The notes beneath the pieces are model-generated. The model worked only from the letters and a program-made list of their open reading frames with translations. It was not told the DNA's origin and ran no database searches. Made by a program: the position numbers and the translations under genes. DNA of 64,000 nucleotides from Pseudomonadota bacterium. Its GTDB lineage: Bacteria > Chloroflexota > UBA5177 > JAJPKF01. This document shows positions 1 through 64,000 of this stretch, piece after piece. Positions within the stretch are counted from its first letter, which is position 1. The number at the start of each line of letters is the position of its first letter. The DNA lies in NCBI GenBank assembly GCA_021323865.1, contig JAJPKF010000026.1, forward strand, positions 61,660 through 125,659, written 5' to 3'.

Positions 1-1
1 G

Positions 2-184
2 GCAGAGCCGCTGGGGGAGGCAATCGTCCGGCTCGTGTCCGATGTCGGCTACCGTCACCGACTGGCCGAAGCGGCACTCGAACGGTCTTCAGAGCTTGAC
101 TGGCCGGTGGTGCAAGCGCCCATTCTCGATGCCATTCACTCGCTTGTTCCGGCTCGCGCGACGAGGCCGCAACCGGTTGGCTGA
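2..184 (+). CDS. Glycosyltransferase family 4, C-terminal fragment (cut by window edge)
   Basis: Frame 2 is open from the first base to a TGA at 182-184 and encodes about 60 residues beginning AEPLGEAIVRLVSD and containing RHRLAEAALERS. This pattern (final helices with LAEAIxxLLxD and RxxLxxAA) is typical of the C-terminal end of GT-B glycosyltransferases of family 4. The N-terminal catalytic part lies outside the window. The fragment is not in the ORF track because its start is missing. It overlaps nothing once the next gene is started at its internal ATG at 219, so the two are probably consecutive genes of one polysaccharide operon. The family assignment rests on a short tail only. Confidence 0.55.
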   Translation, partial: AEPLGEAIVRLVSDVGYRHRLAEAALERSSELDWPVVQAPILDAIHSLVPARATRPQPVG

Positions 185-218
185 CTCGAGCGCTTCGGGC
201 CAGCCGGCGGCAGACGCG

Positions 219-1157
219 ATGTCGCACCCTCTCATTGTGGCCGTTGTATTGAACTGGAACAGCGCGGACGAAACTCTCTCCTGCGTCCAGTCGCTCCTGG
301 GTCAGAGCTATCCCAACCTGCAGGTGCTGGTTGTCGATAACGCGTCCTTCGACGGGGCGATCGAGAGGGTTCGGGATGAGTTCCCCCAAGTCCATGTCCT
401 GCAGCTGGAGCGGAACACCGGATACGCGGGTGGAAACAATGCCGGAATCCGGAAGGCGCTCGTGCTGGGGGCTGACCAGGTCTTGATCCTCAACAGCGAC
501 GTCATCCTCGACCCGCCGGCCGTAGAACTCCTGTCTCAGGCAATGGGCTCCGGTGTGGCTGTGGCTGGCCCCACCGTTTACGACATGGATACGCCGGCGC
601 GCGTCCAGAGTGCCGGCTGCCTGCGGCGCGAATGGTCGAGCACCTTCCGGGTATTGGACGATGTCCCGGAATCGGCGAGTCGCGGCGTCGACTATGTGGC
701 GGGATGCGCCCTCCTGATGTCGCGAGCGGCCGTGGAAAGTGTGGGCCTGTTCGACGATTCGCTCTTCGCCTACTGCGAAGAGGTGGATTGGTGCCTGCGA
801 GCAGGACAACGAGGGTATCGTGTCGTGCACGTGCCGGCCGCCCGCGTGTGGCATCGGCGGGGAGCGTCAACCCCATCGCCTGTCCAGTCCTTTCTGCTCA
901 GCAGGAACGCGCTCACCGTGGCGTGGCGGCGCTCTCGGGGTTGGCGGAGGATTACGTCAGTCCTATATCTCACACTGCTGCGCGACCCGCGACGCGCACT
1001 TGTCCTACTCCGTCGTGGTGACATCCGCGGGGCCGTCGCCGTTGCGCAGGGTGTTGGCTGGCATCTCCACCTGTTTCGGACCAGAAGCCCGCTGCAATTC
1101 CTTCAGACTCGGGCCTCGACGGGATCGCTGGTCGATGCCGACCAAGATAGCCAATAG
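219..1157 (+). CDS. Family 2 glycosyltransferase (rhamnosyltransferase-like)
   Basis: 312 residues from ATG 219. The ORF-track start at 42 adds 59 residues that overlap the preceding GT4 frame and do not look like protein, whereas MSHPLIVAVVLNWNSADET is a normal GT-A amino terminus. Visible motifs are VVLNWNSADET, VLVVDNASFDGA, the NTGYAGGNNAGI donor-binding segment and ILNSDVIL, a DxD-type site near residue 94. EEVDWCLRAGQRG near the C-terminal third is typical of WbbL-like rhamnosyltransferases. It would transfer a nucleotide-activated sugar to a growing lipid-linked or surface glycan at the cytoplasmic face. The acceptor and sugar cannot be read from the sequence. It sits in the exopolysaccharide locus that continues to 12.4 kb. 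Confidence 0.88.
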   Translation: MSHPLIVAVVLNWNSADETLSCVQSLLGQSYPNLQVLVVDNASFDGAIERVRDEFPQVHVLQLERNTGYAGGNNAGIRKALVLGADQVLILNSDVILDPPAVELLSQAMGSGVAVAGPTVYDMDTPARVQSAGCLRREWSSTFRVLDDVPESASRGVDYVAGCALLMSRAAVESVGLFDDSLFAYCEEVDWCLRAGQRGYRVVHVPAARVWHRRGASTPSPVQSFLLSRNALTVAWRRSRGWRRITSVLYLTLLRDPRRALVLLRRGDIRGAVAVAQGVGWHLHLFRTRSPLQFLQTRASTGSLVDADQDSQ

Positions 1158-1204
1158 GAGTGAAGCTGGCGGATGTCCGGTCAGCCAGGGCCAACAGGGG
1201 CTGC

Positions 1205-3241
1205 TCACCGGTTTGTCGCTTCGCTCATGTCGATGGATCCCAGCAGGCGGATGACGCTCCAACGGCGGATGACGAACCGGAGCGGATCGCCGGTCACTCC
1301 ACGGAACGTCTGAGCCAGTCCAGCGGGCCGGAGATGGAGTGTGTGCCACCGACCGTCTGGCACAAGGTGGTACGCCCCGGATATGTTGGGGACTTGGGCC
1401 GCTTGGCTGCTGCCCGGCCGCAGCAGCCCACCCGAACGGAAGGCGAATGTTGGGCCGAGACGTATCGCGGTCGGCTTTTCCGCCGCGTGGATCTGGACCA
1501 CTGCGCTGCGATAGTAGTCGGCAATCGTTGCTGTTCTGGCCAAACCTTCGACGTCTCCCTCGCCCAGGAGCAACAGCTGAGCGTTGGCGTCGCGAGTCCG
1601 GTATACGACCTTCAGGTTGGTCAAGGGGGCCGGCTGGCGCACCATGTCGAGGAGAAAGTCATGCTGGTAGGAGAGCGGCACCGGCATGGCAGCGAACCGC
1701 GCGTAGTGCCCGAGTGGCCCGCCGCGGAGCAACTGCTCGCCTTCGTTCGGCACAAGCAGCGCCGGAGTGTTGAAGCGCAAGTCGAACCCTGACTGAACGA
1801 AAGGTCTGCGGTCGAGCAGGATGTATGCAGACTGGGCCGGCCCCGGGAAGGGGTCCCCTCCAAGCCTCAGGCTCCCGGATACCTTCGCGCCGTCGACGGT
1901 AAACATGGGCCGAGAGAGTCGAAAGGAGCGAGATCTGTTCCCGCGTGATTCATAGGGGTTCACGACCACAAGGCCGCGGGAGAATCGTCGGAGCAAGAGG
2001 CCGTTTGGTGTCCGGACCCGGGAGCTGGACTCCGGCGTCCCGAGGGGTACCAGCTCGTCACTGTAGACATCTGTACCCCGCGCCCGACCGTACCCCACCA
2101 CGCCGGGCACGTAGGCCGCTGGCGGCCCGAACGAGCCAACAAAACTGAATGCTGAGTTCCGATTGGCCCCGAGGAGGTATGCCGCATAGACATAACGCTG
2201 CACGGAATAGTCCTGGCGATACGTCAGGTATCGGTCCCACGGCGGCCGACCATAGACCAGGAACCGAGTTCGGGGAAGCGATCGCATCAGCGCCAGCTCC
2301 GGGGCAATGCTGGTGCTAAAGAAGGACTCCGCGCTCCGCACCCGGTAGGTCCCAAAATCCTCCAGCATCGCGCCCCCGGCGATGGTCAGCAGAGTGCGTG
2401 CCGACCGGATCCAGGGCCCGGTCCTCGGCTGGCCCACCGGTATACCAGGATTTATGACCAGGAATCGTTGCGGCCCCAGATCTCTCCGGATCAGTGTGAC
2501 TAGCCTCCTCACGCCGGCAGCATACCCGGTGCAGAACGCGTGATCTGCCGGAGGGCCGCCCGGGCCGCAAATGACCGACTCCCGTCTGGCGCTGGTTGAT
2601 TGCAGGCCGGGACAAGCCGCAGGACTCAACGCCGGCGAGCCCATCCGGCGACCGGCCGGATTGGTAGAGAGGGTGACCGATCCCGAGGGAACGTTATCAA
2701 CCAAGAGCCCGTTCAGCCCGCTTTTCGCTGTGAACCGCGTCAGCTGCCCGGCGACCGTGGAGTCATATCGTCGTGACAGAACATTCCCGGCCAGCCAGTG
2801 GGCCCAACAGAACGGACTCCCATCCGGCGCCCGGAGGAGTGGCAGTCGAGAGAAATCTCCGATCGCGTGGTACTGGGTCCACCCGTCGAGCTGTGACTGT
2901 ACCGGTGTCGGCCCCTGGGCCGCCCAGGTGTATCCGAGCACCGGCAGTCTGCGGTTCAGGTGGTGGAGCTTCTGGACCACGGACGGGTAGCTGAACACGC
3001 CGACACCGGTGAGCTGCCCCTGGACCCACACGACGCTGCCATGGGCCGCCACAAATTGAAGCAGTTGGGGCGCGTAGACCTGATTCTGAACACCTCCGAG
3101 CGTTAGCGCCACGTGATCGGGGCTCGGGATGAAAGAGACCCTGTTGAAGACCGGGTGCGCCGACTCGCCACACCCCGCCAGAACGACAGCAATCATTGAG
3201 AAGAGCGCCAAGGCAAGCCCGCGCGAGTGGCGATGTGACAC
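1205..3241 (-). CDS. Secreted lipoprotein, putative glycosidase-like (GHL15-type) protein
   Basis: The best start is GTG at 3241, preceded by GGAG six bases upstream. It gives a signal peptide ending in the lipobox VVLAGC with the lipidated Cys at residue 24. The ORF-track start at 3304 adds 21 residues ahead of an otherwise perfect lipoprotein signal. The body (about 650 residues) contains NGLLVDNVPSG, FLVINPGIP and a MLEDFG segment, which resemble the barrel strands of the hypothetical glycosyl hydrolase family 15 (TIM barrel). This family call is from pattern memory and needs a profile search. It lies antisense between GT2 and methyltransferase genes of a polysaccharide locus, so an exported glycan-trimming or glycan-binding role is plausible but inferred. 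Confidence 0.6.
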   Translation of the reverse strand: MSHRHSRGLALALFSMIAVVLAGCGESAHPVFNRVSFIPSPDHVALTLGGVQNQVYAPQLLQFVAAHGSVVWVQGQLTGVGVFSYPSVVQKLHHLNRRLPVLGYTWAAQGPTPVQSQLDGWTQYHAIGDFSRLPLLRAPDGSPFCWAHWLAGNVLSRRYDSTVAGQLTRFTAKSGLNGLLVDNVPSGSVTLSTNPAGRRMGSPALSPAACPGLQSTSARRESVICGPGGPPADHAFCTGYAAGVRRLVTLIRRDLGPQRFLVINPGIPVGQPRTGPWIRSARTLLTIAGGAMLEDFGTYRVRSAESFFSTSIAPELALMRSLPRTRFLVYGRPPWDRYLTYRQDYSVQRYVYAAYLLGANRNSAFSFVGSFGPPAAYVPGVVGYGRARGTDVYSDELVPLGTPESSSRVRTPNGLLLRRFSRGLVVVNPYESRGNRSRSFRLSRPMFTVDGAKVSGSLRLGGDPFPGPAQSAYILLDRRPFVQSGFDLRFNTPALLVPNEGEQLLRGGPLGHYARFAAMPVPLSYQHDFLLDMVRQPAPLTNLKVVYRTRDANAQLLLLGEGDVEGLARTATIADYYRSAVVQIHAAEKPTAIRLGPTFAFRSGGLLRPGSSQAAQVPNISGAYHLVPDGRWHTLHLRPAGLAQTFRGVTGDPLRFVIRRWSVIRLLGSIDMSEATNR

Positions 3242-3492
3242 GATGAGCTCCGTCCGGCCTGGGTGAAAGCGAGCCCCTTGCTCGCACTTGCCCAGGATCG
3301 TCATGATGGGCCCTGACTTCTGCAGCGCAGCTCACGCTGGCGCCGTTGGGCCAATACGAGTGTACGTGGACCGAAGCAATGGCCCGTCCCGATGGACCTA
3401 AAATGGGACACTTTGTGCTCCGAACGAGCCAGGCTGGACGATCAACACGCCTTCGCCTCGATCTTGTTGCGAAGCCGTTCCTTGACAAGAGC

Positions 3493-4326
3493 ATGAGACT
3501 GGACACCCCCACACCTGTGGAGTCCGGCCAGGCCGAGCGCCACGCGGCGTCACGACTGGTTGCGGAGGCGCTCGACGCAGTCATCGCTCGCTATCCGGCC
3601 CCGCTCCGTCCCTACATAAACCGAAGCTACGACCGCTTTCTCTTCGACGTGTCGCTTGCCGAGCCGTTCCGACCGGGAAGCCGACGCGTGTGTGACGTGG
3701 GCGGGGGCTATTCGCCCTTTACGGCCGTGTGCGCAGCACTGGGGGCAAGGGCCACTCTGATCGACGACTTTCTCGATCCCTGGTTTGGTCACGAGATGGA
3801 GGCGTTCCTGCGGATCCTCGATGAGTTTGGCGTGGAGGTCGTGCGGAGGGACGCGCCGGTCCAGGGAGCGGGCCTCCTGCCGGCCAGCGTCGACGTCGTA
3901 ACCTGCTTCCATTCCATGGAGCACTGGCATTGCTCTCCCAAGGCGCTGTTTCACGAGCTGACCCGCTCTCTCGTCCCAGGGGGTTCGTTCATCCTCGCGG
4001 GCCCAAATGCGGTCAACCTGAGGAAGCGCATCAGCTGCCTGTTTGGGCGTTACACCTGGAGCCCGATGTGGGCCTGGTACGAAGAGCCGACTTTCCGGAG
4101 CCATGTGCGCGAGCCGGATGTCCGGGACCTTCGCTACATCGGTTCGGATCTCGGTCTGGTTCACGTCCGCATCATCGGCAAGAACTGGATGGGACTGCGA
4201 AACCAGAACCCCGTAATTGCTTGGGCCGCACGTTTCGGAGACCGGCTGCTTCAGGAAATGCCGGCACTCTGTAGCGACATTTATCTTCTCGGGGCCGTGG
4301 CTTCCACTCCGGTCGACTCTTCATGA
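3493..4326 (+). CDS. Class I SAM-dependent methyltransferase
   Basis: Motif I is VCDVGGGYSPF, followed by an acidic residue after strand 2 (TLIDDF). The post-I region DVVTCFHSMEHW and the motif LVPGGSFILAGPN identify a Methyltransf_11/23-type fold. The ORF track starts at 3346, but the first 49 residues are composition-poor and unlike the family. MRLDTPTPVESGQAERH at 3493 is a more usual amino terminus, although neither start has a convincing Shine-Dalgarno. The Wzx-like gene follows after 33 bases in the same direction. It probably methylates a sugar or lipid-linked glycan intermediate; the substrate is unknown. Confidence 0.75.
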   Translation: MRLDTPTPVESGQAERHAASRLVAEALDAVIARYPAPLRPYINRSYDRFLFDVSLAEPFRPGSRRVCDVGGGYSPFTAVCAALGARATLIDDFLDPWFGHEMEAFLRILDEFGVEVVRRDAPVQGAGLLPASVDVVTCFHSMEHWHCSPKALFHELTRSLVPGGSFILAGPNAVNLRKRISCLFGRYTWSPMWAWYEEPTFRSHVREPDVRDLRYIGSDLGLVHVRIIGKNWMGLRNQNPVIAWAARFGDRLLQEMPALCSDIYLLGAVASTPVDSS

Positions 4327-4359
4327 CCTGGGCCCCGGTCTCGACCGGTCAATCAGCCG

Positions 4360-6018
4360 ATGGCCTCGAATCGCAGGATGGGTCGGGTTAAGGGGAGCGT
4401 GGGCCACCTGGACCGTTCACTGAGCGTCGAGGACGTTCGCCAAGTGTCCGTGGCGTCGGGAGCCGGGGGAAACACATCCGTAGAAGGGGCGGGGCCACAG
4501 ACCGCCAGCGCGGGAGTGAGCCGGAATATCCTGGCGAACCTGATCGGAAACGGCTGGACCGCCCTCCTGGCGCTGGCCATGGTGCCGCTGTACGTCCATC
4601 TGCTTGGACTCCAGCAGTACGGAATCGTGGGCTTCTACACGGCGCTGCAAACCCTGGTCGTGTTGCTTGACCTGGGCATCAGCACCACCCTAAACCGAAC
4701 GCTTGCGCGGCTCTCCGCCTACCCCGACAGCGGTCAGCAGATGCGAGACGTCGTCCGGACCCTCGAGATGCCCTACTGGGCAGCCGCTGGGCTGATCTGC
4801 GTGCTCATGGCCGCCGCCAGTCCGTTGATCGCGGACGGATGGTTTCGGAGCCACCACATCAGCACGGCAACACTTCAGCAGGCGCTGCTGCTCATGGGCT
4901 TCGCCATGGCCCTCCAGTTTCCGTTTGCACTCTATTCGGGCGGCCTCCTGGGCCTCCGACGTCAGGTGCTTCTGAATGTCATCATGGTGGCGGTCGGCAC
5001 CCTTCGCGCTATCGGAGCGGTTGCGATCCTGGGGCTGGTCTCGCCGACTATCCAGGCCTTTCTGATCTGGCAGGTGGTCACCAGCCTGCTGTTGTCGGCG
5101 CTGACGGGCGTGGCCCTGTGGCGCTCGCTTCCCCACTCGACGCTGCAACCGGCGTTCAGGCGGGAAATTTTGCGCACGAGTGCCGGCTTTGCCCTCCGGA
5201 TATTCGCGATGAGCGTTCTGGCTTTGATCGTGGTACAGGGCCCACGCCTGGAGGTCAGCCGGCTGGTGTCTCTCAAGGAGTTCGGCTACTTCACGATCGC
5301 GACCGTGCTGGTCTCGGGCCTGGGCCTGGTCGTGGTGCCGGTGTACTCGGCCGTGTTTCCGCGACTTACTCAGCTGGCCGAGCTGACACAGCAGCAGGTC
5401 ATGGCCCGGCTCTACCACGACGGCGCCCAGATGGTGTCCGCCCTGGTGCTGCCGGCGGCCTGCACCCTGGTGGTCTACGCACCGCAGGTTCTCTACGTGT
5501 GGACGGGCAGAAGCGGCGTCGCGGCGGGGGCCGGCACCCCACTGGCGTTTCTTGCGGCCGGGTCGGCGGTCAACGCCATGATGTACATCCCCCAAGCCCT
5601 CCAGCTCGCCCACGGATGGACTCGCCTGACGATCGGGCTCGGCACTGCCATGGTCGCCATCGCGCTGCCCTGCACGTTCATTCTCACCGAGCGATATGGG
5701 ATATCGGGGGCGGCATTCACCTGGCTGGCCACCAATGCTGCAGCCCTCCCGGTTGACCTCTGGCTCACCCATCGGCGGTTCCTGCCCGGGCACCTGATCC
5801 GTTGGTTCCGGGTTGACGTCCTTCCCACCACCGCCGTCAGTACCGGCGTCGCCCTGCTCTTCCGTCTCGCGCTGCCGGGCTCACCCAACCGCTACTTGGC
5901 GCTGGCGGAGCTGGCCGCCTGTCTCGCAGGCGTGTCCCTGGCGGCAGCCCTCGTCACCCCGCGTACGCGAGGCCCGGTCATCTCCTTGTTGCGAGCCCGC
6001 GTTCCGGCCTTCAGCTAG
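4360..6018 (+). CDS. Wzx-like polysaccharide flippase (MOP superfamily)
   Basis: 552 residues with about 50 hydrophilic residues at the front, then roughly 12-14 hydrophobic helices starting with SRNILANLIGNGWTALLAL and MVPLYVHLLGLQQYG. The pattern of an amino-terminal helix followed by LGLQQYGIVGFY and a DLGIST turn is typical of polysaccharide-export members of the MOP/MATE superfamily. Such proteins flip undecaprenyl-linked repeat units across the inner membrane. Together with the Wzy-like and Wzc-like genes downstream it makes this a Wzx/Wzy-type locus. The long polar amino terminus may be real or may reflect a later start. Confidence 0.85.
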   Translation: MASNRRMGRVKGSVGHLDRSLSVEDVRQVSVASGAGGNTSVEGAGPQTASAGVSRNILANLIGNGWTALLALAMVPLYVHLLGLQQYGIVGFYTALQTLVVLLDLGISTTLNRTLARLSAYPDSGQQMRDVVRTLEMPYWAAAGLICVLMAAASPLIADGWFRSHHISTATLQQALLLMGFAMALQFPFALYSGGLLGLRRQVLLNVIMVAVGTLRAIGAVAILGLVSPTIQAFLIWQVVTSLLLSALTGVALWRSLPHSTLQPAFRREILRTSAGFALRIFAMSVLALIVVQGPRLEVSRLVSLKEFGYFTIATVLVSGLGLVVVPVYSAVFPRLTQLAELTQQQVMARLYHDGAQMVSALVLPAACTLVVYAPQVLYVWTGRSGVAAGAGTPLAFLAAGSAVNAMMYIPQALQLAHGWTRLTIGLGTAMVAIALPCTFILTERYGISGAAFTWLATNAAALPVDLWLTHRRFLPGHLIRWFRVDVLPTTAVSTGVALLFRLALPGSPNRYLALAELAACLAGVSLAAALVTPRTRGPVISLLRARVPAFS

Positions 6019-6064
6019 TCTGATTGTGTCGCTGCGGGGCAGCCGGCCCTGCCGAAGGGAGGGC

Positions 6065-7015
6065 GTGCTGGGGCAATTCCTGGTGGTGGGTGGCGCGGGG
6101 TTCATTGGGTCGCGCCTTACGCTTCGGCTGCTGTCCCTCGGCCACCAGGTCCGGGTGCTCGACAACCTCTCGACCGGTCTCCGCGGGAACCTGTCCTCGG
6201 CAGACAGCCCGCCGGAGCTGATCGTCGCCGACATGCGGGATTCGGCCTCGGTGACGGCGGCGATGGACGGCGTCGACGCGGTCGTTCTGCTGGCCGCGAT
6301 TCCCTCGGTTGCCCGCTCGGTGGCAGACCCGGTAGGAACAACGGACGTCAACATCGGGGGCATGGTGACCGTCCTGGAGGCGGCACGACGGCGCGATGTG
6401 GAGCGGCTCGTCTTTGCGTCCTCGGCCGCCGTCTACGGTAAATCACCCGATCCCATGCCCCGACGCGAATCACAGACGCCGTTGCCGGCGTCTCCCTACG
6501 CCGTGGCGAAGCTGACCGGAGAGCACCATGCGCGGGTGTTTCGGGAGCTATTCTCGCTTCGCACGGTAAGTCTCCGATTCTTCAACGTCTTTGGGCCGCA
6601 TCAGCGCGTGGAGTCGGAATACGCATCGGCGGTACCGCGGTTCATGAGCGCCCTCATGTCGGGCCGTCGACCCGTCGTGTTTGGGACCGGCATGCAGACG
6701 CGGGATTTTGTGTACGTCGAGAACGTAGTCGACGCCGTGGTTCTCGCCGCCACGGGTGACGACCCGGGGCCGGGGCCATTCAACATCGGAGCCGGCCGGT
6801 CCACGAGTGTGCTGGCTATGTTGGAGATGATCGGCGGCGTGCTCGGGGTGACGGTTGAGCCGCAGTTCACGGACTCGAGGCCGGGAGATGTCATGGCGTC
6901 TGAGGCAGACATAGCCCTGGCTCGGTCGGCTCTCGGTTATGAGCCTCGGGTCCCGATCGAACAGGGTCTGGCGGAGATGGCTGCCTGGTTGGGCAACTCT
7001 CGCACGAAGTCTTAG
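6065..7015 (+). CDS. NAD-dependent epimerase/dehydratase, extended SDR (UDP-sugar 4-epimerase-like)
   Basis: Started at GTG 6065, giving 316 residues that open directly with the Rossmann strand FLVVGGAGFIGS (GxxGxxG). The ORF-track start at 5813 lies inside the flippase gene and adds 84 out-of-context residues. A purine-rich AAGGGAGG lies just upstream. The catalytic Tyr/Lys pair is in SPYAVAKLTGEHH, and GTGMQTRDFVYVENV is the usual substrate-domain signature of UDP-glucose or UDP-GlcNAc 4-epimerases. It would supply an epimerised nucleotide sugar for the polysaccharide. The stop overlaps the convergent acyltransferase stop by four bases. Confidence 0.85.
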   Translation: MLGQFLVVGGAGFIGSRLTLRLLSLGHQVRVLDNLSTGLRGNLSSADSPPELIVADMRDSASVTAAMDGVDAVVLLAAIPSVARSVADPVGTTDVNIGGMVTVLEAARRRDVERLVFASSAAVYGKSPDPMPRRESQTPLPASPYAVAKLTGEHHARVFRELFSLRTVSLRFFNVFGPHQRVESEYASAVPRFMSALMSGRRPVVFGTGMQTRDFVYVENVVDAVVLAATGDDPGPGPFNIGAGRSTSVLAMLEMIGGVLGVTVEPQFTDSRPGDVMASEADIALARSALGYEPRVPIEQGLAEMAAWLGNSRTKS

Positions 7016-7776
7016 GCGCCCGACTGAGCAGTCGCAACTAGGGATTCATCCCGCGACTCGGCGTCGAGGGCAGCGAGAAAGGCGTCCACATCGTCGAATA
7101 GGTGGGCCATTGCGCGGAGTCGCTCCTCCGGCCAGGTCCACCAGGCGATCTCTAGAAGTCGACGTCTTGTCGGCTCGTCGAAGCGGTATCGAACCAACCG
7201 GGCGGGACTGCCGGCGACCACGGCGTAGGGCTGCACGTCCTTGGTGACGACGGTTCCCGGTAGCACCACCGCCCCGTCCCCGATCCGCACGCCACCCATG
7301 ATCATGGCGCGAGCGCCGATGCCCACCTCGTTGCCGACGATGGACCCGGGCGTGACCGGATACGTCTCGCCATGAACGAGATCCCAGCCAAATTCCGGCC
7401 GATGTGAGTGCATGGCCGGGTGCCAGGAAACATGACCGGACAATGGGTGCTCTCCCAGCCCGATCCAGACATCGGCCCCGGAGGCACAGAAGGCGCCCAG
7501 GGTGGAATCGCGGATGACATTGCCGCGGCCGATCACAGTGTAATCGCCAAGTACGGACCCGCGGATGGCGCTGTCTCGCTGCACGACCGTGTTTCGGCCC
7601 AGGTGTGAGTGTTGGATATCACAGCCGGCCCCGATACTGGCTGCGCCCTGGTCGGCGAGCAGATGGTAGTTCTCCTTGCGACCACGGTACCAAACGCGGC
7701 CCCCCCGGGCGGCCTCCACGGCGAGATAGCTGATCAGACCACGACGCGTTGCCCGCTTCCGGGTTCCTGGGTTCAA
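7012..7776 (-). CDS. Hexapeptide-repeat O-acyltransferase (XAT/CatB-like)
   Basis: 254 residues dominated by left-handed beta-helix repeats (SIGAGC, HLGRNTVV, VIGRGNVI, IVGNEVGIGARAMIMGGVRIGDGAVVLPGTVVTKD). It closes with YAVVAGSPARLVRYRF and a C-terminal helix WWTWPEERL, characteristic of the xenobiotic acetyltransferase branch. The insert GLGEHPLSGHVSWHPAMH carries the His expected at the active site. It probably O-acetylates a sugar of the exopolysaccharide. The ORF-track start is TTG 7776 without a clear Shine-Dalgarno, and no in-frame ATG or GTG exists before the upstream stop at 7846, so the exact start is open. Confidence 0.8.
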   Translation of the reverse strand: MNPGTRKRATRRGLISYLAVEAARGGRVWYRGRKENYHLLADQGAASIGAGCDIQHSHLGRNTVVQRDSAIRGSVLGDYTVIGRGNVIRDSTLGAFCASGADVWIGLGEHPLSGHVSWHPAMHSHRPEFGWDLVHGETYPVTPGSIVGNEVGIGARAMIMGGVRIGDGAVVLPGTVVTKDVQPYAVVAGSPARLVRYRFDEPTRRRLLEIAWWTWPEERLRAMAHLFDDVDAFLAALDAESRDESLVATAQSGA

Positions 7777-8074
7777 GAAAGCCGCCGGCCCAGGAGGTCG
7801 GTCACGCTCGAGATGCCGCGCATGATCGAGTGCGGGCGTTCTGGCTCAGCCGGCCCTCCTCCAATAGACGCCCGTCCAGTCCACGGGGGCCAGCTTCAGG
7901 AGGTCCAGATAGAGCGAGGCGGTTGCCGAGGTAGCTCCAGGAGCGTCAGCAGCCACCGCCATCACAGCCTCGCCATTCCTTTCTGGACCCGCCGACAGAC
8001 AGAACAATATATCAACCAGGGCAATCGGGGGCGGCAAATGGGCTACACTTGCCTGTCACGTTGCCCGTAACCCC
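7777..8074. other. Intergenic region between acyltransferase and polymerase genes
   Basis: About 300 bases without a convincing gene. The minus-strand ORF 7846-8037 ends in the same frame as the acyltransferase and contains LYLDLLK. That string is reminiscent of the start of TylF/macrocin-type O-methyltransferases, but the frame then degrades, so at most this is a relic. The plus-strand ORF 7609-8070 is mostly antisense to the acyltransferase and has no family signature. No confident promoter was found for the downstream polymerase gene. Confidence 0.4.
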
Positions 8075-9634
8075 ATGAATCAGTCACTCGGCCTTCCCCG
8101 CCTCCCATCGACGGCACGTGGCCCATTCCGGCTGCTGCCCCCGCTGCTCGGGGCAGCCGTCCTCTGCCTGGCGCTCGACCTCGGGCTGCTGTACTGGATC
8201 AGGATTGGGCCACCTGCCGGAAAGGGCGAGCTGTTCTTTGTCGAGCTGGCCGTCCTGCTCGCCGCCGCGGTGGTGGTGACGGCGGCAGGCATCCTGGCCC
8301 CGGAGGCGGCGCGAAGGGCCGCTCCGTTTCTGTTCGTCATCCTGGCCTGGCACACCGGCTTTCAGGTCCCGCTGGAGCCGACCCAGCGGTTCGTGCTCAC
8401 GGTCTTCGACGTGCTGGTCCCACTGGCCCTGTTTCTGGGGCTGATCGGACACTGGCAGCTGGCGAGCGACGATCGGAAGACGTGGTTCCAGGAACACTGG
8501 CGGGTGATGCTCGTCTTCTGGGCCTTCTGCCTCTGGGGTCTCCTGCTGGCCATCATGCGCGACGTCGCCGTGCAGCCGATGCTGGCCAATCTCAAGTCGT
8601 TTCTCATCTATCCGCTGATCATGGTCATCATGCCCTGGCTGATCCGGAGCTGGAAGCAGCTCTACGCCGTCGTGGGCCTGATGCTGGTGCTGATCACGGA
8701 GCGGGCGCTCGACGGGCTGCACCAGGCCCTCACCCATCAGGTGCTCAAGTTCCAGACACTGCTGAGCCCAGGTCACATCGTCTACCGCATCGACGGCGAT
8801 ATGGCGGCCACCAATCAGTACGCCACCTATCTGTTGACCGGCGCCCTCATCCTCCTGGCGCTGGTGGCGGCTTCGAAGCTGAGCAGGCGGTCCCGATTGG
8901 CGTTGGTGGCGCCGCTGGCGTTCATCAGCCTGGCGCTGTTGCTCACCTACAGCCGGGGCGCTTGGCTGGGCACGGCGGTGGCCGTGGTCACGCTGCTCTT
9001 CATCCTGCGGCCGCGTCAGTCGCTGGCCACGCTGGGGGTCTTTGGGGCCATCATCGTCATCATTGAGGTGGTCCATCCAGGGGCGGGCAGCCAGGTGCTG
9101 GCGCGCGCCAACGACTACGACCATTCCATCGTGGCTCGGGAGCAGTATCAGGCCATCGGCATGGCGGTGATCCAGCACTATCCACTGGGGGCCGGTTGGG
9201 GAGCGTGGTTTGCGCGAGTACCCAGTGGCGTCCAGGCGGTGCCAGGCTTCCCCTGGTACCACGACGACTATCTACAGCTGGCCACGGAGATCGGCATCGC
9301 GGGCGTGGCAATCCTGATCTGGATCCTCGGATCTATAGTGCTCCTGGGCTGGCGTGCCAGCCGGATGGCCCTCGACGGTACGCAGGCGGCCCTCCTGGCC
9401 GGCCTCACGGCAGCCTTCGTGGGCATGCTGGTTCAGACGGCGACTGACCAGTTCCTGTGGCATGCCGACATTGCGCCCCACATCTGGATCGTCGGAGGGC
9501 TCATCGGAGCGGCCGCGACGCTGCTCTCGGCGGAGCGCGCCAGGCAGCGCAAGATCGACGAGGCCGTCGAGTTCGCGGAGCAGCGACACGGGCCTCGAGC
9601 CGTGACTACAAGCGCTCCTTCGGCACACCCATAG
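8075..9634 (+). CDS. O-antigen polymerase/ligase family membrane protein (Wzy_C)
   Basis: 519 residues with about 12 predicted membrane helices. The diagnostic part is TYSRGAWLG followed by a hydrophobic helix, then a large extracytoplasmic loop and YHDDYLQLATEIGIAGVA, the paired pattern of the Wzy_C domain shared by Wzy polymerases and WaaL/PglL ligases. It would polymerise or transfer lipid-linked repeat units on the periplasmic side after flipping by the Wzx-like protein. The tail RARQRKIDEAVEF is cytoplasmic and charged. The tyrosine autokinase gene follows 77 bases downstream. Polymerase and ligase functions cannot be told apart from sequence alone. Confidence 0.85.
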   Translation: MNQSLGLPRLPSTARGPFRLLPPLLGAAVLCLALDLGLLYWIRIGPPAGKGELFFVELAVLLAAAVVVTAAGILAPEAARRAAPFLFVILAWHTGFQVPLEPTQRFVLTVFDVLVPLALFLGLIGHWQLASDDRKTWFQEHWRVMLVFWAFCLWGLLLAIMRDVAVQPMLANLKSFLIYPLIMVIMPWLIRSWKQLYAVVGLMLVLITERALDGLHQALTHQVLKFQTLLSPGHIVYRIDGDMAATNQYATYLLTGALILLALVAASKLSRRSRLALVAPLAFISLALLLTYSRGAWLGTAVAVVTLLFILRPRQSLATLGVFGAIIVIIEVVHPGAGSQVLARANDYDHSIVAREQYQAIGMAVIQHYPLGAGWGAWFARVPSGVQAVPGFPWYHDDYLQLATEIGIAGVAILIWILGSIVLLGWRASRMALDGTQAALLAGLTAAFVGMLVQTATDQFLWHADIAPHIWIVGGLIGAAATLLSAERARQRKIDEAVEFAEQRHGPRAVTTSAPSAHP

Positions 9635-9710
9635 GCGTTTTCCTGGTTGGTCCGAAGGCCATCAACATGCTAGATTTGCAGAGTCCAGCGCCCCTCGGAG
9701 CCCCTCCCAC

Positions 9711-11288
9711 ATGCAGACCATAGCCCGAAACAGCCAGGCCAACGCCTACCTCAACGTCTTTCGTCGGTGGTGGTGGCTGCCCGTTTTGCTCGCCGTCCTG
9801 TCGGCGGGCCTGACCTACGCCGGCACCAAGGCTTTGATCAAGCCCCAATACGGGGCGACCATCCAGCTGCAGATACAACCGACAGACGTTGGAGCGACCA
9901 ACAACCAGGTGGTGGATGCGAATGCCGCCGCCACGCTGATGACCAGTGGGACCGTGCTGAACCTGGCCGCGCATCATCTCACCGGTGTCGCGGCCACCGA
10001 TACCGGCGCGCTCTATCGGACCAGCTGCATCGCAGACAGTGCCGACCGCTTCGTCTCCTGCAGCACCACGAGCCGGAACTACCTGGTACCAGCCATGGTC
10101 CTCAACACACTGGCGCACACCTTCATCCCATGGAACCGTCAGCGCCTGAGGAGCGTGTTCCAGGGAGACATCAGCGGTTACAGCAACCACATCAACCAGC
10201 TCAACAAAGAAATCGCCAGGCTGAAGAATCAGCTGAAGACGGTCTCGCCCTCGTCCTTGCAGTACAGCTTCATCACCAACCAGATCCTCCAGGACAAGAG
10301 CAGCCTCCAGTCGTTTTTTTCTCAGCGTCAGCAGGCCTACAGCAGCATCACGGCCGACGCCGGCTCCGTTACCGTCACCAGCCCGCCGGCGGCGAAGGAC
10401 GTTCCCGTCAGCCCCCATCCCGCGCGCAACGCGTTCCTGGGCGCCATCGTGGGCATCGGCATCGCCGCGGCCCTGATCGTTCTGCTCGAGTACCTGGACG
10501 ACTCGTTCCGCTCGAGCGATGAGGTGGCCGAGGCCACCGGGCTCAGCATTCTCGGCGCAGTCCGGCGGTACGAGGAGAGTGGCGAGGAGATGGGCATGGT
10601 GGCGGCCAAGAAGCCGCGTACCGCCATGGCCGAGGCGTATCGCGTGGCGCGCGCGAATATTCAGTTCACCAATGTCTCAGGGACGCTTCGCGTTCTGGTC
10701 ATCACCAGCGCCCGAGACGGCGAGGGAAAGACGACCACGGCGAACAACCTCGCGACCACCTTTGCCCTGGCCGGTCAGCGGGTGCTGCTCGTCGACGCCG
10801 ACCTGCGGCGGCCGGGACTCACCAAGATGCTCCACCTCAAGGACGTGGCCGGCCTCAGCTCGGTCCTCGTCGAGCCCGGCACGGCGGTCATTCAGACCAC
10901 CGAGGTGGCCGGACTCAGCGTGGTTCCCTCGGGACCCATCCCCCCCAACCCCGCCGAGCTGCTGGGATCACAGCGCATGCGTGACTGGGTGGAAGAGGCG
11001 GCCAAGCGCTATGACCTGGTCATTCTGGACAGCCCGCCCGTCCTCTCGGTCGCGGACACGCGGATCCTGGCGACCGTGGCCGACGGCGTCGTCATGGTCC
11101 TGGACCCCAGCCTGACCACGCGCCGGATGATCAAACAGGCCGCCCTGGCCATCGAGAACGTGGGGTCCCGGGTGCTGGGCCTGATCCTCAACCGCGACAC
11201 CATGCGCGGCGAGGGCTACTACTACAACTATTACTACTATTACGGCAGCAAGGGGGAAGGGGAAGCGGAGCGGGCTCCGGCGCGCTAG
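9711..11288 (+). CDS. Wzz/Wzc-type polysaccharide co-polymerase with tyrosine autokinase domain
   Basis: 525 residues. An amino-terminal Wzz-type domain with a first membrane helix (WWWLPVLLAVLSAGLTYAG) and a coiled region near 155-185 is followed by a second helix near 245-262 (NAFLGAIVGIGIAAALIVLL). Next comes a cytoplasmic BY-kinase with Walker A ARDGEGKTTT (Lys near 340), A' LLVDADLRRP and B YDLVILDSPP. The extreme C-terminus carries the tyrosine cluster YYYNYYYYYG, the usual autophosphorylation tail. Both halves are fused in one chain, as in Wzc rather than the split CapA/CapB. It controls chain length and export with the adjacent Wzy-like protein. GGAG lies 12 bases before the ATG. Confidence 0.93.
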   Translation: MQTIARNSQANAYLNVFRRWWWLPVLLAVLSAGLTYAGTKALIKPQYGATIQLQIQPTDVGATNNQVVDANAAATLMTSGTVLNLAAHHLTGVAATDTGALYRTSCIADSADRFVSCSTTSRNYLVPAMVLNTLAHTFIPWNRQRLRSVFQGDISGYSNHINQLNKEIARLKNQLKTVSPSSLQYSFITNQILQDKSSLQSFFSQRQQAYSSITADAGSVTVTSPPAAKDVPVSPHPARNAFLGAIVGIGIAAALIVLLEYLDDSFRSSDEVAEATGLSILGAVRRYEESGEEMGMVAAKKPRTAMAEAYRVARANIQFTNVSGTLRVLVITSARDGEGKTTTANNLATTFALAGQRVLLVDADLRRPGLTKMLHLKDVAGLSSVLVEPGTAVIQTTEVAGLSVVPSGPIPPNPAELLGSQRMRDWVEEAAKRYDLVILDSPPVLSVADTRILATVADGVVMVLDPSLTTRRMIKQAALAIENVGSRVLGLILNRDTMRGEGYYYNYYYYYGSKGEGEAERAPAR

Positions 11289-11352
11289 TTTCTCTCGCCC
11301 CGCCGGCCGGATCGCAGCCATCTCTCTCGGACAGGAATCCGGCGGTCCTGAC

Positions 11353-12417
11353 CTACAGGACCTCCAGCCGGCTATGGTCTCCGAGCATGAGCCGGTAGGT
11401 CCGCGGCTGCACGCCGCCGCGGCGGATCTCGACGTCGCGGCCGATCAGAGAATCCTCTATCCGGTGCGGGACGTGCTCGATGACGGTGTTCTCCATGATG
11501 ATCGAGTGCTCGATCTCGCTGCCCCGGATCGTGCAGCCCGAGCCGATGGCCGAGAAGGGGCCAATGTAGCTCTCCTCGATGGTGGCGTTCTCGCCGATGA
11601 TGAGCGGGCCCCGAAGCCGGCTATGAGTGACCGTTGCGCCGGCACGAATGATGACCGTCCCCTGGAGGACGGAGTCGTCGGAGACCGACCCCTCGTTGGC
11701 CGGCCCTAGTCGCTCCAGAACCAGCCGGTTGGCGTCGAGCATGTCCTCCATCTTGCCGGTATCGATCCACCAACCCTCGACCACACGTGCCTGGACGTCG
11801 TGGCCGCGGTCGACGAGCCAGGAGATGGCATCGGTGATCTCCAGCTCCCCGCGGCCGGAGGGGCGGATGCTCTCCACGGCGGTGTGGATGGTTGGGTCGA
11901 AGAGGTAGATGCCCACCAGGGCAAGCCGGCTGCGCGGCTGCGCCGGCTTCTCCTCGAGATGCACCACCCGGCCCTCGCGTAGCTCGGCCACGCCGAACTG
12001 CTGTGGATTGGGGACGTCGTGCAGGAGGATCGACGCGCAGGCCGTCGACGCGGCGAAGTCCTGGACGTATTCCCTGATACCGGCCTCGATGAAGTTGTCG
12101 CCCAGATACATGACGAAGCGGTCTGGTCCGAGGTACTCACGCGCGATCTTGACGGCATGGGCAAGGCCGGCGGGGCTGTCCTGACGGATGTACGTGACCC
12201 GGGCGCCGAACCGCTCGCCCGATCCCACGGCCTCCTGGATCTGATCGGCGGTATCGCCGACGACCAGGCCGATGTCGGTGATGCCGGCGGCGACGATGTC
12301 CTCGAGAACGTAGAAGAGCACCGGCTTGTTGGCCAGCGGGACCAGCTGCTTGGCGCCCGAATAGGTGAGCGGCCGGAGACGCGTGCCCTTGCCCCCGCTC
12401 AACACCAGGGCCTTCAC
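11353..12417 (-). CDS. rmlA: Glucose-1-phosphate thymidylyltransferase, long form
   Basis: 354 residues. The amino terminus MKALVLSGGKGTRLRPLT is the nucleotidyltransferase signature, followed by AKQLVPLANKPVLFY and MYLGDNFIEAGI. The C-terminal 100 residues form a left-handed beta-helix (GATVTHSRLRGPLIIGENATIEESYIGPFSAIGSG as repeated hexapeptides), which marks the long RmlA/StrD-type subfamily. It makes dTDP-glucose from dTTP and glucose-1-phosphate, the first step to dTDP-rhamnose and related deoxysugars. RmlB, C and D are not in this window. It is convergent with the autokinase gene and ends the polysaccharide locus. Confidence 0.88.
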   Translation of the reverse strand: MKALVLSGGKGTRLRPLTYSGAKQLVPLANKPVLFYVLEDIVAAGITDIGLVVGDTADQIQEAVGSGERFGARVTYIRQDSPAGLAHAVKIAREYLGPDRFVMYLGDNFIEAGIREYVQDFAASTACASILLHDVPNPQQFGVAELREGRVVHLEEKPAQPRSRLALVGIYLFDPTIHTAVESIRPSGRGELEITDAISWLVDRGHDVQARVVEGWWIDTGKMEDMLDANRLVLERLGPANEGSVSDDSVLQGTVIIRAGATVTHSRLRGPLIIGENATIEESYIGPFSAIGSGCTIRGSEIEHSIIMENTVIEHVPHRIEDSLIGRDVEIRRGGVQPRTYRLMLGDHSRLEVL

Positions 12418-12483
12418 GCGCGACCCCTTTGGCCTGTCATCCTTGAAGGATAGCCCGAGGCTGGAGCCGGCTCGGCCGCGGGT

Positions 12484-13755
12484 CTAGGGCAGGTCGACGG
12501 CCTCGCGTCCGAATGCCAGGTCGAGCAGCCAGCTTGCCGCAACCCGGACCCGGCCGCCGGTGCTGGGCATCTTGCCCAGGTAGACGGCGCGCCACATGGC
12601 CCAGGCCGGTGCGCCCGACAGATGGAACCCGTAGACGCTCGCGACGCCGGCCCGTTTCCCCACCATGGCCAGCTCCCCAATGGGTGTGTAGCGGAAAGGC
12701 TGCGGAGATTGTCCATCGAGCGACCGGACGATGTTCGCGGCAACGGCCTTCCCCTCGCGGGTCGCGTTCTGCGCGGTTGGGCTATAGGTCTTGTGACCTC
12801 CCGGCATGGGAATCTCAGCACAATCACCCAACGCCCACACACCGGGCCGGTCGGCCGCCCGCATGCACTCGTCGGTCACCATGCCGTGGTGTTTGCCCAG
12901 CTGAGCGCCCGATTCCTCGATCACCGGGTTCGGCCGGACACCACCCGCCCAGATGAGCAGGTCACAGGCAATGTCCTTCTGACCGTCGACGGGTGGATCC
13001 ACCTCCACGGATTCGGCAGATGCTCCCGTGATCTTGGTGTCCAGGGCGATCCGGACACCATGACGCTCCAGCGCCGACTGTGCGTAGCCGGCCAGGTCTT
13101 CGCTCAGCTCGGGCAGCAGACGCTCCCCGGGGTGCACGACGAAGGTCCGCACCTGGTCGCGGCGCAGGTTGGGGTAGCGAGGCAGGCTGTACTGGATCAG
13201 ATCATTCACGGCCGCGGCCGTCTCCACGCCCGAGAACCCTCCACCGCCGACGACCACCCCGAGCGGCTCTTGAGGTTTGGTTTCCGCAGATGCGTTGGCG
13301 CGTTCCAGTGCTCGAAGCACCCGGCTACGGATGCGGCCGGCATCTCCAATCGACTTTATGGTCAGGGCGTGCTGCTGCAGACCCGGGATGTCGTGGAAGT
13401 TCGTCTCCGAGCCGAGGGCGACGACCAGGTGGTCGGCTTCCAACGTCCGCGTGGGGGCTGGATGTGGGCTTCCGGAGCTGAGATCAACGGTGACCTGGCG
13501 GCGCTCGGTATCAAGCCGAATGACATCACCCTGCAAGAATTCGATTCGCGGCGAGATGGAGCGAATCGGCACCACAACATCCTCGCCGTCAACCTCGCCG
13601 CCGGCCAGCTCGGTGAGGAGCGGTGTGAAAACGAGGAAGTTGTGGCGGTCGACGAGCGTGATCCGGCACCGGGGTGCTGGGAGCAGGCGGCCAAGCTCAC
13701 GTGCCGCCGAAGTCCCGGCGAACCCCGCGCCCAGGATGACGATGTGTGGGGGCAT
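12484..13755 (-). CDS. ndh: Type II NADH dehydrogenase (NDH-2-like FAD/NAD oxidoreductase)
   Basis: Started at ATG 13755 (423 residues). GGAGG stands nine bases upstream and the protein opens with the FAD-binding strand MPPHIVILGAGFAGTSAARELG. The ORF-track start at 14031 adds 92 implausible residues. The second dinucleotide fold is GVVVGGGFSGVETAAAV preceded by PLG, and the C-terminal FAD contact is VWALGDCAEIPM with TAQNATREGKAVAANI. The family transfers electrons from NADH to quinone at the membrane surface without pumping protons. Menaquinone, whose pathway is encoded at 55-62 kb, is the likely acceptor. Confidence 0.85.
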   Translation of the reverse strand: MPPHIVILGAGFAGTSAARELGRLLPAPRCRITLVDRHNFLVFTPLLTELAGGEVDGEDVVVPIRSISPRIEFLQGDVIRLDTERRQVTVDLSSGSPHPAPTRTLEADHLVVALGSETNFHDIPGLQQHALTIKSIGDAGRIRSRVLRALERANASAETKPQEPLGVVVGGGGFSGVETAAAVNDLIQYSLPRYPNLRRDQVRTFVVHPGERLLPELSEDLAGYAQSALERHGVRIALDTKITGASAESVEVDPPVDGQKDIACDLLIWAGGVRPNPVIEESGAQLGKHHGMVTDECMRAADRPGVWALGDCAEIPMPGGHKTYSPTAQNATREGKAVAANIVRSLDGQSPQPFRYTPIGELAMVGKRAGVASVYGFHLSGAPAWAMWRAVYLGKMPSTGGRVRVAASWLLDLAFGREAVDLP

Positions 13756-14035
13756 GAGCGTTATCCTCCGGCTGGTGTTCCCCGAAAGGACGGCATGTTC
13801 TGGACCGTGGGTCCTCCTCTCCAATCGGCTTGTCGCGACAACATCAGGAGCCGCACATGACGGACAGAAGAACGCTTTCCTCAGGCCCCGTTGCCGGACG
13901 GGACTTGGAGTCGCCCCGGACGACAGGCGATCGGCGCGGACCGACATAGACACATTTGGCAATCGGCGGCGTGCCTTCTGCTGCCTATCATCAGAGAGTG
14001 GGCGTGTCGAACCGGTAACGAAGGCGATCAACTGA

Positions 14036-16507
14036 GTGAGTGATCAGGACCGCACCGGCCCGCCACCGGTGTCCGGCCCGGATGTCGAGCGGCCGCCGGC
14101 GACGGAGCTCGAAGGATCCCTCGGAAGGCTCGTCGAGCACATCTCCGACATCGTGACGCTCTTGAGCCCGACGGGCGAGGTGCTGTACCAGAGCCCGTCG
14201 ATCGCTCGGGTCCTCGGGCATGACGCGGAGGTCCGCAGGGGGCACAACATCTTTGTGGCGCCAATCGTTCATCCCGACGACCTACCGGTCAAGCGTCGCT
14301 TCCTCCAGGAGGCCGTCGAGGGGCGCGGCGAAGTCCGCGCTGAGTTCCGGCTCCGCCACGCCGACGGAAGCTGGCGATACGTGCAGGCGGTGGGCATTCT
14401 CGATCCTGGCTTGGGAGGCGTGGTGGCCACCTACCGAGACGTCACGGAGGCCAGAAAGGCCTCGGCCGCCCAGCGGTTTCTTTATGAGGCTGGACGCCAG
14501 CTGGCCTCATCACTGGACTACGAGTCCACGCTGGCCTCGGTGGCACGCCTGGCGGTCCCCGAGATTGCCGACTGGTGCGTGGTCGATCTGGTCGATGGCG
14601 ACGGCAATCTGAAAAGGGTCGCCGCCGCCCATTTTGATCCGGCCCGTGAACAGTGGGCCGTCGAGATGGCCGCTCGCTACCAGCCCACGGAGCCGGGCAC
14701 CAGGGACGCACTGCGCGCGGGCGAGTCGCGGCTGGTCTCGGAGATCACGGAAGAGATGCTTTCCGCCTCCATTTCGGACCCGAGCTATCTCGACGAGCTG
14801 AAGTCCGCCGGGCTCCGGTCGGGCATGACGGTTCCGCTGATCGCACGCGGGCACCGGCTCGGCGTGGTCACCTTCCTCACCGCCGAGTCCGGCCGGCGGC
14901 TGGATGAGCGGGATCTGGCGGTCGCCGAGGAGCTGGCCATACTTGCCGCGCTGGCCATTGAAAACGCCCGGCTCTACCAGGCGGCGGAGCACAGCCGCGC
15001 GCGCCTGCAGGACCTTTTCATGATGGCGCCGGCCATCATCGCCGTGTCGCGGGGGCCGGATCAGGTCTTCGAGCTGGTGAACCCCAAGTTCGTCGAGCTG
15101 CTGGGGGAACGGGATTTCGTGGGCCGGGAGGCACGCGAGGCGATCCCCGAGGCCGACCGGCAGGGTGTCCTCGACCTCGCCGACCATGTATTCCGGACCG
15201 GCCGGCCGTTCGTCGCGGACGAGATGCGGGTTGAGCTGGTGGGAGGCGACGGCAAGCTACGCGAGGGGTACTTCAACTTCGTCATCCAGCCGACCAGGGA
15301 CCTGAACGGTGCCATCGACGGCACCATGGTTCATGCGATCGAGGTGACGGAGCAGGCACAGGCGCGGACGGCAATCGAGCGGTTCGCCGCTGAACGTAAC
15401 GCCATGCTGGCCCAGATGGCGGAAGGCGTGGTGATCGTCGATCCGACGGGTACGGTGACCTTCATGAACGATGCGGCCGCCCGGATGTATGGCGGCCGGA
15501 CACTGGGCTACAACGCCCTGGAAATGCCCGAGTCGCTGACCATCTCAGAGCGGTCGGGCGATGTGACGGAGATCGACCAAACGCCGCTGGCGCGGGCTCT
15601 GCGCTTTGGAGAGACCGTCGAGAACTCCGAGGTCAGGGTGCGTCGAGCCGATGGCTCCCAGGTCATCCTTCAACGGAGTGCGGCGCCCGTCTGTGCCGAG
15701 AACGGCACGCTGGTCGGCGCAGTCATGACCGTTCGCGACGTCACCGCGCTGCGCACGATTGAGGAACAGAAGAGCGAGTTTCTGACCGCGGCGGCCCATG
15801 ATTTGCGCACGCCGCTGACCACCATCAAGGGGTTGGCTCAGTACCTGGAGTCGCGGGGCCGTCGAGATGGCCATGAGCCAATCGCCCAGCACCGGGACGC
15901 GCTGCGGCGGATCGATTCGAGCGCCTCACGGATGTCGGACCTGATCGACGAAATGCTGGACGTTACCCGGACCGCCATGAACCAGCCGGTACCGCTGAAG
16001 CGTAGGCGAACCGACATCGTGCGGCTGGTGCGAACCGTGGCCGCCGAGCTGGCCGAGACCTCGCGTGGTCACCGCGTGCTGGTGGAGCCCTCCGTGGACC
16101 GGCTCACGGGCTTATGGGATCCGGTTCGGTTGGCTCGCTGCATCTCCAACCTCATCAACAATGCCATCCGCTATAGTCCCGACGGCGGAGACGTGAGGGT
16201 CAGCATCGATCGGTCCGCCGGGGAGAACGGTCCCGGGGCGGTAATCGGCGTCCACGATCGAGGAGTGGGCATCGCCGAGGAGGACCTCCCGCGCATCTTC
16301 GACCGGTTCTATCGCGGCCGAAATGTGGCCGGCAAGATCAGTGGAACAGGCATCGGCTTGGCCGGCGCTCGGTACATCGTCCAGGAGCACGGGGGGACCA
16401 TCGGCGTGGAGACGGAACCGGACGCCGGCACCACGTTCACGATTCGCCTCCCACTGCGGCCACCGTCCTCCGAGCCGACGACCTCCGCGGTGGCCTCAAG
16501 GAGCTGA
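14036..16507 (+). CDS. Multi-PAS/GAF sensor histidine kinase
   Basis: 823 residues from GTG 14036, without membrane helices. In order: PAS (about 28-135, with VHPDDLPVKRRF and FRLRHADGSWRY), GAF (about 150-305, RFLYEAGRQLASSLDYESTL), PAS (about 320-445), PAS (about 455-570, AEGVVIVDPTGTVTFMNDAA), then HisKA with phospho-acceptor His588 in AAAHDLRTPLT. The HATPase_c domain follows, with N-box NLINNAIRYS, G1 HDRGVGIAEED and G2 GTGIGLAGARYI. It is a cytosolic sensor, probably of redox, light or a small ligand. No response regulator is adjacent: the nearest gene upstream is the divergent NDH-2 and the gene downstream is convergent. The partner is unknown. Confidence 0.9.
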   Translation: MSDQDRTGPPPVSGPDVERPPATELEGSLGRLVEHISDIVTLLSPTGEVLYQSPSIARVLGHDAEVRRGHNIFVAPIVHPDDLPVKRRFLQEAVEGRGEVRAEFRLRHADGSWRYVQAVGILDPGLGGVVATYRDVTEARKASAAQRFLYEAGRQLASSLDYESTLASVARLAVPEIADWCVVDLVDGDGNLKRVAAAHFDPAREQWAVEMAARYQPTEPGTRDALRAGESRLVSEITEEMLSASISDPSYLDELKSAGLRSGMTVPLIARGHRLGVVTFLTAESGRRLDERDLAVAEELAILAALAIENARLYQAAEHSRARLQDLFMMAPAIIAVSRGPDQVFELVNPKFVELLGERDFVGREAREAIPEADRQGVLDLADHVFRTGRPFVADEMRVELVGGDGKLREGYFNFVIQPTRDLNGAIDGTMVHAIEVTEQAQARTAIERFAAERNAMLAQMAEGVVIVDPTGTVTFMNDAAARMYGGRTLGYNALEMPESLTISERSGDVTEIDQTPLARALRFGETVENSEVRVRRADGSQVILQRSAAPVCAENGTLVGAVMTVRDVTALRTIEEQKSEFLTAAAHDLRTPLTTIKGLAQYLESRGRRDGHEPIAQHRDALRRIDSSASRMSDLIDEMLDVTRTAMNQPVPLKRRRTDIVRLVRTVAAELAETSRGHRVLVEPSVDRLTGLWDPVRLARCISNLINNAIRYSPDGGDVRVSIDRSAGENGPGAVIGVHDRGVGIAEEDLPRIFDRFYRGRNVAGKISGTGIGLAGARYIVQEHGGTIGVETEPDAGTTFTIRLPLRPPSSEPTTSAVASRS

Positions 16508-16609
16508 TCGGGCCAGCCGGGCAGGGACGGGCGTATCGTGAGTTTGCTCCGCCGGGTCACGCCCCAGGAGCCCACGGTGGCGGCCCGTCGGCTTGGTCTG
16601 GAAGAAGGC

Positions 16610-16633
16610 GGGGGTGGCCCACAGGCCACCCCC
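16610..16633. terminator. Bidirectional intrinsic terminator between convergent genes
   Basis: A perfect 10-bp stem GGGGGTGGCC/GGCCACCCCC with loop CACA lies between the histidine kinase stop (16507) and the convergent phosphoesterase stop (16647). On the plus strand it is followed by TTTGCTGTCTT, and on the minus strand by GCCTTCTTCC. It can therefore serve both genes. Confidence 0.8.
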
Positions 16634-16646
16634 TTTGCTGTCTTAC

Positions 16647-17765
16647 CTAGCGGTCCCGGTGTCGGCCGTGTCCGCTGCGGATGAGCCGGGTCATCGGCTC
16701 TACATTGGCCTTGTCGCAGGTGTTGGCCAGGCAGCCGAGATGCCAGGCATCCTCCACCGTGGCCAGCAAGGAGAAGTGGTTGTAGGGCACGAACGAGTCG
16801 CGCGGGTGGCCGGCCTTGCTGCGGATGACGATGGTCAAGACGTGGCCCCCGCCCTGACCCGCGGGCGAGTCGCAGCAGCCACTGTCATCGCCGAAGCCCT
16901 GATAGCCGTTGTTGGTGAAGTCAGACTCGTCCCAGGTGATGATGATCGCCGACGGCTGGTGCCAGGCGCGAGAGCTCATGATGGCATCGACGGTTGAATG
17001 CAGAAACGCGTCGCCCATGGAGATCAGGCTCTGGACCTGGGAGAAGTCGCACGGATCGGATGTGGTCGGAGCGGCCACGCCGTGCATGTCGTGGCACTGG
17101 TCGGGGCTGATCCACACGAAGTTGGGAGCCCTCTTGGCGTTTAGGTCGCTCTGTAGCTGCGAGAAGTCGACGATGTTTTTCATCCGGCTGGCGCTGGCCG
17201 CCACGTCCTGGTAGCTGACAAACGGATCGTGCTTGCGCTCGTAGAGCTGGGCCCCGTAATGCGCATCGCCGCAGGCATGGTCGAACTTGTAGTACGTGGT
17301 CTCGCCGGAGATGGTGGTCGGCGTGGCCGTGCCCGAAATGCAGTCGTTCAGGGACTGCATGTATGCCCGCCAGGTCAGATGCCGTGCTTCCAGCTGATCG
17401 ACCAGGTTGGTCACGTTGAGACTCGTGTCGGCGTCCGAGGTCACCCCGTTGAGTGAGCCCGAGGTGGCAGAGATGTAGTTGGGCTGACTGGGATGGGTGA
17501 CACCGTAGTAGTTGCCGGCGACGTTGTACTTTTGCACCGCGGCGTTGATCCAGGGAGCATTGGGATTCCCGAGCAGGGTGTCGTTCCCAGTGTTCTCCAT
17601 CATGATCACGAAAATGTGACGGAGCGCCGTCTTGCCGTGATGCTGGTGATGATGACGATGATGTGCTCCCGAACGGGCAGAGACCGTCCCTCCGACGGCG
17701 AAGAGGGAGAGCGCGAAGGCGGCCACGAGAGCCAAACGAAGCGCAATCTTCCTGCTGTTTCTCAT
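16647..17765 (-). CDS. Secreted phosphoesterase (acid phosphatase / phospholipase C family)
   Basis: 372 residues with a clear signal peptide (KIALRLALVAAFALSLFAVGG, cleavage near SAR). An unusual histidine run HHRHHHQHHGK follows directly. The catalytic domain starts HIFVIMMENTGNDTLLG and continues THPSQPNYISATSG, FVWISPDQCHDMHG and IITWDESDFTNN, the metal-binding and nucleophile segments of the phosphoesterase family PF04185. Homologues hydrolyse phosphate monoesters or phospholipid head groups outside the cell. The His run sits where the mature protein begins and could bind metal; this is inference. It shares a bidirectional terminator with the convergent kinase gene. Confidence 0.85.
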   Translation of the reverse strand: MRNSRKIALRLALVAAFALSLFAVGGTVSARSGAHHRHHHQHHGKTALRHIFVIMMENTGNDTLLGNPNAPWINAAVQKYNVAGNYYGVTHPSQPNYISATSGSLNGVTSDADTSLNVTNLVDQLEARHLTWRAYMQSLNDCISGTATPTTISGETTYYKFDHACGDAHYGAQLYERKHDPFVSYQDVAASASRMKNIVDFSQLQSDLNAKRAPNFVWISPDQCHDMHGVAAPTTSDPCDFSQVQSLISMGDAFLHSTVDAIMSSRAWHQPSAIIITWDESDFTNNGYQGFGDDSGCCDSPAGQGGGHVLTIVIRSKAGHPRDSFVPYNHFSLLATVEDAWHLGCLANTCDKANVEPMTRLIRSGHGRHRDR

Positions 17766-17981
17766 CTCGTCCTCCTAGTCCATGTCCTCAAATGAACGAG
17801 TGTGATCGTGTGCTGTTCTTGAGCTCACGGGTCAAAGACGGTCCGCTCACCTCCTTTCCGACACTGGTTCCTCTCAGTGGTACCACGGCGGAATCGGGGC
17901 CAGACCTCATCGGGCATCATGACCCGGCGTCGGCTTCCGGATTCACCCGGGCGTGATGGGAAGGCCAGACGGACTGCCGGT

Positions 17982-18524
17982 TTATGCGAAGGCGGTGCCA
18001 CACTCCGGACAAAACTTGGTTCCTGCCTCGGCGGTGGTCCCACAGGATGCGCAGGTCAGTGGGGCCACGCTCTTGCCGCATTCGGGGCAGAACTTGGGAG
18101 TCCCTTTGACCTCAGCGCCGCAGTGCGGACAGGGCGCCACCTGCTCCTTGGCCGCACAGGCAGAACACATATACATCTCGGCGTTCCAGCAGTTGTCCCG
18201 GCACACCCAGCTGCCACAGCTCGGGCACTGCTCGAACTGGGACTGCACCTCGGCGCCCGCGGACGCGAGCGCCTTCTCCTTCTCCTTGGGCTCGGCGACG
18301 TTTTGCAGCATCGAGCTGCCCCGCTCCGCCACCTTCGTCAGCCGTCCGCCGAACATCTTCCCGAGTCCCTGGCTGGCCTTCTCGGCCACCTCCTGCGTCT
18401 TTGACGCCTTGAACGTGGACTTGTAGCCCGTTCCGCAGCGCTCACAGAAGAACTCGAACTGGAAGCCTTGGTCGTTGCTCAGATCGGTGAAGTTCGTCGT
18501 GTAGGGGACTCCGGCGACACTCAT
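17982..18524 (-). CDS. Zinc-ribbon protein with three or four CxxC pairs
   Basis: 180 residues from ATG 18524. CERCG appears near residue 28, a helical basic middle follows, and the C-terminal half holds successive CxxC knuckles (CPSCGSWVC, CSAC, CPHCG, CPECG, CASCG, CPECG). The last two pairs form a double zinc ribbon. No catalytic domain is visible. Such proteins are usually soluble scaffold or regulatory factors of unknown role. The flanking genes do not suggest a function. The bases 17766-17981 between it and the phosphoesterase start hold no supported gene. Confidence 0.75.
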   Translation of the reverse strand: MSVAGVPYTTNFTDLSNDQGFQFEFFCERCGTGYKSTFKASKTQEVAEKASQGLGKMFGGRLTKVAERGSSMLQNVAEPKEKEKALASAGAEVQSQFEQCPSCGSWVCRDNCWNAEMYMCSACAAKEQVAPCPHCGAEVKGTPKFCPECGKSVAPLTCASCGTTAEAGTKFCPECGTAFA

Positions 18525-18701
18525 CTGAAGCTCCTTATTGCCGCTAACTGACGGCGAATTGTACGTCAGCCGGCGCAGTCCGCGACGGGACCGGCCGTTG
18601 TCATCAAACCGTCATCCATCCCACAGAAAGCCGTCATTGCGGCTCCCTACGTTGAGATTGTGGGCCGATAGAGACGGCCGAATCAGCGTAGTGGAGACTG
18701 G

Positions 18702-20108
18702 ATGAACAGCGAGATGGTTCGGACACGGAGGCTCCCGCGGACCGTGCCGGCGACGGACACGGTGTGGGACGCCGGCACCGTACGCAGGTTCGCCAGGTCT
18801 GCCCTTCGAGGGGCGCTCGTGGGCGTTCTCACCTCCGGCGCAATGACCATCCTGGCATTCTGGCTGCGCGACGGAGGCGTGATGGGGGCCACCACCCTCG
18901 GCGATGGCCTGACCAGCGCCGGACGCCTGACCGGCCTTCTGGGCACCTATCTGCTGTTGCTCCAGCTCCTACTCATGGCGAGGATCCCATTTGTCGAGTG
19001 GCTTGTTGGGTTTGACCGTCTGACCGTGATGCACAAGCTCAACGGCAAGGCCACCCTGTACTTCATCCTGGCGCACGTGGTTCTGATCACGACCGGATAC
19101 GCCGTGGTCGACCACGTGTCGATTCTTCGCGAGTCGATCATCATGCTGACGACCTATCCCGGGATGATGGCGGCAGTGGCGGGGACGATGCTGCTCATCG
19201 GAGTCGTGGGGACATCGCTGGTTATCGTTCGCCGGCGGCTGCGCTATGAAACATGGTTTCTGGTACACCTGATGGCCTACGCGGCCCTGCTTCTGGCCTG
19301 GTTCCATCAACTGCCCACGGGCAACGACTTTCTCATCAACCCCTTCGCGGCCGCATTCTGGGTGGCCATTTACGTGGCCACCGTGCAGCTCATCGTCCTG
19401 TTCCGGCTCATCCATCCCACCGTTCGGGCCGTCTGGCACGGGCTCAGGGTTGCAGAGGTTGTTCGGGAGGGGCGCGATACCATTTCCATCCGGCTCACCG
19501 GCCGGGACCTGCGCTGGCTGAACGCCCGTGCCGGGCAGTTCTTTCTCTGGCGCTTTCTCGATCGCAGCCGGTGGATGGAGTCCCACCCGTTCTCGCTGTC
19601 GGCGGCCCCGGATGGAAAGTCGCTACGCATCACTGTGAAGGTGCTGGGCGATTACACCTCGAAGTTGGCCGCCATCCGCCCCGGGACGTTCGTGGTGGCC
19701 GAAGGGCCATTCGGACGGTTTGTCGACGACGAGCGTACTACTGATCGGGCGGCCCTGATCGCCGGCGGCGTCGGCATCACCCCCATACGGGCTCTGGCCG
19801 AAGAGATGAACGGCGACGTGGTGATCGTGTACCGGGCGATGAGCGAGGAAGACGTCGTCTTCCGGTCGGAACTGGAGGAGCTGGCTCGGGAGCGCGGCAT
19901 GACCGTCCGATTCGTCCTGGGCGACCATCGACTTCCGGAACATGCCCGGCTGATGTCGGCGGCCCACCTGCGCGAGATCATCCCGGATCTCCGGTCGCGT
20001 GAGGTCTATCTGTGCGGCCCACCCGGCATGGTGCGCCTTCTCGAGCGGAACGTGATCCAAGCCGGCGTCCATAAGTCCCTGATCCACACGGAACAGTTTG
20101 CCCTCTGA
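18702..20108 (+). CDS. Ferric reductase-like transmembrane flavocytochrome with FAD/NAD(P)H domain
   Basis: 468 residues. The first 230 contain about six membrane helices of the ferric-reductase-like domain, with histidines suited to haem in KLNGKATLYFILAHVVL and ETWFLVHLMAYAALLLAWFH. The cytoplasmic C-terminal half is FNR-like: HPFSLSAAPDG binds FAD, then AALIAGGVGITPIRALAEE and VYLCGPPGMVRLLER bind NAD(P)H. It moves electrons from NAD(P)H through FAD and haem to the outer face. The exported FMN-binding protein starts 35 bases downstream and is a likely electron partner. Confidence 0.87.
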   Translation: MNSEMVRTRRLPRTVPATDTVWDAGTVRRFARSALRGALVGVLTSGAMTILAFWLRDGGVMGATTLGDGLTSAGRLTGLLGTYLLLLQLLLMARIPFVEWLVGFDRLTVMHKLNGKATLYFILAHVVLITTGYAVVDHVSILRESIIMLTTYPGMMAAVAGTMLLIGVVGTSLVIVRRRLRYETWFLVHLMAYAALLLAWFHQLPTGNDFLINPFAAAFWVAIYVATVQLIVLFRLIHPTVRAVWHGLRVAEVVREGRDTISIRLTGRDLRWLNARAGQFFLWRFLDRSRWMESHPFSLSAAPDGKSLRITVKVLGDYTSKLAAIRPGTFVVAEGPFGRFVDDERTTDRAALIAGGVGITPIRALAEEMNGDVVIVYRAMSEEDVVFRSELEELARERGMTVRFVLGDHRLPEHARLMSAAHLREIIPDLRSREVYLCGPPGMVRLLERNVIQAGVHKSLIHTEQFAL

Positions 20109-20142
20109 AGTGCCCGAACCAGCCACCAGAAAGGACAACTCC

Positions 20143-20733
20143 ATGAACCCACTTAAGCCGCATCGCATCGTTCCGGTTGTGGCCATGACCGCGGTCACGG
20201 CCATTCCCGCGCTGACCATGTTCAAGGTGCTGACCACGGCCCCGCAGAGTCAGGCGGCTCCCCGACCGGTGGGCGGCACGACCAATCGGACGACCTCGGG
20301 CTCCACGTCCACGAGGCCAACCCCTGCCACGACCCCTACCGCCGCCTCGCCGACCGCAACGAAGCACTCGGCGACTACGACCGGCCAGTCCACCACGACC
20401 GCAACCGCGACTCCGACCAGGACCCGGGCGTCCGGCTCGACCTCCTCGCGTGTCGCGACGTCCAAGACATACCGCGGCCCCGCGGTCGCCGATCAGTATG
20501 GAATCGTGCAGGCGTCAGTGACCGTGAGGGGCAAGCGCATCGTCGGCGTCTCCATCTCGGCGCCCATGGACAATCCCCGATCCACCATGATCAATCAGAC
20601 CGCGACGCCCATTCTTCGCTCCGAGACGCTGCAGGCGCAGAGCGCCAACGTGGCCGTGGTTTCGGGAGCCACCGAAACCAGCGACGCCTACATGCAATCT
20701 CTGCAGACTGTTCTGCAGAAGGCCGGGCTTTGA
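20143..20733 (+). CDS. Exported FMN-binding domain protein with Thr/Ser/Pro-rich linker
   Basis: Started at ATG 20143 (AAAGGA nine bases upstream), giving 196 residues; the track start at 20098 lies inside the upstream gene. An amino-terminal hydrophobic segment (IVPVVAMTAVTAIPALTMF) acts as signal or anchor. It is followed by about 60 residues of Thr/Ser/Pro-rich linker and an FMN-binding domain (YGIVQASVTVRGKRIVGVS, then VVSGATETSDAYMQSL). The SGAT motif is the place of flavin attachment in RnfG/NqrC relatives, but the Asp three residues before it is Ala here, so covalent flavinylation is uncertain. It probably receives electrons from the flavocytochrome upstream. Confidence 0.8.
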   Translation: MNPLKPHRIVPVVAMTAVTAIPALTMFKVLTTAPQSQAAPRPVGGTTNRTTSGSTSTRPTPATTPTAASPTATKHSATTTGQSTTTATATPTRTRASGSTSSRVATSKTYRGPAVADQYGIVQASVTVRGKRIVGVSISAPMDNPRSTMINQTATPILRSETLQAQSANVAVVSGATETSDAYMQSLQTVLQKAGL

Positions 20734-20854
20734 GCACTGTTTCCGCACCAGGACTGGGACATTTAGGACCCAGCGCCTGCCATAACCGTCTAGCATTCGT
20801 TGACGGTCGAAGATCTGGATACCTGTCGCTTAGGAATGCCGCGAGGAGAAAGAG

Positions 20855-21868
20855 ATGAGATTGTTGATGCGCCTCTGCGCCGGCCTATCGTTGTTGATCG
20901 TGGCCGGCGTTGCGCCCGCGGCCCATGCGCAGACGGTCCCAACGGCCCCCAAGGGATTCCGGGTCTCCGTGTTTGCTCAGGGTCTGAATGAGCCGACGGC
21001 GCTGGCGGTGGGTCCCGACCATCGCGTCTACTTCGCCGAGCAAGGCGGTTTCATCGGAGTAGTGGGCCGCCACGGCGTGATGACGGTTGCGACCGGGTTC
21101 TCGACTCCCTTGGGCCTGGCATGGCATGCCCACCGGCTGTACGTGTCCTCGACGGGACGGGTCACAACACTGACTCCGTCCAATCACTTCCGCAGCTTTC
21201 GCCGTCGAACGATCGTCCGAGGTCTGCCGGCCGGCGAACACCAGAATGACGGCCTTGCCTTCCGCGGCAAGTGGATGTACGTGGGCGTCGGCTCGACATG
21301 CAACGCCTGTCGGGAGCCCGACCCTCGCAGCGCCACGATCATGCGGTTCCATGACGATGGATCGCATGCCCAGATCTACGCTCATGGCGTACGCAATCCC
21401 TTTGGTCTCGCCATCCGCCCGGCGACGGGCGGTCTCTACGCGACGGACAACGGACGTGACGACCATGACGACTCGGTCCCTGACGAGCTCAATTTGATCC
21501 TGAAGGGAGGCCGCTATGGCTGGCCGAGCTGCTGGGGCAATCACCTCGGGACCGGTTGTAAGGGAACCATCTCGCCGGTGGCCCTGTTCGAGCCGCACGC
21601 CTCGGCCGACGGCATCGTCTTCTATCGTGCCCATGCTTTCTCCAACAGCTACCGCGGCACTGCCTTCGTGGCTGAATGGGGGGATGACGCCAACAATCTG
21701 GGCACCGGCCACATCGTCAAACTGGTGAGATTCTCCGGGAAACGGACCAGGGTGTCAACCTTCGCCCGTGGCTTTCAGCATCCGCTGGCCGTGACCGTCT
21801 CGCCCAACGGGTCGCTGCTCGTGGCGGATTGGGGGACCGGGATCATCTGGCGGATTCGACGGGGATAG
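20855..21868 (+). CDS. Secreted PQQ-type sugar dehydrogenase / sorbosone dehydrogenase-like beta-propeller
   Basis: 337 residues with a signal peptide ending near AAHAQ. The body is a six-bladed propeller of the soluble glucose/sorbosone dehydrogenase kind: GLNEPTALAVGPDHRVYFAEQ, GEHQNDGLAFRGKWMYVGVGS, YAHGVRNPFGLAIRP, YATDNGRDDHDD and LLVADWGTGIIWRI. GGRYGWPSCWG with nearby Cys pairs is a family hallmark. Members oxidise sugars using PQQ, but many homologues have no proven cofactor. The gene overlaps nothing; the second propeller gene starts eight bases downstream, so the two are probably co-transcribed. Confidence 0.8.
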   Translation: MRLLMRLCAGLSLLIVAGVAPAAHAQTVPTAPKGFRVSVFAQGLNEPTALAVGPDHRVYFAEQGGFIGVVGRHGVMTVATGFSTPLGLAWHAHRLYVSSTGRVTTLTPSNHFRSFRRRTIVRGLPAGEHQNDGLAFRGKWMYVGVGSTCNACREPDPRSATIMRFHDDGSHAQIYAHGVRNPFGLAIRPATGGLYATDNGRDDHDDSVPDELNLILKGGRYGWPSCWGNHLGTGCKGTISPVALFEPHASADGIVFYRAHAFSNSYRGTAFVAEWGDDANNLGTGHIVKLVRFSGKRTRVSTFARGFQHPLAVTVSPNGSLLVADWGTGIIWRIRRG

Positions 21869-21876
21869 CGGCCGGA

Positions 21877-22716
21877 ATGCGGTTCGGACCTGCCACGACG
21901 CTGATGACGGCCATGCTCATCGCTCCGATCGCGCTGCCGACCTCCACGCGGACTGCTTTCGGGCAGGTGACCCTCAATGCCGCCTGCACGCCAAGGGTCA
22001 AGACGTTGGCGAATGGCTTTGGGGCGCCCGACGACCTGGCCGTTCGTGGGCGGCACATCCTCTTCGGCGACATCAGGGCCGGCGAGGTGGTCGAGCTGAG
22101 CGGTGGCCGCCGCCAAATTCTCGTCCGGCATCTGCGGGTGCCTGAGGGCATGGTGGTGGCCGGGAAGCACAAGCTCATCGTCGTGGAGCAGGCTCTCAAC
22201 CGGCTGGATGTCATCAACCTGAAGACGGGAAGGTCGTCCGTGCTGCTCCGGCTGAAGAACGGGACGGGGGCGGCGGGTGTGGACGGCATCGCGGGCTCTG
22301 CCGGAAACCTCATCATTCCCAATAGCCCTTACGGGACCGTGCTTCGGCTTCATGGAGGACGGCTCAGCACGCTGGTCAGCGGACTGTCGAGGCCCACGGA
22401 TGCGACCGGCTATCGCGGAGGTCTGGCGATTGCCGACGAGAACGCGGATGCCATTTGGATGCTTCGCAAGGGCCGGCGCACAAAGCTGGCATCTCTCCCG
22501 ACCCCCGACGACGTGGCGGTGGTGGGCAAGGCGCTGCTGGCCGTCACACTGGGGGACGGATCTCTCTGGGAGATCAAGCCCCGCGTTCGACGCATCTCGC
22601 GTATCTTCAGCCAGCCTCAGGGACTCTTGAGCCTGGGGCATCGAACCGTTATCGTGGCCGACAGCGCCCAGAACCGCATCGTCCGGCTCAGCCTCTCCAA
22701 GGGCTGCCTTCGTTGA
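21877..22716 (+). CDS. Secreted NHL/SMP-like beta-propeller protein of unknown function
   Basis: Started at ATG 21877, which gives a proper signal peptide (ATTLMTAMLIAPIALPTSTRTAFG). The track start at 21829 overlaps the previous gene. The 279 residues contain repeated blades (GAPDDLAVRGRHILFGDIRAGEVVEL, LRVPEGMVVAGKHKLIVVEQ, TPDDVAVVGKALLAV) typical of strictosidine-synthase/gluconolactonase-like propellers. No catalytic residue set can be named. Two Cys (in LNAACTPR and KGCLR) may bridge the ends of the propeller. It follows the sugar-dehydrogenase-like gene and precedes the two-component pair. Confidence 0.7.
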   Translation: MRFGPATTLMTAMLIAPIALPTSTRTAFGQVTLNAACTPRVKTLANGFGAPDDLAVRGRHILFGDIRAGEVVELSGGRRQILVRHLRVPEGMVVAGKHKLIVVEQALNRLDVINLKTGRSSVLLRLKNGTGAAGVDGIAGSAGNLIIPNSPYGTVLRLHGGRLSTLVSGLSRPTDATGYRGGLAIADENADAIWMLRKGRRTKLASLPTPDDVAVVGKALLAVTLGDGSLWEIKPRVRRISRIFSQPQGLLSLGHRTVIVADSAQNRIVRLSLSKGCLR

Positions 22717-22774
22717 GGTTGGCCGTCATGAAACCATCATCTTTCCCCACCATGGTGACGAGAGGAGAGCTCTG

Positions 22775-23446
22775 ATGCGCTTGCTGGTTGTGGAGGATGA
22801 TCCATCGGTCGCCGGCCTGCTTAAGAAGGGGCTGTCCGAGGAAGGCCACGTGGTTGACGTGGTCCACAACGGAGGTGCAGCGCTCGATCAGGCACACGAG
22901 GACATCTACGACGCGGTGGTGCTGGACGTCATGCTTCCAGGCGCCAGCGGGCTGGAAATCGCATCCAGCATGCGTCGAAACGGCGTCCAGACTCCGGTGC
23001 TCATGCTGACCGCGCGAGATGCGCTGCCTGACCGGCTGAAGGGGTTCGACGCCGGAGCGGATGACTATCTGGTGAAGCCGTTCGCGTTTGTGGAGCTGCT
23101 GGCGCGCCTCAAGGCCATCACCAAGCGGATGGGGCTTGCGCAGGAGGAAGACCGTCTGGTGGTTGCCGACCTGGTCATGGATCTGAAGGCCCACGAGGTC
23201 ACGAGGGCCGGGTGCCCCATCGAGCTTTCGCCACGCGAGTACAGCCTGCTGGAATACCTCATGCGCAATGCGGGTCAGGCGCTGAGCCGTACCATGATCC
23301 TCGACCGCGTCTGGGAGTACACCTTTGATTCGTTCGCCAACGTCGTCGACGCCACCATCCGCCGCCTCCGGAAGGCGGTCGACGACAATTTTGACCGTCC
23401 ACTCATTCACACGGTTCGTGGGGTCGGCTATAAGATCAAAGGCTGA
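22775..23446 (+). CDS. OmpR/PhoB-family response regulator
   Basis: 223 residues. The receiver domain has MRLLVVEDDPSVAGLLKKGL, phospho-acceptor Asp51 in VVLDVMLPGASG, Thr in VLMLTARDAL and Lys in YLVKPFAF. The winged-helix output has ELSPREYSLLEYLMRN, a recognition segment around SFANVVDATIRRLRKAVD and the closing HTVRGVGYKIKG. GAGGAGAG precedes the ATG. The cognate kinase starts six bases after the stop, so the pair is one operon. The regulated genes are unknown. Confidence 0.93.
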   Translation: MRLLVVEDDPSVAGLLKKGLSEEGHVVDVVHNGGAALDQAHEDIYDAVVLDVMLPGASGLEIASSMRRNGVQTPVLMLTARDALPDRLKGFDAGADDYLVKPFAFVELLARLKAITKRMGLAQEEDRLVVADLVMDLKAHEVTRAGCPIELSPREYSLLEYLMRNAGQALSRTMILDRVWEYTFDSFANVVDATIRRLRKAVDDNFDRPLIHTVRGVGYKIKG

Positions 23447-23452
23447 GAGGCG

Positions 23453-24862
23453 ATGAGATCTGTCCCGCGGCCCTCGATTCTTCGCCGCGGCGCCGGCGGA
23501 GATGACGCGGTTGTCAGCCGCCTCGGCTGGAAGCTGGCCGCGCTGACGAGCCTCCTGCTCATCGGCCTGGTCGTGGCGATGGGAGCAGCCATTTATGTGA
23601 AGGCCGGGTCAGATATGCTCCAGCCGATCCGGAGCATCGCCCAGAGCCGGGCGTCGGAGGATGCCGGCCAGCTCATTCGACCCTCTGGCGCACAGGGGAG
23701 TTTCCGAGGCCACGGAGGATTGCGGACCCCTCCACAGAGCCGGCAGCGACCGCCGGGAAATGAGCCGGTGATCGGCGGTGTGTTTGCCTATGACCTCGGC
23801 CCCAACTTGAAGGTGATCACCTCCAGCTCCGGAGGCCCGCGGGGTCGAAGGGTGCCCTCGCCCCAAGAGGCTCGGGACGTTCTCGATGACCGGGAGGCGG
23901 ACTTTACGACCATCACTGTCCGTGGTGTGCACTACCTCGTCTACACGAGACCGGTCGTGCGCGGTAACACCCTCCTGGGGATCGTGCAGGTGGCCACGCC
24001 ACTGACCGAATACGACAACGGTCGAGAAGCCCTGCTGAAGGTGCTGGTCCTGGTGGGGCTGCTCGGGGTGATTGCCGCGATGGGGATCACCGTGCTGGTC
24101 GTGCGCCGCGCCATGCGTCCCATTCAAGTCTCGATGCGACGTCAGCGGGATTTCGTCGCCGACGCGGCGCATGAGCTACGGACACCGCTGACGATACTTC
24201 GATCGGTCGCCGAGTCGGGAATCGGCCGGGGAGATGCCGAAGAGCAGCAGCGGGCCGAGATGACGCTTCACCAGACCATGCACCTGACGAGGCTGGTATC
24301 GGACCTCTCCCTCCTCGCCCGAGCGGATACCGGCAAGCTCGATTTTGCCCTCGCTCCGGTGGCGCTTGATCTTTTGCTGGCCCAGGTGGTTGACGATGCA
24401 CTCATGCTCGCCGAGGATCGTGGGGTGCATATGCGCTCCGACATCGCGCCTGACGTGACGGTTCAGGGGGATACGGACCGGCTCCGTCAGCTCCTGCTGA
24501 TCCTTCTCGACAATGCGCTGAAGTACTCGCCTCGCGCCGGCACGGTCTCGGTTCAGCTGGGCGTGAGCCGTCGTGAAGCGATGCTGCGGGTGCTGGATGA
24601 AGGCCCGGGGATCGATCCTCAGGATCTGCCCCACATCTTTGAGCGCTTCTACCGGTCAGACCGTTCCAGAACAGGGGACGGAACGGGCCTTGGATTGGCG
24701 ATCGCCGATTCCATTACCCAGGCGCACCATGGACGCATTACCGCTGAGAACCGGTCGGGCTCCGGGGCCGTGTTCACCGTGGTGCTGCCCCTGCTGGACC
24801 ACCGTGGCGCTCTCGAGCGCGACTCAGCGCCTACGCTGCAAGGTGCCTCTGGAAGAAGTTGA
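23453..24862 (+). CDS. Membrane sensor histidine kinase paired with the OmpR-type regulator
   Basis: 469 residues. Helix 1 lies at about 25-47 (WKLAALTSLLLIGLVVAMGAA) and helix 2 at about 196-216 (LLKVLVLVGLLGVIAAMGIT), enclosing an extracytoplasmic sensor of about 145 residues that is rich in Pro, Gly and Arg. HisKA has His240 in ADAAHELRTPLT. HATPase_c shows LLDNALKYSPRAG, LDEGPGIDPQD, FERFYRSDRSR and GTGLGLAIADS. No clear HAMP signature is seen, only a short linker. The last 32 bases overlap the convergent dienelactone hydrolase gene. The stimulus is unknown. Confidence 0.92.
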   Translation: MRSVPRPSILRRGAGGDDAVVSRLGWKLAALTSLLLIGLVVAMGAAIYVKAGSDMLQPIRSIAQSRASEDAGQLIRPSGAQGSFRGHGGLRTPPQSRQRPPGNEPVIGGVFAYDLGPNLKVITSSSGGPRGRRVPSPQEARDVLDDREADFTTITVRGVHYLVYTRPVVRGNTLLGIVQVATPLTEYDNGREALLKVLVLVGLLGVIAAMGITVLVVRRAMRPIQVSMRRQRDFVADAAHELRTPLTILRSVAESGIGRGDAEEQQRAEMTLHQTMHLTRLVSDLSLLARADTGKLDFALAPVALDLLLAQVVDDALMLAEDRGVHMRSDIAPDVTVQGDTDRLRQLLLILLDNALKYSPRAGTVSVQLGVSRREAMLRVLDEGPGIDPQDLPHIFERFYRSDRSRTGDGTGLGLAIADSITQAHHGRITAENRSGSGAVFTVVLPLLDHRGALERDSAPTLQGASGRS

Positions 24863-25646
24863 TCGTGATCGGCCAGGCCTCGGCCGATGCGCTCTCGCTG
24901 TACATGTCCGGGCGTTGGTCATTGAGGAAGGCGTGGCCCGCCTGCTCGAAGACGTGCAGGCCATACTGGAGGTCCGCATCCTGGACGGCACGGACAAGAT
25001 CGGGCACCTGCGGCATGATGAAGGGATCGTTGCGCCCGTACATAAGCAGGAGAGGACAGGACACAGCAGAGATCCTATCGAGCGGCGGGTTGCTGCCGTA
25101 AAAGGGTGCCGCCGCGTCTACGGCAACGCCCTCGACCAGGCTGCGCAGCGTCATCCCGCCTCCGAAGCAGAACCCGAGCAGCCCAACCTTGTCGCCGCAC
25201 CAATCGTTTGAGCGCAGCCACTGGACGGCGCGATCCACATGGGCGGCCAGGGCTCCCATGTCCCGATTCCCCGACCACTGCATGACTTGACGAAGACGGT
25301 CTGCACGCTCGGCCGGCAGCGTGGAGAGCACCTCATTCAAGGCTCCCGGATCGCGTCGGCGCTCGGGCGGTACCCGTCCTCGCAGTGCGAACAACTCCAT
25401 GACCTCCTCAGGCTTGACGGTGCGACCAAAGGGATCGACGGAGAAGAGGTCGGGAGCCGCGGTGATGAACCCCTCCGACGCGAACCGCCGGGTTATGTCC
25501 TGCACCCACTGGTCGATGCCGAAGGCTTCGTGGATCAGGACCAAACCGGGAGGACGCTCCCTGCCCGACGGCGTTGCGATAAACACGCGCATCTCGACGT
25601 CGGTGGTGGCGCCCGGGATGGATGTCCAGCGATCCGTTGTTTCCAT
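24831..25646 (-). CDS. Dienelactone hydrolase family protein
   Basis: 271 residues, alpha/beta hydrolase fold. GLVLIHEAFGIDQWVQDITRRFA is the oxyanion-side strand and helix. The nucleophile elbow is GLLGFCFGGG with a Cys, as in true dienelactone hydrolases. The Asp is in YGRNDPFI and the His in EQAGHAFLND. The length fits the family. Members open lactone or ester rings in catabolism of aromatics, but here no ring-cleavage genes are near. It overlaps the convergent kinase stop by 32 bases. Confidence 0.85.
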   Translation of the reverse strand: METTDRWTSIPGATTDVEMRVFIATPSGRERPPGLVLIHEAFGIDQWVQDITRRFASEGFITAAPDLFSVDPFGRTVKPEEVMELFALRGRVPPERRRDPGALNEVLSTLPAERADRLRQVMQWSGNRDMGALAAHVDRAVQWLRSNDWCGDKVGLLGFCFGGGMTLRSLVEGVAVDAAAPFYGSNPPLDRISAVSCPLLLMYGRNDPFIMPQVPDLVRAVQDADLQYGLHVFEQAGHAFLNDQRPDMYSESASAEAWPITINFFQRHLAA

Positions 25647-25695
25647 GAATGTCCTCAGTTGATGGCGGCCGCCGGCCGCAGATGGCCGGGCGTGA

Positions 25696-27099
25696 TCACA
25701 GGATGTTGGTCACGTCGAGCACGGGATAGATCGCCAGGTGCGCCAGCACCTCGTCTCGAATCTCCTTGAGTCGCTGGTCGGTCTTGGCCTCGAAGCGCAT
25801 GGTCAGATTGGGTTCGGTATTGGACGCCCGAACGAGCCCCCAGCCATCCCCGAAGTCAACGCGTGCCCCATCGATAGTGATGACCCGGTGGTCGCGCTCG
25901 AAGTGCTCCTGAACCCGCTTGATGACCGTGAACTTCTGGTCGTCCGGACAAAAGAGGCGCTCCTCGGGAGTCGCGACATATTGGGGGGCCGATGCCATGA
26001 CCTGCGAGAGCGGTTCGTTGAGCCCCGACAGGAAGGCGAGCACCTGACAGGCCGTGAAGGTGCCGTCGTCGAAGTCGATCCGGGGGTCGTCGAAGAACAC
26101 ATGGCCACTGAACTCGCCGGCAAGCGGAGCGTGCTCCTTCTTGCGCTTTTCGGAGATGTTGGGATAGCCGGTCTTCCACATGATGGGAATGCCGCCGTGT
26201 GACCGAACATCTTCCTGCAGCGCCAGACTCGTCTTGACGTCGAATACGATCGCTGCCGGGCCGCGTCGCTCCAGCGCTTGACGGGCCAGTGGAATCAGGT
26301 ACTGATCGGGCCAAAGGATGGACCCGTTGTTGTCGACGACACCGCACCGATCGCCGTCTCCATCGAGGCCGATGCCGACGTCGCACCCTTCCCGACGCAC
26401 CAGGTCGATGAGATCCACGACGTTCTCGGGCTTGAGCGGATTGGGGATGTGGTGGGGAAAGGATGAATCGGGCTCTATGTAGAGGGGAGCGACCTCGCAG
26501 CCAAGATCCTGGAAGATCGTCAGTGCGGTGGGACCGGCCACGCCGTTCCCGGAGTCCAGTGCGACCTTCAGCCGCCGTTTGAGGTGGATGCGGCTCTTCA
26601 CATACTCGATGTAGCGCTGGAGAATCTCCACGCGGCGCGAGGTGCCCTGGCCGGTCGCGAAATCGTCAGTCTCGACGATGACGCGAAGCTGCTGCACCTC
26701 ATCCGGATCGAGGGGCACGCTCGAGGCTCCCGATCGCCAGCGCAGCTTCAGGCCGTTGAACTCGGGCGGATTGTGACTCGCGGTGATGACCACGCCGCCG
26801 TCGACATCCAGCTCACCCACCGCGAAGTAAAGCACCGGCGTGGGCACCTCCCCAACGTCGACTGCCTCACATCCGGTCGCCTCGAGTCCTTGGATGAACG
26901 CGGCAGAGAACTGCTTGGAGCTGGCCCGGACATCGCGCCCCAGCGCCACCCGCGCCGGCCGGCCGATCTTCTGCTCGATCAACGTCCCGTAGGCGCGCCC
27001 AAGGACGGTCAGGACGTCGACGGTCAGATCCTCGTCGACGATGCCCCGGATGTCGTATTCGCGGAAGATGTTGGGGTTGACTTTGACCGCCATGCCCAT
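25696..27099 (-). CDS. manB: Phosphomannomutase / phosphoglucomutase
   Basis: Started at ATG 27099, preceded by AGGAGG with seven bases of spacing; 467 residues against 481 in the track. Family landmarks in order: NPNIFREYDIRGIV, the phosphoserine loop TASHNPPEFNGLK, the Mg site GLDGDGDRCGVVD, the sugar loop GEFSGHVFF and the phosphate-binding RASNTEPNLTMRFEA. It interconverts hexose-6- and hexose-1-phosphates, feeding nucleotide-sugar synthesis. It lies downstream of an alternative GlmU and a YvcK relative on the same strand, so this is probably a cell-envelope precursor operon. Confidence 0.9.
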   Translation of the reverse strand: MGMAVKVNPNIFREYDIRGIVDEDLTVDVLTVLGRAYGTLIEQKIGRPARVALGRDVRASSKQFSAAFIQGLEATGCEAVDVGEVPTPVLYFAVGELDVDGGVVITASHNPPEFNGLKLRWRSGASSVPLDPDEVQQLRVIVETDDFATGQGTSRRVEILQRYIEYVKSRIHLKRRLKVALDSGNGVAGPTALTIFQDLGCEVAPLYIEPDSSFPHHIPNPLKPENVVDLIDLVRREGCDVGIGLDGDGDRCGVVDNNGSILWPDQYLIPLARQALERRGPAAIVFDVKTSLALQEDVRSHGGIPIMWKTGYPNISEKRKKEHAPLAGEFSGHVFFDDPRIDFDDGTFTACQVLAFLSGLNEPLSQVMASAPQYVATPEERLFCPDDQKFTVIKRVQEHFERDHRVITIDGARVDFGDGWGLVRASNTEPNLTMRFEAKTDQRLKEIRDEVLAHLAIYPVLDVTNIL

Positions 27100-27261
27100 G
27101 GGCGCTCCTCCTGTCCCGCCGTTCTCGTTTGATTGTGGCACTCAAGCTGCGACGGTCCGTCGTCAGTCGATCTGGAGAACCACGGCTACGGCCGTGGGTT
27201 CGGCAGGCGCCGGGCAACCTGGGACCGGGATGGGAACCCACTCCCGCCTCGCGCTGAGGAG

Positions 27262-28536
27262 TTAGATTCTGCCGGCTCGTCGCAGCGGCGCCGTCATCTC
27301 AAAGACATAGCGCAAGAGCTGGATGCGTGCTTCGGTCTGCTCGACCTGGCGTCGGTTCATCGCGATGTGGGCAGTTTCGAGCATTCGATCGAAGTCGTAC
27401 TCCTGATAGGAGCCGTCACCGCCCCAGACAAAACAGGGAACCACCTTGGGCAGCATGCCGCCGCCAAAGAGATTCGAGCCCGTGCCGATGGTGCTGCCGG
27501 AATTGAGGAGCACGCCGATGCCGAGCTTGACGTGATCGCCCACGATGCTTCCCAGCTTGGTCAATCCGGTGTCGACCTGACGGCCCTGAACCTCCACTCG
27601 CACCGATCCGTAGGTGTTCTTCAGGTCGCTGGTGGTGGTCAGTGCGCCGACATTGACCCATTCGCCGAGATAGCTGTGGCCGACGAAGCCGTCATGGTAC
27701 TTGTTCGAGTAGCCATGCAGGATGGAGCACTCAATCTCCCCACCGACGCGACAATGCGGCCCGATGGTGGTATCCTCGCGGATCTTTCCGCCCACGATCA
27801 GCGCATGAGGACCGATATAGGCCGGCCCCTGGATGAATGAGAACGGCTGGATCTTTGCCCCGTCATCCACCATGATTGGACCGGTCCGAGCGTCCAGTAC
27901 CGCTCCGGCCATCACTTCGGCCGTGGGCGAGGTCCAGACAGACTCGGGGTTGTATACCGCCGCCTGCGGATGAATTGCCTCGCTGGAGCCATCACCCCGC
28001 AAGTCCTGGAAGTCGAGCGCAATCTGGGCGCCGTTGCGGTGCACCAGATCCCATGGGTAGGTCACCATGTCCGGCTCGACACGTCGAATGGGCACCTCTC
28101 GGGCGATGGTCGCAAGAACACTCTGACTGTCTTGCTCCGCCAGCCACTTGATGGCAATGGTGAGCCGGGGTCCCGAGAGTCGGGCAGCCACAAGGCCCGC
28201 ATCGGACACAAAGATCTCGTCGGGACCGTCTGGAGGGATATCGTCGATCAGGCCATGATCGGCCATCACCCGCCCATTGACAAAGAGCACCTGACGGTAC
28301 GACTGCAGCAGCTCGTGTGAGTAGCCGACGAGCGACGGTTTGCCCTCGGAGGCGGTCGTGCGAGCCAGATAGGGGCGGCAGAGCTGGCGCACGTGGCATC
28401 CGTCGTAGGCGGTGGCGATCTTGTCGTAGAGCGTGCGGATTCCACAGCGCAGATCGAAGACGGGCCGCGTATAGGTGAGGGGAAGGAAGCTTTCGGCCTG
28501 TTCGTCTTCAAAGACGCAGACCGTGGGGATCGCCAC
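27262..28536 (-). CDS. Alternative GlmU-type sugar nucleotidyltransferase/acetyltransferase
   Basis: 424 residues. The amino terminus TVCVFEDEQAESFLPLTYTRPVFDLRCG matches the unusual nucleotidyltransferase of the alternative bacterial GlmU group rather than the classical GGxGTR motif. The C-terminal half (from about 225) is a left-handed beta-helix with IQPFSFIQGPAYIGPHALI, IREDTTIGPHCRVGGEIE, VGHSYLGEWVNVGA and KLGIGVLLNSGSTIGTG. Such proteins are thought to make UDP-GlcNAc or a related nucleotide sugar. It starts only six bases after the YvcK relative ends and is followed by the phosphomannomutase. Confidence 0.8.
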   Translation of the reverse strand: MAIPTVCVFEDEQAESFLPLTYTRPVFDLRCGIRTLYDKIATAYDGCHVRQLCRPYLARTTASEGKPSLVGYSHELLQSYRQVLFVNGRVMADHGLIDDIPPDGPDEIFVSDAGLVAARLSGPRLTIAIKWLAEQDSQSVLATIAREVPIRRVEPDMVTYPWDLVHRNGAQIALDFQDLRGDGSSEAIHPQAAVYNPESVWTSPTAEVMAGAVLDARTGPIMVDDGAKIQPFSFIQGPAYIGPHALIVGGKIREDTTIGPHCRVGGEIECSILHGYSNKYHDGFVGHSYLGEWVNVGALTTTSDLKNTYGSVRVEVQGRQVDTGLTKLGSIVGDHVKLGIGVLLNSGSTIGTGSNLFGGGMLPKVVPCFVWGGDGSYQEYDFDRMLETAHIAMNRRQVEQTEARIQLLRYVFEMTAPLRRAGRI

Positions 28537-28542
28537 CTCAGC

Positions 28543-29760
28543 TCAACCGGCGAGTGCTTGGCTGCGAGATTGGACGATGATGTTGCGGATGACCCGGCCC
28601 AGCTTCTCCGAGTCGTGGCGAATGACGCTCACAGTTTGTTCGCGTGTGGTGCCGCCCTCTGGATCGAGGGTCAACCGGCTCTCGTTGATGACTTCTATGA
28701 TGTCGGCCTCGATTACCGTGGAGCCGCCGATGCTGAGGGTGGTCGATCCGGGGAAGTGGCTACCGAGCACCACCTTGGAGGCGTCGAGGTGCTCCTCCGG
28801 CGTGACCATGATCGGGTACGACCCGGTGACCTCGTAGCGACTGAGGATGTTGGAACCGGGATAGCTGCGATTGACGATCGTGAAGTGGGGCGGGAAGCCG
28901 GCGTAGTCGGAGAAGGTGCGGATGAAGTCACTCACCGTCCAGCCGTCGGTGCGTCCCGGCTCCGTCATCACGTTGCAGATCAGGACCGTGGAGGCCTTGG
29001 CCGCAGCGATGCGGTCGCGAACGCCGGTTACAAGGAGTGAGGGAAGGACGCTGGTAAAGAACGATCCCGGACCAAACACGATGAGGCCGGCGGCCGAGAT
29101 CGCTTCCTGCAGCTCCTGACTCACCGGCCAGTCGGGGACTGCGCCGTCCTTGGAGTTTGAGGACAGATAGACCCGCCGGATGGGGGCCGGCACGCCATCC
29201 TCGAGCGCCCCGGCGCCACTCACGATCTCCCCGTTGGTCAACTCCGCGCAAAGCTGCGCGTTCTCGGCCGTGGCGGAGACGACTCGAGCGTCCGAATGCG
29301 ACGTTCGAATCAGACGGGCGATGGTGCGGAAGTCGCTGCCGCTCGGTGGGACTGCCAGCAAGCGGCCAACGGAGTCCTGCAGGGCGTTGAGCATGATGAG
29401 CAGACCCATGTGGCCGCTGAAGACGACGGCGCTGGGAAGGCCGGCCGTTGGCTGACGGGTGACGAGGACGTGCCCCGGCGATTGCTGCTCGACGATGGAA
29501 AGCGTGATGCCGAAGCTGGTCCGCCGCAGCTGCCAACCGGCGAGGCCGACCAGCACGATGCCCACGCCGAAGACGACCGCTCCCTGAGCGAACTTACCCA
29601 GCTCTCGTAGGGTCACATGGTCGACGAACCCGGCAGGCAGGATGGATCGCGCAACCTGGAGAACCGCCTCGCCGATACCGGCGCCCAGGAACATGATGCC
29701 GACGGCCAGCACTGCCAAAAGCAGGTTTACGCGGGTTCCCCCACGAAGCCAATGGTTCAG
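28543..29760 (-). CDS. Membrane-anchored YvcK/CofD-like protein, probable CTG start
   Basis: The track starts at TTG 29718 with no Shine-Dalgarno. The frame is open further upstream to a TGA at 29824-29826 with no ATG, GTG or TTG. GGAGG lies five bases before a CTG at 29758-29760, giving NHWLRGGTRVNLLLAVLAVGIMFLG, a normal cytoplasm-to-membrane amino terminus (405 residues). Two hydrophobic helices (about 12-35 and 52-75) are followed by a YvcK/CofD domain: VVFSGHMGLLIML, GLIVFGPGSFFTSVLPSLL and CNVMTEPGRTDGWTVSDFI. The usual glycine-rich IGGGTG motif is replaced by FSGHMG. YvcK proteins bind UDP-GlcNAc-type ligands and control envelope metabolism. It is divergent from a soluble paralogue. 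Confidence 0.8.
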   Translation of the reverse strand: MNHWLRGGTRVNLLLAVLAVGIMFLGAGIGEAVLQVARSILPAGFVDHVTLRELGKFAQGAVVFGVGIVLVGLAGWQLRRTSFGITLSIVEQQSPGHVLVTRQPTAGLPSAVVFSGHMGLLIMLNALQDSVGRLLAVPPSGSDFRTIARLIRTSHSDARVVSATAENAQLCAELTNGEIVSGAGALEDGVPAPIRRVYLSSNSKDGAVPDWPVSQELQEAISAAGLIVFGPGSFFTSVLPSLLVTGVRDRIAAAKASTVLICNVMTEPGRTDGWTVSDFIRTFSDYAGFPPHFTIVNRSYPGSNILSRYEVTGSYPIMVTPEEHLDASKVVLGSHFPGSTTLSIGGSTVIEADIIEVINESRLTLDPEGGTTREQTVSVIRHDSEKLGRVIRNIIVQSRSQALAG

Positions 29761-29913
29761 GGAAACCTCCGATCGAGACGGCGCCCGCTGCTCATCGTCG
29801 GAGACGTCCGCGGATTTGTCAAGTCAGGACAGAAGGCGGAAATTCGGTACATTTTGCCGCCATCATGGGTAACCTTTGTTAGCCTTTGGGAGTATAGCAC
29901 CATCGGGACGGTA

Positions 29914-30921
29914 ATGGCACAGTCAGAACAGCCGCGCCCGGTGGTGGTCATCGGTGGAGGAACGGGAGCGCCGCAGCTTCTTCAAGCGCTGGCGAGACTC
30001 GACCTTCCCGGCCCGCTGATTCTCATCGTGCCCGTCACCGACACGGGCAGAAGCACGGGAGCGGCGCGGCGGCTCTTTGGTATTCCCGGTCCGGGGGATA
30101 TTCGGCACGCCCTCACCACTCTTGCCGGGACGGAGTCGGGCTGGGCACGACTGCTCGAACGGCGTCTCGAAGCAGAAGGAAACCCTGACCTTGACGGCAT
30201 GGCAATCGGGAATCTGGTGCTGGCCGGCCTGGTTCAACAGGTTGGCGACATCGGTCGAGCGAGTCGAGTGGTGCAGCAGCTCCTGGATGTGGCACAGTCG
30301 GTTCTTCCCGTTAGCGTGGAAGATCTGCATCTCTCAGCCGTGCTGGAGGATGGCACCCGCGTATCGGGCGAGTTGGAGGTCCGGCGGCCCGGGAAGGCTC
30401 CGATTGCGGAGCTCGAGGTGGAAGGGCAGACAGCCGGCGCCTGGCCTCCCGTCCTGGAAGCCTTGGAGCAGGCGCGAGCGATCGTCATTGGACCGGGAAG
30501 CCTCTGGACCAGCTTGGGCGGCGTGCTGGCGGTGCATGGTGTATGCGAGGCGATTGGCCGGTCACGCGCCCGGGTGGCGTTTGTCTGCAACACCACCACA
30601 CAGCCGGGGCAGACCGACGGCTATAGCTTCCTCGCCCACGTGGTGGCGCTGGGCCGGCTGCTTGGCCGCACGCCCGACGTGGTGATCGGCAACACCGGGA
30701 AGCTGGGCGAGGCAGAGGAGCAAGATCTTGCCGAGCATGGGCTGCACCTGGTCTGCCCTGAGGAGACCGGTACCGTACGACTGGAAGGTCATGGTGTGGA
30801 GGTCGTCGGGGGCGACATCGTGCTCCGATCGGACGGTGCTCCCCGGCTCTGGCAGAAGCTGCACACGGCGTATCACGACATGGACAAGCTGGCCACGGTC
30901 GTCGCATCGGTCATTCGATAG
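29914..30921 (+). CDS. yvcK: YvcK/CofD-family gluconeogenesis-factor-like protein (soluble paralogue)
   Basis: 335 residues from ATG 29914; the track start at 29617 runs into the divergent paralogue. It has the full YvcK signature: VVVIGGGTGAPQLLQAL, VPVTDTGRSTGAARRL, GPGDIRHALTTLA, DGMAIGNLVLAGL, IVIGPGSLWTSLGGVLAV and CNTTTQPGQTDGYS. It has no membrane segment. Family members bind UDP-sugars and balance carbon between gluconeogenesis and peptidoglycan synthesis. The 153-base gap to the membrane paralogue must hold both promoters, but no clear sigma-70 pair was found there. Confidence 0.88.
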   Translation: MAQSEQPRPVVVIGGGTGAPQLLQALARLDLPGPLILIVPVTDTGRSTGAARRLFGIPGPGDIRHALTTLAGTESGWARLLERRLEAEGNPDLDGMAIGNLVLAGLVQQVGDIGRASRVVQQLLDVAQSVLPVSVEDLHLSAVLEDGTRVSGELEVRRPGKAPIAELEVEGQTAGAWPPVLEALEQARAIVIGPGSLWTSLGGVLAVHGVCEAIGRSRARVAFVCNTTTQPGQTDGYSFLAHVVALGRLLGRTPDVVIGNTGKLGEAEEQDLAEHGLHLVCPEETGTVRLEGHGVEVVGGDIVLRSDGAPRLWQKLHTAYHDMDKLATVVASVIR

Positions 30922-31092
30922 CATTCGGTTCCCCTCGCCCTGAGCCTTCCCGCCTGAGGTGCGGGACGGTGGACTTGCCGGCATTGGGCAGGCCGATGAC
31001 GCGGGGGCCCGACAACAGCTTCAGCTCGACCAGCAAGCGTCGCTCCTGTCCGGGCTGGATTTGAGGCGATTTCTCGCCTGGATAGAATGAGC
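30911..31092 (-). pseudogene. obg: Relic of an Obg-family GTPase (G1 region only)
   Basis: On the minus strand between the yvcK stop and the peroxiredoxin start, a short stretch reads GEKSPQIQPGQERRLLVELK then [17 protein letters not shown]. It matches the junction of the Obg fold and the G domain ([31 protein letters not shown]) including the complete P-loop. It then loses homology (VPHLRREGSGRGEPNAIE) and stops. Upstream, the same frame is only antisense of the peroxiredoxin gene. A full Obg needs over 400 residues, so this is a remnant of about 50 codons. It indicates past loss or rearrangement at this spot. Confidence 0.6.
31061..31088 (+). promoter_or_regulatory. Sigma-70-type promoter of the peroxiredoxin gene with palindromic spacer
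   Basis: TTGAGG (31061-31066), a 16-base spacer and TAGAAT (31083-31088) form a good promoter 24 bases before the ATG. The spacer is itself an inverted repeat, AGGCGA-TTTC-TCGCCT (31064-31079), overlapping the -35 box, a natural position for a repressor or redox regulator. Confidence 0.5.
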
Positions 31093-31111
31093 AGACACTC
31101 CGGAGGTAACC

Positions 31112-31600
31112 ATGGCGTTGGCGGCCGGAAGCGACGCTCCGCCCTTTGACCTGCTGGCCGCCTGGAACGGAACGATCTCCCGCGTGACCCTCGACAACCT
31201 GTTGGTCGGCAACGCGGGATTGATTCTCCACACCTACCCGTTGGACTTCACGGGTGGGTGAACGAACCAGCTGTCTCACTTTCGAGACAAGTACGGCGAG
31301 TTTCGCCGGATGAACGTGCAGTTGGCATCGGTCAGTGTGGACAGCCCCTATTCGCATCTCGCCTGGGCACGACAGCTGGAGGTTGAGTTTCCGATGATCA
31401 GCGACTTCGGCCGCAAGCTGCTCCGGGATTATGACGTCCTCGGTCCCGGCTCGGAGCTGCTGCCCGAGACCGCTCTCCGGAGCGCGTTCGTCATCGATCA
31501 GGGTGGGAAGATTCGATACTCCTGGCAGCAGCCGGCCGAGGGGGGTCTGCCGCCCGTGGATGAGATCTTGGAAGCAGCTGGGAGCCTCGTCGCGTCGTGA
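31112..31600 (+). CDS. Probable selenocysteine-containing peroxiredoxin (AhpE/Bcp-like), in-frame TGA at 31259
   Basis: ATG 31112 follows GGAGG with five bases of spacing. The frame runs 49 codons to TGA (31259-31261) and then 112 more sense codons to a TGA stop at 31598. Both halves belong to one peroxiredoxin: HTYPLDFTGG-U-TNQLSHF gives the PxxxTxx(C/U) active site with the TGA exactly at the peroxidatic Cys. It is followed by VSVDSPYSHLAWARQ, FPMISDFGRKL and RSAFVIDQGGKIRY, whose Arg is the conserved active-site Arg. The deduced 162-residue protein has no Cys at all, so Sec50 would be the only redox residue (1-Cys-like mechanism, with an external thiol reductant). The track lists only the part after the TGA (31310-31600). 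Alternatives are a nonsense mutation or sequencing error, but neither explains the exact position. Confidence 0.82.
31262..31308 (+). promoter_or_regulatory. Candidate bacterial SECIS hairpin(s) downstream of the TGA
   Basis: Two stem-loops follow the in-frame TGA. The first is TGTCTC/GAGACA with loop ACTTTC (31272-31289), its loop starting 16 bases after the TGA. The second is CGGCG/CGCCG with loop AGTTT (31294-31308), its loop starting 37 bases after the TGA and having G as second loop base. As I recall the bacterial SECIS consensus (loop 16-37 bases downstream, G among the first two loop bases), the second fits and the first lacks the G. Neither is proven. Confidence 0.4.
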
Positions 31601-31635
31601 CGCGGGCAGGCGACTGGTTGCGAAAGGTGGATCCG

Positions 31636-31830
31636 ATGGAAGACGCCGACGTTGCAGCGATTCATGAGCGTATCAATCGGCTCTGCGACAACATCGCGGG
31701 CGGTGCCGACGAGTGCGCCAATCCGGACCATCTGATCCGCATTGTCGGGGCGCTGGAGTGTGTCTTCATGTCCGGCCATGACGACATTGATTACGAAGAC
31801 GACGGTGAGGAGCGGCGCCCGGACGCGTAA
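31636..31830 (+). CDS. Small acidic protein of unknown function
   Basis: 64 residues from ATG 31636, with AAAGG eight bases upstream. The track start at 31597 overlaps the peroxiredoxin stop and is less likely. It is acidic, has three Cys (RLCDN, DECAN, LECVF) and ends in an acidic tail (DDIDYEDDGEERR). No family is recognised. It lies 35 bases after the Sec-peroxiredoxin gene on the same strand and is probably co-transcribed with it, so its Cys residues could matter in the same redox process. That link is only positional. Confidence 0.6.
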   Translation: MEDADVAAIHERINRLCDNIAGGADECANPDHLIRIVGALECVFMSGHDDIDYEDDGEERRPDA

Positions 31831-31969
31831 CTCCCGAGCCGATGGATGGCTCACGGGAAGTCCGCGGACCCAAGCTGTTCCCGGCACTAGTCCCCGACAC
31901 CTGGTCGAATGTGCAGCCGGAACCTAGCCGTTTGACTGATGTCAGCGGCGGCGCCACGAGCTGATCCTG

Positions 31970-32005
31970 AAGTGCAAGGTGTCCGGATTCCACCGGACAG
32001 CACTT
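31970..32005 (+). promoter_or_regulatory. Long hairpin just upstream of the first protease gene
   Basis: AAGTGC + TGTCCGG pair with CCGGACA + GCACTT (13 bp in total), with a four-base bulge AAGG on the left arm and loop ATTCCA. The Shine-Dalgarno AAGGAG begins six bases after the stem and the ATG is at 32025. The stem is followed by CTTTC, so it may act as a terminator for the upstream operon, as an attenuator, or as mRNA structure near the ribosome site. Confidence 0.5.
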
Positions 32006-32024
32006 CTTTCAAGGAGATCAGTGA

Positions 32025-32999
32025 ATGACAGACGTTGCGTCGACGGGCCTCGTTGCCCTATCGGACGATCTCGCGGCGGCCGTGAATCGAGCGGGGCGGC
32101 ATCTGCTGTCCGTCTCGGCGAGGCGGCGACAGTCGGGAACGGGCATCCTCTGGAAGCCTGGCGTAGTGGTGACTGCTGACCACGTAATCGAGCGTGATGA
32201 AGGGATCGAAGTGGCCGGTCCCAATGGCGAATCGGTCAAAGCAACGTTGAAGGGTCGTGATCCCAGCACCGACCTGGCCATGCTGGCGATTGAGGGTGAA
32301 ACGGGAGCCGTGCCTGCAGATCCGGCAACCGCTCCGGCCCGCGTCGGCGAGCTGGTGCTCGCGGTGGCTCGGCCTCGGGAAGGCGGGCTGAGCGTCAGCT
32401 TTGGCGCCGTGGGCGGCGTTGGCGAGGGATTCCGCACCTGGGGCGGCGGGCGGATTGATCAGCTCATCCGTGCGGATGTCACCTTCTATCCGGGCTTCTC
32501 GGGCGGCGCGCTGGTCAATGCCTCTGGTGACGTCATGGGGCTCAACACCTCGGGGCTGGCACGCGGGCTCGCCCTCACGATTCCTACGGTCACCGTCGAG
32601 CGCGTGGCAGGTGCCCTTCTCGAGTCGGGACGGATACAGCGCGGATACCTGGGCGTGAGAATGCAGTCGGTCGAGCTACCCCCAAGCGCACTGGCCCAGC
32701 AGGAGTCGAGCGACGGCAGAGGGTTGTTGGTTGTCTCGGTTGAACCAGGCTCACCGGCCGAGAATGCAGGTGCCCTGGTGGGGGACATTCTCGTCACTCT
32801 GAACGGACATCGCGTGACAGAGGCGGATGTGCTCCAGTCACTGCTCGATCCCGAGACGGTGGGTCAGACGGTGGAGCTGGGCATCGTTCGAGGAGGCGCA
32901 GCACGTACGCTGAGCGCCGTGATCGCCGGGCGCCCCCAGTCAAACGAAGGTCAGCGTCGATCAGGACATGGCCGTCGCCGGGGTCATCACGATGGCTAG
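32025..32999 (+). CDS. Trypsin-like serine protease with PDZ domain (HtrA/DegP-like), no signal peptide
   Basis: 324 residues from ATG 32025 (AAGGAG eight bases upstream). The protease domain has the His in VVTADHVIERD, the Asp in STDLAMLAIEGE and the Ser in YPGFSGGALVNASG. A PDZ domain follows from about 205 (GYLGVRMQSVEL, VEPGSPAENAGALVGDILVTLNG). There is no signal peptide or membrane helix, so unlike classical DegP/HtrA it appears cytoplasmic. The C-terminus is polar and basic. A second protease gene overlaps its end, and a LuxR-type regulator follows. Together they form a three-gene operon. Confidence 0.85.
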   Translation: MTDVASTGLVALSDDLAAAVNRAGRHLLSVSARRRQSGTGILWKPGVVVTADHVIERDEGIEVAGPNGESVKATLKGRDPSTDLAMLAIEGETGAVPADPATAPARVGELVLAVARPREGGLSVSFGAVGGVGEGFRTWGGGRIDQLIRADVTFYPGFSGGALVNASGDVMGLNTSGLARGLALTIPTVTVERVAGALLESGRIQRGYLGVRMQSVELPPSALAQQESSDGRGLLVVSVEPGSPAENAGALVGDILVTLNGHRVTEADVLQSLLDPETVGQTVELGIVRGGAARTLSAVIAGRPQSNEGQRRSGHGRRRGHHDG

Positions 33000-33858
33000 C
33001 GCCAGACTGCCCGCTGTGAACGGCGAGCTGCGCGAGCTCGCCGAACGCACGGCGCGGTCGGTGGTGCGGATTCGCGGGCGGCACGGGGCCCATGGATCAG
33101 GCAGCATCTGGGACCGCGCCGGCGGCATTGTCACGAATGCACACGTGGCCGTTCAGCCAGAGCTGGACGTCGAGACGCCGGATGGGCGGCAGTCCCGGGC
33201 CCGTCTCGTCGCTCGGGACGCCCATCTCGACCTCGCCGCGCTGCACGTCGACGTCGATGATTTGCATCCACTCGAGATCGGCGACAGTCGTGCAGTCAAG
33301 GTTGGACAGCTCGTCGCAGCGATGGGTAATCCATTCGGCCTGACCAATGCGCTGACGCTGGGGGTGGTGCACGGGGCACCCTCGGCCAACCACATGGGCA
33401 TGCTCCGAACCGATCTTCGCTTGGCGCCAGGATATTCTGGTGGGCCGATGATCGACATGTCGGGCCGGCTTCTGGGCATCAACACCATGGTCGCGGGCGG
33501 TCTCGGGCTCGCGGTGCCCGCCAACACAGTCGAACGCTTCCTCCGTTACACCTCCCGTCCCAAGGTTGGTGTGGGACTCCGAGTGGTTCGCGTCGTCACG
33601 CCGGCAGGTGACCAGCGGTCTGCGCTCCTAGTGACCGAAGTAGCGGCCGACGGCAGGGCGGATCGATCGGGGGTGCTGGTGGGGGACGTGCTCCTGGAAG
33701 CCTCGGAACGGCGGCTCACCGAGCCTGAGGATCTTGCCGAAGCGGTGATCGCCGGCCGGGGAGCCGTACGGCTCCGCCTGCTGCGTGGAGGCAGACCGAC
33801 AATCATCGAGCTGCAGAGCGATGTTCCAGACGCGACGCATGAGGGCCGGGCGGCTTGA
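32992..33858 (+). CDS. Second trypsin-like serine protease with PDZ domain
   Basis: 288 residues from ATG 32992, which overlaps the preceding stop by eight bases; the track start at 32968 gives eight more residues. The triad is complete: His in GGIVTNAHVAVQPE, Asp in RDAHLDLAALHVD, Ser in APGYSGGPMIDMSG. The oxyanion region MGNPFGL is typical of HtrA. A PDZ-like domain covers about 195-280 (GRADRSGVLVGDVLLEASERR). No signal peptide is seen. It is a paralogue of the upstream gene but clearly diverged. The pair may form mixed complexes; this is inference. Confidence 0.84.
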   Translation: MASARLPAVNGELRELAERTARSVVRIRGRHGAHGSGSIWDRAGGIVTNAHVAVQPELDVETPDGRQSRARLVARDAHLDLAALHVDVDDLHPLEIGDSRAVKVGQLVAAMGNPFGLTNALTLGVVHGAPSANHMGMLRTDLRLAPGYSGGPMIDMSGRLLGINTMVAGGLGLAVPANTVERFLRYTSRPKVGVGLRVVRVVTPAGDQRSALLVTEVAADGRADRSGVLVGDVLLEASERRLTEPEDLAEAVIAGRGAVRLRLLRGGRPTIIELQSDVPDATHEGRAA

Positions 33859-34478
33859 TTCGAGTCGCCGTGCATGCCCGGTCGGCTCTCATTCGGGCTG
33901 GTCTGGAGCGTGCCGTCGAGGGATTGGCGGATACCCTGCTGGTCGCTCGAACCGGGGAACTCGAGGAGCTGGATCGGCAGCTCGAGGAAACGCGTCCCGA
34001 TCTGCTCCTGATCGACGTGCCGGCGGACGAAGGCTTGTCGCTCTCGGCAGTCCTGACACTTGCTCCTGCCGTGGTGGCTCTCGCGGGCGGTCCCACAACC
34101 ATGGGCGCCGAGCGAGCGCTGCTCGGCGGCGCCAAGGCGATCTTGCCCCCCAGCGCCTCAATCGAGGAGATCGCGGCCGCGGCAGCCTCGGTTTGCGCCG
34201 GTCTCATCGTCCTCCATCCGACACAGGCCGGTGTGTTGACGGGAGCCACTCGCGCCGTTGGAGACGCCGTCGCGACATCCGGCACCTTGACTGCTCGTGA
34301 GGGCGAGGTGCTGGGTCTGATGGCCGAAGGCCTGGCCAACAAGAGCATCGCGCGGCGGCTGCATATTTCGGAGCACACCGTGAAGTTCCATGTCGGCTCC
34401 ATCCTGGGAAAGCTGAATGCCGAGAGCCGGACGGAGGCCGTTGCCGAGGGATTGCGTAACGGGCTGATCACCGTTTGA
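33855..34478 (+). CDS. LuxR/NarL-family regulator with atypical receiver domain
   Basis: 207 residues from TTG 33855, whose bases overlap the upstream TGA (TTGA), so it is translationally coupled to the protease genes. The C-terminal GerE helix-turn-helix is classical: LTAREGEVLGLMAEGLANKSIARRLHISEHTVKFHVGSILGKL. The amino-terminal half follows the receiver fold and keeps an Asp at the usual place (LLLIDVPADEG), but the switch Thr/Ser after strand 4 is Ala (VVALAGG) and the conserved Lys is lost (GAKAILPPSAS). Normal phosphorelay is therefore unlikely. No kinase is adjacent. Confidence 0.82.
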   Translation: MIRVAVHARSALIRAGLERAVEGLADTLLVARTGELEELDRQLEETRPDLLLIDVPADEGLSLSAVLTLAPAVVALAGGPTTMGAERALLGGAKAILPPSASIEEIAAAAASVCAGLIVLHPTQAGVLTGATRAVGDAVATSGTLTAREGEVLGLMAEGLANKSIARRLHISEHTVKFHVGSILGKLNAESRTEAVAEGLRNGLITV

Positions 34479-34568
34479 GAAGGACCGGCATCGCAGCCCA
34501 TGGTTTAGGTTGGAGAGAGTCGTGGGGCCCAGCCCCCGCCTGCCTGCCGCCACAAGGAGGAATGTGAG

Positions 34569-35177
34569 ATGGCTTTTGAAGTTCCGCCGCTTCCCTACGC
34601 GTACGAGGCCCTGGAGCCGCACGTCGACTCAGAGACGATGCACCTGCATCACGACAAGCACCACCAGGCCTACGTGACCAACCTCAACGCGGCGATCGAC
34701 AAGCACCCGGAGCTGGCCGGCCGAAGCGCGGAGGATCTGCTGCGCGATATCAACTCGGTGCCCGAAGACATACGAGCCGCCGTGCGGAACAACGGCGGTG
34801 GTCATGTGAACCACAGCATGTTCTGGAGCATCATGGGGCCCAACGGCGGCGGAGAGCCCAGCGGCGCGATTGCCGATGCCATCTCCCGCAGCTTCGGTGG
34901 GTTCGAGGAGTTCAAGACGCAATTCAACGACGCCGGGACCAAGCGTTTCGGCAGTGGATGGGCCTGGCTGGTGCGAACCGGCTCCGGTCAGCTCCAGATC
35001 ATTTCGACCGCCAACCAGGACAGTCCGCTGATGGACGGCTCCTTCCCCATCATGGGAAATGACGTCTGGGAGCACGCGTATTACCTGAAGTACCAGAATC
35101 GACGGCCCGAGTATCTCAATGCCTGGTGGAACGTCGTCAACTGGGATGAGGTGAACCGCCGGCTGCAGCAGGGCTAG
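34569..35177 (+). CDS. sodA: Superoxide dismutase, Mn type
   Basis: 202 residues from ATG 34569 with AAGGAGG eight bases upstream. Metal ligands are His27 in [11 protein letters not shown], the His in [11 protein letters not shown], and Asp and His in [24 protein letters not shown] and the Gln in STANQDSP are the arrangement typical of manganese rather than iron enzymes. It converts superoxide to peroxide in the cytoplasm, which fits the peroxiredoxin 3 kb upstream. The convergent Nramp-like gene begins its coding end 34 bases downstream. Confidence 0.95.
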
Positions 35178-35210
35178 GAGCCGCCACCCCAGCCTGCCGG
35201 CTGTCGGGCG

Positions 35211-36518
35211 TCAGCGAACCGCGTTGTAGAGGAGCGCCAGGTCGGCGAGTCCCATGATTGCGGCCGCTGCGATGACACCTGCCCGTTCCCAGACGGTGGC
35301 CACGTACGCGCCCATCAGCCGTGAACGCGTGGCCAGCAGGATGATGACGACCAGCAGCGGAGGCGCCACGATCCCGTTCAGGATCTGGGAATATAGCAGG
35401 GCTTTGATGGGACTGAAGCCACTGATTGCGAGCTGCACGCCCGCCAGGAGCGACAGGGCGATCACGCTGTAGAACCCGGGGGCGGCGAATGCTTGCCGGC
35501 CCAGCCCCATCCGCCATCCGAACGTGCCCGATAGGGCATATCCCGTGGAGACGGCCAGGATGGGAATGGCGACGAAGCCGGACCCGAGGATGCCGATGGA
35601 GAAAAGAACGGACGCCGCAGGTCCCGCGACCGGTCGAAGTGCGTGGGCGGCTTGAGCAGCCGTGTTGACGGACTGATGGTGCGCGAATAGCGTGGCTCCC
35701 GTGGAGATCATGATGAAGCCGGCTACGAGGTTGGACATCAACATACCGGCCGTCACGTCCAGATAGGTGTCGCCCATCTGCTCCACACCCCGACGCTCCT
35801 CTCGCTCGCCGGCAGTCTGCCAGAAGAAGAGATAGGGCGTGATGGTGGTTCCGAGCAGCGCGACCGCGCCCGACACGTACGTCAGATTGAGGCGAATGGG
35901 CGGAACGACAATCTGCAACAGGACCGAGCCCCAATGCGGATGCGCGAGAATCCCTGCGGCGACGTAGGTCAGGAATACCGCAATCAACCACAGGAACAGT
36001 CGTTGAATGGTCTTGAAGTTCTGGAATATGGTGACGTATCCCATCACCACGACCAGCGGAACGATGAAGAGAATGAGCTTGACTCCCGTCAAGAGCTGGA
36101 GGACAGCGGCCATCCCCACCAGGTCGGCTCCGATGGTGGCGATGTTTGCCACCACCAACAGGCTCCCCGCCGCCAGGGCAACGGTCATCCCGAACTCATT
36201 GCGAATCAGCTCGGCCAGTCCGAGTTTCGTTACCGCGCCCAGTCGAGCCGCCACACCCTGTACGGCTATGAGGAGCGGGATGGAGAGGACCAACAGCCAG
36301 AGCTGAGAGAAGCCCGAACTGGCGCCCACGCTCGAGTAGGTGGTGATTCCGGCCGGGTCGTTGTCCGCGCCCCCAGTGATGATGCCGGGTCCGGCGACGC
36401 GAACGACGCGCCGAAGCGTCCGGCCTGGATCCTCCGGCAAGGATTCAGCCTTCTTCACCGTCACCTTCGTCCGGCTCAGCCAAGGGAGTCGGGTTCCGGA
36501 GGGAGCGTTCGGATGCAT
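35211..36518 (-). CDS. Nramp-family divalent-metal transporter with altered metal-site motifs
   Basis: 435 residues with about 11 membrane helices. Helix 1 reads AGPGIITGGADNDPAGITTYSS, where canonical Nramp has DPGN: the Asp is kept, the Asn position is Gly. Helix 6 reads LLGTTITPYLFFWQ in place of the MPH motif, so the Met that selects transition metals is Thr. These changes resemble those reported for Nramp-related Mg transporters, so Mg rather than Mn may be the substrate despite the neighbouring Mn superoxide dismutase. The start at 36518 overlaps the upstream BON gene by 43 bases; a GTG at 36464 is an alternative. Confidence 0.82.
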   Translation of the reverse strand: MHPNAPSGTRLPWLSRTKVTVKKAESLPEDPGRTLRRVVRVAGPGIITGGADNDPAGITTYSSVGASSGFSQLWLLVLSIPLLIAVQGVAARLGAVTKLGLAELIRNEFGMTVALAAGSLLVVANIATIGADLVGMAAVLQLLTGVKLILFIVPLVVVMGYVTIFQNFKTIQRLFLWLIAVFLTYVAAGILAHPHWGSVLLQIVVPPIRLNLTYVSGAVALLGTTITPYLFFWQTAGEREERRGVEQMGDTYLDVTAGMLMSNLVAGFIMISTGATLFAHHQSVNTAAQAAHALRPVAGPAASVLFSIGILGSGFVAIPILAVSTGYALSGTFGWRMGLGRQAFAAPGFYSVIALSLLAGVQLAISGFSPIKALLYSQILNGIVAPPLLVVIILLATRSRLMGAYVATVWERAGVIAAAAIMGLADLALLYNAVR

Positions 36519-37045
36519 TGCGCCCGCGTGCCCTCGAGGCTGGATATGATGCGAACGGCCTCATCCTCGGGAACGCGGTCAATCAGCAGCGCCTTTCCAT
36601 TGCGAATTGCGTCGACCAGATCCTCGAGAGAATCCGAGGGCACTCGGGCAGACTCGGCCAGCTCCCTCAACCGTCGGCGTGCCTCGCGGACACCCTTGTG
36701 AACTTCAGGCACACGGTCGCCATGCCACTTCCAGGCGGAGACCGTCTGAGCGGCCACACGAGCCTCGTCCGCGTTTCCAAACAGCGCCAGCACCGCCTGG
36801 TTGTGTTGAGTCTCGTCGTTTCCCACCACGGTGAGGCGGTTCACGATCTCGTGCTGAGGCGCCGCCGCACGCGCCTCCGCTTCGATCTCCTCAGCCTGGT
36901 CTGCCGATTCGACCGTTCCTTCGAGGGTGACGACCTGCCCGTCGACTTTGACGTAGAGGTCGTTGCCGAGCACGGGATGCGCGCTGTGGCTCTCCTGCAG
37001 GAGAGCCTTGGTCCACCACTCGCGCATCGTGTGGCCGGCTGACAT
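36476..37045 (-). CDS. BON-domain protein
   Basis: 189 residues. The first 75 form a BON domain: LGNDLYVKVDGQVVTLEGTVESADQAEEIEAEARAAA then EIVNRLTVVG. The remaining part is helical and charged, with no second recognisable domain. There is no signal peptide, unlike OsmY, so it is probably cytoplasmic. BON domains bind phospholipid or protein partners. It lies immediately upstream of, and overlaps, the Nramp-like transporter gene, which suggests joint expression. Confidence 0.75.
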   Translation of the reverse strand: MSAGHTMREWWTKALLQESHSAHPVLGNDLYVKVDGQVVTLEGTVESADQAEEIEAEARAAAPQHEIVNRLTVVGNDETQHNQAVLALFGNADEARVAAQTVSAWKWHGDRVPEVHKGVREARRRLRELAESARVPSDSLEDLVDAIRNGKALLIDRVPEDEAVRIISSLEGTRAQCIRTLPPEPDSLG

Positions 37046-37141
37046 GGCTGAACCTCCGTTGGAGAGTCGAAGAAAGCAAGAACTATGCCGGATCTAATGT
37101 AACGTCAAGAGCTTGCCTGCCCGTCGGAACCCACGCGAGCG

Positions 37142-38263
37142 CTAGCCGAGCCGCTTGTGAGGTGCGGCCAGCGTATTGAGATCGGTGGCGAGAGACTCGA
37201 GGCTGGCGAGGTTGCGCACCGAGAGGAACCGGTCCGTGTGCGGAAGGGCCGCCTGCATGCCCTGAGTCAAGGGCGAGTATCCGGAGGAGCCGAGAAGGGG
37301 ATTGAGCCAAATCAGTGCGTGGCTGGTACGACGAAGACGAGCCATCTCACGCTGCAGCAGCTGCACGTCACCCCGGTCCCAGCCGTCGCTGATGATCATA
37401 ATCACCGCCCCATGGGCCCCGACTCGTCGTGACCAATCGCGGTTGAAGCTGCGGAGAACCTCGCCGATACGTGTTCCGCCCGACCAGTCGTGTACTTCCT
37501 CGGAGAGGGCCGGTAGGGCGGCCGCGATGTCTGCGTCAGCAAGGACCGATGTGATGCGGGTCAGCCGCGTACTGAAGAGGAAGATCTCCGTACGCCGAAA
37601 GGCGGTCCCGAGGCTATGCAGGAGATGCAGCAGCATTCGCGTATAGACGTCCATCGAGCCGCTGACGTCGCACAGCAGCACGAGCTTTCGAGGCTTGAGC
37701 TTGGCCCGTGCCCTGGGGATCGACACGATTTCGCCCTGATGGGGTCGGCACGAACGCAAGAGCCGACGCACGTCGATGTCACGCCCGTGCTTCGCCCGTT
37801 CTCGCCGTCGTGAGCGGCGCATCGGAAGCCGCCATCGCAGCGCGCTTAGAAAGCGCCGGGCCTCGTCCAGCTCCGCATCCGTATAGTCGGCGAAGTCACG
37901 CCACAGCAGCCGCTCCATGCGACTGTAGAGGGCCCGGCTGCCGCCCTCTCCCTCTGCATCGAGGTCCAAATCGGTGAGCGAAGGCGGCCGGTCGGCAGGT
38001 TGCGTGAGGGGTGCAGTTGACTCGATCGCCGCAGATTCTGCCGCTTCTGGCCCGGGTACGAGGCTCTCCGGAGGTTCCGCAGTAGGTGCGAAGAGTCCGG
38101 CAAACAGCCGCTCGACGATCGCCACCTCCTCGGGAGAGGATGCCAAAGTGGCGACGGCCGCGTGGCGAACGTCATCGTGTTGATCCAGACCGATGCGCTC
38201 GGCCGCGGCCAGAAAGAGCAGCAGGCGGGGCGTCGAAACGGGCACGCCCTGCGTCCGGAGCAA
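37142..38263 (-). CDS. CoxE-like von Willebrand factor A protein, amino terminus uncertain
   Basis: The frame is open to 38458, but the part above about 38305 overlaps the MoxR gene and is not protein-like. Homology begins near RVVLFGRLLRTQGVPVS, just after the MoxR stop, yet no ATG, GTG or TTG lies there. The first accepted codon is TTG 38263. The C-terminal VWA domain has an intact MIDAS motif LLCDVSGSMD and GGTRIGEVLRSFNRDW. A basic stretch and LRWRLPMRRSRRRERAKHG precede it. CoxE proteins act with MoxR ATPases in metal-enzyme maturation. The true start is probably non-canonical or coupled to the MoxR stop. Confidence 0.75.
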   Translation of the reverse strand: MLRTQGVPVSTPRLLLFLAAAERIGLDQHDDVRHAAVATLASSPEEVAIVERLFAGLFAPTAEPPESLVPGPEAAESAAIESTAPLTQPADRPPSLTDLDLDAEGEGGSRALYSRMERLLWRDFADYTDAELDEARRFLSALRWRLPMRRSRRRERAKHGRDIDVRRLLRSCRPHQGEIVSIPRARAKLKPRKLVLLCDVSGSMDVYTRMLLHLLHSLGTAFRRTEIFLFSTRLTRITSVLADADIAAALPALSEEVHDWSGGTRIGEVLRSFNRDWSRRVGAHGAVIMIISDGWDRGDVQLLQREMARLRRTSHALIWLNPLLGSSGYSPLTQGMQAALPHTDRFLSVRNLASLESLATDLNTLAAPHKRLG

Positions 38264-38301
38264 GCGACCAAATAGGACGACTCGTCCTTGAAGCGCCTTA
38301 C

Positions 38302-39270
38302 CTACGCCGTCCGTCGTGCGGCCTCGACGAGATCGTTCAGCAAGGGGCCGTGGAGCTGTGCCAGATCCTCCTGGTTCTTTATCAGGATGCCGAGCGTCAG
38401 CCTCGTTGTGTCCTCGTCCAAGTCGTCCACGCCGAGCAGCGCAAGCGACCGGGCCCAATCCAGAGTTTCCGCCGTACCTGGGGGCTTGTATATGTCGAGA
38501 GCGCGCGTCCGCTGCACGAATTCAACAATCTGCCGCCGCAAGGAAGCGGTGATCGCGGGAGCCCTAGCGCGAAGGATGGCAATCTCCTTCTGCACGGACG
38601 GGTATTCGATCCAGTGGTACAGGCAGCGGCGCTTCAGGGCATCGTGTAGCTCCCGCGTCCGGTTGGAGGTGATCACCACGACGGGCGGAGGATCGGCGCG
38701 GATGGTGCCGATCTCCGGGATGGTCACCTGGAAGTCGGACAGCACCTCGAGGAGGAAGGCATCGAATTCGTCGTCGGCTCGATCCAGCTCGTCAATGAGC
38801 AGTACCGGAGGCGAGTGCTCGGAGCCTCCCTCCAACGCCTGCAGGATCGGCCTGCTGATCAGGAACTCGCGGCTGAAGACATCGGGCACATGATGCCCTC
38901 CCGCTTCGGCCATTCGAATCGCGAGGATCTGCCGCGCATAGTTCCACTCGTACATCGCCGACCCGATGTCAATGCCCTCATATCCCTGCAGCCGGATCAA
39001 GCGGGTGTCCAGCATGGAGGCGAGCACCTTGCCCACCTCCGTCTTGCCGACTCCCGCTTCACCCTCCAGGAGGAGAGGCTTCCGGAGGCTCAGCCCTAGA
39101 AAGACGGCTGCCGCGAGGCCCCGATCGGCCACATACTGTTGGGCCTCCAAGCCGGCCTGCACGTCGTCGATGGAGGCGAACACGGCACATTCTAGGGGGC
39201 GGCGGGCCGATTCCCGAGCCGCATCGCCCGGCTCTTTAGCCTTGCCAGACCCCTTGTGCGGCGGGCTCAC
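38302..39270 (-). CDS. MoxR-family AAA+ ATPase (CoxD-like)
   Basis: 322 residues from GTG 39270; a GTG at 39183 (FASIDDVQAGLEAQQYVADRG) fits related proteins better and would avoid overlap with the upstream gene. Walker A is LLLEGEAGVGKTEVGK, Walker B VLLIDELDRAD, followed by sensor 1 VVVITSNRTREL and the arginine finger region LKRRCLYHWIEYP. MoxR ATPases work with VWA partners as chaperones that insert cofactors; the adjacent CoxE-like gene is such a partner. No carbon-monoxide dehydrogenase genes are in the window. Confidence 0.87.
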   Translation of the reverse strand: MSPPHKGSGKAKEPGDAARESARRPLECAVFASIDDVQAGLEAQQYVADRGLAAAVFLGLSLRKPLLLEGEAGVGKTEVGKVLASMLDTRLIRLQGYEGIDIGSAMYEWNYARQILAIRMAEAGGHHVPDVFSREFLISRPILQALEGGSEHSPPVLLIDELDRADDEFDAFLLEVLSDFQVTIPEIGTIRADPPPVVVITSNRTRELHDALKRRCLYHWIEYPSVQKEIAILRARAPAITASLRRQIVEFVQRTRALDIYKPPGTAETLDWARSLALLGVDDLDEDTTRLTLGILIKNQEDLAQLHGPLLNDLVEAARRTA

Positions 39271-39787
39271 CGCTTCGGTCCAGGGCCTCCACCGCCTCGT
39301 CGACCGTGTCCACCACGGTCAAGAGATCGAGATCCCGGTTGGAGACGACGAGGTTGGCCCGAAAGGCATCCAGCATGGCTCGCCAGACCGGGCCCACGAG
39401 AATGACCGGCTTGTGCGGCATCAGCTCCATCTGTCGGAGGTTCCAGGCGAGCGCCACCTCCCCCAGTGTGCCGGCGCCACCGGAGAGGGCGATCAGGGCG
39501 TCGCTCTCGATCAATGCCTCAATGCGTTGGAACAGGCTTTCCGCCGCCCTCTCCTCCGATAGGAAGCGGTTGGCCTGCAAGCGGGACGACCAGGGCGCCA
39601 TGGTGACGCCAATGACCTGACCCTCCGCCTCACTCGCTCCGCGACTCACTGCCTCCATGAGGCCGCCATAGCCTCCCGACAGGATGACGTCGCCGCGCGA
39701 GCCGAGAATCGACCCCAAACGGACGGCCTCGCAATACTCGTCGGTGTCTGCAGCGAGTCGGGCAGAACCGAATATCGTGACCCGCAC
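39236..39787 (-). CDS. LOG-family protein (nucleotide phosphoribohydrolase-like)
   Basis: 183 residues from GTG 39787, Rossmann-like: MRVTIFGSARLAADTDEY and ILSGGYGGLMEAVSRGASEA are typical of LOG/TIGR00730 proteins. The second motif PGGxGTxxE is seen as LSGGAGTLGEVALAW, with Pro replaced by Ser. The family releases the base or ribose-phosphate from nucleoside monophosphates. Its place directly after cytidine deaminase (stop codons two bases apart) supports a nucleotide-salvage role. Confidence 0.8.
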   Translation of the reverse strand: MRVTIFGSARLAADTDEYCEAVRLGSILGSRGDVILSGGYGGLMEAVSRGASEAEGQVIGVTMAPWSSRLQANRFLSEERAAESLFQRIEALIESDALIALSGGAGTLGEVALAWNLRQMELMPHKPVILVGPVWRAMLDAFRANLVVSNRDLDLLTVVDTVDEAVEALDRSGEPAAQGVWQG

Positions 39788-39789
39788 GC

Positions 39790-40200
39790 TCAGGCCCTGG
39801 CGCCCGGCAGCTCGAAGCCCAGGAACAATAGCTCTCCCACGGTCTTTGAGCCGACGCGGTCGATGTCGACAATGGCGTCTCTTCCCATCTGGTCCAGGGC
39901 GATCTGCCGGCAGGCGCCGCAGGGAGTGAGATTGACGGGGTCGGCCCCCTCAGGCGCGTCCACGCAGGCGACGGCGAGCCGCACGGGTCGCACACCCTGG
40001 GAGACGGCCGCGAAGAGGGCAACCCGCTCCGCACAGCAGGACAGGCCGTAGCTGGCCGATTCGACATTGCAGCCGCGGACAATCTCACCGCCGGCCCCCA
40101 GAACGGCAGCCCCCACGCGGAATCGGGAGTACGGAGCGTGGGCATGAACGGCGGCCCGGCGAGCTTCCTCGAGTAAGGAGCGCTCCGCGCTCGCGGTCAC
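39790..40200 (-). CDS. cdd: Cytidine deaminase
   Basis: 136 residues. HAPYSRFRVGAAVLG binds substrate. The zinc site is CAERVALF with the catalytic Glu, plus PCGACRQIALD carrying the two further Cys ligands. The length is normal for the homotetrameric bacterial enzyme, which converts cytidine or deoxycytidine to uridine. The GTG start overlaps the greA stop (GTGA), so it is translationally coupled to greA. Confidence 0.92.
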   Translation of the reverse strand: MTASAERSLLEEARRAAVHAHAPYSRFRVGAAVLGAGGEIVRGCNVESASYGLSCCAERVALFAAVSQGVRPVRLAVACVDAPEGADPVNLTPCGACRQIALDQMGRDAIVDIDRVGSKTVGELLFLGFELPGARA

Positions 40201-40664
40201 TCGATGCTCAGGATGGTGACGGTCTTTGATTGCCCCGCCGGGGTCTGGTAGCTGACGGACTCACCCGGGACGTGGCCCAGGAGCGCGGCTCCCAGGGGAG
40301 ACTCGTCCGAGAGGAGACCCTCGGAGGGTCGCGCGCTCAGCTTGCTGACCACGCGGAAGGAGCGCTCGCCCCCGCTTTCGTCCTTGATGTGAACGAGATT
40401 CCCCAAACCGATGGCGTCCGCCTGAGGCTCGACGACCACCGCATTGCGGACGACGTACTCGAGCTCGGCGATCCGGCCCTCGATGTGGGCCTGCTGCTCC
40501 TTCGCGTCGTGGTAGGCGCCGTTCTCCGACAGGTCGCCGTCGGCGGCCGCGCGGCCGATCTTCCCGGCGATCTCGGGTCGTTTAACGGAGATGAGCTGAG
40601 TCAGCTCCTGTTCGAGACGGCGCTTTTCTTCTGCCGTCATTTGCACTTGTTGCTCAACAGACAT
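40197..40664 (-). CDS. greA: Transcription elongation factor GreA
   Basis: 155 residues from ATG 40664; the track start, TTG 40673, gives three more residues. The amino-terminal coiled coil (TAEEKRRLEQELTQLI) holds the acidic tip DGDLSENGAYHDAKEQQ that enters the RNA polymerase secondary channel to stimulate transcript cleavage. The C-terminal FKBP-like part is GNLVHIKDESGGERSFRVVS and ESPLGAALLGHVPGESVSY. It heads a minus-strand operon greA-cdd-LOG-moxR-coxE-like. A hairpin with a U-rich tail precedes the gene. Confidence 0.95.
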   Translation of the reverse strand: MSVEQQVQMTAEEKRRLEQELTQLISVKRPEIAGKIGRAAADGDLSENGAYHDAKEQQAHIEGRIAELEYVVRNAVVVEPQADAIGLGNLVHIKDESGGERSFRVVSKLSARPSEGLLSDESPLGAALLGHVPGESVSYQTPAGQSKTVTILSIE

Positions 40665-40694
40665 GGAAACCAATCTTGAGACAAAATAAAAATA

Positions 40695-40711
40695 AGCCTC
40701 GCACAGAGGCT
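40695..40711 (-). terminator. Terminator-like hairpin in the greA leader
   Basis: Read on the minus strand: AGCCTC-TGTGC-GAGGCT followed by TATTTTTATTTTG. This is a complete intrinsic terminator ending about 18 bases before the greA ATG. It could attenuate greA, as a leader terminator does in E. coli, or end transcription arriving from gyrB through the antisense of the intervening gene. Confidence 0.65.
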
Positions 40712-40831
40712 ACTGGCCATTGTACGCCCGGCTCGCCGACCTGGTCAAGCGCCCCGATGACCTTGGAGGACGTTCCGAGCCGAAGCGGCTTACACACAGC
40801 GGTTCGAACGAGGCAGGGAGATACCACTCTG

Positions 40832-41251
40832 GTGATTCAAGCGCCGGTTCCTGGCCAGACAGCCACGGTCAGACGGACCTTCACGCTGAAGCACATTCGG
40901 TCGTTTCTGGCCATCACCGCGGAGAGCAACCCGCTGCATCTGGACCCGGCCTATGCCGAGTATGCGCCGCTTGGCCGGCCGGTTGTTCCGGGCACCCTGG
41001 TGGCCGGCCTGTTTGAAAGTATGATCACAACCCTGCTTCCCGGTCCCGCACCAGTCCTCAATGGCCAGATGCTGAAGTTCCTCCATCCGGTGTATGTCGG
41101 AGAGACGGTGACGGCCGATGTGACAGTCGAGGAAATTCGAGAGCGTCACGGCGTCGCCCGATTGGGGCTGCGGGCAACCACTGCTCGGGGCATCTGCATC
41201 GAGGGGGAAGCGGTCGCGCGCGTCCCCAGGAATCACGGCTCCAGCGGCTAG
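40832..41251 (+). CDS. MaoC-like acyl dehydratase ((R)-hydratase family)
   Basis: 139 residues from GTG 40832 (GGGAG 11 bases upstream). The track start at 40676 runs back across the greA leader. The hot-dog fold reads VRRTFTLKHIRSFLAIT, then the hydratase-2 motif ESNPLHLDPAYAEY and PVVPGTLVAGLFESM. The catalytic Asp of the usual DxNPxH motif is Glu here, while the His is kept. MaoC/PhaJ enzymes hydrate enoyl-CoA thioesters. The Asp-to-Glu change may alter activity. The gene stands alone between gyrB and greA. Confidence 0.75.
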   Translation: MIQAPVPGQTATVRRTFTLKHIRSFLAITAESNPLHLDPAYAEYAPLGRPVVPGTLVAGLFESMITTLLPGPAPVLNGQMLKFLHPVYVGETVTADVTVEEIRERHGVARLGLRATTARGICIEGEAVARVPRNHGSSG

Positions 41252-41254
41252 CCC

Positions 41255-43198
<1,944 letters not shown>

Positions 43199-43260
43199 TC
43201 ACTCCCACTCACACGGCAAGGCCAAATTGCCGCCCGCCTATACTACCGGCGACACTCTCA

Positions 43261-43269
43261 ATTGTATCA
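43261..43269 (-). promoter_or_regulatory. Candidate extended -10 promoter of gyrB
   Basis: On the minus strand TGATACAAT (TGn plus TACAAT) lies about 78 bases before the gyrB ATG. No good -35 box is seen 17 bases upstream, which extended -10 promoters can tolerate. Confidence 0.35.
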
Positions 43270-43382
43270 GTACAAGGTCAAACTTGGCCAGTTTTTCGGG
43301 AAAATCGACACCATTCAACCTCTTGACGAGACCGCCGATTATAGGCGACGCCACCATAGGACGCGAGTGGCAAGTGGTACGG

Positions 43383-43411
43383 TTGACGACACGAGTGCCA
43401 TGGGCTATATT
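43383..43411 (+). promoter_or_regulatory. Near-consensus sigma-70 promoter for the 54-aa membrane protein
   Basis: TTGACG (43383-43388), exactly 17 bases, then TATATT (43406-43411). It is the best promoter in the window. Transcription would start near 43418, about 42 bases before the ATG at 43460. Confidence 0.72.
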
Positions 43412-43412
43412 A

Positions 43413-43440
43413 GAACAGGTGGTCTATAGTACACCTGTTC
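43413..43440 (+). promoter_or_regulatory. Palindromic operator over the transcription start
   Basis: A perfect 9-bp inverted repeat GAACAGGTG-N10-CACCTGTTC begins two bases after the -10 box and covers the expected transcription start and the next 20 bases. Arm centres are 19 bases apart, about two helical turns, which suits a dimeric repressor bound on one DNA face. The regulator is unknown. Confidence 0.65.
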
Positions 43441-43459
43441 GATACAGGAGAGTGTAGCC

Positions 43460-43624
43460 ATGCGCAGTCGGGTTGGACGCTATGCCTACCGCGATCGGAG
43501 CGGCGATGCCGTCGCCGCCGTGGACGAGCTGATGACCGTCCTCGGCGAGCGTATGCCGCAGATCCTGCTCTTCAGCCTCTTCTGTCTGGTGTGGGCGGCC
43601 GTCTTTACGCTGGTGCTGCGCTGA
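43460..43624 (+). CDS. 54-residue single-helix membrane protein (not in ORF track)
   Basis: ATG 43460 with AGGAG nine bases upstream and TGA at 43622. The protein begins with a basic segment (MRSRVGRYAYRDRSG), continues with AVAAVDELMTVLGERM and ends in one membrane helix, QILLFSLFCLVWAAVFTLVL, with a final Arg. It fell below the track length limit. A strong promoter and palindromic operator stand directly upstream, and its stop is two bases from the convergent proline dehydrogenase stop. No family is recognised. Regulated small membrane proteins of this kind often modulate a larger membrane enzyme or cell division, but no target is implied here. Confidence 0.7.
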   Translation: MRSRVGRYAYRDRSGDAVAAVDELMTVLGERMPQILLFSLFCLVWAAVFTLVLR

Positions 43625-43625
43625 G

Positions 43626-44567
43626 CTAGCCCGTGCCGGATCTGCGGGCCGTCCCCGCTTCACGAGCCACGTTGCCCATGATGAAGAGCAGGTTGGCCGG
43701 TCGTTCGGCCAGCCGTCGCATCAAATAGGGGTACCACTGAGTCCCATACGGGATGTAGAGCCGCATACCGTATCCCTCTGCCCGTAGGCGGCGCTGAAGG
43801 TCTCGCCGAACTCCGTACAGCATCTGGAACTCAAAGTCCTCGGGTCCTCGGCCCAGCGACCTGGCCCGATCCTTCACGTACTCGATCAGGGCGATGTCGT
43901 GGGTGGCGAACGCCGGAAAGGTGCCGTCCGCAAGCAGCGCGTCCGCCAGGCGCCGGTAGCTCGCGTCCACGTCGGCCTTGTTCGGATAGGCCACCGACGC
44001 CGGTTCCAGATAAGCGCCCTTGACCAGACGGACGCGAATCCCCCGACCATTGAGATCTCTGATGTCGTCGGCCGAGCGGTACAGGTACGCCTGAATGACG
44101 GTACCCACCGAGCGGGTGGCGTCAAAGATGGACTTGGTCATGGAGACGGTCCGCTCGGTATAGGCGGAGCCCTCCATGTCGAGGCGCAGAAAGTTGCCGT
44201 TGCGCGCGGCGGCCTCGGCGACAGTTCTCGTCAGCTCCTCTGCGACGTCAACGCCCAGATCGAGCCCCAGATGGGTAAGCTTGCAGCTGATGTTTGCATC
44301 GAGGCTGTTCGCGGCAATGGCATCGAAGGCCTGACAATAGCCGTCGGCCGCCTCGGCCGCTTCCTCTCGCGAGGTGACGTTCTCGCCGAGGTGGTCAAGG
44401 CTGGCGCGCATGCCCAGACGGTTGGTCTGCTGGATGGCTCCCAGAGCTTCGGCAAGCGTCTCACCGGCGACGAATCGAGAGGCCAGCTTGCGAGCCACCG
44501 GATTGGTGGCGGCGAGCCGTCGCATTCCCTGGTGGCCGGCCAGGTAATGGAGCCCCTCACGCAACAT
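43626..44567 (-). CDS. putA: Proline dehydrogenase (monofunctional, FAD)
   Basis: 313 residues, the length of monofunctional PRODH. The TIM barrel shows ANISCKLTHLGLDLG, NFLRLDMEGSAYTERT, VIQAYLYRSADDI, RVRLVKGAYLEP, FATHDIALIEY and EFQMLYGVRRDLQ. The closing helix has YGTQWYPYLMRRLAERPANL, the substrate-clamping Arg pair. It oxidises proline to pyrroline-5-carboxylate, passing electrons to quinone. The P5C dehydrogenase partner is not adjacent. The first residues MLREGLHYLAGHQGM fit the family, so the start is accepted. Confidence 0.93.
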   Translation of the reverse strand: MLREGLHYLAGHQGMRRLAATNPVARKLASRFVAGETLAEALGAIQQTNRLGMRASLDHLGENVTSREEAAEAADGYCQAFDAIAANSLDANISCKLTHLGLDLGVDVAEELTRTVAEAAARNGNFLRLDMEGSAYTERTVSMTKSIFDATRSVGTVIQAYLYRSADDIRDLNGRGIRVRLVKGAYLEPASVAYPNKADVDASYRRLADALLADGTFPAFATHDIALIEYVKDRARSLGRGPEDFEFQMLYGVRRDLQRRLRAEGYGMRLYIPYGTQWYPYLMRRLAERPANLLFIMGNVAREAGTARRSGTG

Positions 44568-44642
44568 CTCGCCCCTCCCACTGCCCGCTGCATTTCAGCC
44601 TAACAACGGCCCGACTCGGAGATTGGCGGCCGATGACGAAGA

Positions 44643-44667
44643 ACGGGCCCGCGTGATGCGGGCCCGT
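44643..44667 (-). terminator. Intrinsic terminator after the NlpC/P60 gene
   Basis: ACGGGCCCGC-GTGAT-GCGGGCCCGT is a 10-bp perfect stem with a five-base loop, beginning 24 bases after the NlpC/P60 stop. On the minus strand it is followed by TCTTCGTC, a weak T tract. Confidence 0.65.
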
Positions 44668-44690
44668 CATCATCTGTGTCCGGTAGGCGG

Positions 44691-46373
44691 CTAGCTGATG
44701 TAGGCGCCGTCCACGTAGCCGGTTGCGCCGTTGGGAAGACGGACCAAGTCCCAGCCCCGAATCGTGCGAAGCACGGTCACGTGAGTGCCCCGATATACCA
44801 GGCCGATGACTCGGGCACGAAGCCCGGGAACGGCGTGCATTCTCACCGTGGCCGTCGCCACCGGTCCGCGCAGGTGGGCATGTCGCCGGCCCCGATGGAT
44901 CGAGAGCCGGACGCCTCCGGACCGACCCACGAACCGGCTTTCGATCCAGCCGTTCACGCCGCTCGACGTGACCACGTGGGCGAACCCGCCGGCGTATCCA
45001 AGCACGCGGACCCGCATGCCTGCAGTGGTCGCGGCGATTACGCCGGCGCTCACAGATGGCCGGTCATGGATGCGAACGCCACCGACGACCCGGATGCCAC
45101 CCGAGAAGCGTACCGCGAGGCGATGAACCCCGTGCGCCCGCCGTACGACACCACCCAGGAACCGTCTTGACACCCAACCCGTGGCGCCGGTCGAGAGCCG
45201 CACACGAGCCCAGCCCGGGTCCCAGCGAAGGACATGGACAGGCGCTCCATTGGATACCGCGACCACGCCGGTGCGGAATCCCGGAGACGCGTGAAGGTTG
45301 ACACCGGCCTGCAGCGGGGTCCGGCCGGCTCGTCTCACCAAAGCGAGACGATGAACCCGATGATGTCGAACGAGGCCGCCCTGCCCGACGTACCGAGACA
45401 GGACCCACCCGACCCGGCCGGAAGCCATGACGATCTTGTCCCAAGCGCCGGTCCTCAGGATGATTCCGACGCGGTTGCCTCGAGAGAGACCGGCGATGAC
45501 GGGCGCCTGCATGGAGGGAGCGCTATGCACCCGCAGTCCCGTGACGAAGATGCTCCGCGATCGAGCCCAGGCTGCCCGGCGGGCCGAATGCAGATGGCGC
45601 CGGTGACGGCCGGGGCGCCGCTGATAGCCGAACCCACGGGCAACTCCGCTGCGCCGGACCCAGCCGAGAGTGCCCGAGGCGGTTCGCACCCTGACCCAGG
45701 CGGGACGCCAGCCCTCAACGGTCACGCGGGTGCCCCGGGATAGCACCTCAATCACGGTGTCGCCGGTCGAGGGCCCTGAACGAAGGTCAAGGCTCGAGGC
45801 CACGACCACCAGGACATGGAGCCGGTGGTGACGGAAGGGACCGCGCCCACCCGAGCCGGCAGGACCGTTCCAGGGCCGCTCGGCCACCAGATAGTGTTGC
45901 TGCCAGTAGCTGCCGTCCCGAGAGTCGTTGGTGATGCTCGAAATGGTCACACCGTTCTGGGGATTTTCGGCGTGAATGATCTTGCCGCCGCCGATGTAGA
46001 TGGCGACGTGTGACACTCCCGCCCACCAGGTGTTCTGGAAGAACACGATGTCGCCGGGCAGCAGATTGCTTTCCGAAACCCGGGGGAAGGCCGCCATTGC
46101 CGACGCGAGGGTGCCGGGGATGTTCTGGCCGAGCTGGTGGTACACGTACCAGACAAAACCGATGCAGCTGAAACCGGTGCTGGGGCTGTCACCGGTATAC
46201 GAATAGGGATACCCCAGGAACTTCTCCGCCTCGGCCACGACCGCGCTTCCCGAGACACCGGCGGCGACGCTGGTCTGCGCCGATGGCTGGATTGCGGCAG
46301 TGGCAGACATGAACGGTACGGCGCTCAAGGAAAGGCTGGCCAAGAGCGCCACCAACAGAAGTCGAGTCCTCAA
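44691..46373 (-). CDS. Secreted NlpC/P60 peptidoglycan hydrolase with repeated SH3-like domains
   Basis: 560 residues from TTG 46373 with GGAGG seven bases upstream. The signal peptide is LLLVALLASLSLSAVPFMSATA. The NlpC/P60 domain occupies about 45-165 with the catalytic triad Cys70 (TGFSCIGFVWY), His122 (GVSHVAIYIGGG) and His134 (IIHAENPQ). The rest holds about five bacterial SH3-like repeats (for example LDLRSGPSTGDTVIEVLSRG and GVNLHASPGF) separated by His/Arg-rich linkers. Such enzymes cut stem-peptide bonds in cell-wall remodelling, with SH3 repeats binding the wall. It is a single-gene unit ending in a hairpin terminator. Confidence 0.9.
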   Translation of the reverse strand: MRTRLLLVALLASLSLSAVPFMSATAAIQPSAQTSVAAGVSGSAVVAEAEKFLGYPYSYTGDSPSTGFSCIGFVWYVYHQLGQNIPGTLASAMAAFPRVSESNLLPGDIVFFQNTWWAGVSHVAIYIGGGKIIHAENPQNGVTISSITNDSRDGSYWQQHYLVAERPWNGPAGSGGRGPFRHHRLHVLVVVASSLDLRSGPSTGDTVIEVLSRGTRVTVEGWRPAWVRVRTASGTLGWVRRSGVARGFGYQRRPGRHRRHLHSARRAAWARSRSIFVTGLRVHSAPSMQAPVIAGLSRGNRVGIILRTGAWDKIVMASGRVGWVLSRYVGQGGLVRHHRVHRLALVRRAGRTPLQAGVNLHASPGFRTGVVAVSNGAPVHVLRWDPGWARVRLSTGATGWVSRRFLGGVVRRAHGVHRLAVRFSGGIRVVGGVRIHDRPSVSAGVIAATTAGMRVRVLGYAGGFAHVVTSSGVNGWIESRFVGRSGGVRLSIHRGRRHAHLRGPVATATVRMHAVPGLRARVIGLVYRGTHVTVLRTIRGWDLVRLPNGATGYVDGAYIS

Positions 46374-46460
46374 GATGCGACCTCCAGATCAAAGTTGGTC
46401 GCACTGAAGCCTGGGCTTCTCCAAACCCTCACACAGGCTCAGCACGCAAAACGCAACGTC

Positions 46461-46489
46461 AACGTAACATCTGCTGAAGGGACTGTCAA
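46461..46489 (-). promoter_or_regulatory. Candidate promoter of the NlpC/P60 gene
   Basis: On the minus strand TTGACA (46489-46484) is a perfect -35 box. Seventeen bases later stands TACGTT, a weak -10. Expected transcription start lies about 80 bases before the TTG start codon. Confidence 0.3.
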
Positions 46490-46716
46490 GGTTGGGACGG
46501 TCGTATCGGCTGCCCCCCAGTTTTCCGCGCGTTGACGGGAGAAATCGAGATACTCGGCAAACGGTCATACGTTCGAAGTCTCTGTGGCGACGGTTCCTAT
46601 GGAGTCGCATGAATCCGCGAAAAATGCGAGAAGCGCCGCAGTGACGGTGGTCACGTTTTTGTCAAGAGATTGGCAATTACTAACAACTGTACAGACCCGA
46701 AGTCTTGACGAAGGCA

Positions 46717-46743
46717 TTGAATCCGGGGTACTCGTGATACAGT
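46717..46743 (+). promoter_or_regulatory. Candidate extended -10 promoter of the GT4 gene
   Basis: TGATACAGT (TGn plus TACAGT, hexamer 46738-46743) with TTGAAT 15 bases upstream. It overlaps the track start codon GTG 46742, which favours the downstream TTG 46766 as true start. Confidence 0.3.
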
Positions 46744-46765
46744 GAACACAGGAAAGGGAGCGACT

Positions 46766-47995
46766 TTGGATCCCGTCTTCGCAGACGAGGTTGCGCCCAG
46801 TGGGCCGCCCTCACCTCGGGTTGCGTTTCTGACCACATACCCACCTAGGGAATGCGGGATCGGAACCTTCACCTATGACCTGGTCAATGCCTACGACGCC
46901 ATCGACCCGTCGAGGCTTTCCACCGTCGTCGCGCTGACCGACTACGGGGCCAAGTACGACTACGACCTGCATGACTACCAGGGTCGGGTGCGGCTGGAGA
47001 TCCAGGCGGATGATCGCGCCTCATACCGGCGCGCTGCCCTGGAGATTAACAAGAGCAGAACCCAGGTGGTCAACATCCAGCACGAGTACGGCATCTACGG
47101 GGGCGACGACGGTGACTACGTCCTCGACTTCATGGCCGCCTGCACAAAACCCATGGTGGTCACGCTCCACACGGTGCTGCCCCGCCCGGAGGGGCACTTC
47201 CGTCAGGTGACCGAGCAGATGGTCAACATGGCGTCCGCCGTCGTGGTGCTGGCCCGGTCGGCCGAGCCCATGATCCTCGATCACTACAGCATCCCGCCCG
47301 AGCGCCTGCACGTGATCCCCCACGGGGTCCCCGTCTTCACGCGCAAGGAAACCATCCGGCGACGGACCAAGGGCTTGCTGGGCTTCAGCGGGCGGCGCCT
47401 TCTGTCCACGTTTGGACTCATTGGGCCCAGTAAGGCCATCGAGTATGTGATCCAGGCGCTGCCGCACATCGTCGAGGCGCACCCCGACGTGCTCTATCTA
47501 GTCCTGGGCGAGACGCATCCCGTGTTGCGCAGCCGTGACGGTGAGGCCTACCGAAACAGTCTGATCGAGCTGACGCGTAGCCTCAACCTGACCGACCACG
47601 TCAAATTCAACAACCGGTTTCTGAGCAATGCGGAGCTGGTCCGGTACCTGGCCGCCACCGACGTGTACATCATGCCCTACCTGGGCAAGGACCAGATCGT
47701 CAGCGGCACCCTGGCCTACGCGGTGGGGTGCGGAAAGGCGGTGGTCGCCACCCCGTTCACGTATGCGGTCGAGATGTTGGCGGAGGGACGCGGCGTCATC
47801 GTGCCGTTCCGAGATTCAGAGGCCATCGGCCGCGTGGTCACGGAGCTGCTTGGTGAGCGCCGCAAGCTGCTGCAGATCGAGGAGCGTGCCTACCGGTTCA
47901 GCCGCAACATGACCTGGCCCAATGTGGCCCGTGCCTATCTGGAGCTTTTCCGCTACACGTCCTACTTCCGAACTCGGACGGCGATCGCGGTTTGA
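46766..47995 (+). CDS. GT4-family glycosyltransferase
   Basis: 409 residues from TTG 46766, which has GGGAG five bases upstream; the track start GTG 46742 has no ribosome site. GT-B fold: VAFLTTYPPRECGIGTFTYDL, VVNIQHEYGIYGGDDG, VVTLHTVLP, HVIPHGVPVF, LLSTFGLIGPSKAIEYVIQAL, YLVLGETHP and, near the donor site, YIMPYLGKDQIVSGTLAYAVGCGKAVVATPF. This subgroup occurs widely near trehalose or mannan-type glycan genes, but the substrate is unknown. It is followed 46 bases later by a LeuA-like gene, with no obvious functional link. Confidence 0.85.
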   Translation: MDPVFADEVAPSGPPSPRVAFLTTYPPRECGIGTFTYDLVNAYDAIDPSRLSTVVALTDYGAKYDYDLHDYQGRVRLEIQADDRASYRRAALEINKSRTQVVNIQHEYGIYGGDDGDYVLDFMAACTKPMVVTLHTVLPRPEGHFRQVTEQMVNMASAVVVLARSAEPMILDHYSIPPERLHVIPHGVPVFTRKETIRRRTKGLLGFSGRRLLSTFGLIGPSKAIEYVIQALPHIVEAHPDVLYLVLGETHPVLRSRDGEAYRNSLIELTRSLNLTDHVKFNNRFLSNAELVRYLAATDVYIMPYLGKDQIVSGTLAYAVGCGKAVVATPFTYAVEMLAEGRGVIVPFRDSEAIGRVVTELLGERRKLLQIEERAYRFSRNMTWPNVARAYLELFRYTSYFRTRTAIAV

Positions 47996-48041
47996 TCCGC
48001 ACCAGTCGGATTGTGCCTGGAGTCCGGGTCCACGGGTTTGC

Positions 48042-49280
48042 ATGGTGAACGAGAGCCTGATTTACGACTGGAACGTCGCCGGCCCACGGGCGATCCCCGC
48101 GCCCAGGCCCCTCCAGCTCGACGACGAGACCCTTCGGGATGGCCTGCAGTCTCCGTCGGTTCGCACGCCGGCCATCGAGGACAAGCTGCGGATGCTGCAC
48201 CTGATGGACCAGCTGGGCATTGACTCGGCCGATATCGGTCTGCCCGGCGCCGGCACTCACGTGCTGACCGACGTCAAGCGACTGGCCCGAGAGATTGCCG
48301 ACAGCCGGCTGCGGATCTCCGCCAACTGCGCAGCGCGGACGCTCCGTGTCGACATCGATCCAGTGGCCGAGGCTGCCCAGTATGCCGGCATCCCCATCGA
48401 AGTCAGCGTGTTTATCGGCTCGAGTCCCATCCGCCAGTACGCCGAGGATTGGGACGTCGACACCATGCTTCGGCACACGGAGGACGCGGTCACCCATGCC
48501 GTGGGCCTGGGGCTGCCCGTCATGTACGTGACCGAGGACACCACGCGTGCCCACCCCGAAACGCTCGAACGGCTCTATCGGACCGCCATCGACTGTGGGG
48601 CCGAGCGCATCTGTTTGTGCGACACCGTTGGGCATGCGACGCCGGAGGGCGCGTTCAACCTGGTGAGCTGGGCGCGGGAGATGTTCACATCCGCCGGCCG
48701 CCAGGTATGGATCGACTGGCACGGACACAATGATCGCGGCCTCGGGGTGGCCAACACTCTGGCGGCGGCCTACGCCGGCGCCGACCGCGTCCACGGCACG
48801 GCTCTCGGGGTGGGCGAGCGGGTCGGCAACGCTTCCATGGACCAGGTCCTGGTCAATCTTTCCCTCCTGCGCTGGATCGATCGGGACCTCTCGCCGCTGA
48901 GCGACTATTGCGAGCTGGCCAGCGCCATGACCGGCATAGAGATTCCCTGCATGTATCCGGTCGTGGGCGCGGACGCGTTTCGCACCGGCACGGGCGTGCA
49001 CGCGGCGGCCATCATCAAGGCCCTGAAGAAGGGCGACACCTGGCTGGCCGACCGGGTTTATTCGGGCGTCCCCGCTTCCAGCTTCGGGAGGAAGCAGCAG
49101 ATCGAGCTGGGACCCATGAGCGGGCAGTCGAATGTGCTGTTCTGGCTCGCCCAGCGGCAAATGGATGCCGATCCTCGGGTGGTCGAGGCCCTGTTCCAGG
49201 CCTGCAAGGGCTCTCCGACCGTGCTGACGGAGGAGCAGGCACGCGGCATCGTCTTCGCGATGCAAGAGCCGGGCGCCTGA
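48042..49280 (+). CDS. LeuA/homocitrate-synthase-family acyltransferase (HMGL-like barrel)
   Basis: 412 residues from ATG 48042; the track start at 47922 lies inside the upstream gene. The barrel begins LQLDDETLRDGLQSPSV, with the catalytic Arg and metal-binding Asp. Further motifs are SADIGLPGAG, CLCDTVGHATP and the metal-binding DWHGHNDRGLGVAN, then GVGERVGNASMDQ. These are shared by isopropylmalate, homocitrate and citramalate synthases. The regulatory LeuA C-terminal domain is absent, as in the short, feedback-insensitive forms. Downstream LeuC/LeuD genes support a chain-elongation pathway from a 2-oxo acid and acetyl-CoA. Confidence 0.82.
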   Translation: MVNESLIYDWNVAGPRAIPAPRPLQLDDETLRDGLQSPSVRTPAIEDKLRMLHLMDQLGIDSADIGLPGAGTHVLTDVKRLAREIADSRLRISANCAARTLRVDIDPVAEAAQYAGIPIEVSVFIGSSPIRQYAEDWDVDTMLRHTEDAVTHAVGLGLPVMYVTEDTTRAHPETLERLYRTAIDCGAERICLCDTVGHATPEGAFNLVSWAREMFTSAGRQVWIDWHGHNDRGLGVANTLAAAYAGADRVHGTALGVGERVGNASMDQVLVNLSLLRWIDRDLSPLSDYCELASAMTGIEIPCMYPVVGADAFRTGTGVHAAAIIKALKKGDTWLADRVYSGVPASSFGRKQQIELGPMSGQSNVLFWLAQRQMDADPRVVEALFQACKGSPTVLTEEQARGIVFAMQEPGA

Positions 49281-49365
49281 AGCACGCAGCACGCAAGTAG
49301 CGGTTTCGCCGCCTGCCTCTGCGAGGATGCGCGACGGCGCGCCTAGAATCGTTTGAGGTGCTGAG

Positions 49366-50673
49366 ATGGGCATGACCATAACCGAGAAGATCCTGGCGGC
49401 GCATGCCGGCAAGGACGTCGTGCGGCCGGGTGAGATTCACATGGTCAAGGTCGACGTCAACCTGGCCAACGAGCTGTCGGCCGCGCTGGCGATCGACGAG
49501 TTCAAGAAGATTGAGGGCGCGAGCCGCATCAAGGACCCCAAGACGGCGGTCTTCGTACCCGACCATTTCACCCCCAACAAGGACATCACCACGGCCAAGC
49601 TGGTTCAGCGAGTGCGCGAGTTTGCGTTGGACCAAGAGGCCATTTGGTTCGAGATCGGCCGGGCAGGCATCGAGCATTGCGTGTTGCCGCAGAACGGCTT
49701 GGTCGGCCCCGGCGACCTCATCATTGGCGGCGACTCGCATACCACCACCTATGGCGCCCTGGGGGCCTTCGCCACCGGCGTCGGTTCGACCGACGTCGCC
49801 GTGGCCTGGGCCATCGGCGAGACCTGGCTCAAGGTGCCTCCGACCATCAAGTTCGTCTACAAGGGCGCGGTTCGGCCATGGGTGGTGGGCAAGGATGTCA
49901 TCCTCTTCACCATCGGCAAGATCACCGTCGACGGCGCCACCTACAAGGCCATGGAGTTTCACGGCGAGGCCCTGGCCACCATGCCTTTCGCCAGCCGGTT
50001 CAGCATGGCCAATATGTCCATCGAGGCCGGTGCGAAGAACGGCATCTTCCACGTCGACGAGCTCACGCGGGAGTTTCTTGCCGGCGTCCATAAGGAGGGA
50101 TACACCGAGTACCAGAGCGACCCGGATGCGGACTATGATGACGTCATCGAAATCGACGTGAGTGACATCGAGCCGCAGGTCGCCTATCCGAGCCTTCCGG
50201 GCAACGCCCATCCCATCTCTGAAGCGCCCAAGGTGCGCGTTGATCAGGTGGTCATCGGCACCTGTACCAACGGCTGGATCGAGGATATGCGCCAGGCCGC
50301 GGACGTGCTGCGCGGTCAGAAGGTGGCAATGGGCCTTCGCTGCATCATCGTTCCCGGAAGTCAGATCGTCTACAAGCAGGCGCTCAAAGAGGGCCTTATC
50401 GACGTCTTCGCCGAGGCGGACTGCATCGTTTCCACGTCCACCTGCGGGCCTTGCATCGGCGGCCACATGGGCGTCCTTGGCGACGATGAGGTGTGCGTGT
50501 CCACAACCAACCGCAACTTCGTGGGGCGGATGGGCGCACGCAGCGCTCAGATCTATCTGGCCAACCCGGCCGTGGCCGCGGCCTCCGCCGTGGCCGGCGA
50601 ATTGACCGGCCCCGAGTCCATCGTCGGCTCCCGGGCCCCGGTCCCCATTGATCGTGAGCCGGTGGCCGCCTGA
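49366..50673 (+). CDS. leuC: 3-isopropylmalate/homoaconitate dehydratase large subunit
   Basis: 435 residues, the archaeal-type shorter form. Start ATG 49366, with GAGGTG close upstream; ATG 49372 is also possible. MTITEKILAAHAGKDVVRPGE opens the aconitase fold. LIIGGDSHTTTYGALGAFATGVGSTDVA is the family signature. The [4Fe-4S] Cys ligands are in VIGTCTNGWIEDM and STSTCGPCIGGHMG. It dehydrates and rehydrates a 2-alkylmalate with the small subunit encoded 24 bases downstream. Confidence 0.9.
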   Translation: MGMTITEKILAAHAGKDVVRPGEIHMVKVDVNLANELSAALAIDEFKKIEGASRIKDPKTAVFVPDHFTPNKDITTAKLVQRVREFALDQEAIWFEIGRAGIEHCVLPQNGLVGPGDLIIGGDSHTTTYGALGAFATGVGSTDVAVAWAIGETWLKVPPTIKFVYKGAVRPWVVGKDVILFTIGKITVDGATYKAMEFHGEALATMPFASRFSMANMSIEAGAKNGIFHVDELTREFLAGVHKEGYTEYQSDPDADYDDVIEIDVSDIEPQVAYPSLPGNAHPISEAPKVRVDQVVIGTCTNGWIEDMRQAADVLRGQKVAMGLRCIIVPGSQIVYKQALKEGLIDVFAEADCIVSTSTCGPCIGGHMGVLGDDEVCVSTTNRNFVGRMGARSAQIYLANPAVAAASAVAGELTGPESIVGSRAPVPIDREPVAA

Positions 50674-50697
50674 GCACGCGGAGCAGGAGGAGATCCC

Positions 50698-51201
50698 ATG
50701 AATAAGCTGCGCGGCCGGGTGTGGAAGTACGGTCCGGACATCAACACGGACGTCATCATCCCCGGTCGCTACTGTCACATCACGGAGCCCAAAGAGCTGG
50801 CCAAGTACTGCATGGCCGACCTGGATCCTGAGTTCGTCAACAAGATGTCCCCGGGAGATATCATCGTCGCCGGTGGAAACTTCGGCTGCGGGTCATCCCG
50901 AGAAGTGGCGCCGCTATCGATTAAGGCGACCGGAACGGCCGCGGTGGTGGCGCCCAGCTTCGCCCGGATCTTCTATCGAAACGCCATCAACATCGGCTTT
51001 CCGATCTTCGAGTCGACCGAAGCATACGACCGGATCAACGAGGGGGACGAGGTCGAAATCGACCCGGATGCCGGAGAGATCCGCGACCTGACCACGGGCG
51101 AGACCTTCAAGTCCGGGGCATTTCCGGAGTTCGTGCAGGAAATCATGGCCAAGGGCGGCCTGTCTCGATACGCGGAGGAGCGTCTCGCAGCCGGCGTCTG
51201 A
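50698..51201 (+). CDS. leuD: 3-isopropylmalate/homoaconitate dehydratase small subunit
   Basis: 167 residues, archaeal-type LeuD. AGGAGGAG stands close before the ATG. RGRVWKYGPDINTDVIIPGRY opens the swivel domain, and GGNFGCGSSREVAPL is the substrate-binding signature. The specificity loop after IIPGRY reads YCHITEP. Isopropylmalate enzymes usually carry YLRT there and homoaconitases other residues, so the substrate cannot be fixed. It ends the leuA-like/leuC/leuD operon and is followed by a hairpin. Confidence 0.9.
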   Translation: MNKLRGRVWKYGPDINTDVIIPGRYCHITEPKELAKYCMADLDPEFVNKMSPGDIIVAGGNFGCGSSREVAPLSIKATGTAAVVAPSFARIFYRNAINIGFPIFESTEAYDRINEGDEVEIDPDAGEIRDLTTGETFKSGAFPEFVQEIMAKGGLSRYAEERLAAGV

Positions 51202-51307
51202 GCCAACTTCGTAGTCTCGCTTGCCGGCTTAGACTGCGCGCTACCGGTCTGACCGAGTCTGGCTCCGAAGGCGGGGGCACTCAGACCAATGAACTGTCGA
51301 GAAATGG

Positions 51308-51343
51308 CTGAGCGGACGGAGTCGCGGGACCCCGTCCGCTCAG
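51308..51343. terminator. Hairpin between convergent leuD and SRPBCC genes
   Basis: A perfect 12-bp stem CTGAGCGGACGG/CCGTCCGCTCAG with a 12-base loop lies between leuD (stop 51201) and the convergent gene (stop 51372). There is no strong T tract on either side, so it may act as a processing or weak terminator element. Confidence 0.5.
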
Positions 51344-51371
51344 ACCTGTGTGAGGGCTGAGTGTAGGCGAT

Positions 51372-52046
51372 CTACGTTTCGGGTCCGGTCTCCGAGCCCG
51401 CGGCCACGGCAGCCCGGGCGTCGTCGGATCCCACGTTCTGGCTGCTTGACCGCCCTACGCCAAACGCAGGCACGTCGTCCTTGGCGACCGGCTGCCGGCC
51501 CCAATCGGCGCCTTCCGACTCGTCCCGATTGGAGTAGGCGCCGGACCCCGTTTGCGTCGAACTTGCCACGCCCACGGGTGAGGGCTCGGACTTCGGAGCT
51601 TCGATCGTTCCTCGCCAGGCGCCGGACTCGACGCCCTGGCGTTCGATGAACTCCTTGAACCGCTCCAGGTCTCCCTCGATCTGGCGCGACACGAATCCCA
51701 GCGCATCGCCGATCGACTCGATGAACCCAGAGGGAGTGTACTCGAGCTGGAGCGAGACGCGGCAGGACTGGTCGGTGATGCGATGAAAGGTCACCACGCC
51801 GGCATTTTCGGCGCCCCGCTCATTGGTCCATGCGATCCGCTCATCCGGGATCTGCTCGGTGATGACGGCGTCCCACTCTTCGGTGCTTCCGTAGAGGTTG
51901 GCACGCCAGCGCAGGCGTCGCCCATCCAGCTGTTGCACGTGCTCGACGCCCTGCATGAAGCGCGGAAACGACTCGAACTGCGTCCATTGGTTGTAGGCGG
52001 TGCGAACCGGTACGTTCACCTCGATCGATTTCTGCACGAATGCCAT
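51372..52046 (-). CDS. SRPBCC-family (polyketide cyclase/dehydrase-like) protein
   Basis: 224 residues. The first 145 form a START/SRPBCC helix-grip domain: FVQKSIEVNVPVRTAYNQWTQFESFPRFMQGVEHV and FHRITDQSCRVSLQLEYTPSG. The remaining 80 residues are polar, Ser/Gly-rich and probably disordered. Proteins of this type, often found beside stress genes, bind lipophilic ligands; no catalytic function is evident. The start MAFVQKS fits the family. It is monocistronic, convergent with leuD. Confidence 0.78.
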   Translation of the reverse strand: MAFVQKSIEVNVPVRTAYNQWTQFESFPRFMQGVEHVQQLDGRRLRWRANLYGSTEEWDAVITEQIPDERIAWTNERGAENAGVVTFHRITDQSCRVSLQLEYTPSGFIESIGDALGFVSRQIEGDLERFKEFIERQGVESGAWRGTIEAPKSEPSPVGVASSTQTGSGAYSNRDESEGADWGRQPVAKDDVPAFGVGRSSSQNVGSDDARAAVAAGSETGPET

Positions 52047-52216
52047 GAGAAACCTCTCCTTGACTCGAATGGAGTCAACAGAGCGCCTGCAAGGCCTATG
52101 CCACCGGGGTTGAGCCGACGGCCGGCGGCAACCAGCCGAGTGCTAGCCCGTTCGGGCGAAACCGAGATTCGCATGTCCGTTTGGCGCCGTTTCTTCAACC
52201 AGAAACGCGGATACAT

Positions 52217-52756
52217 ATGGCACGAATACTCGTCGTTCGACTCATATGGACGCTGGTGGGCCTCGGCCTCGTCGCGTCTGTCCCGCCAAGCCTGGCGGCG
52301 GCTCGGACCTCCCAATCCGCGGCTCACCTCTCCGGCAAGAAGGTCAGGAAGCTACGGAAGGAGCTCTTGCACCTCATCAATGCGGGTCGGGCGCAGCGGG
52401 GAATCCCGAAGCTGACGCTGAGCAGAAAGGAGTCGTCGTGCGCCGCCGCCCACTCGCGCGCGATGGCGGCCCAGGGTAGCATCTTTCACGGGATCCCAGG
52501 AGATATCTGCATCGCCTTCGCGGTGGCGGGAGAGAACATTGGCGAGGCTTCAGGGACCCCGCTGGCGGCCGTGCGGTACATCAATCATGAGATGTGGGCC
52601 GAGGGCCCCTGTCCCCGTGCGTGCCCTGCCGGCAGCGCCCTTTGGATGCTGCACGGGCACTACCTGAATCTGACCAACGGCGCGTTCCATCGCGTCGGCC
52701 TAGGGTTTGCCATTGCCTCCGGCGTCACCTGGCTGACGGAGGTATTCACCAACTAG
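52217..52756 (+). CDS. Secreted CAP-domain (SCP/PR-1-like) protein
   Basis: 179 residues from ATG 52217; the track start at 52181 only adds residues before the signal peptide. The signal is ILVVRLIWTLVGLGLVASVPPSLAAA. The CAP fold shows LRKELLHLINAGRAQRGIPKL, AAHSRAMAAQGSIFHG and AGENIGEASGTPLAAV, then HGHYLNLTNGAFHRVGLGFA. The two His and the Glu of the CAP cavity are present. Four Cys in ESSCAAAHS, GDICIAF and GPCPRACPAG could form disulfides. The function of bacterial CAP proteins is mostly unknown. Confidence 0.82.
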   Translation: MARILVVRLIWTLVGLGLVASVPPSLAAARTSQSAAHLSGKKVRKLRKELLHLINAGRAQRGIPKLTLSRKESSCAAAHSRAMAAQGSIFHGIPGDICIAFAVAGENIGEASGTPLAAVRYINHEMWAEGPCPRACPAGSALWMLHGHYLNLTNGAFHRVGLGFAIASGVTWLTEVFTN

Positions 52757-52774
52757 CCGGCGCTCCGGCTGCCC

Positions 52775-53375
52775 TCACCAGTGCTCGTAGTGCAGCACCT
52801 CGCCGAGCGGCCGCCGTCCACGCTTGAGTGACGGTGATTTCACATCCGTGTCCCCGTGTCCCAGGAGCGCGATGCCGATGGGGTGGAAGTGCTCGGGTAT
52901 CCCCAGGAGCGATCGCAGCCCGTCCTTGTCCCAAACGCCCACGAAGGCCCCCGCCAGCCCCTGATCCACCGCCGCCAAGAGAATCAGCATCAGGGCACAC
53001 CCGGCATCGGTGTGCCAGTAGGGTGTCGGCCACTCCGGTTGCTCGCCGTCGTCTCCCGCCTTGTCCGGCTCCCGGTAGCGATCCTTGTAGATCTTCTCGC
53101 TGGTGCAGATGACGATCTGAGCGGGCGCCTCCGAGATGAACGGATGCATGGGCGCGAGGGTGCTGCTTGTGTACTGCTCCTCCCCCGCGATTTGCGCCAC
53201 CTCCTGCCGGCACGCCTCGTCAGTTACCAGGACGAAGGAGACTCCCTGGCTGAAACCGGCACTGGGGGGCGTGCTGCGCGAGAGAGATGATGTGCTCAAT
53301 GGTGGCGATCGGAACGGGCTCGGGCGTGAAGTGTCGAACCATACGCCGCGCGAGGACAACCTGCTCAAACTCCAC
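52775..53375 (-). pseudogene. Nitroreductase-family gene split by a single-base frameshift
   Basis: From GTG 53375 (GGAGG eight bases upstream) the protein reads EFEQVVLARRMVRHFTPEP, IEHIISLAQHAP and then breaks. The family sequence SAGFSQGVSFVLVTDEACRQ continues in the next frame to 52775. The break is at a run of six G (plus strand 53274-53279); five would restore one frame of about 200 residues. FMN-binding residues RRMVRHF, PSAGFSQG and LGHGDTD are all present. Either the gene is recently inactivated or the homopolymer is miscalled. The track entry 52775-53368 has a false amino terminus. Confidence 0.75.
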
Positions 53376-53411
53376 TGGCTCTACCTCCGATGCGAACGGG
53401 AATTCGGCGGA

Positions 53412-55322
53412 TTAGAAGTGATTGCCGGCGCTGAGAGTGGCGAAGAGGAAGACTGTTGGGGCCGTGTAGTCGTCGGCCGGCTCCACGCTTGGCCAGTCAG
53501 CCACGTTATCGACATAACGAACGCCGCGGGCGTCAAACGGTCGATAGCGGTCGCCGCCGCGTGGAGGACACCGGCGCATGCCCTGCTGCAGACCCAGGCC
53601 CTGGAACGCAGCAACGGCATTGGGTCCGTCGACCGTGGCGCCCCAGTCGATGGGTCGCCGGCCATCAAGGGAGCCCGACAGGTTGGCCACCTGATGCTGC
53701 ATGCAGTCGGGGAACCGGGAACCGGCTCCCACGATGAAGGCGGACCCCCATGCGTTCAGACCGAGCGCCCAATTGAGCTGATTCAGTCCGAACCCGGCAA
53801 ATCGGGAGCTGCCCGTCAGACGGTGGTAGAGCAGCGCCTCCACGGCATAGCCGAGCGCATGAGGAGTCAGGTCTTCCTGACTGTTGTATGCGAGACCGAA
53901 ACGGAAGGGGTCCGATCGCGATTGCCGGCGGCCGGCCGCCAGCAGACGGGCGAGATCCTGGACGAGCGCCGGTCGCCCCACTCGCAAGCCGGAATCGTGC
54001 CGCGGCAGCGCGGAGGCCAGCTCAGCATCGGCGAGCCCGCTGACGTCGTACAGATTGAGGGAATCGGAGCCGTCGTTCGGACCCGAGATGTAGTCCTTGG
54101 CCCAGCGGGCGGCCAGACGGAGATATCGTCGCCGCTCCATACCCTGCGACCCCTTGGCGCCATAGGCGCGTGCCATCTCAGTGGCGCCCAGCTGCAGGTC
54201 GTCCTTCCAGGTGCTTTCGGGATAGTAGTCATGTGGGCTGGTGGTGAGCAGCTGCCGAACATGTGCGGTCCGAGCCAGAGCGAAGACGTGCCGGCCCGAC
54301 CTCAGGCAGCGGCGGGCCAGTGACGGCGAATTGCGCCGGAAGACCTGCGCGCACAAACCGAAGTCGGCGGCCAGGCGACCGGCGAGGTTGGGGCTGAGGC
54401 GGGAGCCGGGTGGACCGGCACGAAACACGGGCCGGTACTTGACGTAGTACCAGGAGGAGCCGCCCGCGGCCCGCATATGGTCGTCGTGCTGAGGGAGCCG
54501 CCACAGATCGTGGTCGCCGTGGATGCGGGCATTGCCGTCGCCGATGCCGACCTGATAGTACAGCGTTCGGTGCCGGTCGTCCCACATCTTCATCAGCCAG
54601 GCCAGACCAAATCGAGCCTCATCCCGGAAGTCGATCGCCGAGGACGACAGCAGGCGAGGATAGTCGCGAACGGCCAGAAGCATCAGGGCCACCGTATAGC
54701 TGGCCGTCTGCACGAACTTGAGATAGTCACCGGCGTCGAACCAGCCGCCCTCGGCATTCACCCTCGTCCCCAGGGGATGGAGCGTTCCCTGAAGGACGTC
54801 GTTGACGTCATATGTCGGCGGTCGGTACGTGCGCGCGACACGGTCGAGCAGATGCGATGGCCGCCGGCCGAGCACGTCGTGGAACACATGTCGTCCGTCC
54901 CGTTGAGCCCGATAGAAGAACAACGCGTGCGCGAGCAGTGGACGGTAGAGCGCCCGGGCAGAGCCGACCGGGAATGCCGGCGAGCGGGCACCCGTCGACA
55001 GCACGACGCGGTATCGGCCAGGGGCTCGGACCCGGTCGAATTGAACCTCATACGCATACCGAAACGCCCTGCTCCACGCCGGCAGGGCGACGAGGCCGCG
55101 TGTGCGATACACGGTTCGTCCCGAGGCATTGACCACGCGGGCCGAGGCACGATTCAAGGGCGCCGCCGACAGGACCACGGCCCACTTGCGCCAGCGCGTC
55201 ACGTAGCCGGCGCCGTTGATCCGAATGACGGTGTGGGTCCGCGCCGCGGCGGCGCCGTGGACGCGAGCCGGGAGCACAAAGGCGGCGAGCAAAAGGACGG
55301 CGGCAGCCGAGGCGGATCTCAT
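53412..55322 (-). CDS. Secreted glycoside hydrolase family 9 (endoglucanase-like)
   Basis: 636 residues: signal peptide (AAAVLLLAAFVLPARVHGAAA), an Ig-like CelD_N domain (about 30-120, INGAGYVTRWRKWAVVLSAA) and a GH9 (alpha/alpha)6 barrel. The catalytic Asp pair is in GGWFDAGDYLK (about 192-202), the substrate His region is YNSQEDLTPHALGYAVEALLYH and DCMQHQVAN, and the acid Glu near 614 is in VADWPSVEPADDYTAPTVFLFA. It hydrolyses beta-1,4-glucans outside the cell. Its ATG overlaps the menE stop by four bases, an unexpected end to a menaquinone operon. Confidence 0.87.
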   Translation of the reverse strand: MRSASAAAVLLLAAFVLPARVHGAAAARTHTVIRINGAGYVTRWRKWAVVLSAAPLNRASARVVNASGRTVYRTRGLVALPAWSRAFRYAYEVQFDRVRAPGRYRVVLSTGARSPAFPVGSARALYRPLLAHALFFYRAQRDGRHVFHDVLGRRPSHLLDRVARTYRPPTYDVNDVLQGTLHPLGTRVNAEGGWFDAGDYLKFVQTASYTVALMLLAVRDYPRLLSSSAIDFRDEARFGLAWLMKMWDDRHRTLYYQVGIGDGNARIHGDHDLWRLPQHDDHMRAAGGSSWYYVKYRPVFRAGPPGSRLSPNLAGRLAADFGLCAQVFRRNSPSLARRCLRSGRHVFALARTAHVRQLLTTSPHDYYPESTWKDDLQLGATEMARAYGAKGSQGMERRRYLRLAARWAKDYISGPNDGSDSLNLYDVSGLADAELASALPRHDSGLRVGRPALVQDLARLLAAGRRQSRSDPFRFGLAYNSQEDLTPHALGYAVEALLYHRLTGSSRFAGFGLNQLNWALGLNAWGSAFIVGAGSRFPDCMQHQVANLSGSLDGRRPIDWGATVDGPNAVAAFQGLGLQQGMRRCPPRGGDRYRPFDARGVRYVDNVADWPSVEPADDYTAPTVFLFATLSAGNHF

Positions 55323-56821
55323 GGGCTGGTCTCCCTGGCTCCATTCTCGCCGCCTTCAAACCGCCGCCGAAGCTCCGTCCGCAGCACCTTGCCGGAGGCG
55401 CTGAGGGGCAGCTCCTCGAGGATGTGCACCCGTTTGGGGACCTTGAAGGCGGGCAGCCTGCTGCGGCAGAACGCCAGGATGGCCTCGTCGGTGGTGTCTC
55501 CGGTTGGTTCGACGGCCGCGGCCACGATCTGTCCCCAGCGCGAATCGGCCAGTGGGAACACGGCGGCTCGCCGCACTCCGGGGTGCTGCACCAGAATCGC
55601 CTCCACCTCGCTGGGCGCCACGTTCTCTCCACCGGTCACGATCAGGTCGACGCGGCGGTCGAGGACGGTCAGGAACCCCTCTTCGTCGCGAACACCGAGG
55701 TCGCCCGTGGACAGCCAGCCTCCGGTGCGTTCCAGGCCCGTTTCGGGCGAGAACCTGGCCGGCGAGAGACATGGCCCACCGACGAGGATCTCGCCGATCT
55801 CGCCCGGCCTCGCCTGTTCGGAGGCAGTCTTGATGGCCACCCGGGCCCCGAGCAGCGGCCGGCCCGCCGATGCCGGTCTCGACCGTACCTCAGCCGGACG
55901 CAGCGTGGTCACCTGGGACGCCGTTTCCGTCATCCCGTAGGTCGGCGCGACTGGAATACCGGCGTCCATACATGCCTCCATCAACGAGGCCGGAATCGGT
56001 CCCCCACCGAGGAGCACGCAGCGGAGACTGTGCGGAAAGGGGCGATGGCAGCGCAGCTCGAGCATCCGGTCCAGCATCGTGCTCACCAGCGAAACCAGGG
56101 TAATGTGCCCTCGGTCGATCTCCGCATTCACTGCTTCCGGATCGAACCGCCCATGCAGTGTGACCGGCACCCCGGAGAGGACTCCTCGGATCAGGATGGA
56201 AAGGCCGCCCACATGGAAGAGCGGCAGGCAGTCGAGCCAGCGATCGGCGGCGGAAGCGCCCAGATTCAGGGCCGACCCCATGGCGTTCCACCAGGTGTTC
56301 CCATAGGTGAGCACCACCACCTTGCTCGTTCCTGTGGTGCCCGAGGTGGGCATGATGAACTGCGGCTCGTCCAGGGGTGTTTCCGCCGGCCAGGACGGCA
56401 GACCGCCGCCCCCTCCCCGCAGCCGCGCCAGGCGCAGCTCCGCCGTGATGTCGATCCCCTCGCCGGACGAGAGAGACGCCGCAGAGGCGTCCGAGTGCTC
56501 ATGAAGGAGGTGCGTGGCGGCGGCCGACATGAGCAGCCGCTGCTGATCTTGGGGACGCAGCCGGCTGTTGAGCGGCATGAGCACGGCGCCGACCCGGCCG
56601 ATGGCATGGATACACGCCACGAGGTCGACAGTCGGGCGGGCCAGAACCGCAATTCTGTCTCTTGGTTTGATTCCCGCCGCCCGCAGTGCCGCCGCGATCT
56701 CGTCGGTCCGGCCATCGAGCTGGCCAAAGCTCAGCTCCTGGGACCCGCTGACGATGGCCGGCCGTTGAGGTACGGCCCTGGCCCGATCCCGCAGCCAGTC
56801 GGGGGGACGAGCGCCGCTCAT
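55319..56821 (-). CDS. menE: o-Succinylbenzoate-CoA ligase
   Basis: 500 residues from ATG 56821, overlapping the menA stop by four bases; the track start at 56980 lies inside menA. Adenylate-forming enzyme: FIMPTSGTTGTSKVVVLTYGN (P-loop), APTYGMTETASQVTTLRP, GWLSTGDLGVRDEEGFLTVLDR, VTGGENVAPSEVEAIL and SASGKVLRTELRRRF with the catalytic Lys. It activates o-succinylbenzoate with ATP and CoA. The context in a complete men gene set decides the substrate. Confidence 0.92.
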   Translation of the reverse strand: MSGARPPDWLRDRARAVPQRPAIVSGSQELSFGQLDGRTDEIAAALRAAGIKPRDRIAVLARPTVDLVACIHAIGRVGAVLMPLNSRLRPQDQQRLLMSAAATHLLHEHSDASAASLSSGEGIDITAELRLARLRGGGGGLPSWPAETPLDEPQFIMPTSGTTGTSKVVVLTYGNTWWNAMGSALNLGASAADRWLDCLPLFHVGGLSILIRGVLSGVPVTLHGRFDPEAVNAEIDRGHITLVSLVSTMLDRMLELRCHRPFPHSLRCVLLGGGPIPASLMEACMDAGIPVAPTYGMTETASQVTTLRPAEVRSRPASAGRPLLGARVAIKTASEQARPGEIGEILVGGPCLSPARFSPETGLERTGGWLSTGDLGVRDEEGFLTVLDRRVDLIVTGGENVAPSEVEAILVQHPGVRRAAVFPLADSRWGQIVAAAVEPTGDTTDEAILAFCRSRLPAFKVPKRVHILEELPLSASGKVLRTELRRRFEGGENGARETSP

Positions 56822-57720
56822 ATGAGGATGGCGGCCGCCAGAATGATGCCGAACGCCAGGTGCAGCCGCGCCGTCCCCCGAAGGGCGGCGTTCAATGGCG
56901 GTCCCTCCTCGGTGCGAGCGACGACCGAGATCAGCCGGACGCTGAGCGGAAGAGTGAGCAGCGGCAGCCAGACAATCCACCAGCGGATTCCGCCGGTGAG
57001 GGCCAGACAGAAGGGAAACACGTAGGGACCAAGCAGCAGGACGTCGTACAGGACTCGCGCGCCCCTTCTGCCCAGGCGCACGGCCAGCGTGCGCTTCCCG
57101 GCTCGACGGTCCGTGTCGATGTCACGAATGTTGTTCACCACCAGGATTGCGGTGACCAGAAGCGCTACGGGGAGGGACGCCAGCAGCGCATCGAGGTGGG
57201 CGTGACCCGTCTGCAGATAGTCCGTGCCCATGACCGCGACCGGTCCGAAGAAGACAAAGCAGGTGATCTCCCCCAGCCCCCGATATCCAAGGGGAACGGG
57301 GCCCGCGGTATAGGCCAGCCCGGCAGCAATCGAGGCCAGCCCGATGAGCAGGATGGGAAGCCCACCCACCACCATGAGGTAGGCGCCGATGGCCGCGGCC
57401 GCCGCGAAGGTGGCCAGGGCGGCGAGAAGCACCGTCGAGGGTCTGGCTGCGCCGCTCGCGGCGATCCGCGGCGGGCCGATGCGCTGCGCCGTGTCGGCGC
57501 CTTTGGCGAAGTCGTAGTAGTCGTTGGCCAGGTTGGTGCCGACCTGGATGAGAACGGCGGCGGCCAGCGTTGCCGCCAGGATCAACGGGTGAAGGGAGTG
57601 ATGGCGCGCCGCCACGGCCGAGCCGACGATGACCGGGGTGAGGGCGGCCGGCAGCGTCGGCACGCGAATCCCATGCACCCATGCCGATCGACGGCTCGAT
57701 GCCGTGGCGGGGAGATTCAC
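56818..57720 (-). CDS. menA: 1,4-Dihydroxy-2-naphthoate polyprenyltransferase
   Basis: 300 residues, GTG start, with about eight or nine membrane helices. The UbiA-family diphosphate/Mg motif is NLANDYYDFAKGADTA, with the second Asp-rich loop in NNIRDIDTDRRAGKRTLAVRLG. It prenylates dihydroxynaphthoate in the membrane to give demethylmenaquinone. It follows menB by 31 bases and overlaps menE. A methyltransferase for the last step (MenG/UbiE) is not in the window. Confidence 0.92.
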   Translation of the reverse strand: MNLPATASSRRSAWVHGIRVPTLPAALTPVIVGSAVAARHHSLHPLILAATLAAAVLIQVGTNLANDYYDFAKGADTAQRIGPPRIAASGAARPSTVLLAALATFAAAAAIGAYLMVVGGLPILLIGLASIAAGLAYTAGPVPLGYRGLGEITCFVFFGPVAVMGTDYLQTGHAHLDALLASLPVALLVTAILVVNNIRDIDTDRRAGKRTLAVRLGRRGARVLYDVLLLGPYVFPFCLALTGGIRWWIVWLPLLTLPLSVRLISVVARTEEGPPLNAALRGTARLHLAFGIILAAAILI

Positions 57721-57751
57721 GTCAGGCCGCGGCTCCGGAATGCGCCTGTGG

Positions 57752-58573
57752 CTACGGCAATCTCTTGAATTTGTCGAAGTTCGGCTTCCGCTTCTCCAGG
57801 AACGCCTGCTTGCCCTCCTTGGCCTCGTCGGTCATGTAGAACAGCATGGTGGCGTTGCCGGCCAGCTCCTGAATCCCGGCGAGCCCATCGGTGTCCGCAT
57901 TGAACGCCGACTTGAGAAAGCGGATGGCCATCGGGCTCTTCTCCAAGATTTCTCGCGCCCACTGGACCGTCTCCTCCTCCAGTCGCTCGAGCGGCACAAC
58001 CGCGTTGACCAGGCCCATGTCGAGGGCCTGCTGCGCGGTGTATTGGCGGCAGAGGTACCAGATCTCGCGCGCTCGCTTGTGGCCGACAACCCGGGCCATG
58101 TAGGTGGCGCCCCAGCCGGCATCAAAGCTGCCCACACGCGGGCCCGTCTGCCCGAAGCGGCCGTTCTCGGCGGCGATGGTGAGGTCGCAGAGGAGCGCCA
58201 GCACGTGGCCGCCCCCGATGGCATATCCGGCGACCATGGCGATGACCGGCTTCGGCAGGTACTTGATGGACTTCTGCAGGTCGAGGGCGTTCAGTCGTGG
58301 GACCCCCTCGTCGTCCACGTAGCCGCCCTCGCCGCGCACCCGCTGATCGCCTCCCGAGCAAAAGGCATCCGGCCCCGCTCCGGTCAGGATGACCACCCCG
58401 ACGTCAGGGTCATCCCGGGCCGCCGCGAACGCCTCGATCAGCTCCGATAGCGTGCGCGGCCGGAAGGCATTGCGGACCTCGGGTCGGTTGATGGTGATCT
58501 TGGCGATCCCCTCGCCGACCTCATAGCGAATGTCGGTAAATTCACGCGTTGACTGCCATGCCGGAAGAGACAT
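57752..58573 (-). CDS. menB: 1,4-Dihydroxy-2-naphthoyl-CoA synthase
   Basis: 273 residues from ATG 58573, preceded by AGGAGG at four bases; the track start at 58696 overlaps menH too far. Crotonase fold: [75 protein letters not shown] and [19 protein letters not shown] are exact MenB signatures. It closes the second ring by Dieckmann condensation of succinylbenzoyl-CoA. It overlaps the menH end by 32 bases. Confidence 0.95.
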
Positions 58574-59387
58574 CCATCCTCCTTTCGTTGTTCGACGCCC
58601 GTCGGCGCAAGAACTCCAAGACCAGTCGGGAGAAGGCGCGGGGCTGCTCCAGGTGAATGGTGTGACCCGCTCCGGAAACCACCCGCACCTCTGCATCGGG
58701 AATCATGCCGCCCATCCGCTCCGCCAAGGCGCGGTACTTCCGGTCGGCCGCTCCCGCCATGACCAGACTCGGACAGCGGAGTTTCCCCAGCTCGGCCCAC
58801 AAGGCGGGCTGCCGGCCCTGGCTCAGCTCCCGCAGCGCCCACTGAGCACCCGAGGCGGTCGTGGAGGCCCGGATACGCCGCTGCTCCGCGCGGGCAGCGG
58901 CGTTCAGGTTCTCGTGCGAGCCGAAGATGGGCTGCTGCTCCCAGGCGGCCACGAACGCTTGCATACCCACTTCCTCGATCCGGGAGGCCCATTCCGCATC
59001 CGCCGCCCGGCGGTCTCGCCGTTCGGCAGCGTCGACGATGCCCGGTGATGCACTCTCGCAAACCAGCTCCGTCACCGCATCGGGACGAGACAGCGCCAGA
59101 CACAGGGCGATGCGCCCCCCCAGCGAGTATCCGAGGACGGCGTACTCAGAGAGCTGCAGCCGGGCCAGGGTCGCCTCGATGTCGTCGATCAGGGCCGACA
59201 TCGGATAGGGCAGGGGCGGCGGCGCGCTCCGGCCGTGGCCGGGCAGGTCCATGAGCACGCATGTGCGTTCGGAGGTCAGTGACTGCAGGCAGGGCGCCCA
59301 GCTCTCGCCGCTGCCCAGAAACCCGTGGAGAAGCAGGAGCGGTGGCCCCGAGCCGGCAATGCGCACGTGCAGGCGTTGACCATCCAT
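58542..59387 (-). CDS. menH: MenH-like alpha/beta hydrolase (SHCHC synthase)
   Basis: 281 residues. Alpha/beta hydrolase fold with [14 protein letters not shown], the nucleophile elbow [33 protein letters not shown], and the catalytic His in [13 protein letters not shown]. The Asp is in [15 protein letters not shown]. Its position between menD and menB shows it is the enzyme that eliminates pyruvate to form SHCHC. Isolated homologues could be called generic hydrolases, so the context carries the assignment. Confidence 0.87.
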
Positions 59388-59393
59388 ATCCGG

Positions 59394-61160
59394 CTAGAAG
59401 GGCAGGCCGGCAGATAGCGCCTCAGTCACCGCGCTCCAGATCTGCCGGTGCAGGGCTGCGTTCCGCTCACGGTCCGTTCGGATCTCGACCACCGTGAGAC
59501 CGGGTCGCCGCAGGCTCTCGTCGATCTCCGCGCGCACCTGCGGCCAGGTTTGGGGCCGGCGGAAGACCCCGCCGTACATTTCCACGGCCGGCGCGAAGTC
59601 GAGACCCGTCGGCGTGGCAAAGTATCGTTCGAAGACCGACTCGTGCTCGGCCTGGGGCAGGAAGTGAAAGATGCCGCCCCCGTCGTTGTTCAGGAGCACC
59701 ACCGTGGCGTCGATCGCCTGGAGTTTGGCCGCCAGCAGCCCGTTCAGATCGTGATAGAAGGACAGATCGCCGATGACCAGAACCACGCGCCGGTCCACCG
59801 CGGCCCCGGCTCCCAGGGCCGTCGAGACCACGCCATCGATCCCGTTGACTCCTCGATTGCCGAGCGACCGTAGCGACGGCTCACGGACGGCAAAGAAGGC
59901 ATCGCAATCCCTGACCGGCATGCTGTTGCCCACGAACAGCAGCACATCCTCGGCCAGGGCCTCCCGCAGCTCCGCGAAGACCCGCGGCTCGCACAGCTCG
60001 GTCATGGCCGCCAGGTGCGCGTCCACAACCAGACGGCAGCGGCTCGAAACCGATCTCCAGCTCTCCAGCCAGCCGGCATCTGCCGCCGGCCGTCCGTCGA
60101 GGTGTCGGAGCAGGGATCGACAGAAGCTCGGCGGATCGACAGCCATCGTCTCCCGAGTAACCCGGAGCGGATCATTGGCGCTGCCGCCCGGGTTGACAGT
60201 GATCTGCCGCGCGTCCGCGTGGCGCTCTAGGTAGGTGAGCAGCGGTTTGGAGGTCGGGGTGAGGCCGAAGCGGAGCACCAGGTCGGGCCGGAGTCCCGCG
60301 GAGACCATCTCCGAGCGGAGGATCAGGTCGTAGCTGTCGACGATGAGGGCGTTCCCGCTCGGGCCAAACCGGACCTGCGAGAGTGGGTCGGCCAGGATGG
60401 GATAGCCTGCGGCTTGGGCCAGCTGCAGGACTGACTCTCGAAGGCCGGGATCTTCCTGAGCGCCGCACACGATGAGCCCGCGAGGAGCCTTCCGAATGGC
60501 GGCTGCCAGCTCACTGGCCTCCGAATCCGGCAGCTCCAGCGCCCGCACGGGCAGCGGCCGCCCCCGAGCCTCTTCCACCCGGCTCGTCGATCCTGCGGGC
60601 GGCACCAGCGGCTCGGCAAACGGAAAGTTGAAGTGAACCGGTCCGGCCGGCGCACGCAGCGCCAGCTCCAGCCCCTGCCTCGCAACGTCGCGCGCGTAAC
60701 GCTCGCGGTTCACCTCATCAGGCGGCGCCATCTCCACGAAGCCCTTGACCTGTGAGCCGTAGAGCTTGATCTGGTCGATGGCCTGGAGTGCCCCGGCGCC
60801 GCGCAGCTCGTGGGGCCGGTCGGCTGTCAGCGCCAGGAGCGGTGTATGGCTGTGGAGCCCTTCGACGATGGCGGGATAGAAGTTCGCCGCGGCCGTCCCC
60901 GAGGTGCTGACCACGGCCGTCGGGCGGCCGGTCGCCTTGGCCGCTCCCAACGCAAAGAAGGCGGCTGATCGCTCGTCGACGAGGGGAATGGAGCGGACCT
61001 CGGGGTGCGCCGCGATGGCCAGAGCGAGCGGCGTGGAGCGCGAGCCCGGACAGATGCAGGCCAGCCGCATCCCGCCTGCGACGAGCTGGTCCACAAAGGC
61101 GCCCGCGTACGCTAGGCTGACCAGGGCAGGGCCCGTGGCCTGACGGGGGTCGGCCGTCAC
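59394..61160 (-). CDS. menD: SEPHCHC synthase (2-succinyl-5-enolpyruvyl-6-hydroxy-3-cyclohexene carboxylate synthase)
   Basis: 588 residues, full-length ThDP enzyme. The Pyr domain begins AGAFVDQLVAGGMRLACICPGSRSTPLALAIA, with the ThDP-activating Glu in LVDERSAAFFALGAA and VSTSGTAAANFYPAIVEG. The PP domain has GNRGVNGIDGVVSTALGAG and the Mg/ThDP motif VIGDLSFYHDLNGLLA through LLNNDGGGIFHFLPQ. It condenses 2-oxoglutarate with isochorismate. It overlaps menF by four bases and is followed by menH after six. Confidence 0.95.
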   Translation of the reverse strand: MTADPRQATGPALVSLAYAGAFVDQLVAGGMRLACICPGSRSTPLALAIAAHPEVRSIPLVDERSAAFFALGAAKATGRPTAVVSTSGTAAANFYPAIVEGLHSHTPLLALTADRPHELRGAGALQAIDQIKLYGSQVKGFVEMAPPDEVNRERYARDVARQGLELALRAPAGPVHFNFPFAEPLVPPAGSTSRVEEARGRPLPVRALELPDSEASELAAAIRKAPRGLIVCGAQEDPGLRESVLQLAQAAGYPILADPLSQVRFGPSGNALIVDSYDLILRSEMVSAGLRPDLVLRFGLTPTSKPLLTYLERHADARQITVNPGGSANDPLRVTRETMAVDPPSFCRSLLRHLDGRPAADAGWLESWRSVSSRCRLVVDAHLAAMTELCEPRVFAELREALAEDVLLFVGNSMPVRDCDAFFAVREPSLRSLGNRGVNGIDGVVSTALGAGAAVDRRVVLVIGDLSFYHDLNGLLAAKLQAIDATVVLLNNDGGGIFHFLPQAEHESVFERYFATPTGLDFAPAVEMYGGVFRRPQTWPQVRAEIDESLRRPGLTVVEIRTDRERNAALHRQIWSAVTEALSAGLPF

Positions 61161-62545
61161 TCGCCGAGCAGCGCCGAACGCATCGGCTGCATCTTCGTCA
61201 CCGTCTCATCCCACTCATTCTCGGGCCGGCTCCTTGCTATCACGCCACAGCCGGCAAACAGGTGGGCGCGCGCCTCCGATACGAGCGCCGATCGCAGCGC
61301 CACCACGAATTCCGCCCGTCCGTTGGTGTCCAGCCAGCCGATCGGTCCGGCATACCATCCTCGGTCGATGGACTCGAGCCGTCGCAGCGCCGGTAGTGCC
61401 TCCTCCCTTGGATAGCCACCCACGGCCGCCGTGGGGTGCAGGGCGTCGAGCAATTCCAGCGGACCCACGCCGGCGTTCGCCCGAGCCCGAACCAGGGAAC
61501 GGAGGTGGTGAATGTTGGGCAGGGTCATGACCGAGGGCCGGCCCTCAGTCTTCACCGAATCGCCGCACATCGGGCCGAGCGCCGCTTCCACCGACCGGAC
61601 CACCAGCTCGTGCTCGGAACGGTTCTTGGGGTCGTGCAGCAGCTCCTCCATCCGGCTCCGGTCCTCCAGCACTCCGGCGCCCCTGGGCGCGGAGCCGGCA
61701 ATGCAGGGAACCTCCACCGTACCGCCGTCGACCCGAAGCAGTCGCTCGGGTGTGGCGCCCAGAAAGCAGGAGCCGTCGCGCCCGATGGCGAAGGTGGTGG
61801 CGTCTGGATGGCGAGCGCGTAGCCGGTTGAGGATTGCGGCGGGGTCGACGGGGCGCCGCAGCTCGAGGTCCAGACGCCGCGCGAGCACCACCTTCTGGTA
61901 CCGGCCTGCCTTGATGTCCTCCACGGCCTGCCCCACCGTTTCGAGCCACGCCGCTCGCGGCGGGATTTCCAGGGAAGCCGCCGGCTCGCAGCGCGGTTCG
62001 GGCTCCAGCGTTCCAGTCTGCGGCCAGAGTGGCATGGCGGCGATGTCGCGCTCCCACTGTCTGCCCGCCTCGGCGGAGTCGATCATCCGAGCCAGCTGCA
62101 GCGTGCACGTTGGGCCGGCAGCAGTAGCCAGAACCTCCGGGACTGTCAGCTCCGTGGACGGGAACTGGGACCAGATCTCCTCCGCGGCCGGCTCGTCGGC
62201 CCAGAAGGCGGCGCCGCAGAAGGCCCGGACCTCACTGCTCTTGGGCTCAACGAATGCGTCCCGTCGGGCGTCGTCCCATCCCGTCTTCAGCGCTGAGAAC
62301 CGGCCTGGGCCCTGGGCGGACAGGGACAGGGCGCTGCCGCTCCACGCCATGGCCGCGCCCTGACTCCGCTGCTCCCAAAAGCCGCCCGGCTTTCCCGTCC
62401 AGGAGGCAAAGAGGCCGAGAGGATCAGCGGCGGGAATCTCCAGGCTCACGACCGCGAGCACCGGGCGGCCCAGGGATTCCGCCTGCTCTCTCGCTCTTCG
62501 GGCCGCCGCCGACACGCGGGCGGTCTCGAGGCGTGAGTCCATCAC
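61157..62545 (-). CDS. menF: Menaquinone-specific isochorismate synthase
   Basis: 462 residues, chorismate-utilising fold. C-terminal signatures: KVVLARRLDLEL, SCFLGATPERLLRV, IAGSAPRGAGVLEDRSRMEELLHDPKNRSEHELVV, LHPTAAVGGYP, DRGWYAGPIGW and VIARSRPENEWDETVTKMQPM. The Lys in the first motif and the metal-binding Glu residues in EHE and ENEWDE are present. It isomerises chorismate to isochorismate and heads the operon menF-D-H-B-A-E. No convincing promoter was recognised in the 300 bases upstream. Confidence 0.93.
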   Translation of the reverse strand: MMDSRLETARVSAAARRAREQAESLGRPVLAVVSLEIPAADPLGLFASWTGKPGGFWEQRSQGAAMAWSGSALSLSAQGPGRFSALKTGWDDARRDAFVEPKSSEVRAFCGAAFWADEPAAEEIWSQFPSTELTVPEVLATAAGPTCTLQLARMIDSAEAGRQWERDIAAMPLWPQTGTLEPEPRCEPAASLEIPPRAAWLETVGQAVEDIKAGRYQKVVLARRLDLELRRPVDPAAILNRLRARHPDATTFAIGRDGSCFLGATPERLLRVDGGTVEVPCIAGSAPRGAGVLEDRSRMEELLHDPKNRSEHELVVRSVEAALGPMCGDSVKTEGRPSVMTLPNIHHLRSLVRARANAGVGPLELLDALHPTAAVGGYPREEALPALRRLESIDRGWYAGPIGWLDTNGRAEFVVALRSALVSEARAHLFAGCGVIARSRPENEWDETVTKMQPMRSALLGE

Positions 62546-62846
62546 CGCGTTCGCCGACGCAGTCCTCCCGGCACAGCCTGGGGCACGCGCGAGAACACTG
62601 CCGGCTGGCCCACGTTTGGTAGCCCTGGAAACGTCCGATTATCCCACGGCATGGAGCCGGATTCGGACCGAGCGACTCGATCTGAGTGGCCGGCTGTCGT
62701 CTCCCGCTTCTCTCTGATCGCTTGCCACCGTACCGGCCCTCTTCCGCTCCGGCCTGTCTTTCGCTGGCGGTTTAACTTCGAACGTGGCCCGTTGGGCACG
62801 TAACCGCAAAGATGGGCAGTGAAGGGAGACGCGAATCGACTGCGCC
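62546..62846. other. Divergent intergenic region upstream of menF
   Basis: About 300 bases between menF and the P63C remnant. It must contain the men operon promoter, but no clear -35/-10 pair was found. Short ORFs here (62542-62799, 62639-62875, 62812-62997) have no family signature. The last 25 bases may encode part of the eroded amino terminus of the P63C gene (IDCAVLEGG reads across the annotated start). Confidence 0.45.
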
Positions 62847-63684
62847 GTGCTGGAGGGTGGGATCCGCATCATCACTCAGCGCGGCTTCAACGTGGCCCTG
62901 GGCCGACATAAAAACCCGACCACCGGCCAGAGGACCGCCGGAAAGCCCGGGTTTTTGTCGGCGAAGAGGCTCGAACCCTTTATTTCGCCCGACTTAGAGC
63001 GGTCGTCGGAACCCATCCTCTTTCACTCCCGCGGAGGCTATCGGGGCAATATCGGATTTGGATACCTTGCGGAGCTGCTCCCCCTGGTGTGTAGTACATT
63101 CGTTGACCCAGATGATGCAGGAGCCTTGCCGAAGAGCGAAGCGAACAAGCGTACTGTGCAGCGCGCGCGGCAGCTGCTACGCGCGTTCGCAACGGTGGGA
63201 ATCATCGCCCTGGTTGACGAGGCGACCGGATACCAGGAGGACCGTGATCGAGACGAATTGCAACGGATCCTCGCAGCATACATCTCCCCGGCGCTCATGC
63301 CATGGACGCGCCGATTCCCGGAGGCCTTCTATCAGGAAATGTTCCGGCTTTGGGGATGGACACACCGGCCCAAGCGGCCACAGTATCGTCCCCTTTTAGC
63401 TGGCAAGCTCACGAAGCAGTTTATCTACGAGCAGTTGCCTCCTGGCGTTTGTGAGGAATTGGAACGGCTTAACCCTCCGAACGAAAAGGGGCATCGGAAA
63501 CGCAAGCACTTCCAGTTCCTTACCAAACGAGATTGGGAACCCGCATCTAGAGAAGCAGGTCGCGGTCGTCTCGGCCCTCATGGCGATTTCCCCGAACCGG
63601 AGGATCTATCTACGCAACTTCGCCCGTGCGTTCCCAGGTGGCCCGCGACAGCTCGAACTTCTTCCCGATGAAGACGAGGAGTAG
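62847..63684 (+). pseudogene. P63C-domain protein gene, frameshifted
   Basis: The protein matches the P63C domain family throughout: VLEGGIRIITQRGFNVALGR, FATVGIIALVDEATGYQEDR, RRFPEAFYQEMFRLWGW, RPLLAGKLTKQFIYEQLPPG and NEKGHRKRKHFQFLT. At 63525-63528 (AAAC) one extra base breaks the frame. The family sequence NEIGNPHLEKQVAVVSALM and the natural end RQLELLPDEDEE continue in the next frame (track ORF 63451-63684). No ATG opens the gene, and IDCAV upstream of the GTG suggests the amino terminus is eroded too. P63C proteins are typical of phage and mobile regions; the function is unknown. Confidence 0.75.
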
Positions 63685-63967
63685 AGCGGGAACAGGGAAA
63701 GGGCGTTACCCGGGCGGCGGAACCGGCAAACACACAGGGTCCCGAGGAATCCGCCTCGGATGCCACCTTAGATGCGTCGGCCGTGTGGCCTCCGCCGCAT
63801 CCATCGCTGACCCGTAGCGAGCCGCGCGCCGCCCTCCCCATGGCAAACTAGGTCAAGCGCTGAGTCGTGGCTGATGCGTATCGCTATACTCGCTGTCCGT
63901 CCCCCCAAAAACTGGTCCACTTTGAGTCTCGTGGTTTGAGAATTCAGTAAGACCAGTTGGAGGTGGT
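63685..63967. other. Non-coding stretch ending in a probable IS left end
   Basis: No supported gene in 63685-63895. From about 63896 the sequence TGTCCGTCCCCCCAAAAACT and the following GGTCCACTTTGAG resemble the terminal repeat and leader of IS3-type elements. The match is from memory, and the partner end is outside the window. Confidence 0.45.
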
Positions 63968-64000
63968 ATGGCAGCGGCCAAGAAGTACAGCGTAGAGAAG
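63968..64000 (+). mobile_element. Start of a transposase orfA (IS3-like), cut by window edge
   Basis: ATG 63968 follows GGAGG with four bases of spacing and encodes MAAAKKYSVEK up to the last base. Short basic openings of this kind are typical of the helix-turn-helix orfA of IS3-family elements, and the IS-end-like sequence 70 bases upstream supports this. Only 11 codons are visible, so the family is tentative. Confidence 0.5.

Follow-up and report, generated by a model that had tools for sequence, protein, structure and literature searches.

What regulator could hold in check a strong promoter that serves a membrane protein of only 54 residues, and what would such a protein do once released? 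The question arises at one locus of the window, the whole stretch of 64,000 nucleotides of DNA from an uncultured Chloroflexota bacterium analysed here, where a sequence-only reading had described a near-perfect promoter, a palindromic operator, a ribosome site and an unlisted small gene. All four are present as described. The sigma-70-type promoter TTGACG-N17-TATATT (43383..43411, forward strand; TTGACG at 43383-43388, a gap of 17 bp, TATATT at 43406-43411) matches the consensus at 10 of 12 positions and is the better of two promoter-like sites within 2 kb. The palindrome GAACAGGTG-N10-CACCTGTTC occupies 43413-43440 without a mismatch, and it is followed on the same strand by the ribosome-binding site AGGAGAG (43446..43452, with AGGAG at 43446-43450) and by an ORF of 54 codons (43460..43624; ATG at 43460, TGA end at 43624). 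The encoded protein is hydrophobic towards its C-terminus (19-residue hydropathy 2.74), where it is predicted to form a single membrane helix at about residues 34-53, behind an N-terminal region of 30 residues. A proline dehydrogenase gene (43626..44567, reverse strand; Pfam PF01619) converges on the ORF and ends at 43626, so that the transcript would serve the 54-codon ORF alone before entering that gene. The divergent upstream neighbour, assigned with Pfam, is gyrB (41255..43183, reverse strand), an arrangement found in this genome only, since in the relatives gyrB is located elsewhere, away from the small-ORF unit. Past the proline dehydrogenase gene, a 560-residue ORF on the reverse strand (44691-46373), in which an NlpC/P60-type peptidase domain and, after it, several SH3-like repeats seem recognisable by eye, probably encodes a secreted wall hydrolase.

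When the palindrome was used as one search pattern, this locus alone was matched, with no second occurrence elsewhere in the window or the whole genome of 2.96 Mb at up to 3 mismatches (chance expectation in the window 0.02), and its relation to LexA was masked. Each half, taken separately, resembles GAAC-N4-GTTC with one mismatch, and the N10 is more than a spacer, as its CTATAG centre provides the inner flanks of both halves. As read from its sequence, the 28-bp palindrome is thus not a single operator but two abutting putative LexA boxes with centres 16 bp apart, the stronger half of each facing outward. The sequence-only reading had held that the spacing misfits known LexA boxes; that doubt was wrong because the palindrome had been taken as one site rather than two. 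A likeness to CIRCE/HrcA operators was also considered and set aside, as it concerns geometry only.

Boxes were scored with a symmetric 20-bp matrix trained solely on those preceding the seven lexA genes of this genome and its six nearest relatives. Degenerate patterns and this weight matrix were used instead of a sequence-only covariance model, which missed most sites and, because of its shortness, could not give E-values on a genome-wide scale. In a scan of the ca. 64,000 positions of the window, the two halves of the palindrome ranked first (box 1, 43409..43428, forward strand, core GAACAGGTGGTC at 43413-43424; 18.6 bits) and second (box 2, 43425..43444, forward strand, core GTACACCTGTTC at 43429-43440, sharing the central CTATAG with box 1; 17.6 bits), the next best site scoring 11.5 bits. 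A single box of such quality appeared in 6 of 300 simulated windows and is only moderately convincing, so that the case for LexA rests on the pair, whose summed score of 36.2 bits compares with a maximum of 22.2 among 200 simulated windows, and on its conservation.

Genes for LexA and RecA were found in this genome and in its six nearest relatives. The LexA (TIGR00498) and RecA (TIGR02012) proteins of this genome score above the respective cut-offs, and in the translation of its LexA the Ala-Gly cleavage site is retained, as are the Ser and Lys that form the catalytic dyad. All seven lexA genes are preceded by a box of the form GNACANNYGTTCTA located directly after the -10 element, and the LexA regulon, sampled from pattern matches, includes sites of this type before recA in five relatives as well as before uvrA, pcrA and Rv2578c-type radical SAM genes of the order. 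The sequence-only reading had suggested looking for further copies of the palindrome especially near lexA and recA; LexA-type boxes were found there instead. Aligned so that the same half comes first, the boxes of this genome read GCACAGACGTTCTATA for lexA, GGACAAATGTACTATA for recA, and GAACAGGTGGTCTATA and GAACAGGTGTACTATA for the operator studied here, which matches the other two beyond chance. Box 1 starts immediately behind the -10 element, like the box before lexA, and the operator overlaps the promoter and start site. The boxes have in common with the Bacillus/Mycobacterium (Cheo) box GAAC-N4-GTTC the core, the dyad symmetry and the location at the promoter, whereas the version specific to this order is approximately TAGNACANNNGTNCTA, usually has one weaker half, and here occurs as a pair spaced by 16 bp. 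Judged from sequence, the 54-residue ORF is very probably an SOS gene under LexA control.

Some other sites in the order deserve mention. Two LexA-like boxes 24 bp apart (L065:1476-1519; G000:C16, ca. position 28292) lie in the interval that separates an Rv2578c-type radical SAM gene from a divergent one resembling 16S rRNA A1408 methyltransferases (WarA model, E 8.8e-34, well below the cut-off of that model). The best-scoring box, a near-perfect TATAGAACATGCGTTCTATT of 24.6 bits, precedes a gene for a 69-residue excisionase-type HTH protein (L067:1501-1754; G002:C81), perhaps part of a LexA-controlled mobile element. Weaker LexA-like boxes are found in the region upstream of gyrB in G001, G002, G003 and G005.

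The whole unit, consisting of the TTGAC promoter, two LexA boxes, ribosome site, small ORF and convergent proline dehydrogenase gene, is present in all six genomes examined from the order, which represent six genera (G000, the genome of the window, and G001 to G005). A homology search with the 54-residue protein gave nothing convincing in a collection of 84,980 species or in 60 relatives, and the counterparts were located by means of the operator rather than by protein homology: for G001 to G004, loci were retrieved from matches to degenerate box patterns and scanned for small hydrophobic ORFs behind the boxes, the unit of G005 being added by profile search. The ORF thus has counterparts by position in five genera. 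The five aligned units (G000 to G004) read CTTGACS-N17-TATA, box 1, CTATAG, box 2, ribosome site, with the TTGAC and the TA of the -10 element invariant and a G-rich ribosome site at the same position in the relatives. The boxes are 16 bp apart in G000, G001, G003 and G004, 15 in G005 and 14 in G002. The proline dehydrogenase gene, identified with Pfam in G000, G001 and G005 and by the same N-terminal sequence in the other genomes, follows the ORF in all six and is their sole conserved neighbour. Conservation in close relatives, on which the sequence-only reading had staked its case, therefore holds for the ORF and the two-box operator but not for the perfect palindrome, as the relatives lack the perfect 9-bp outer arms.

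Neither G006, from another order of the same class, nor the other members of a set of 400 genomes from the phylum contained a convincing member, the weak matches outside the order falling mostly inside long reading frames or frames interrupted by stop codons. The operator is present in the records DHWR01000157.1 (Chloroflexi bacterium UBA5177), JANWJD010000204.1 (Chloroflexi bacterium isolate CRAIB_MAG58) and JAJPIP010000099.1. The last one (L166) is titled Proteobacteria bacterium (Centralia_MAG_338), and its operator and ORF are the same as those of G001, from this Chloroflexota order, so that, judging by sequence, the title looks mislabelled. A small membrane ORF opposite gyrB in the relatives, first taken as the counterpart, turned out to be a different protein; this MKTLLKILALIIFGPLILGL-like ORF is divergent from gyrB in G001, G003, G004 and G005 (L056, L057, L059 and L060).

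The proteins of the family are 50-58 residues long and vary in their N-terminal region; each ends in one helix, in which a Trp is invariant and a [FL]WG.[IV]L motif is common; in the window protein the corresponding residues are VWAAVF, with WA replacing WG. Motif and sequence similarity are clear for G001 to G004, and the G005 protein is recovered with E 0.0016 by a profile built without it. For the window ORF the link is weak (E 0.0076 against a profile that does not include it, the best non-member among 9,364 ORFs), and its membership is carried by size, topology, operator and synteny. A predicted structural model shows two helices, of which only the C-terminal one is confident (mean pLDDT 68.5). 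The ORF matches no Pfam, PHROGs or NCBIfam family, and a phage origin was considered and set aside.

The sequence-only reading had pictured a small membrane protein induced by stress and otherwise tightly repressed, a picture that gains support now that the regulator can be named as LexA and the unit is found in six genera. From the boxes, the LexA and RecA of the genome, the promoter geometry and the conservation of the unit, all of them computed in silico, we infer LexA binding, induction, membrane insertion and a target in division, which would act together as follows. In the undamaged cell, two LexA dimers would sit side by side from the downstream edge of the -10 element across the start site, keeping the strong promoter shut; at a distance of 16 bp, ca. 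one and a half helical turns, they would occupy roughly opposite faces of the DNA. Upon DNA damage, RecA filaments would promote self-cleavage of LexA, both boxes would be vacated, and the freed promoter would give a burst of the 54-residue protein. With its C-terminal helix as membrane anchor, the protein would most likely put a transient brake on the machine for septal wall synthesis, at the level of FtsW/FtsI, so that division waits until the DNA has been repaired. SOS-controlled small membrane proteins that inhibit division occur commonly among bacteria and have no relation to each other beyond size and membrane helix (PMC6051672), and several of them target FtsW or its partners (PMC4211646; PMC13396833). 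This class offers the best fit for the window protein. Given LexA control, a role as division inhibitor is somewhat more likely than not, and we put the probability of the explanation as a whole, an SOS-induced membrane brake acting most likely on the divisome, at roughly 55%.

A second set of relatives of the protein bears on this question. The profile search also detected, in G001 to G004, a paralogue of 60-63 residues that has no LexA boxes (L190:1471-1650, forward strand; L191:1498-1686, L192:1498-1677 and L194:1492-1671, reverse strand). Each paralogue lies ca. 100 bp downstream of YGGCAC-N5-TTGCW, a sigma-54 -24/-12 pattern that occurs four times in 1.03 Mb of retrieved sequence, both strands counted, each time before one of the paralogues. 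An HtrA-like protease gene adjoins two of the four, and a gene for an ABC-type permease-like protein, recognised by eye, adjoins three. Such an arrangement suggests that one effector family could serve two stress circuits, the second alarm being perhaps envelope stress. Tentatively, the two groups might constitute an undescribed family of tail-anchored stress effectors wired to two alarms, the double LexA operator and sigma-54, and acting with a shared Trp-Gly helix on the same membrane machine. The presence of these copies in four relatives, two of them beside the HtrA-like protease, hints at a role beyond division, and the SOS protein could then be an adaptor or modulator of another membrane enzyme, such as a protease, a wall synthase outside the divisome or a transporter, with no direct effect on division. 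We consider this unlikely, given that the SOS copy has no conserved neighbour except proline dehydrogenase and that division is the target of most known small SOS membrane proteins (PMC6051672; PMC13396833).

It could also be the case that the protein has no specific protein target and lowers the membrane potential, bringing damaged cells into dormancy, as would a peptide of the type of TisB or DinQ of Escherichia coli, with which it shares the LexA control, the small size and the single hydrophobic helix. TisB is a dormancy-inducing membrane toxin linked to the SOS response (PMC11575346). Genes of its type are repressed by a structured leader together with an antisense RNA. The leader of the window ORF is no more structured than shuffled sequences (z -0.74) and no Rfam family matches, so that a structured leader and a known RNA family were both set aside, although an antisense RNA of a new kind may be present. 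The ORF also has the 30-residue N-terminal region, and the conserved Trp of the helix suggests contact with a protein; we regard this reading as improbable. More improbable by far is a main role of the SOS transcript as antisense RNA against the proline dehydrogenase gene, with the ORF of secondary importance; the gene is convergent in all six genomes, with the stops a few bases apart in four, but more than 100 bp separate the two genes in G003 and G004, and ORF size, ribosome site and C-terminal helix are kept in all six, which an antisense role would not need. Finally, it is scarcely credible, in spite of the perfect 9-bp arms, unique in the genome, that a different, dedicated repressor binds the palindrome and that the resemblance to LexA boxes is accidental, since the relatives keep both boxes without such arms, the pair scores far above chance, and the flanking genes, gyrB and proline dehydrogenase, include no regulator.

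The putative SOS gene described here probably encodes a so far undescribed damage-induced brake, acting most likely on cell division, and would stand for a new family of an already known type of SOS effector. SOS checkpoints based on small membrane proteins are found group by group, since the proteins are not homologous, and a search of the literature returned no candidate for a small SOS membrane division inhibitor described for Chloroflexota. The candidate from this phylum now comes with its regulator, its operator and relatives in six genera. Moreover, the order-specific LexA motif permits the SOS regulon to be drawn for organisms known mainly from metagenomes, and the sigma-54-type paralogue would make it possible to ask if a single membrane effector operates in two stress pathways.

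Among the known proteins, YneA of Bacillus and ChiZ of Mycobacterium resemble the window protein in their SOS control, one membrane helix and proposed action on the septal wall machine (PMC13396833). They have, however, an N-terminal helix and a LysM domain, whereas the helix of the window protein is C-terminal and no LysM or other Pfam domain was found in it, and the difference from YneA in helix position counts against the division-inhibitor reading. The helix of SosA is N-terminal, with the tail outside. This protein of Staphylococcus aureus is also a small SOS-induced membrane inhibitor of division (PMC6851548), although it differs from the window protein in topology and no sequence relation was found. 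SidA of Caulobacter, an SOS-induced division inhibitor of 29 residues that binds FtsW (PMC4211646), is likewise a tiny, LexA-controlled membrane protein with one helix; no sequence relation is claimed. SidA is about half as long and is encoded by a gene of a single phylum, and the window protein has 30 residues before its helix. Inhibitors of the SidA/SosA type block septation, usually by way of FtsW, FtsI or FtsN. With 54 residues, a predicted membrane helix (hydropathy 2.74) and a putative double LexA operator, the window protein shares with this type the small size, the single helix and the LexA control, and the order-specific family that we propose adds to them a common length of 50-58 residues, the C-terminal position of the helix and the convergent proline dehydrogenase gene.
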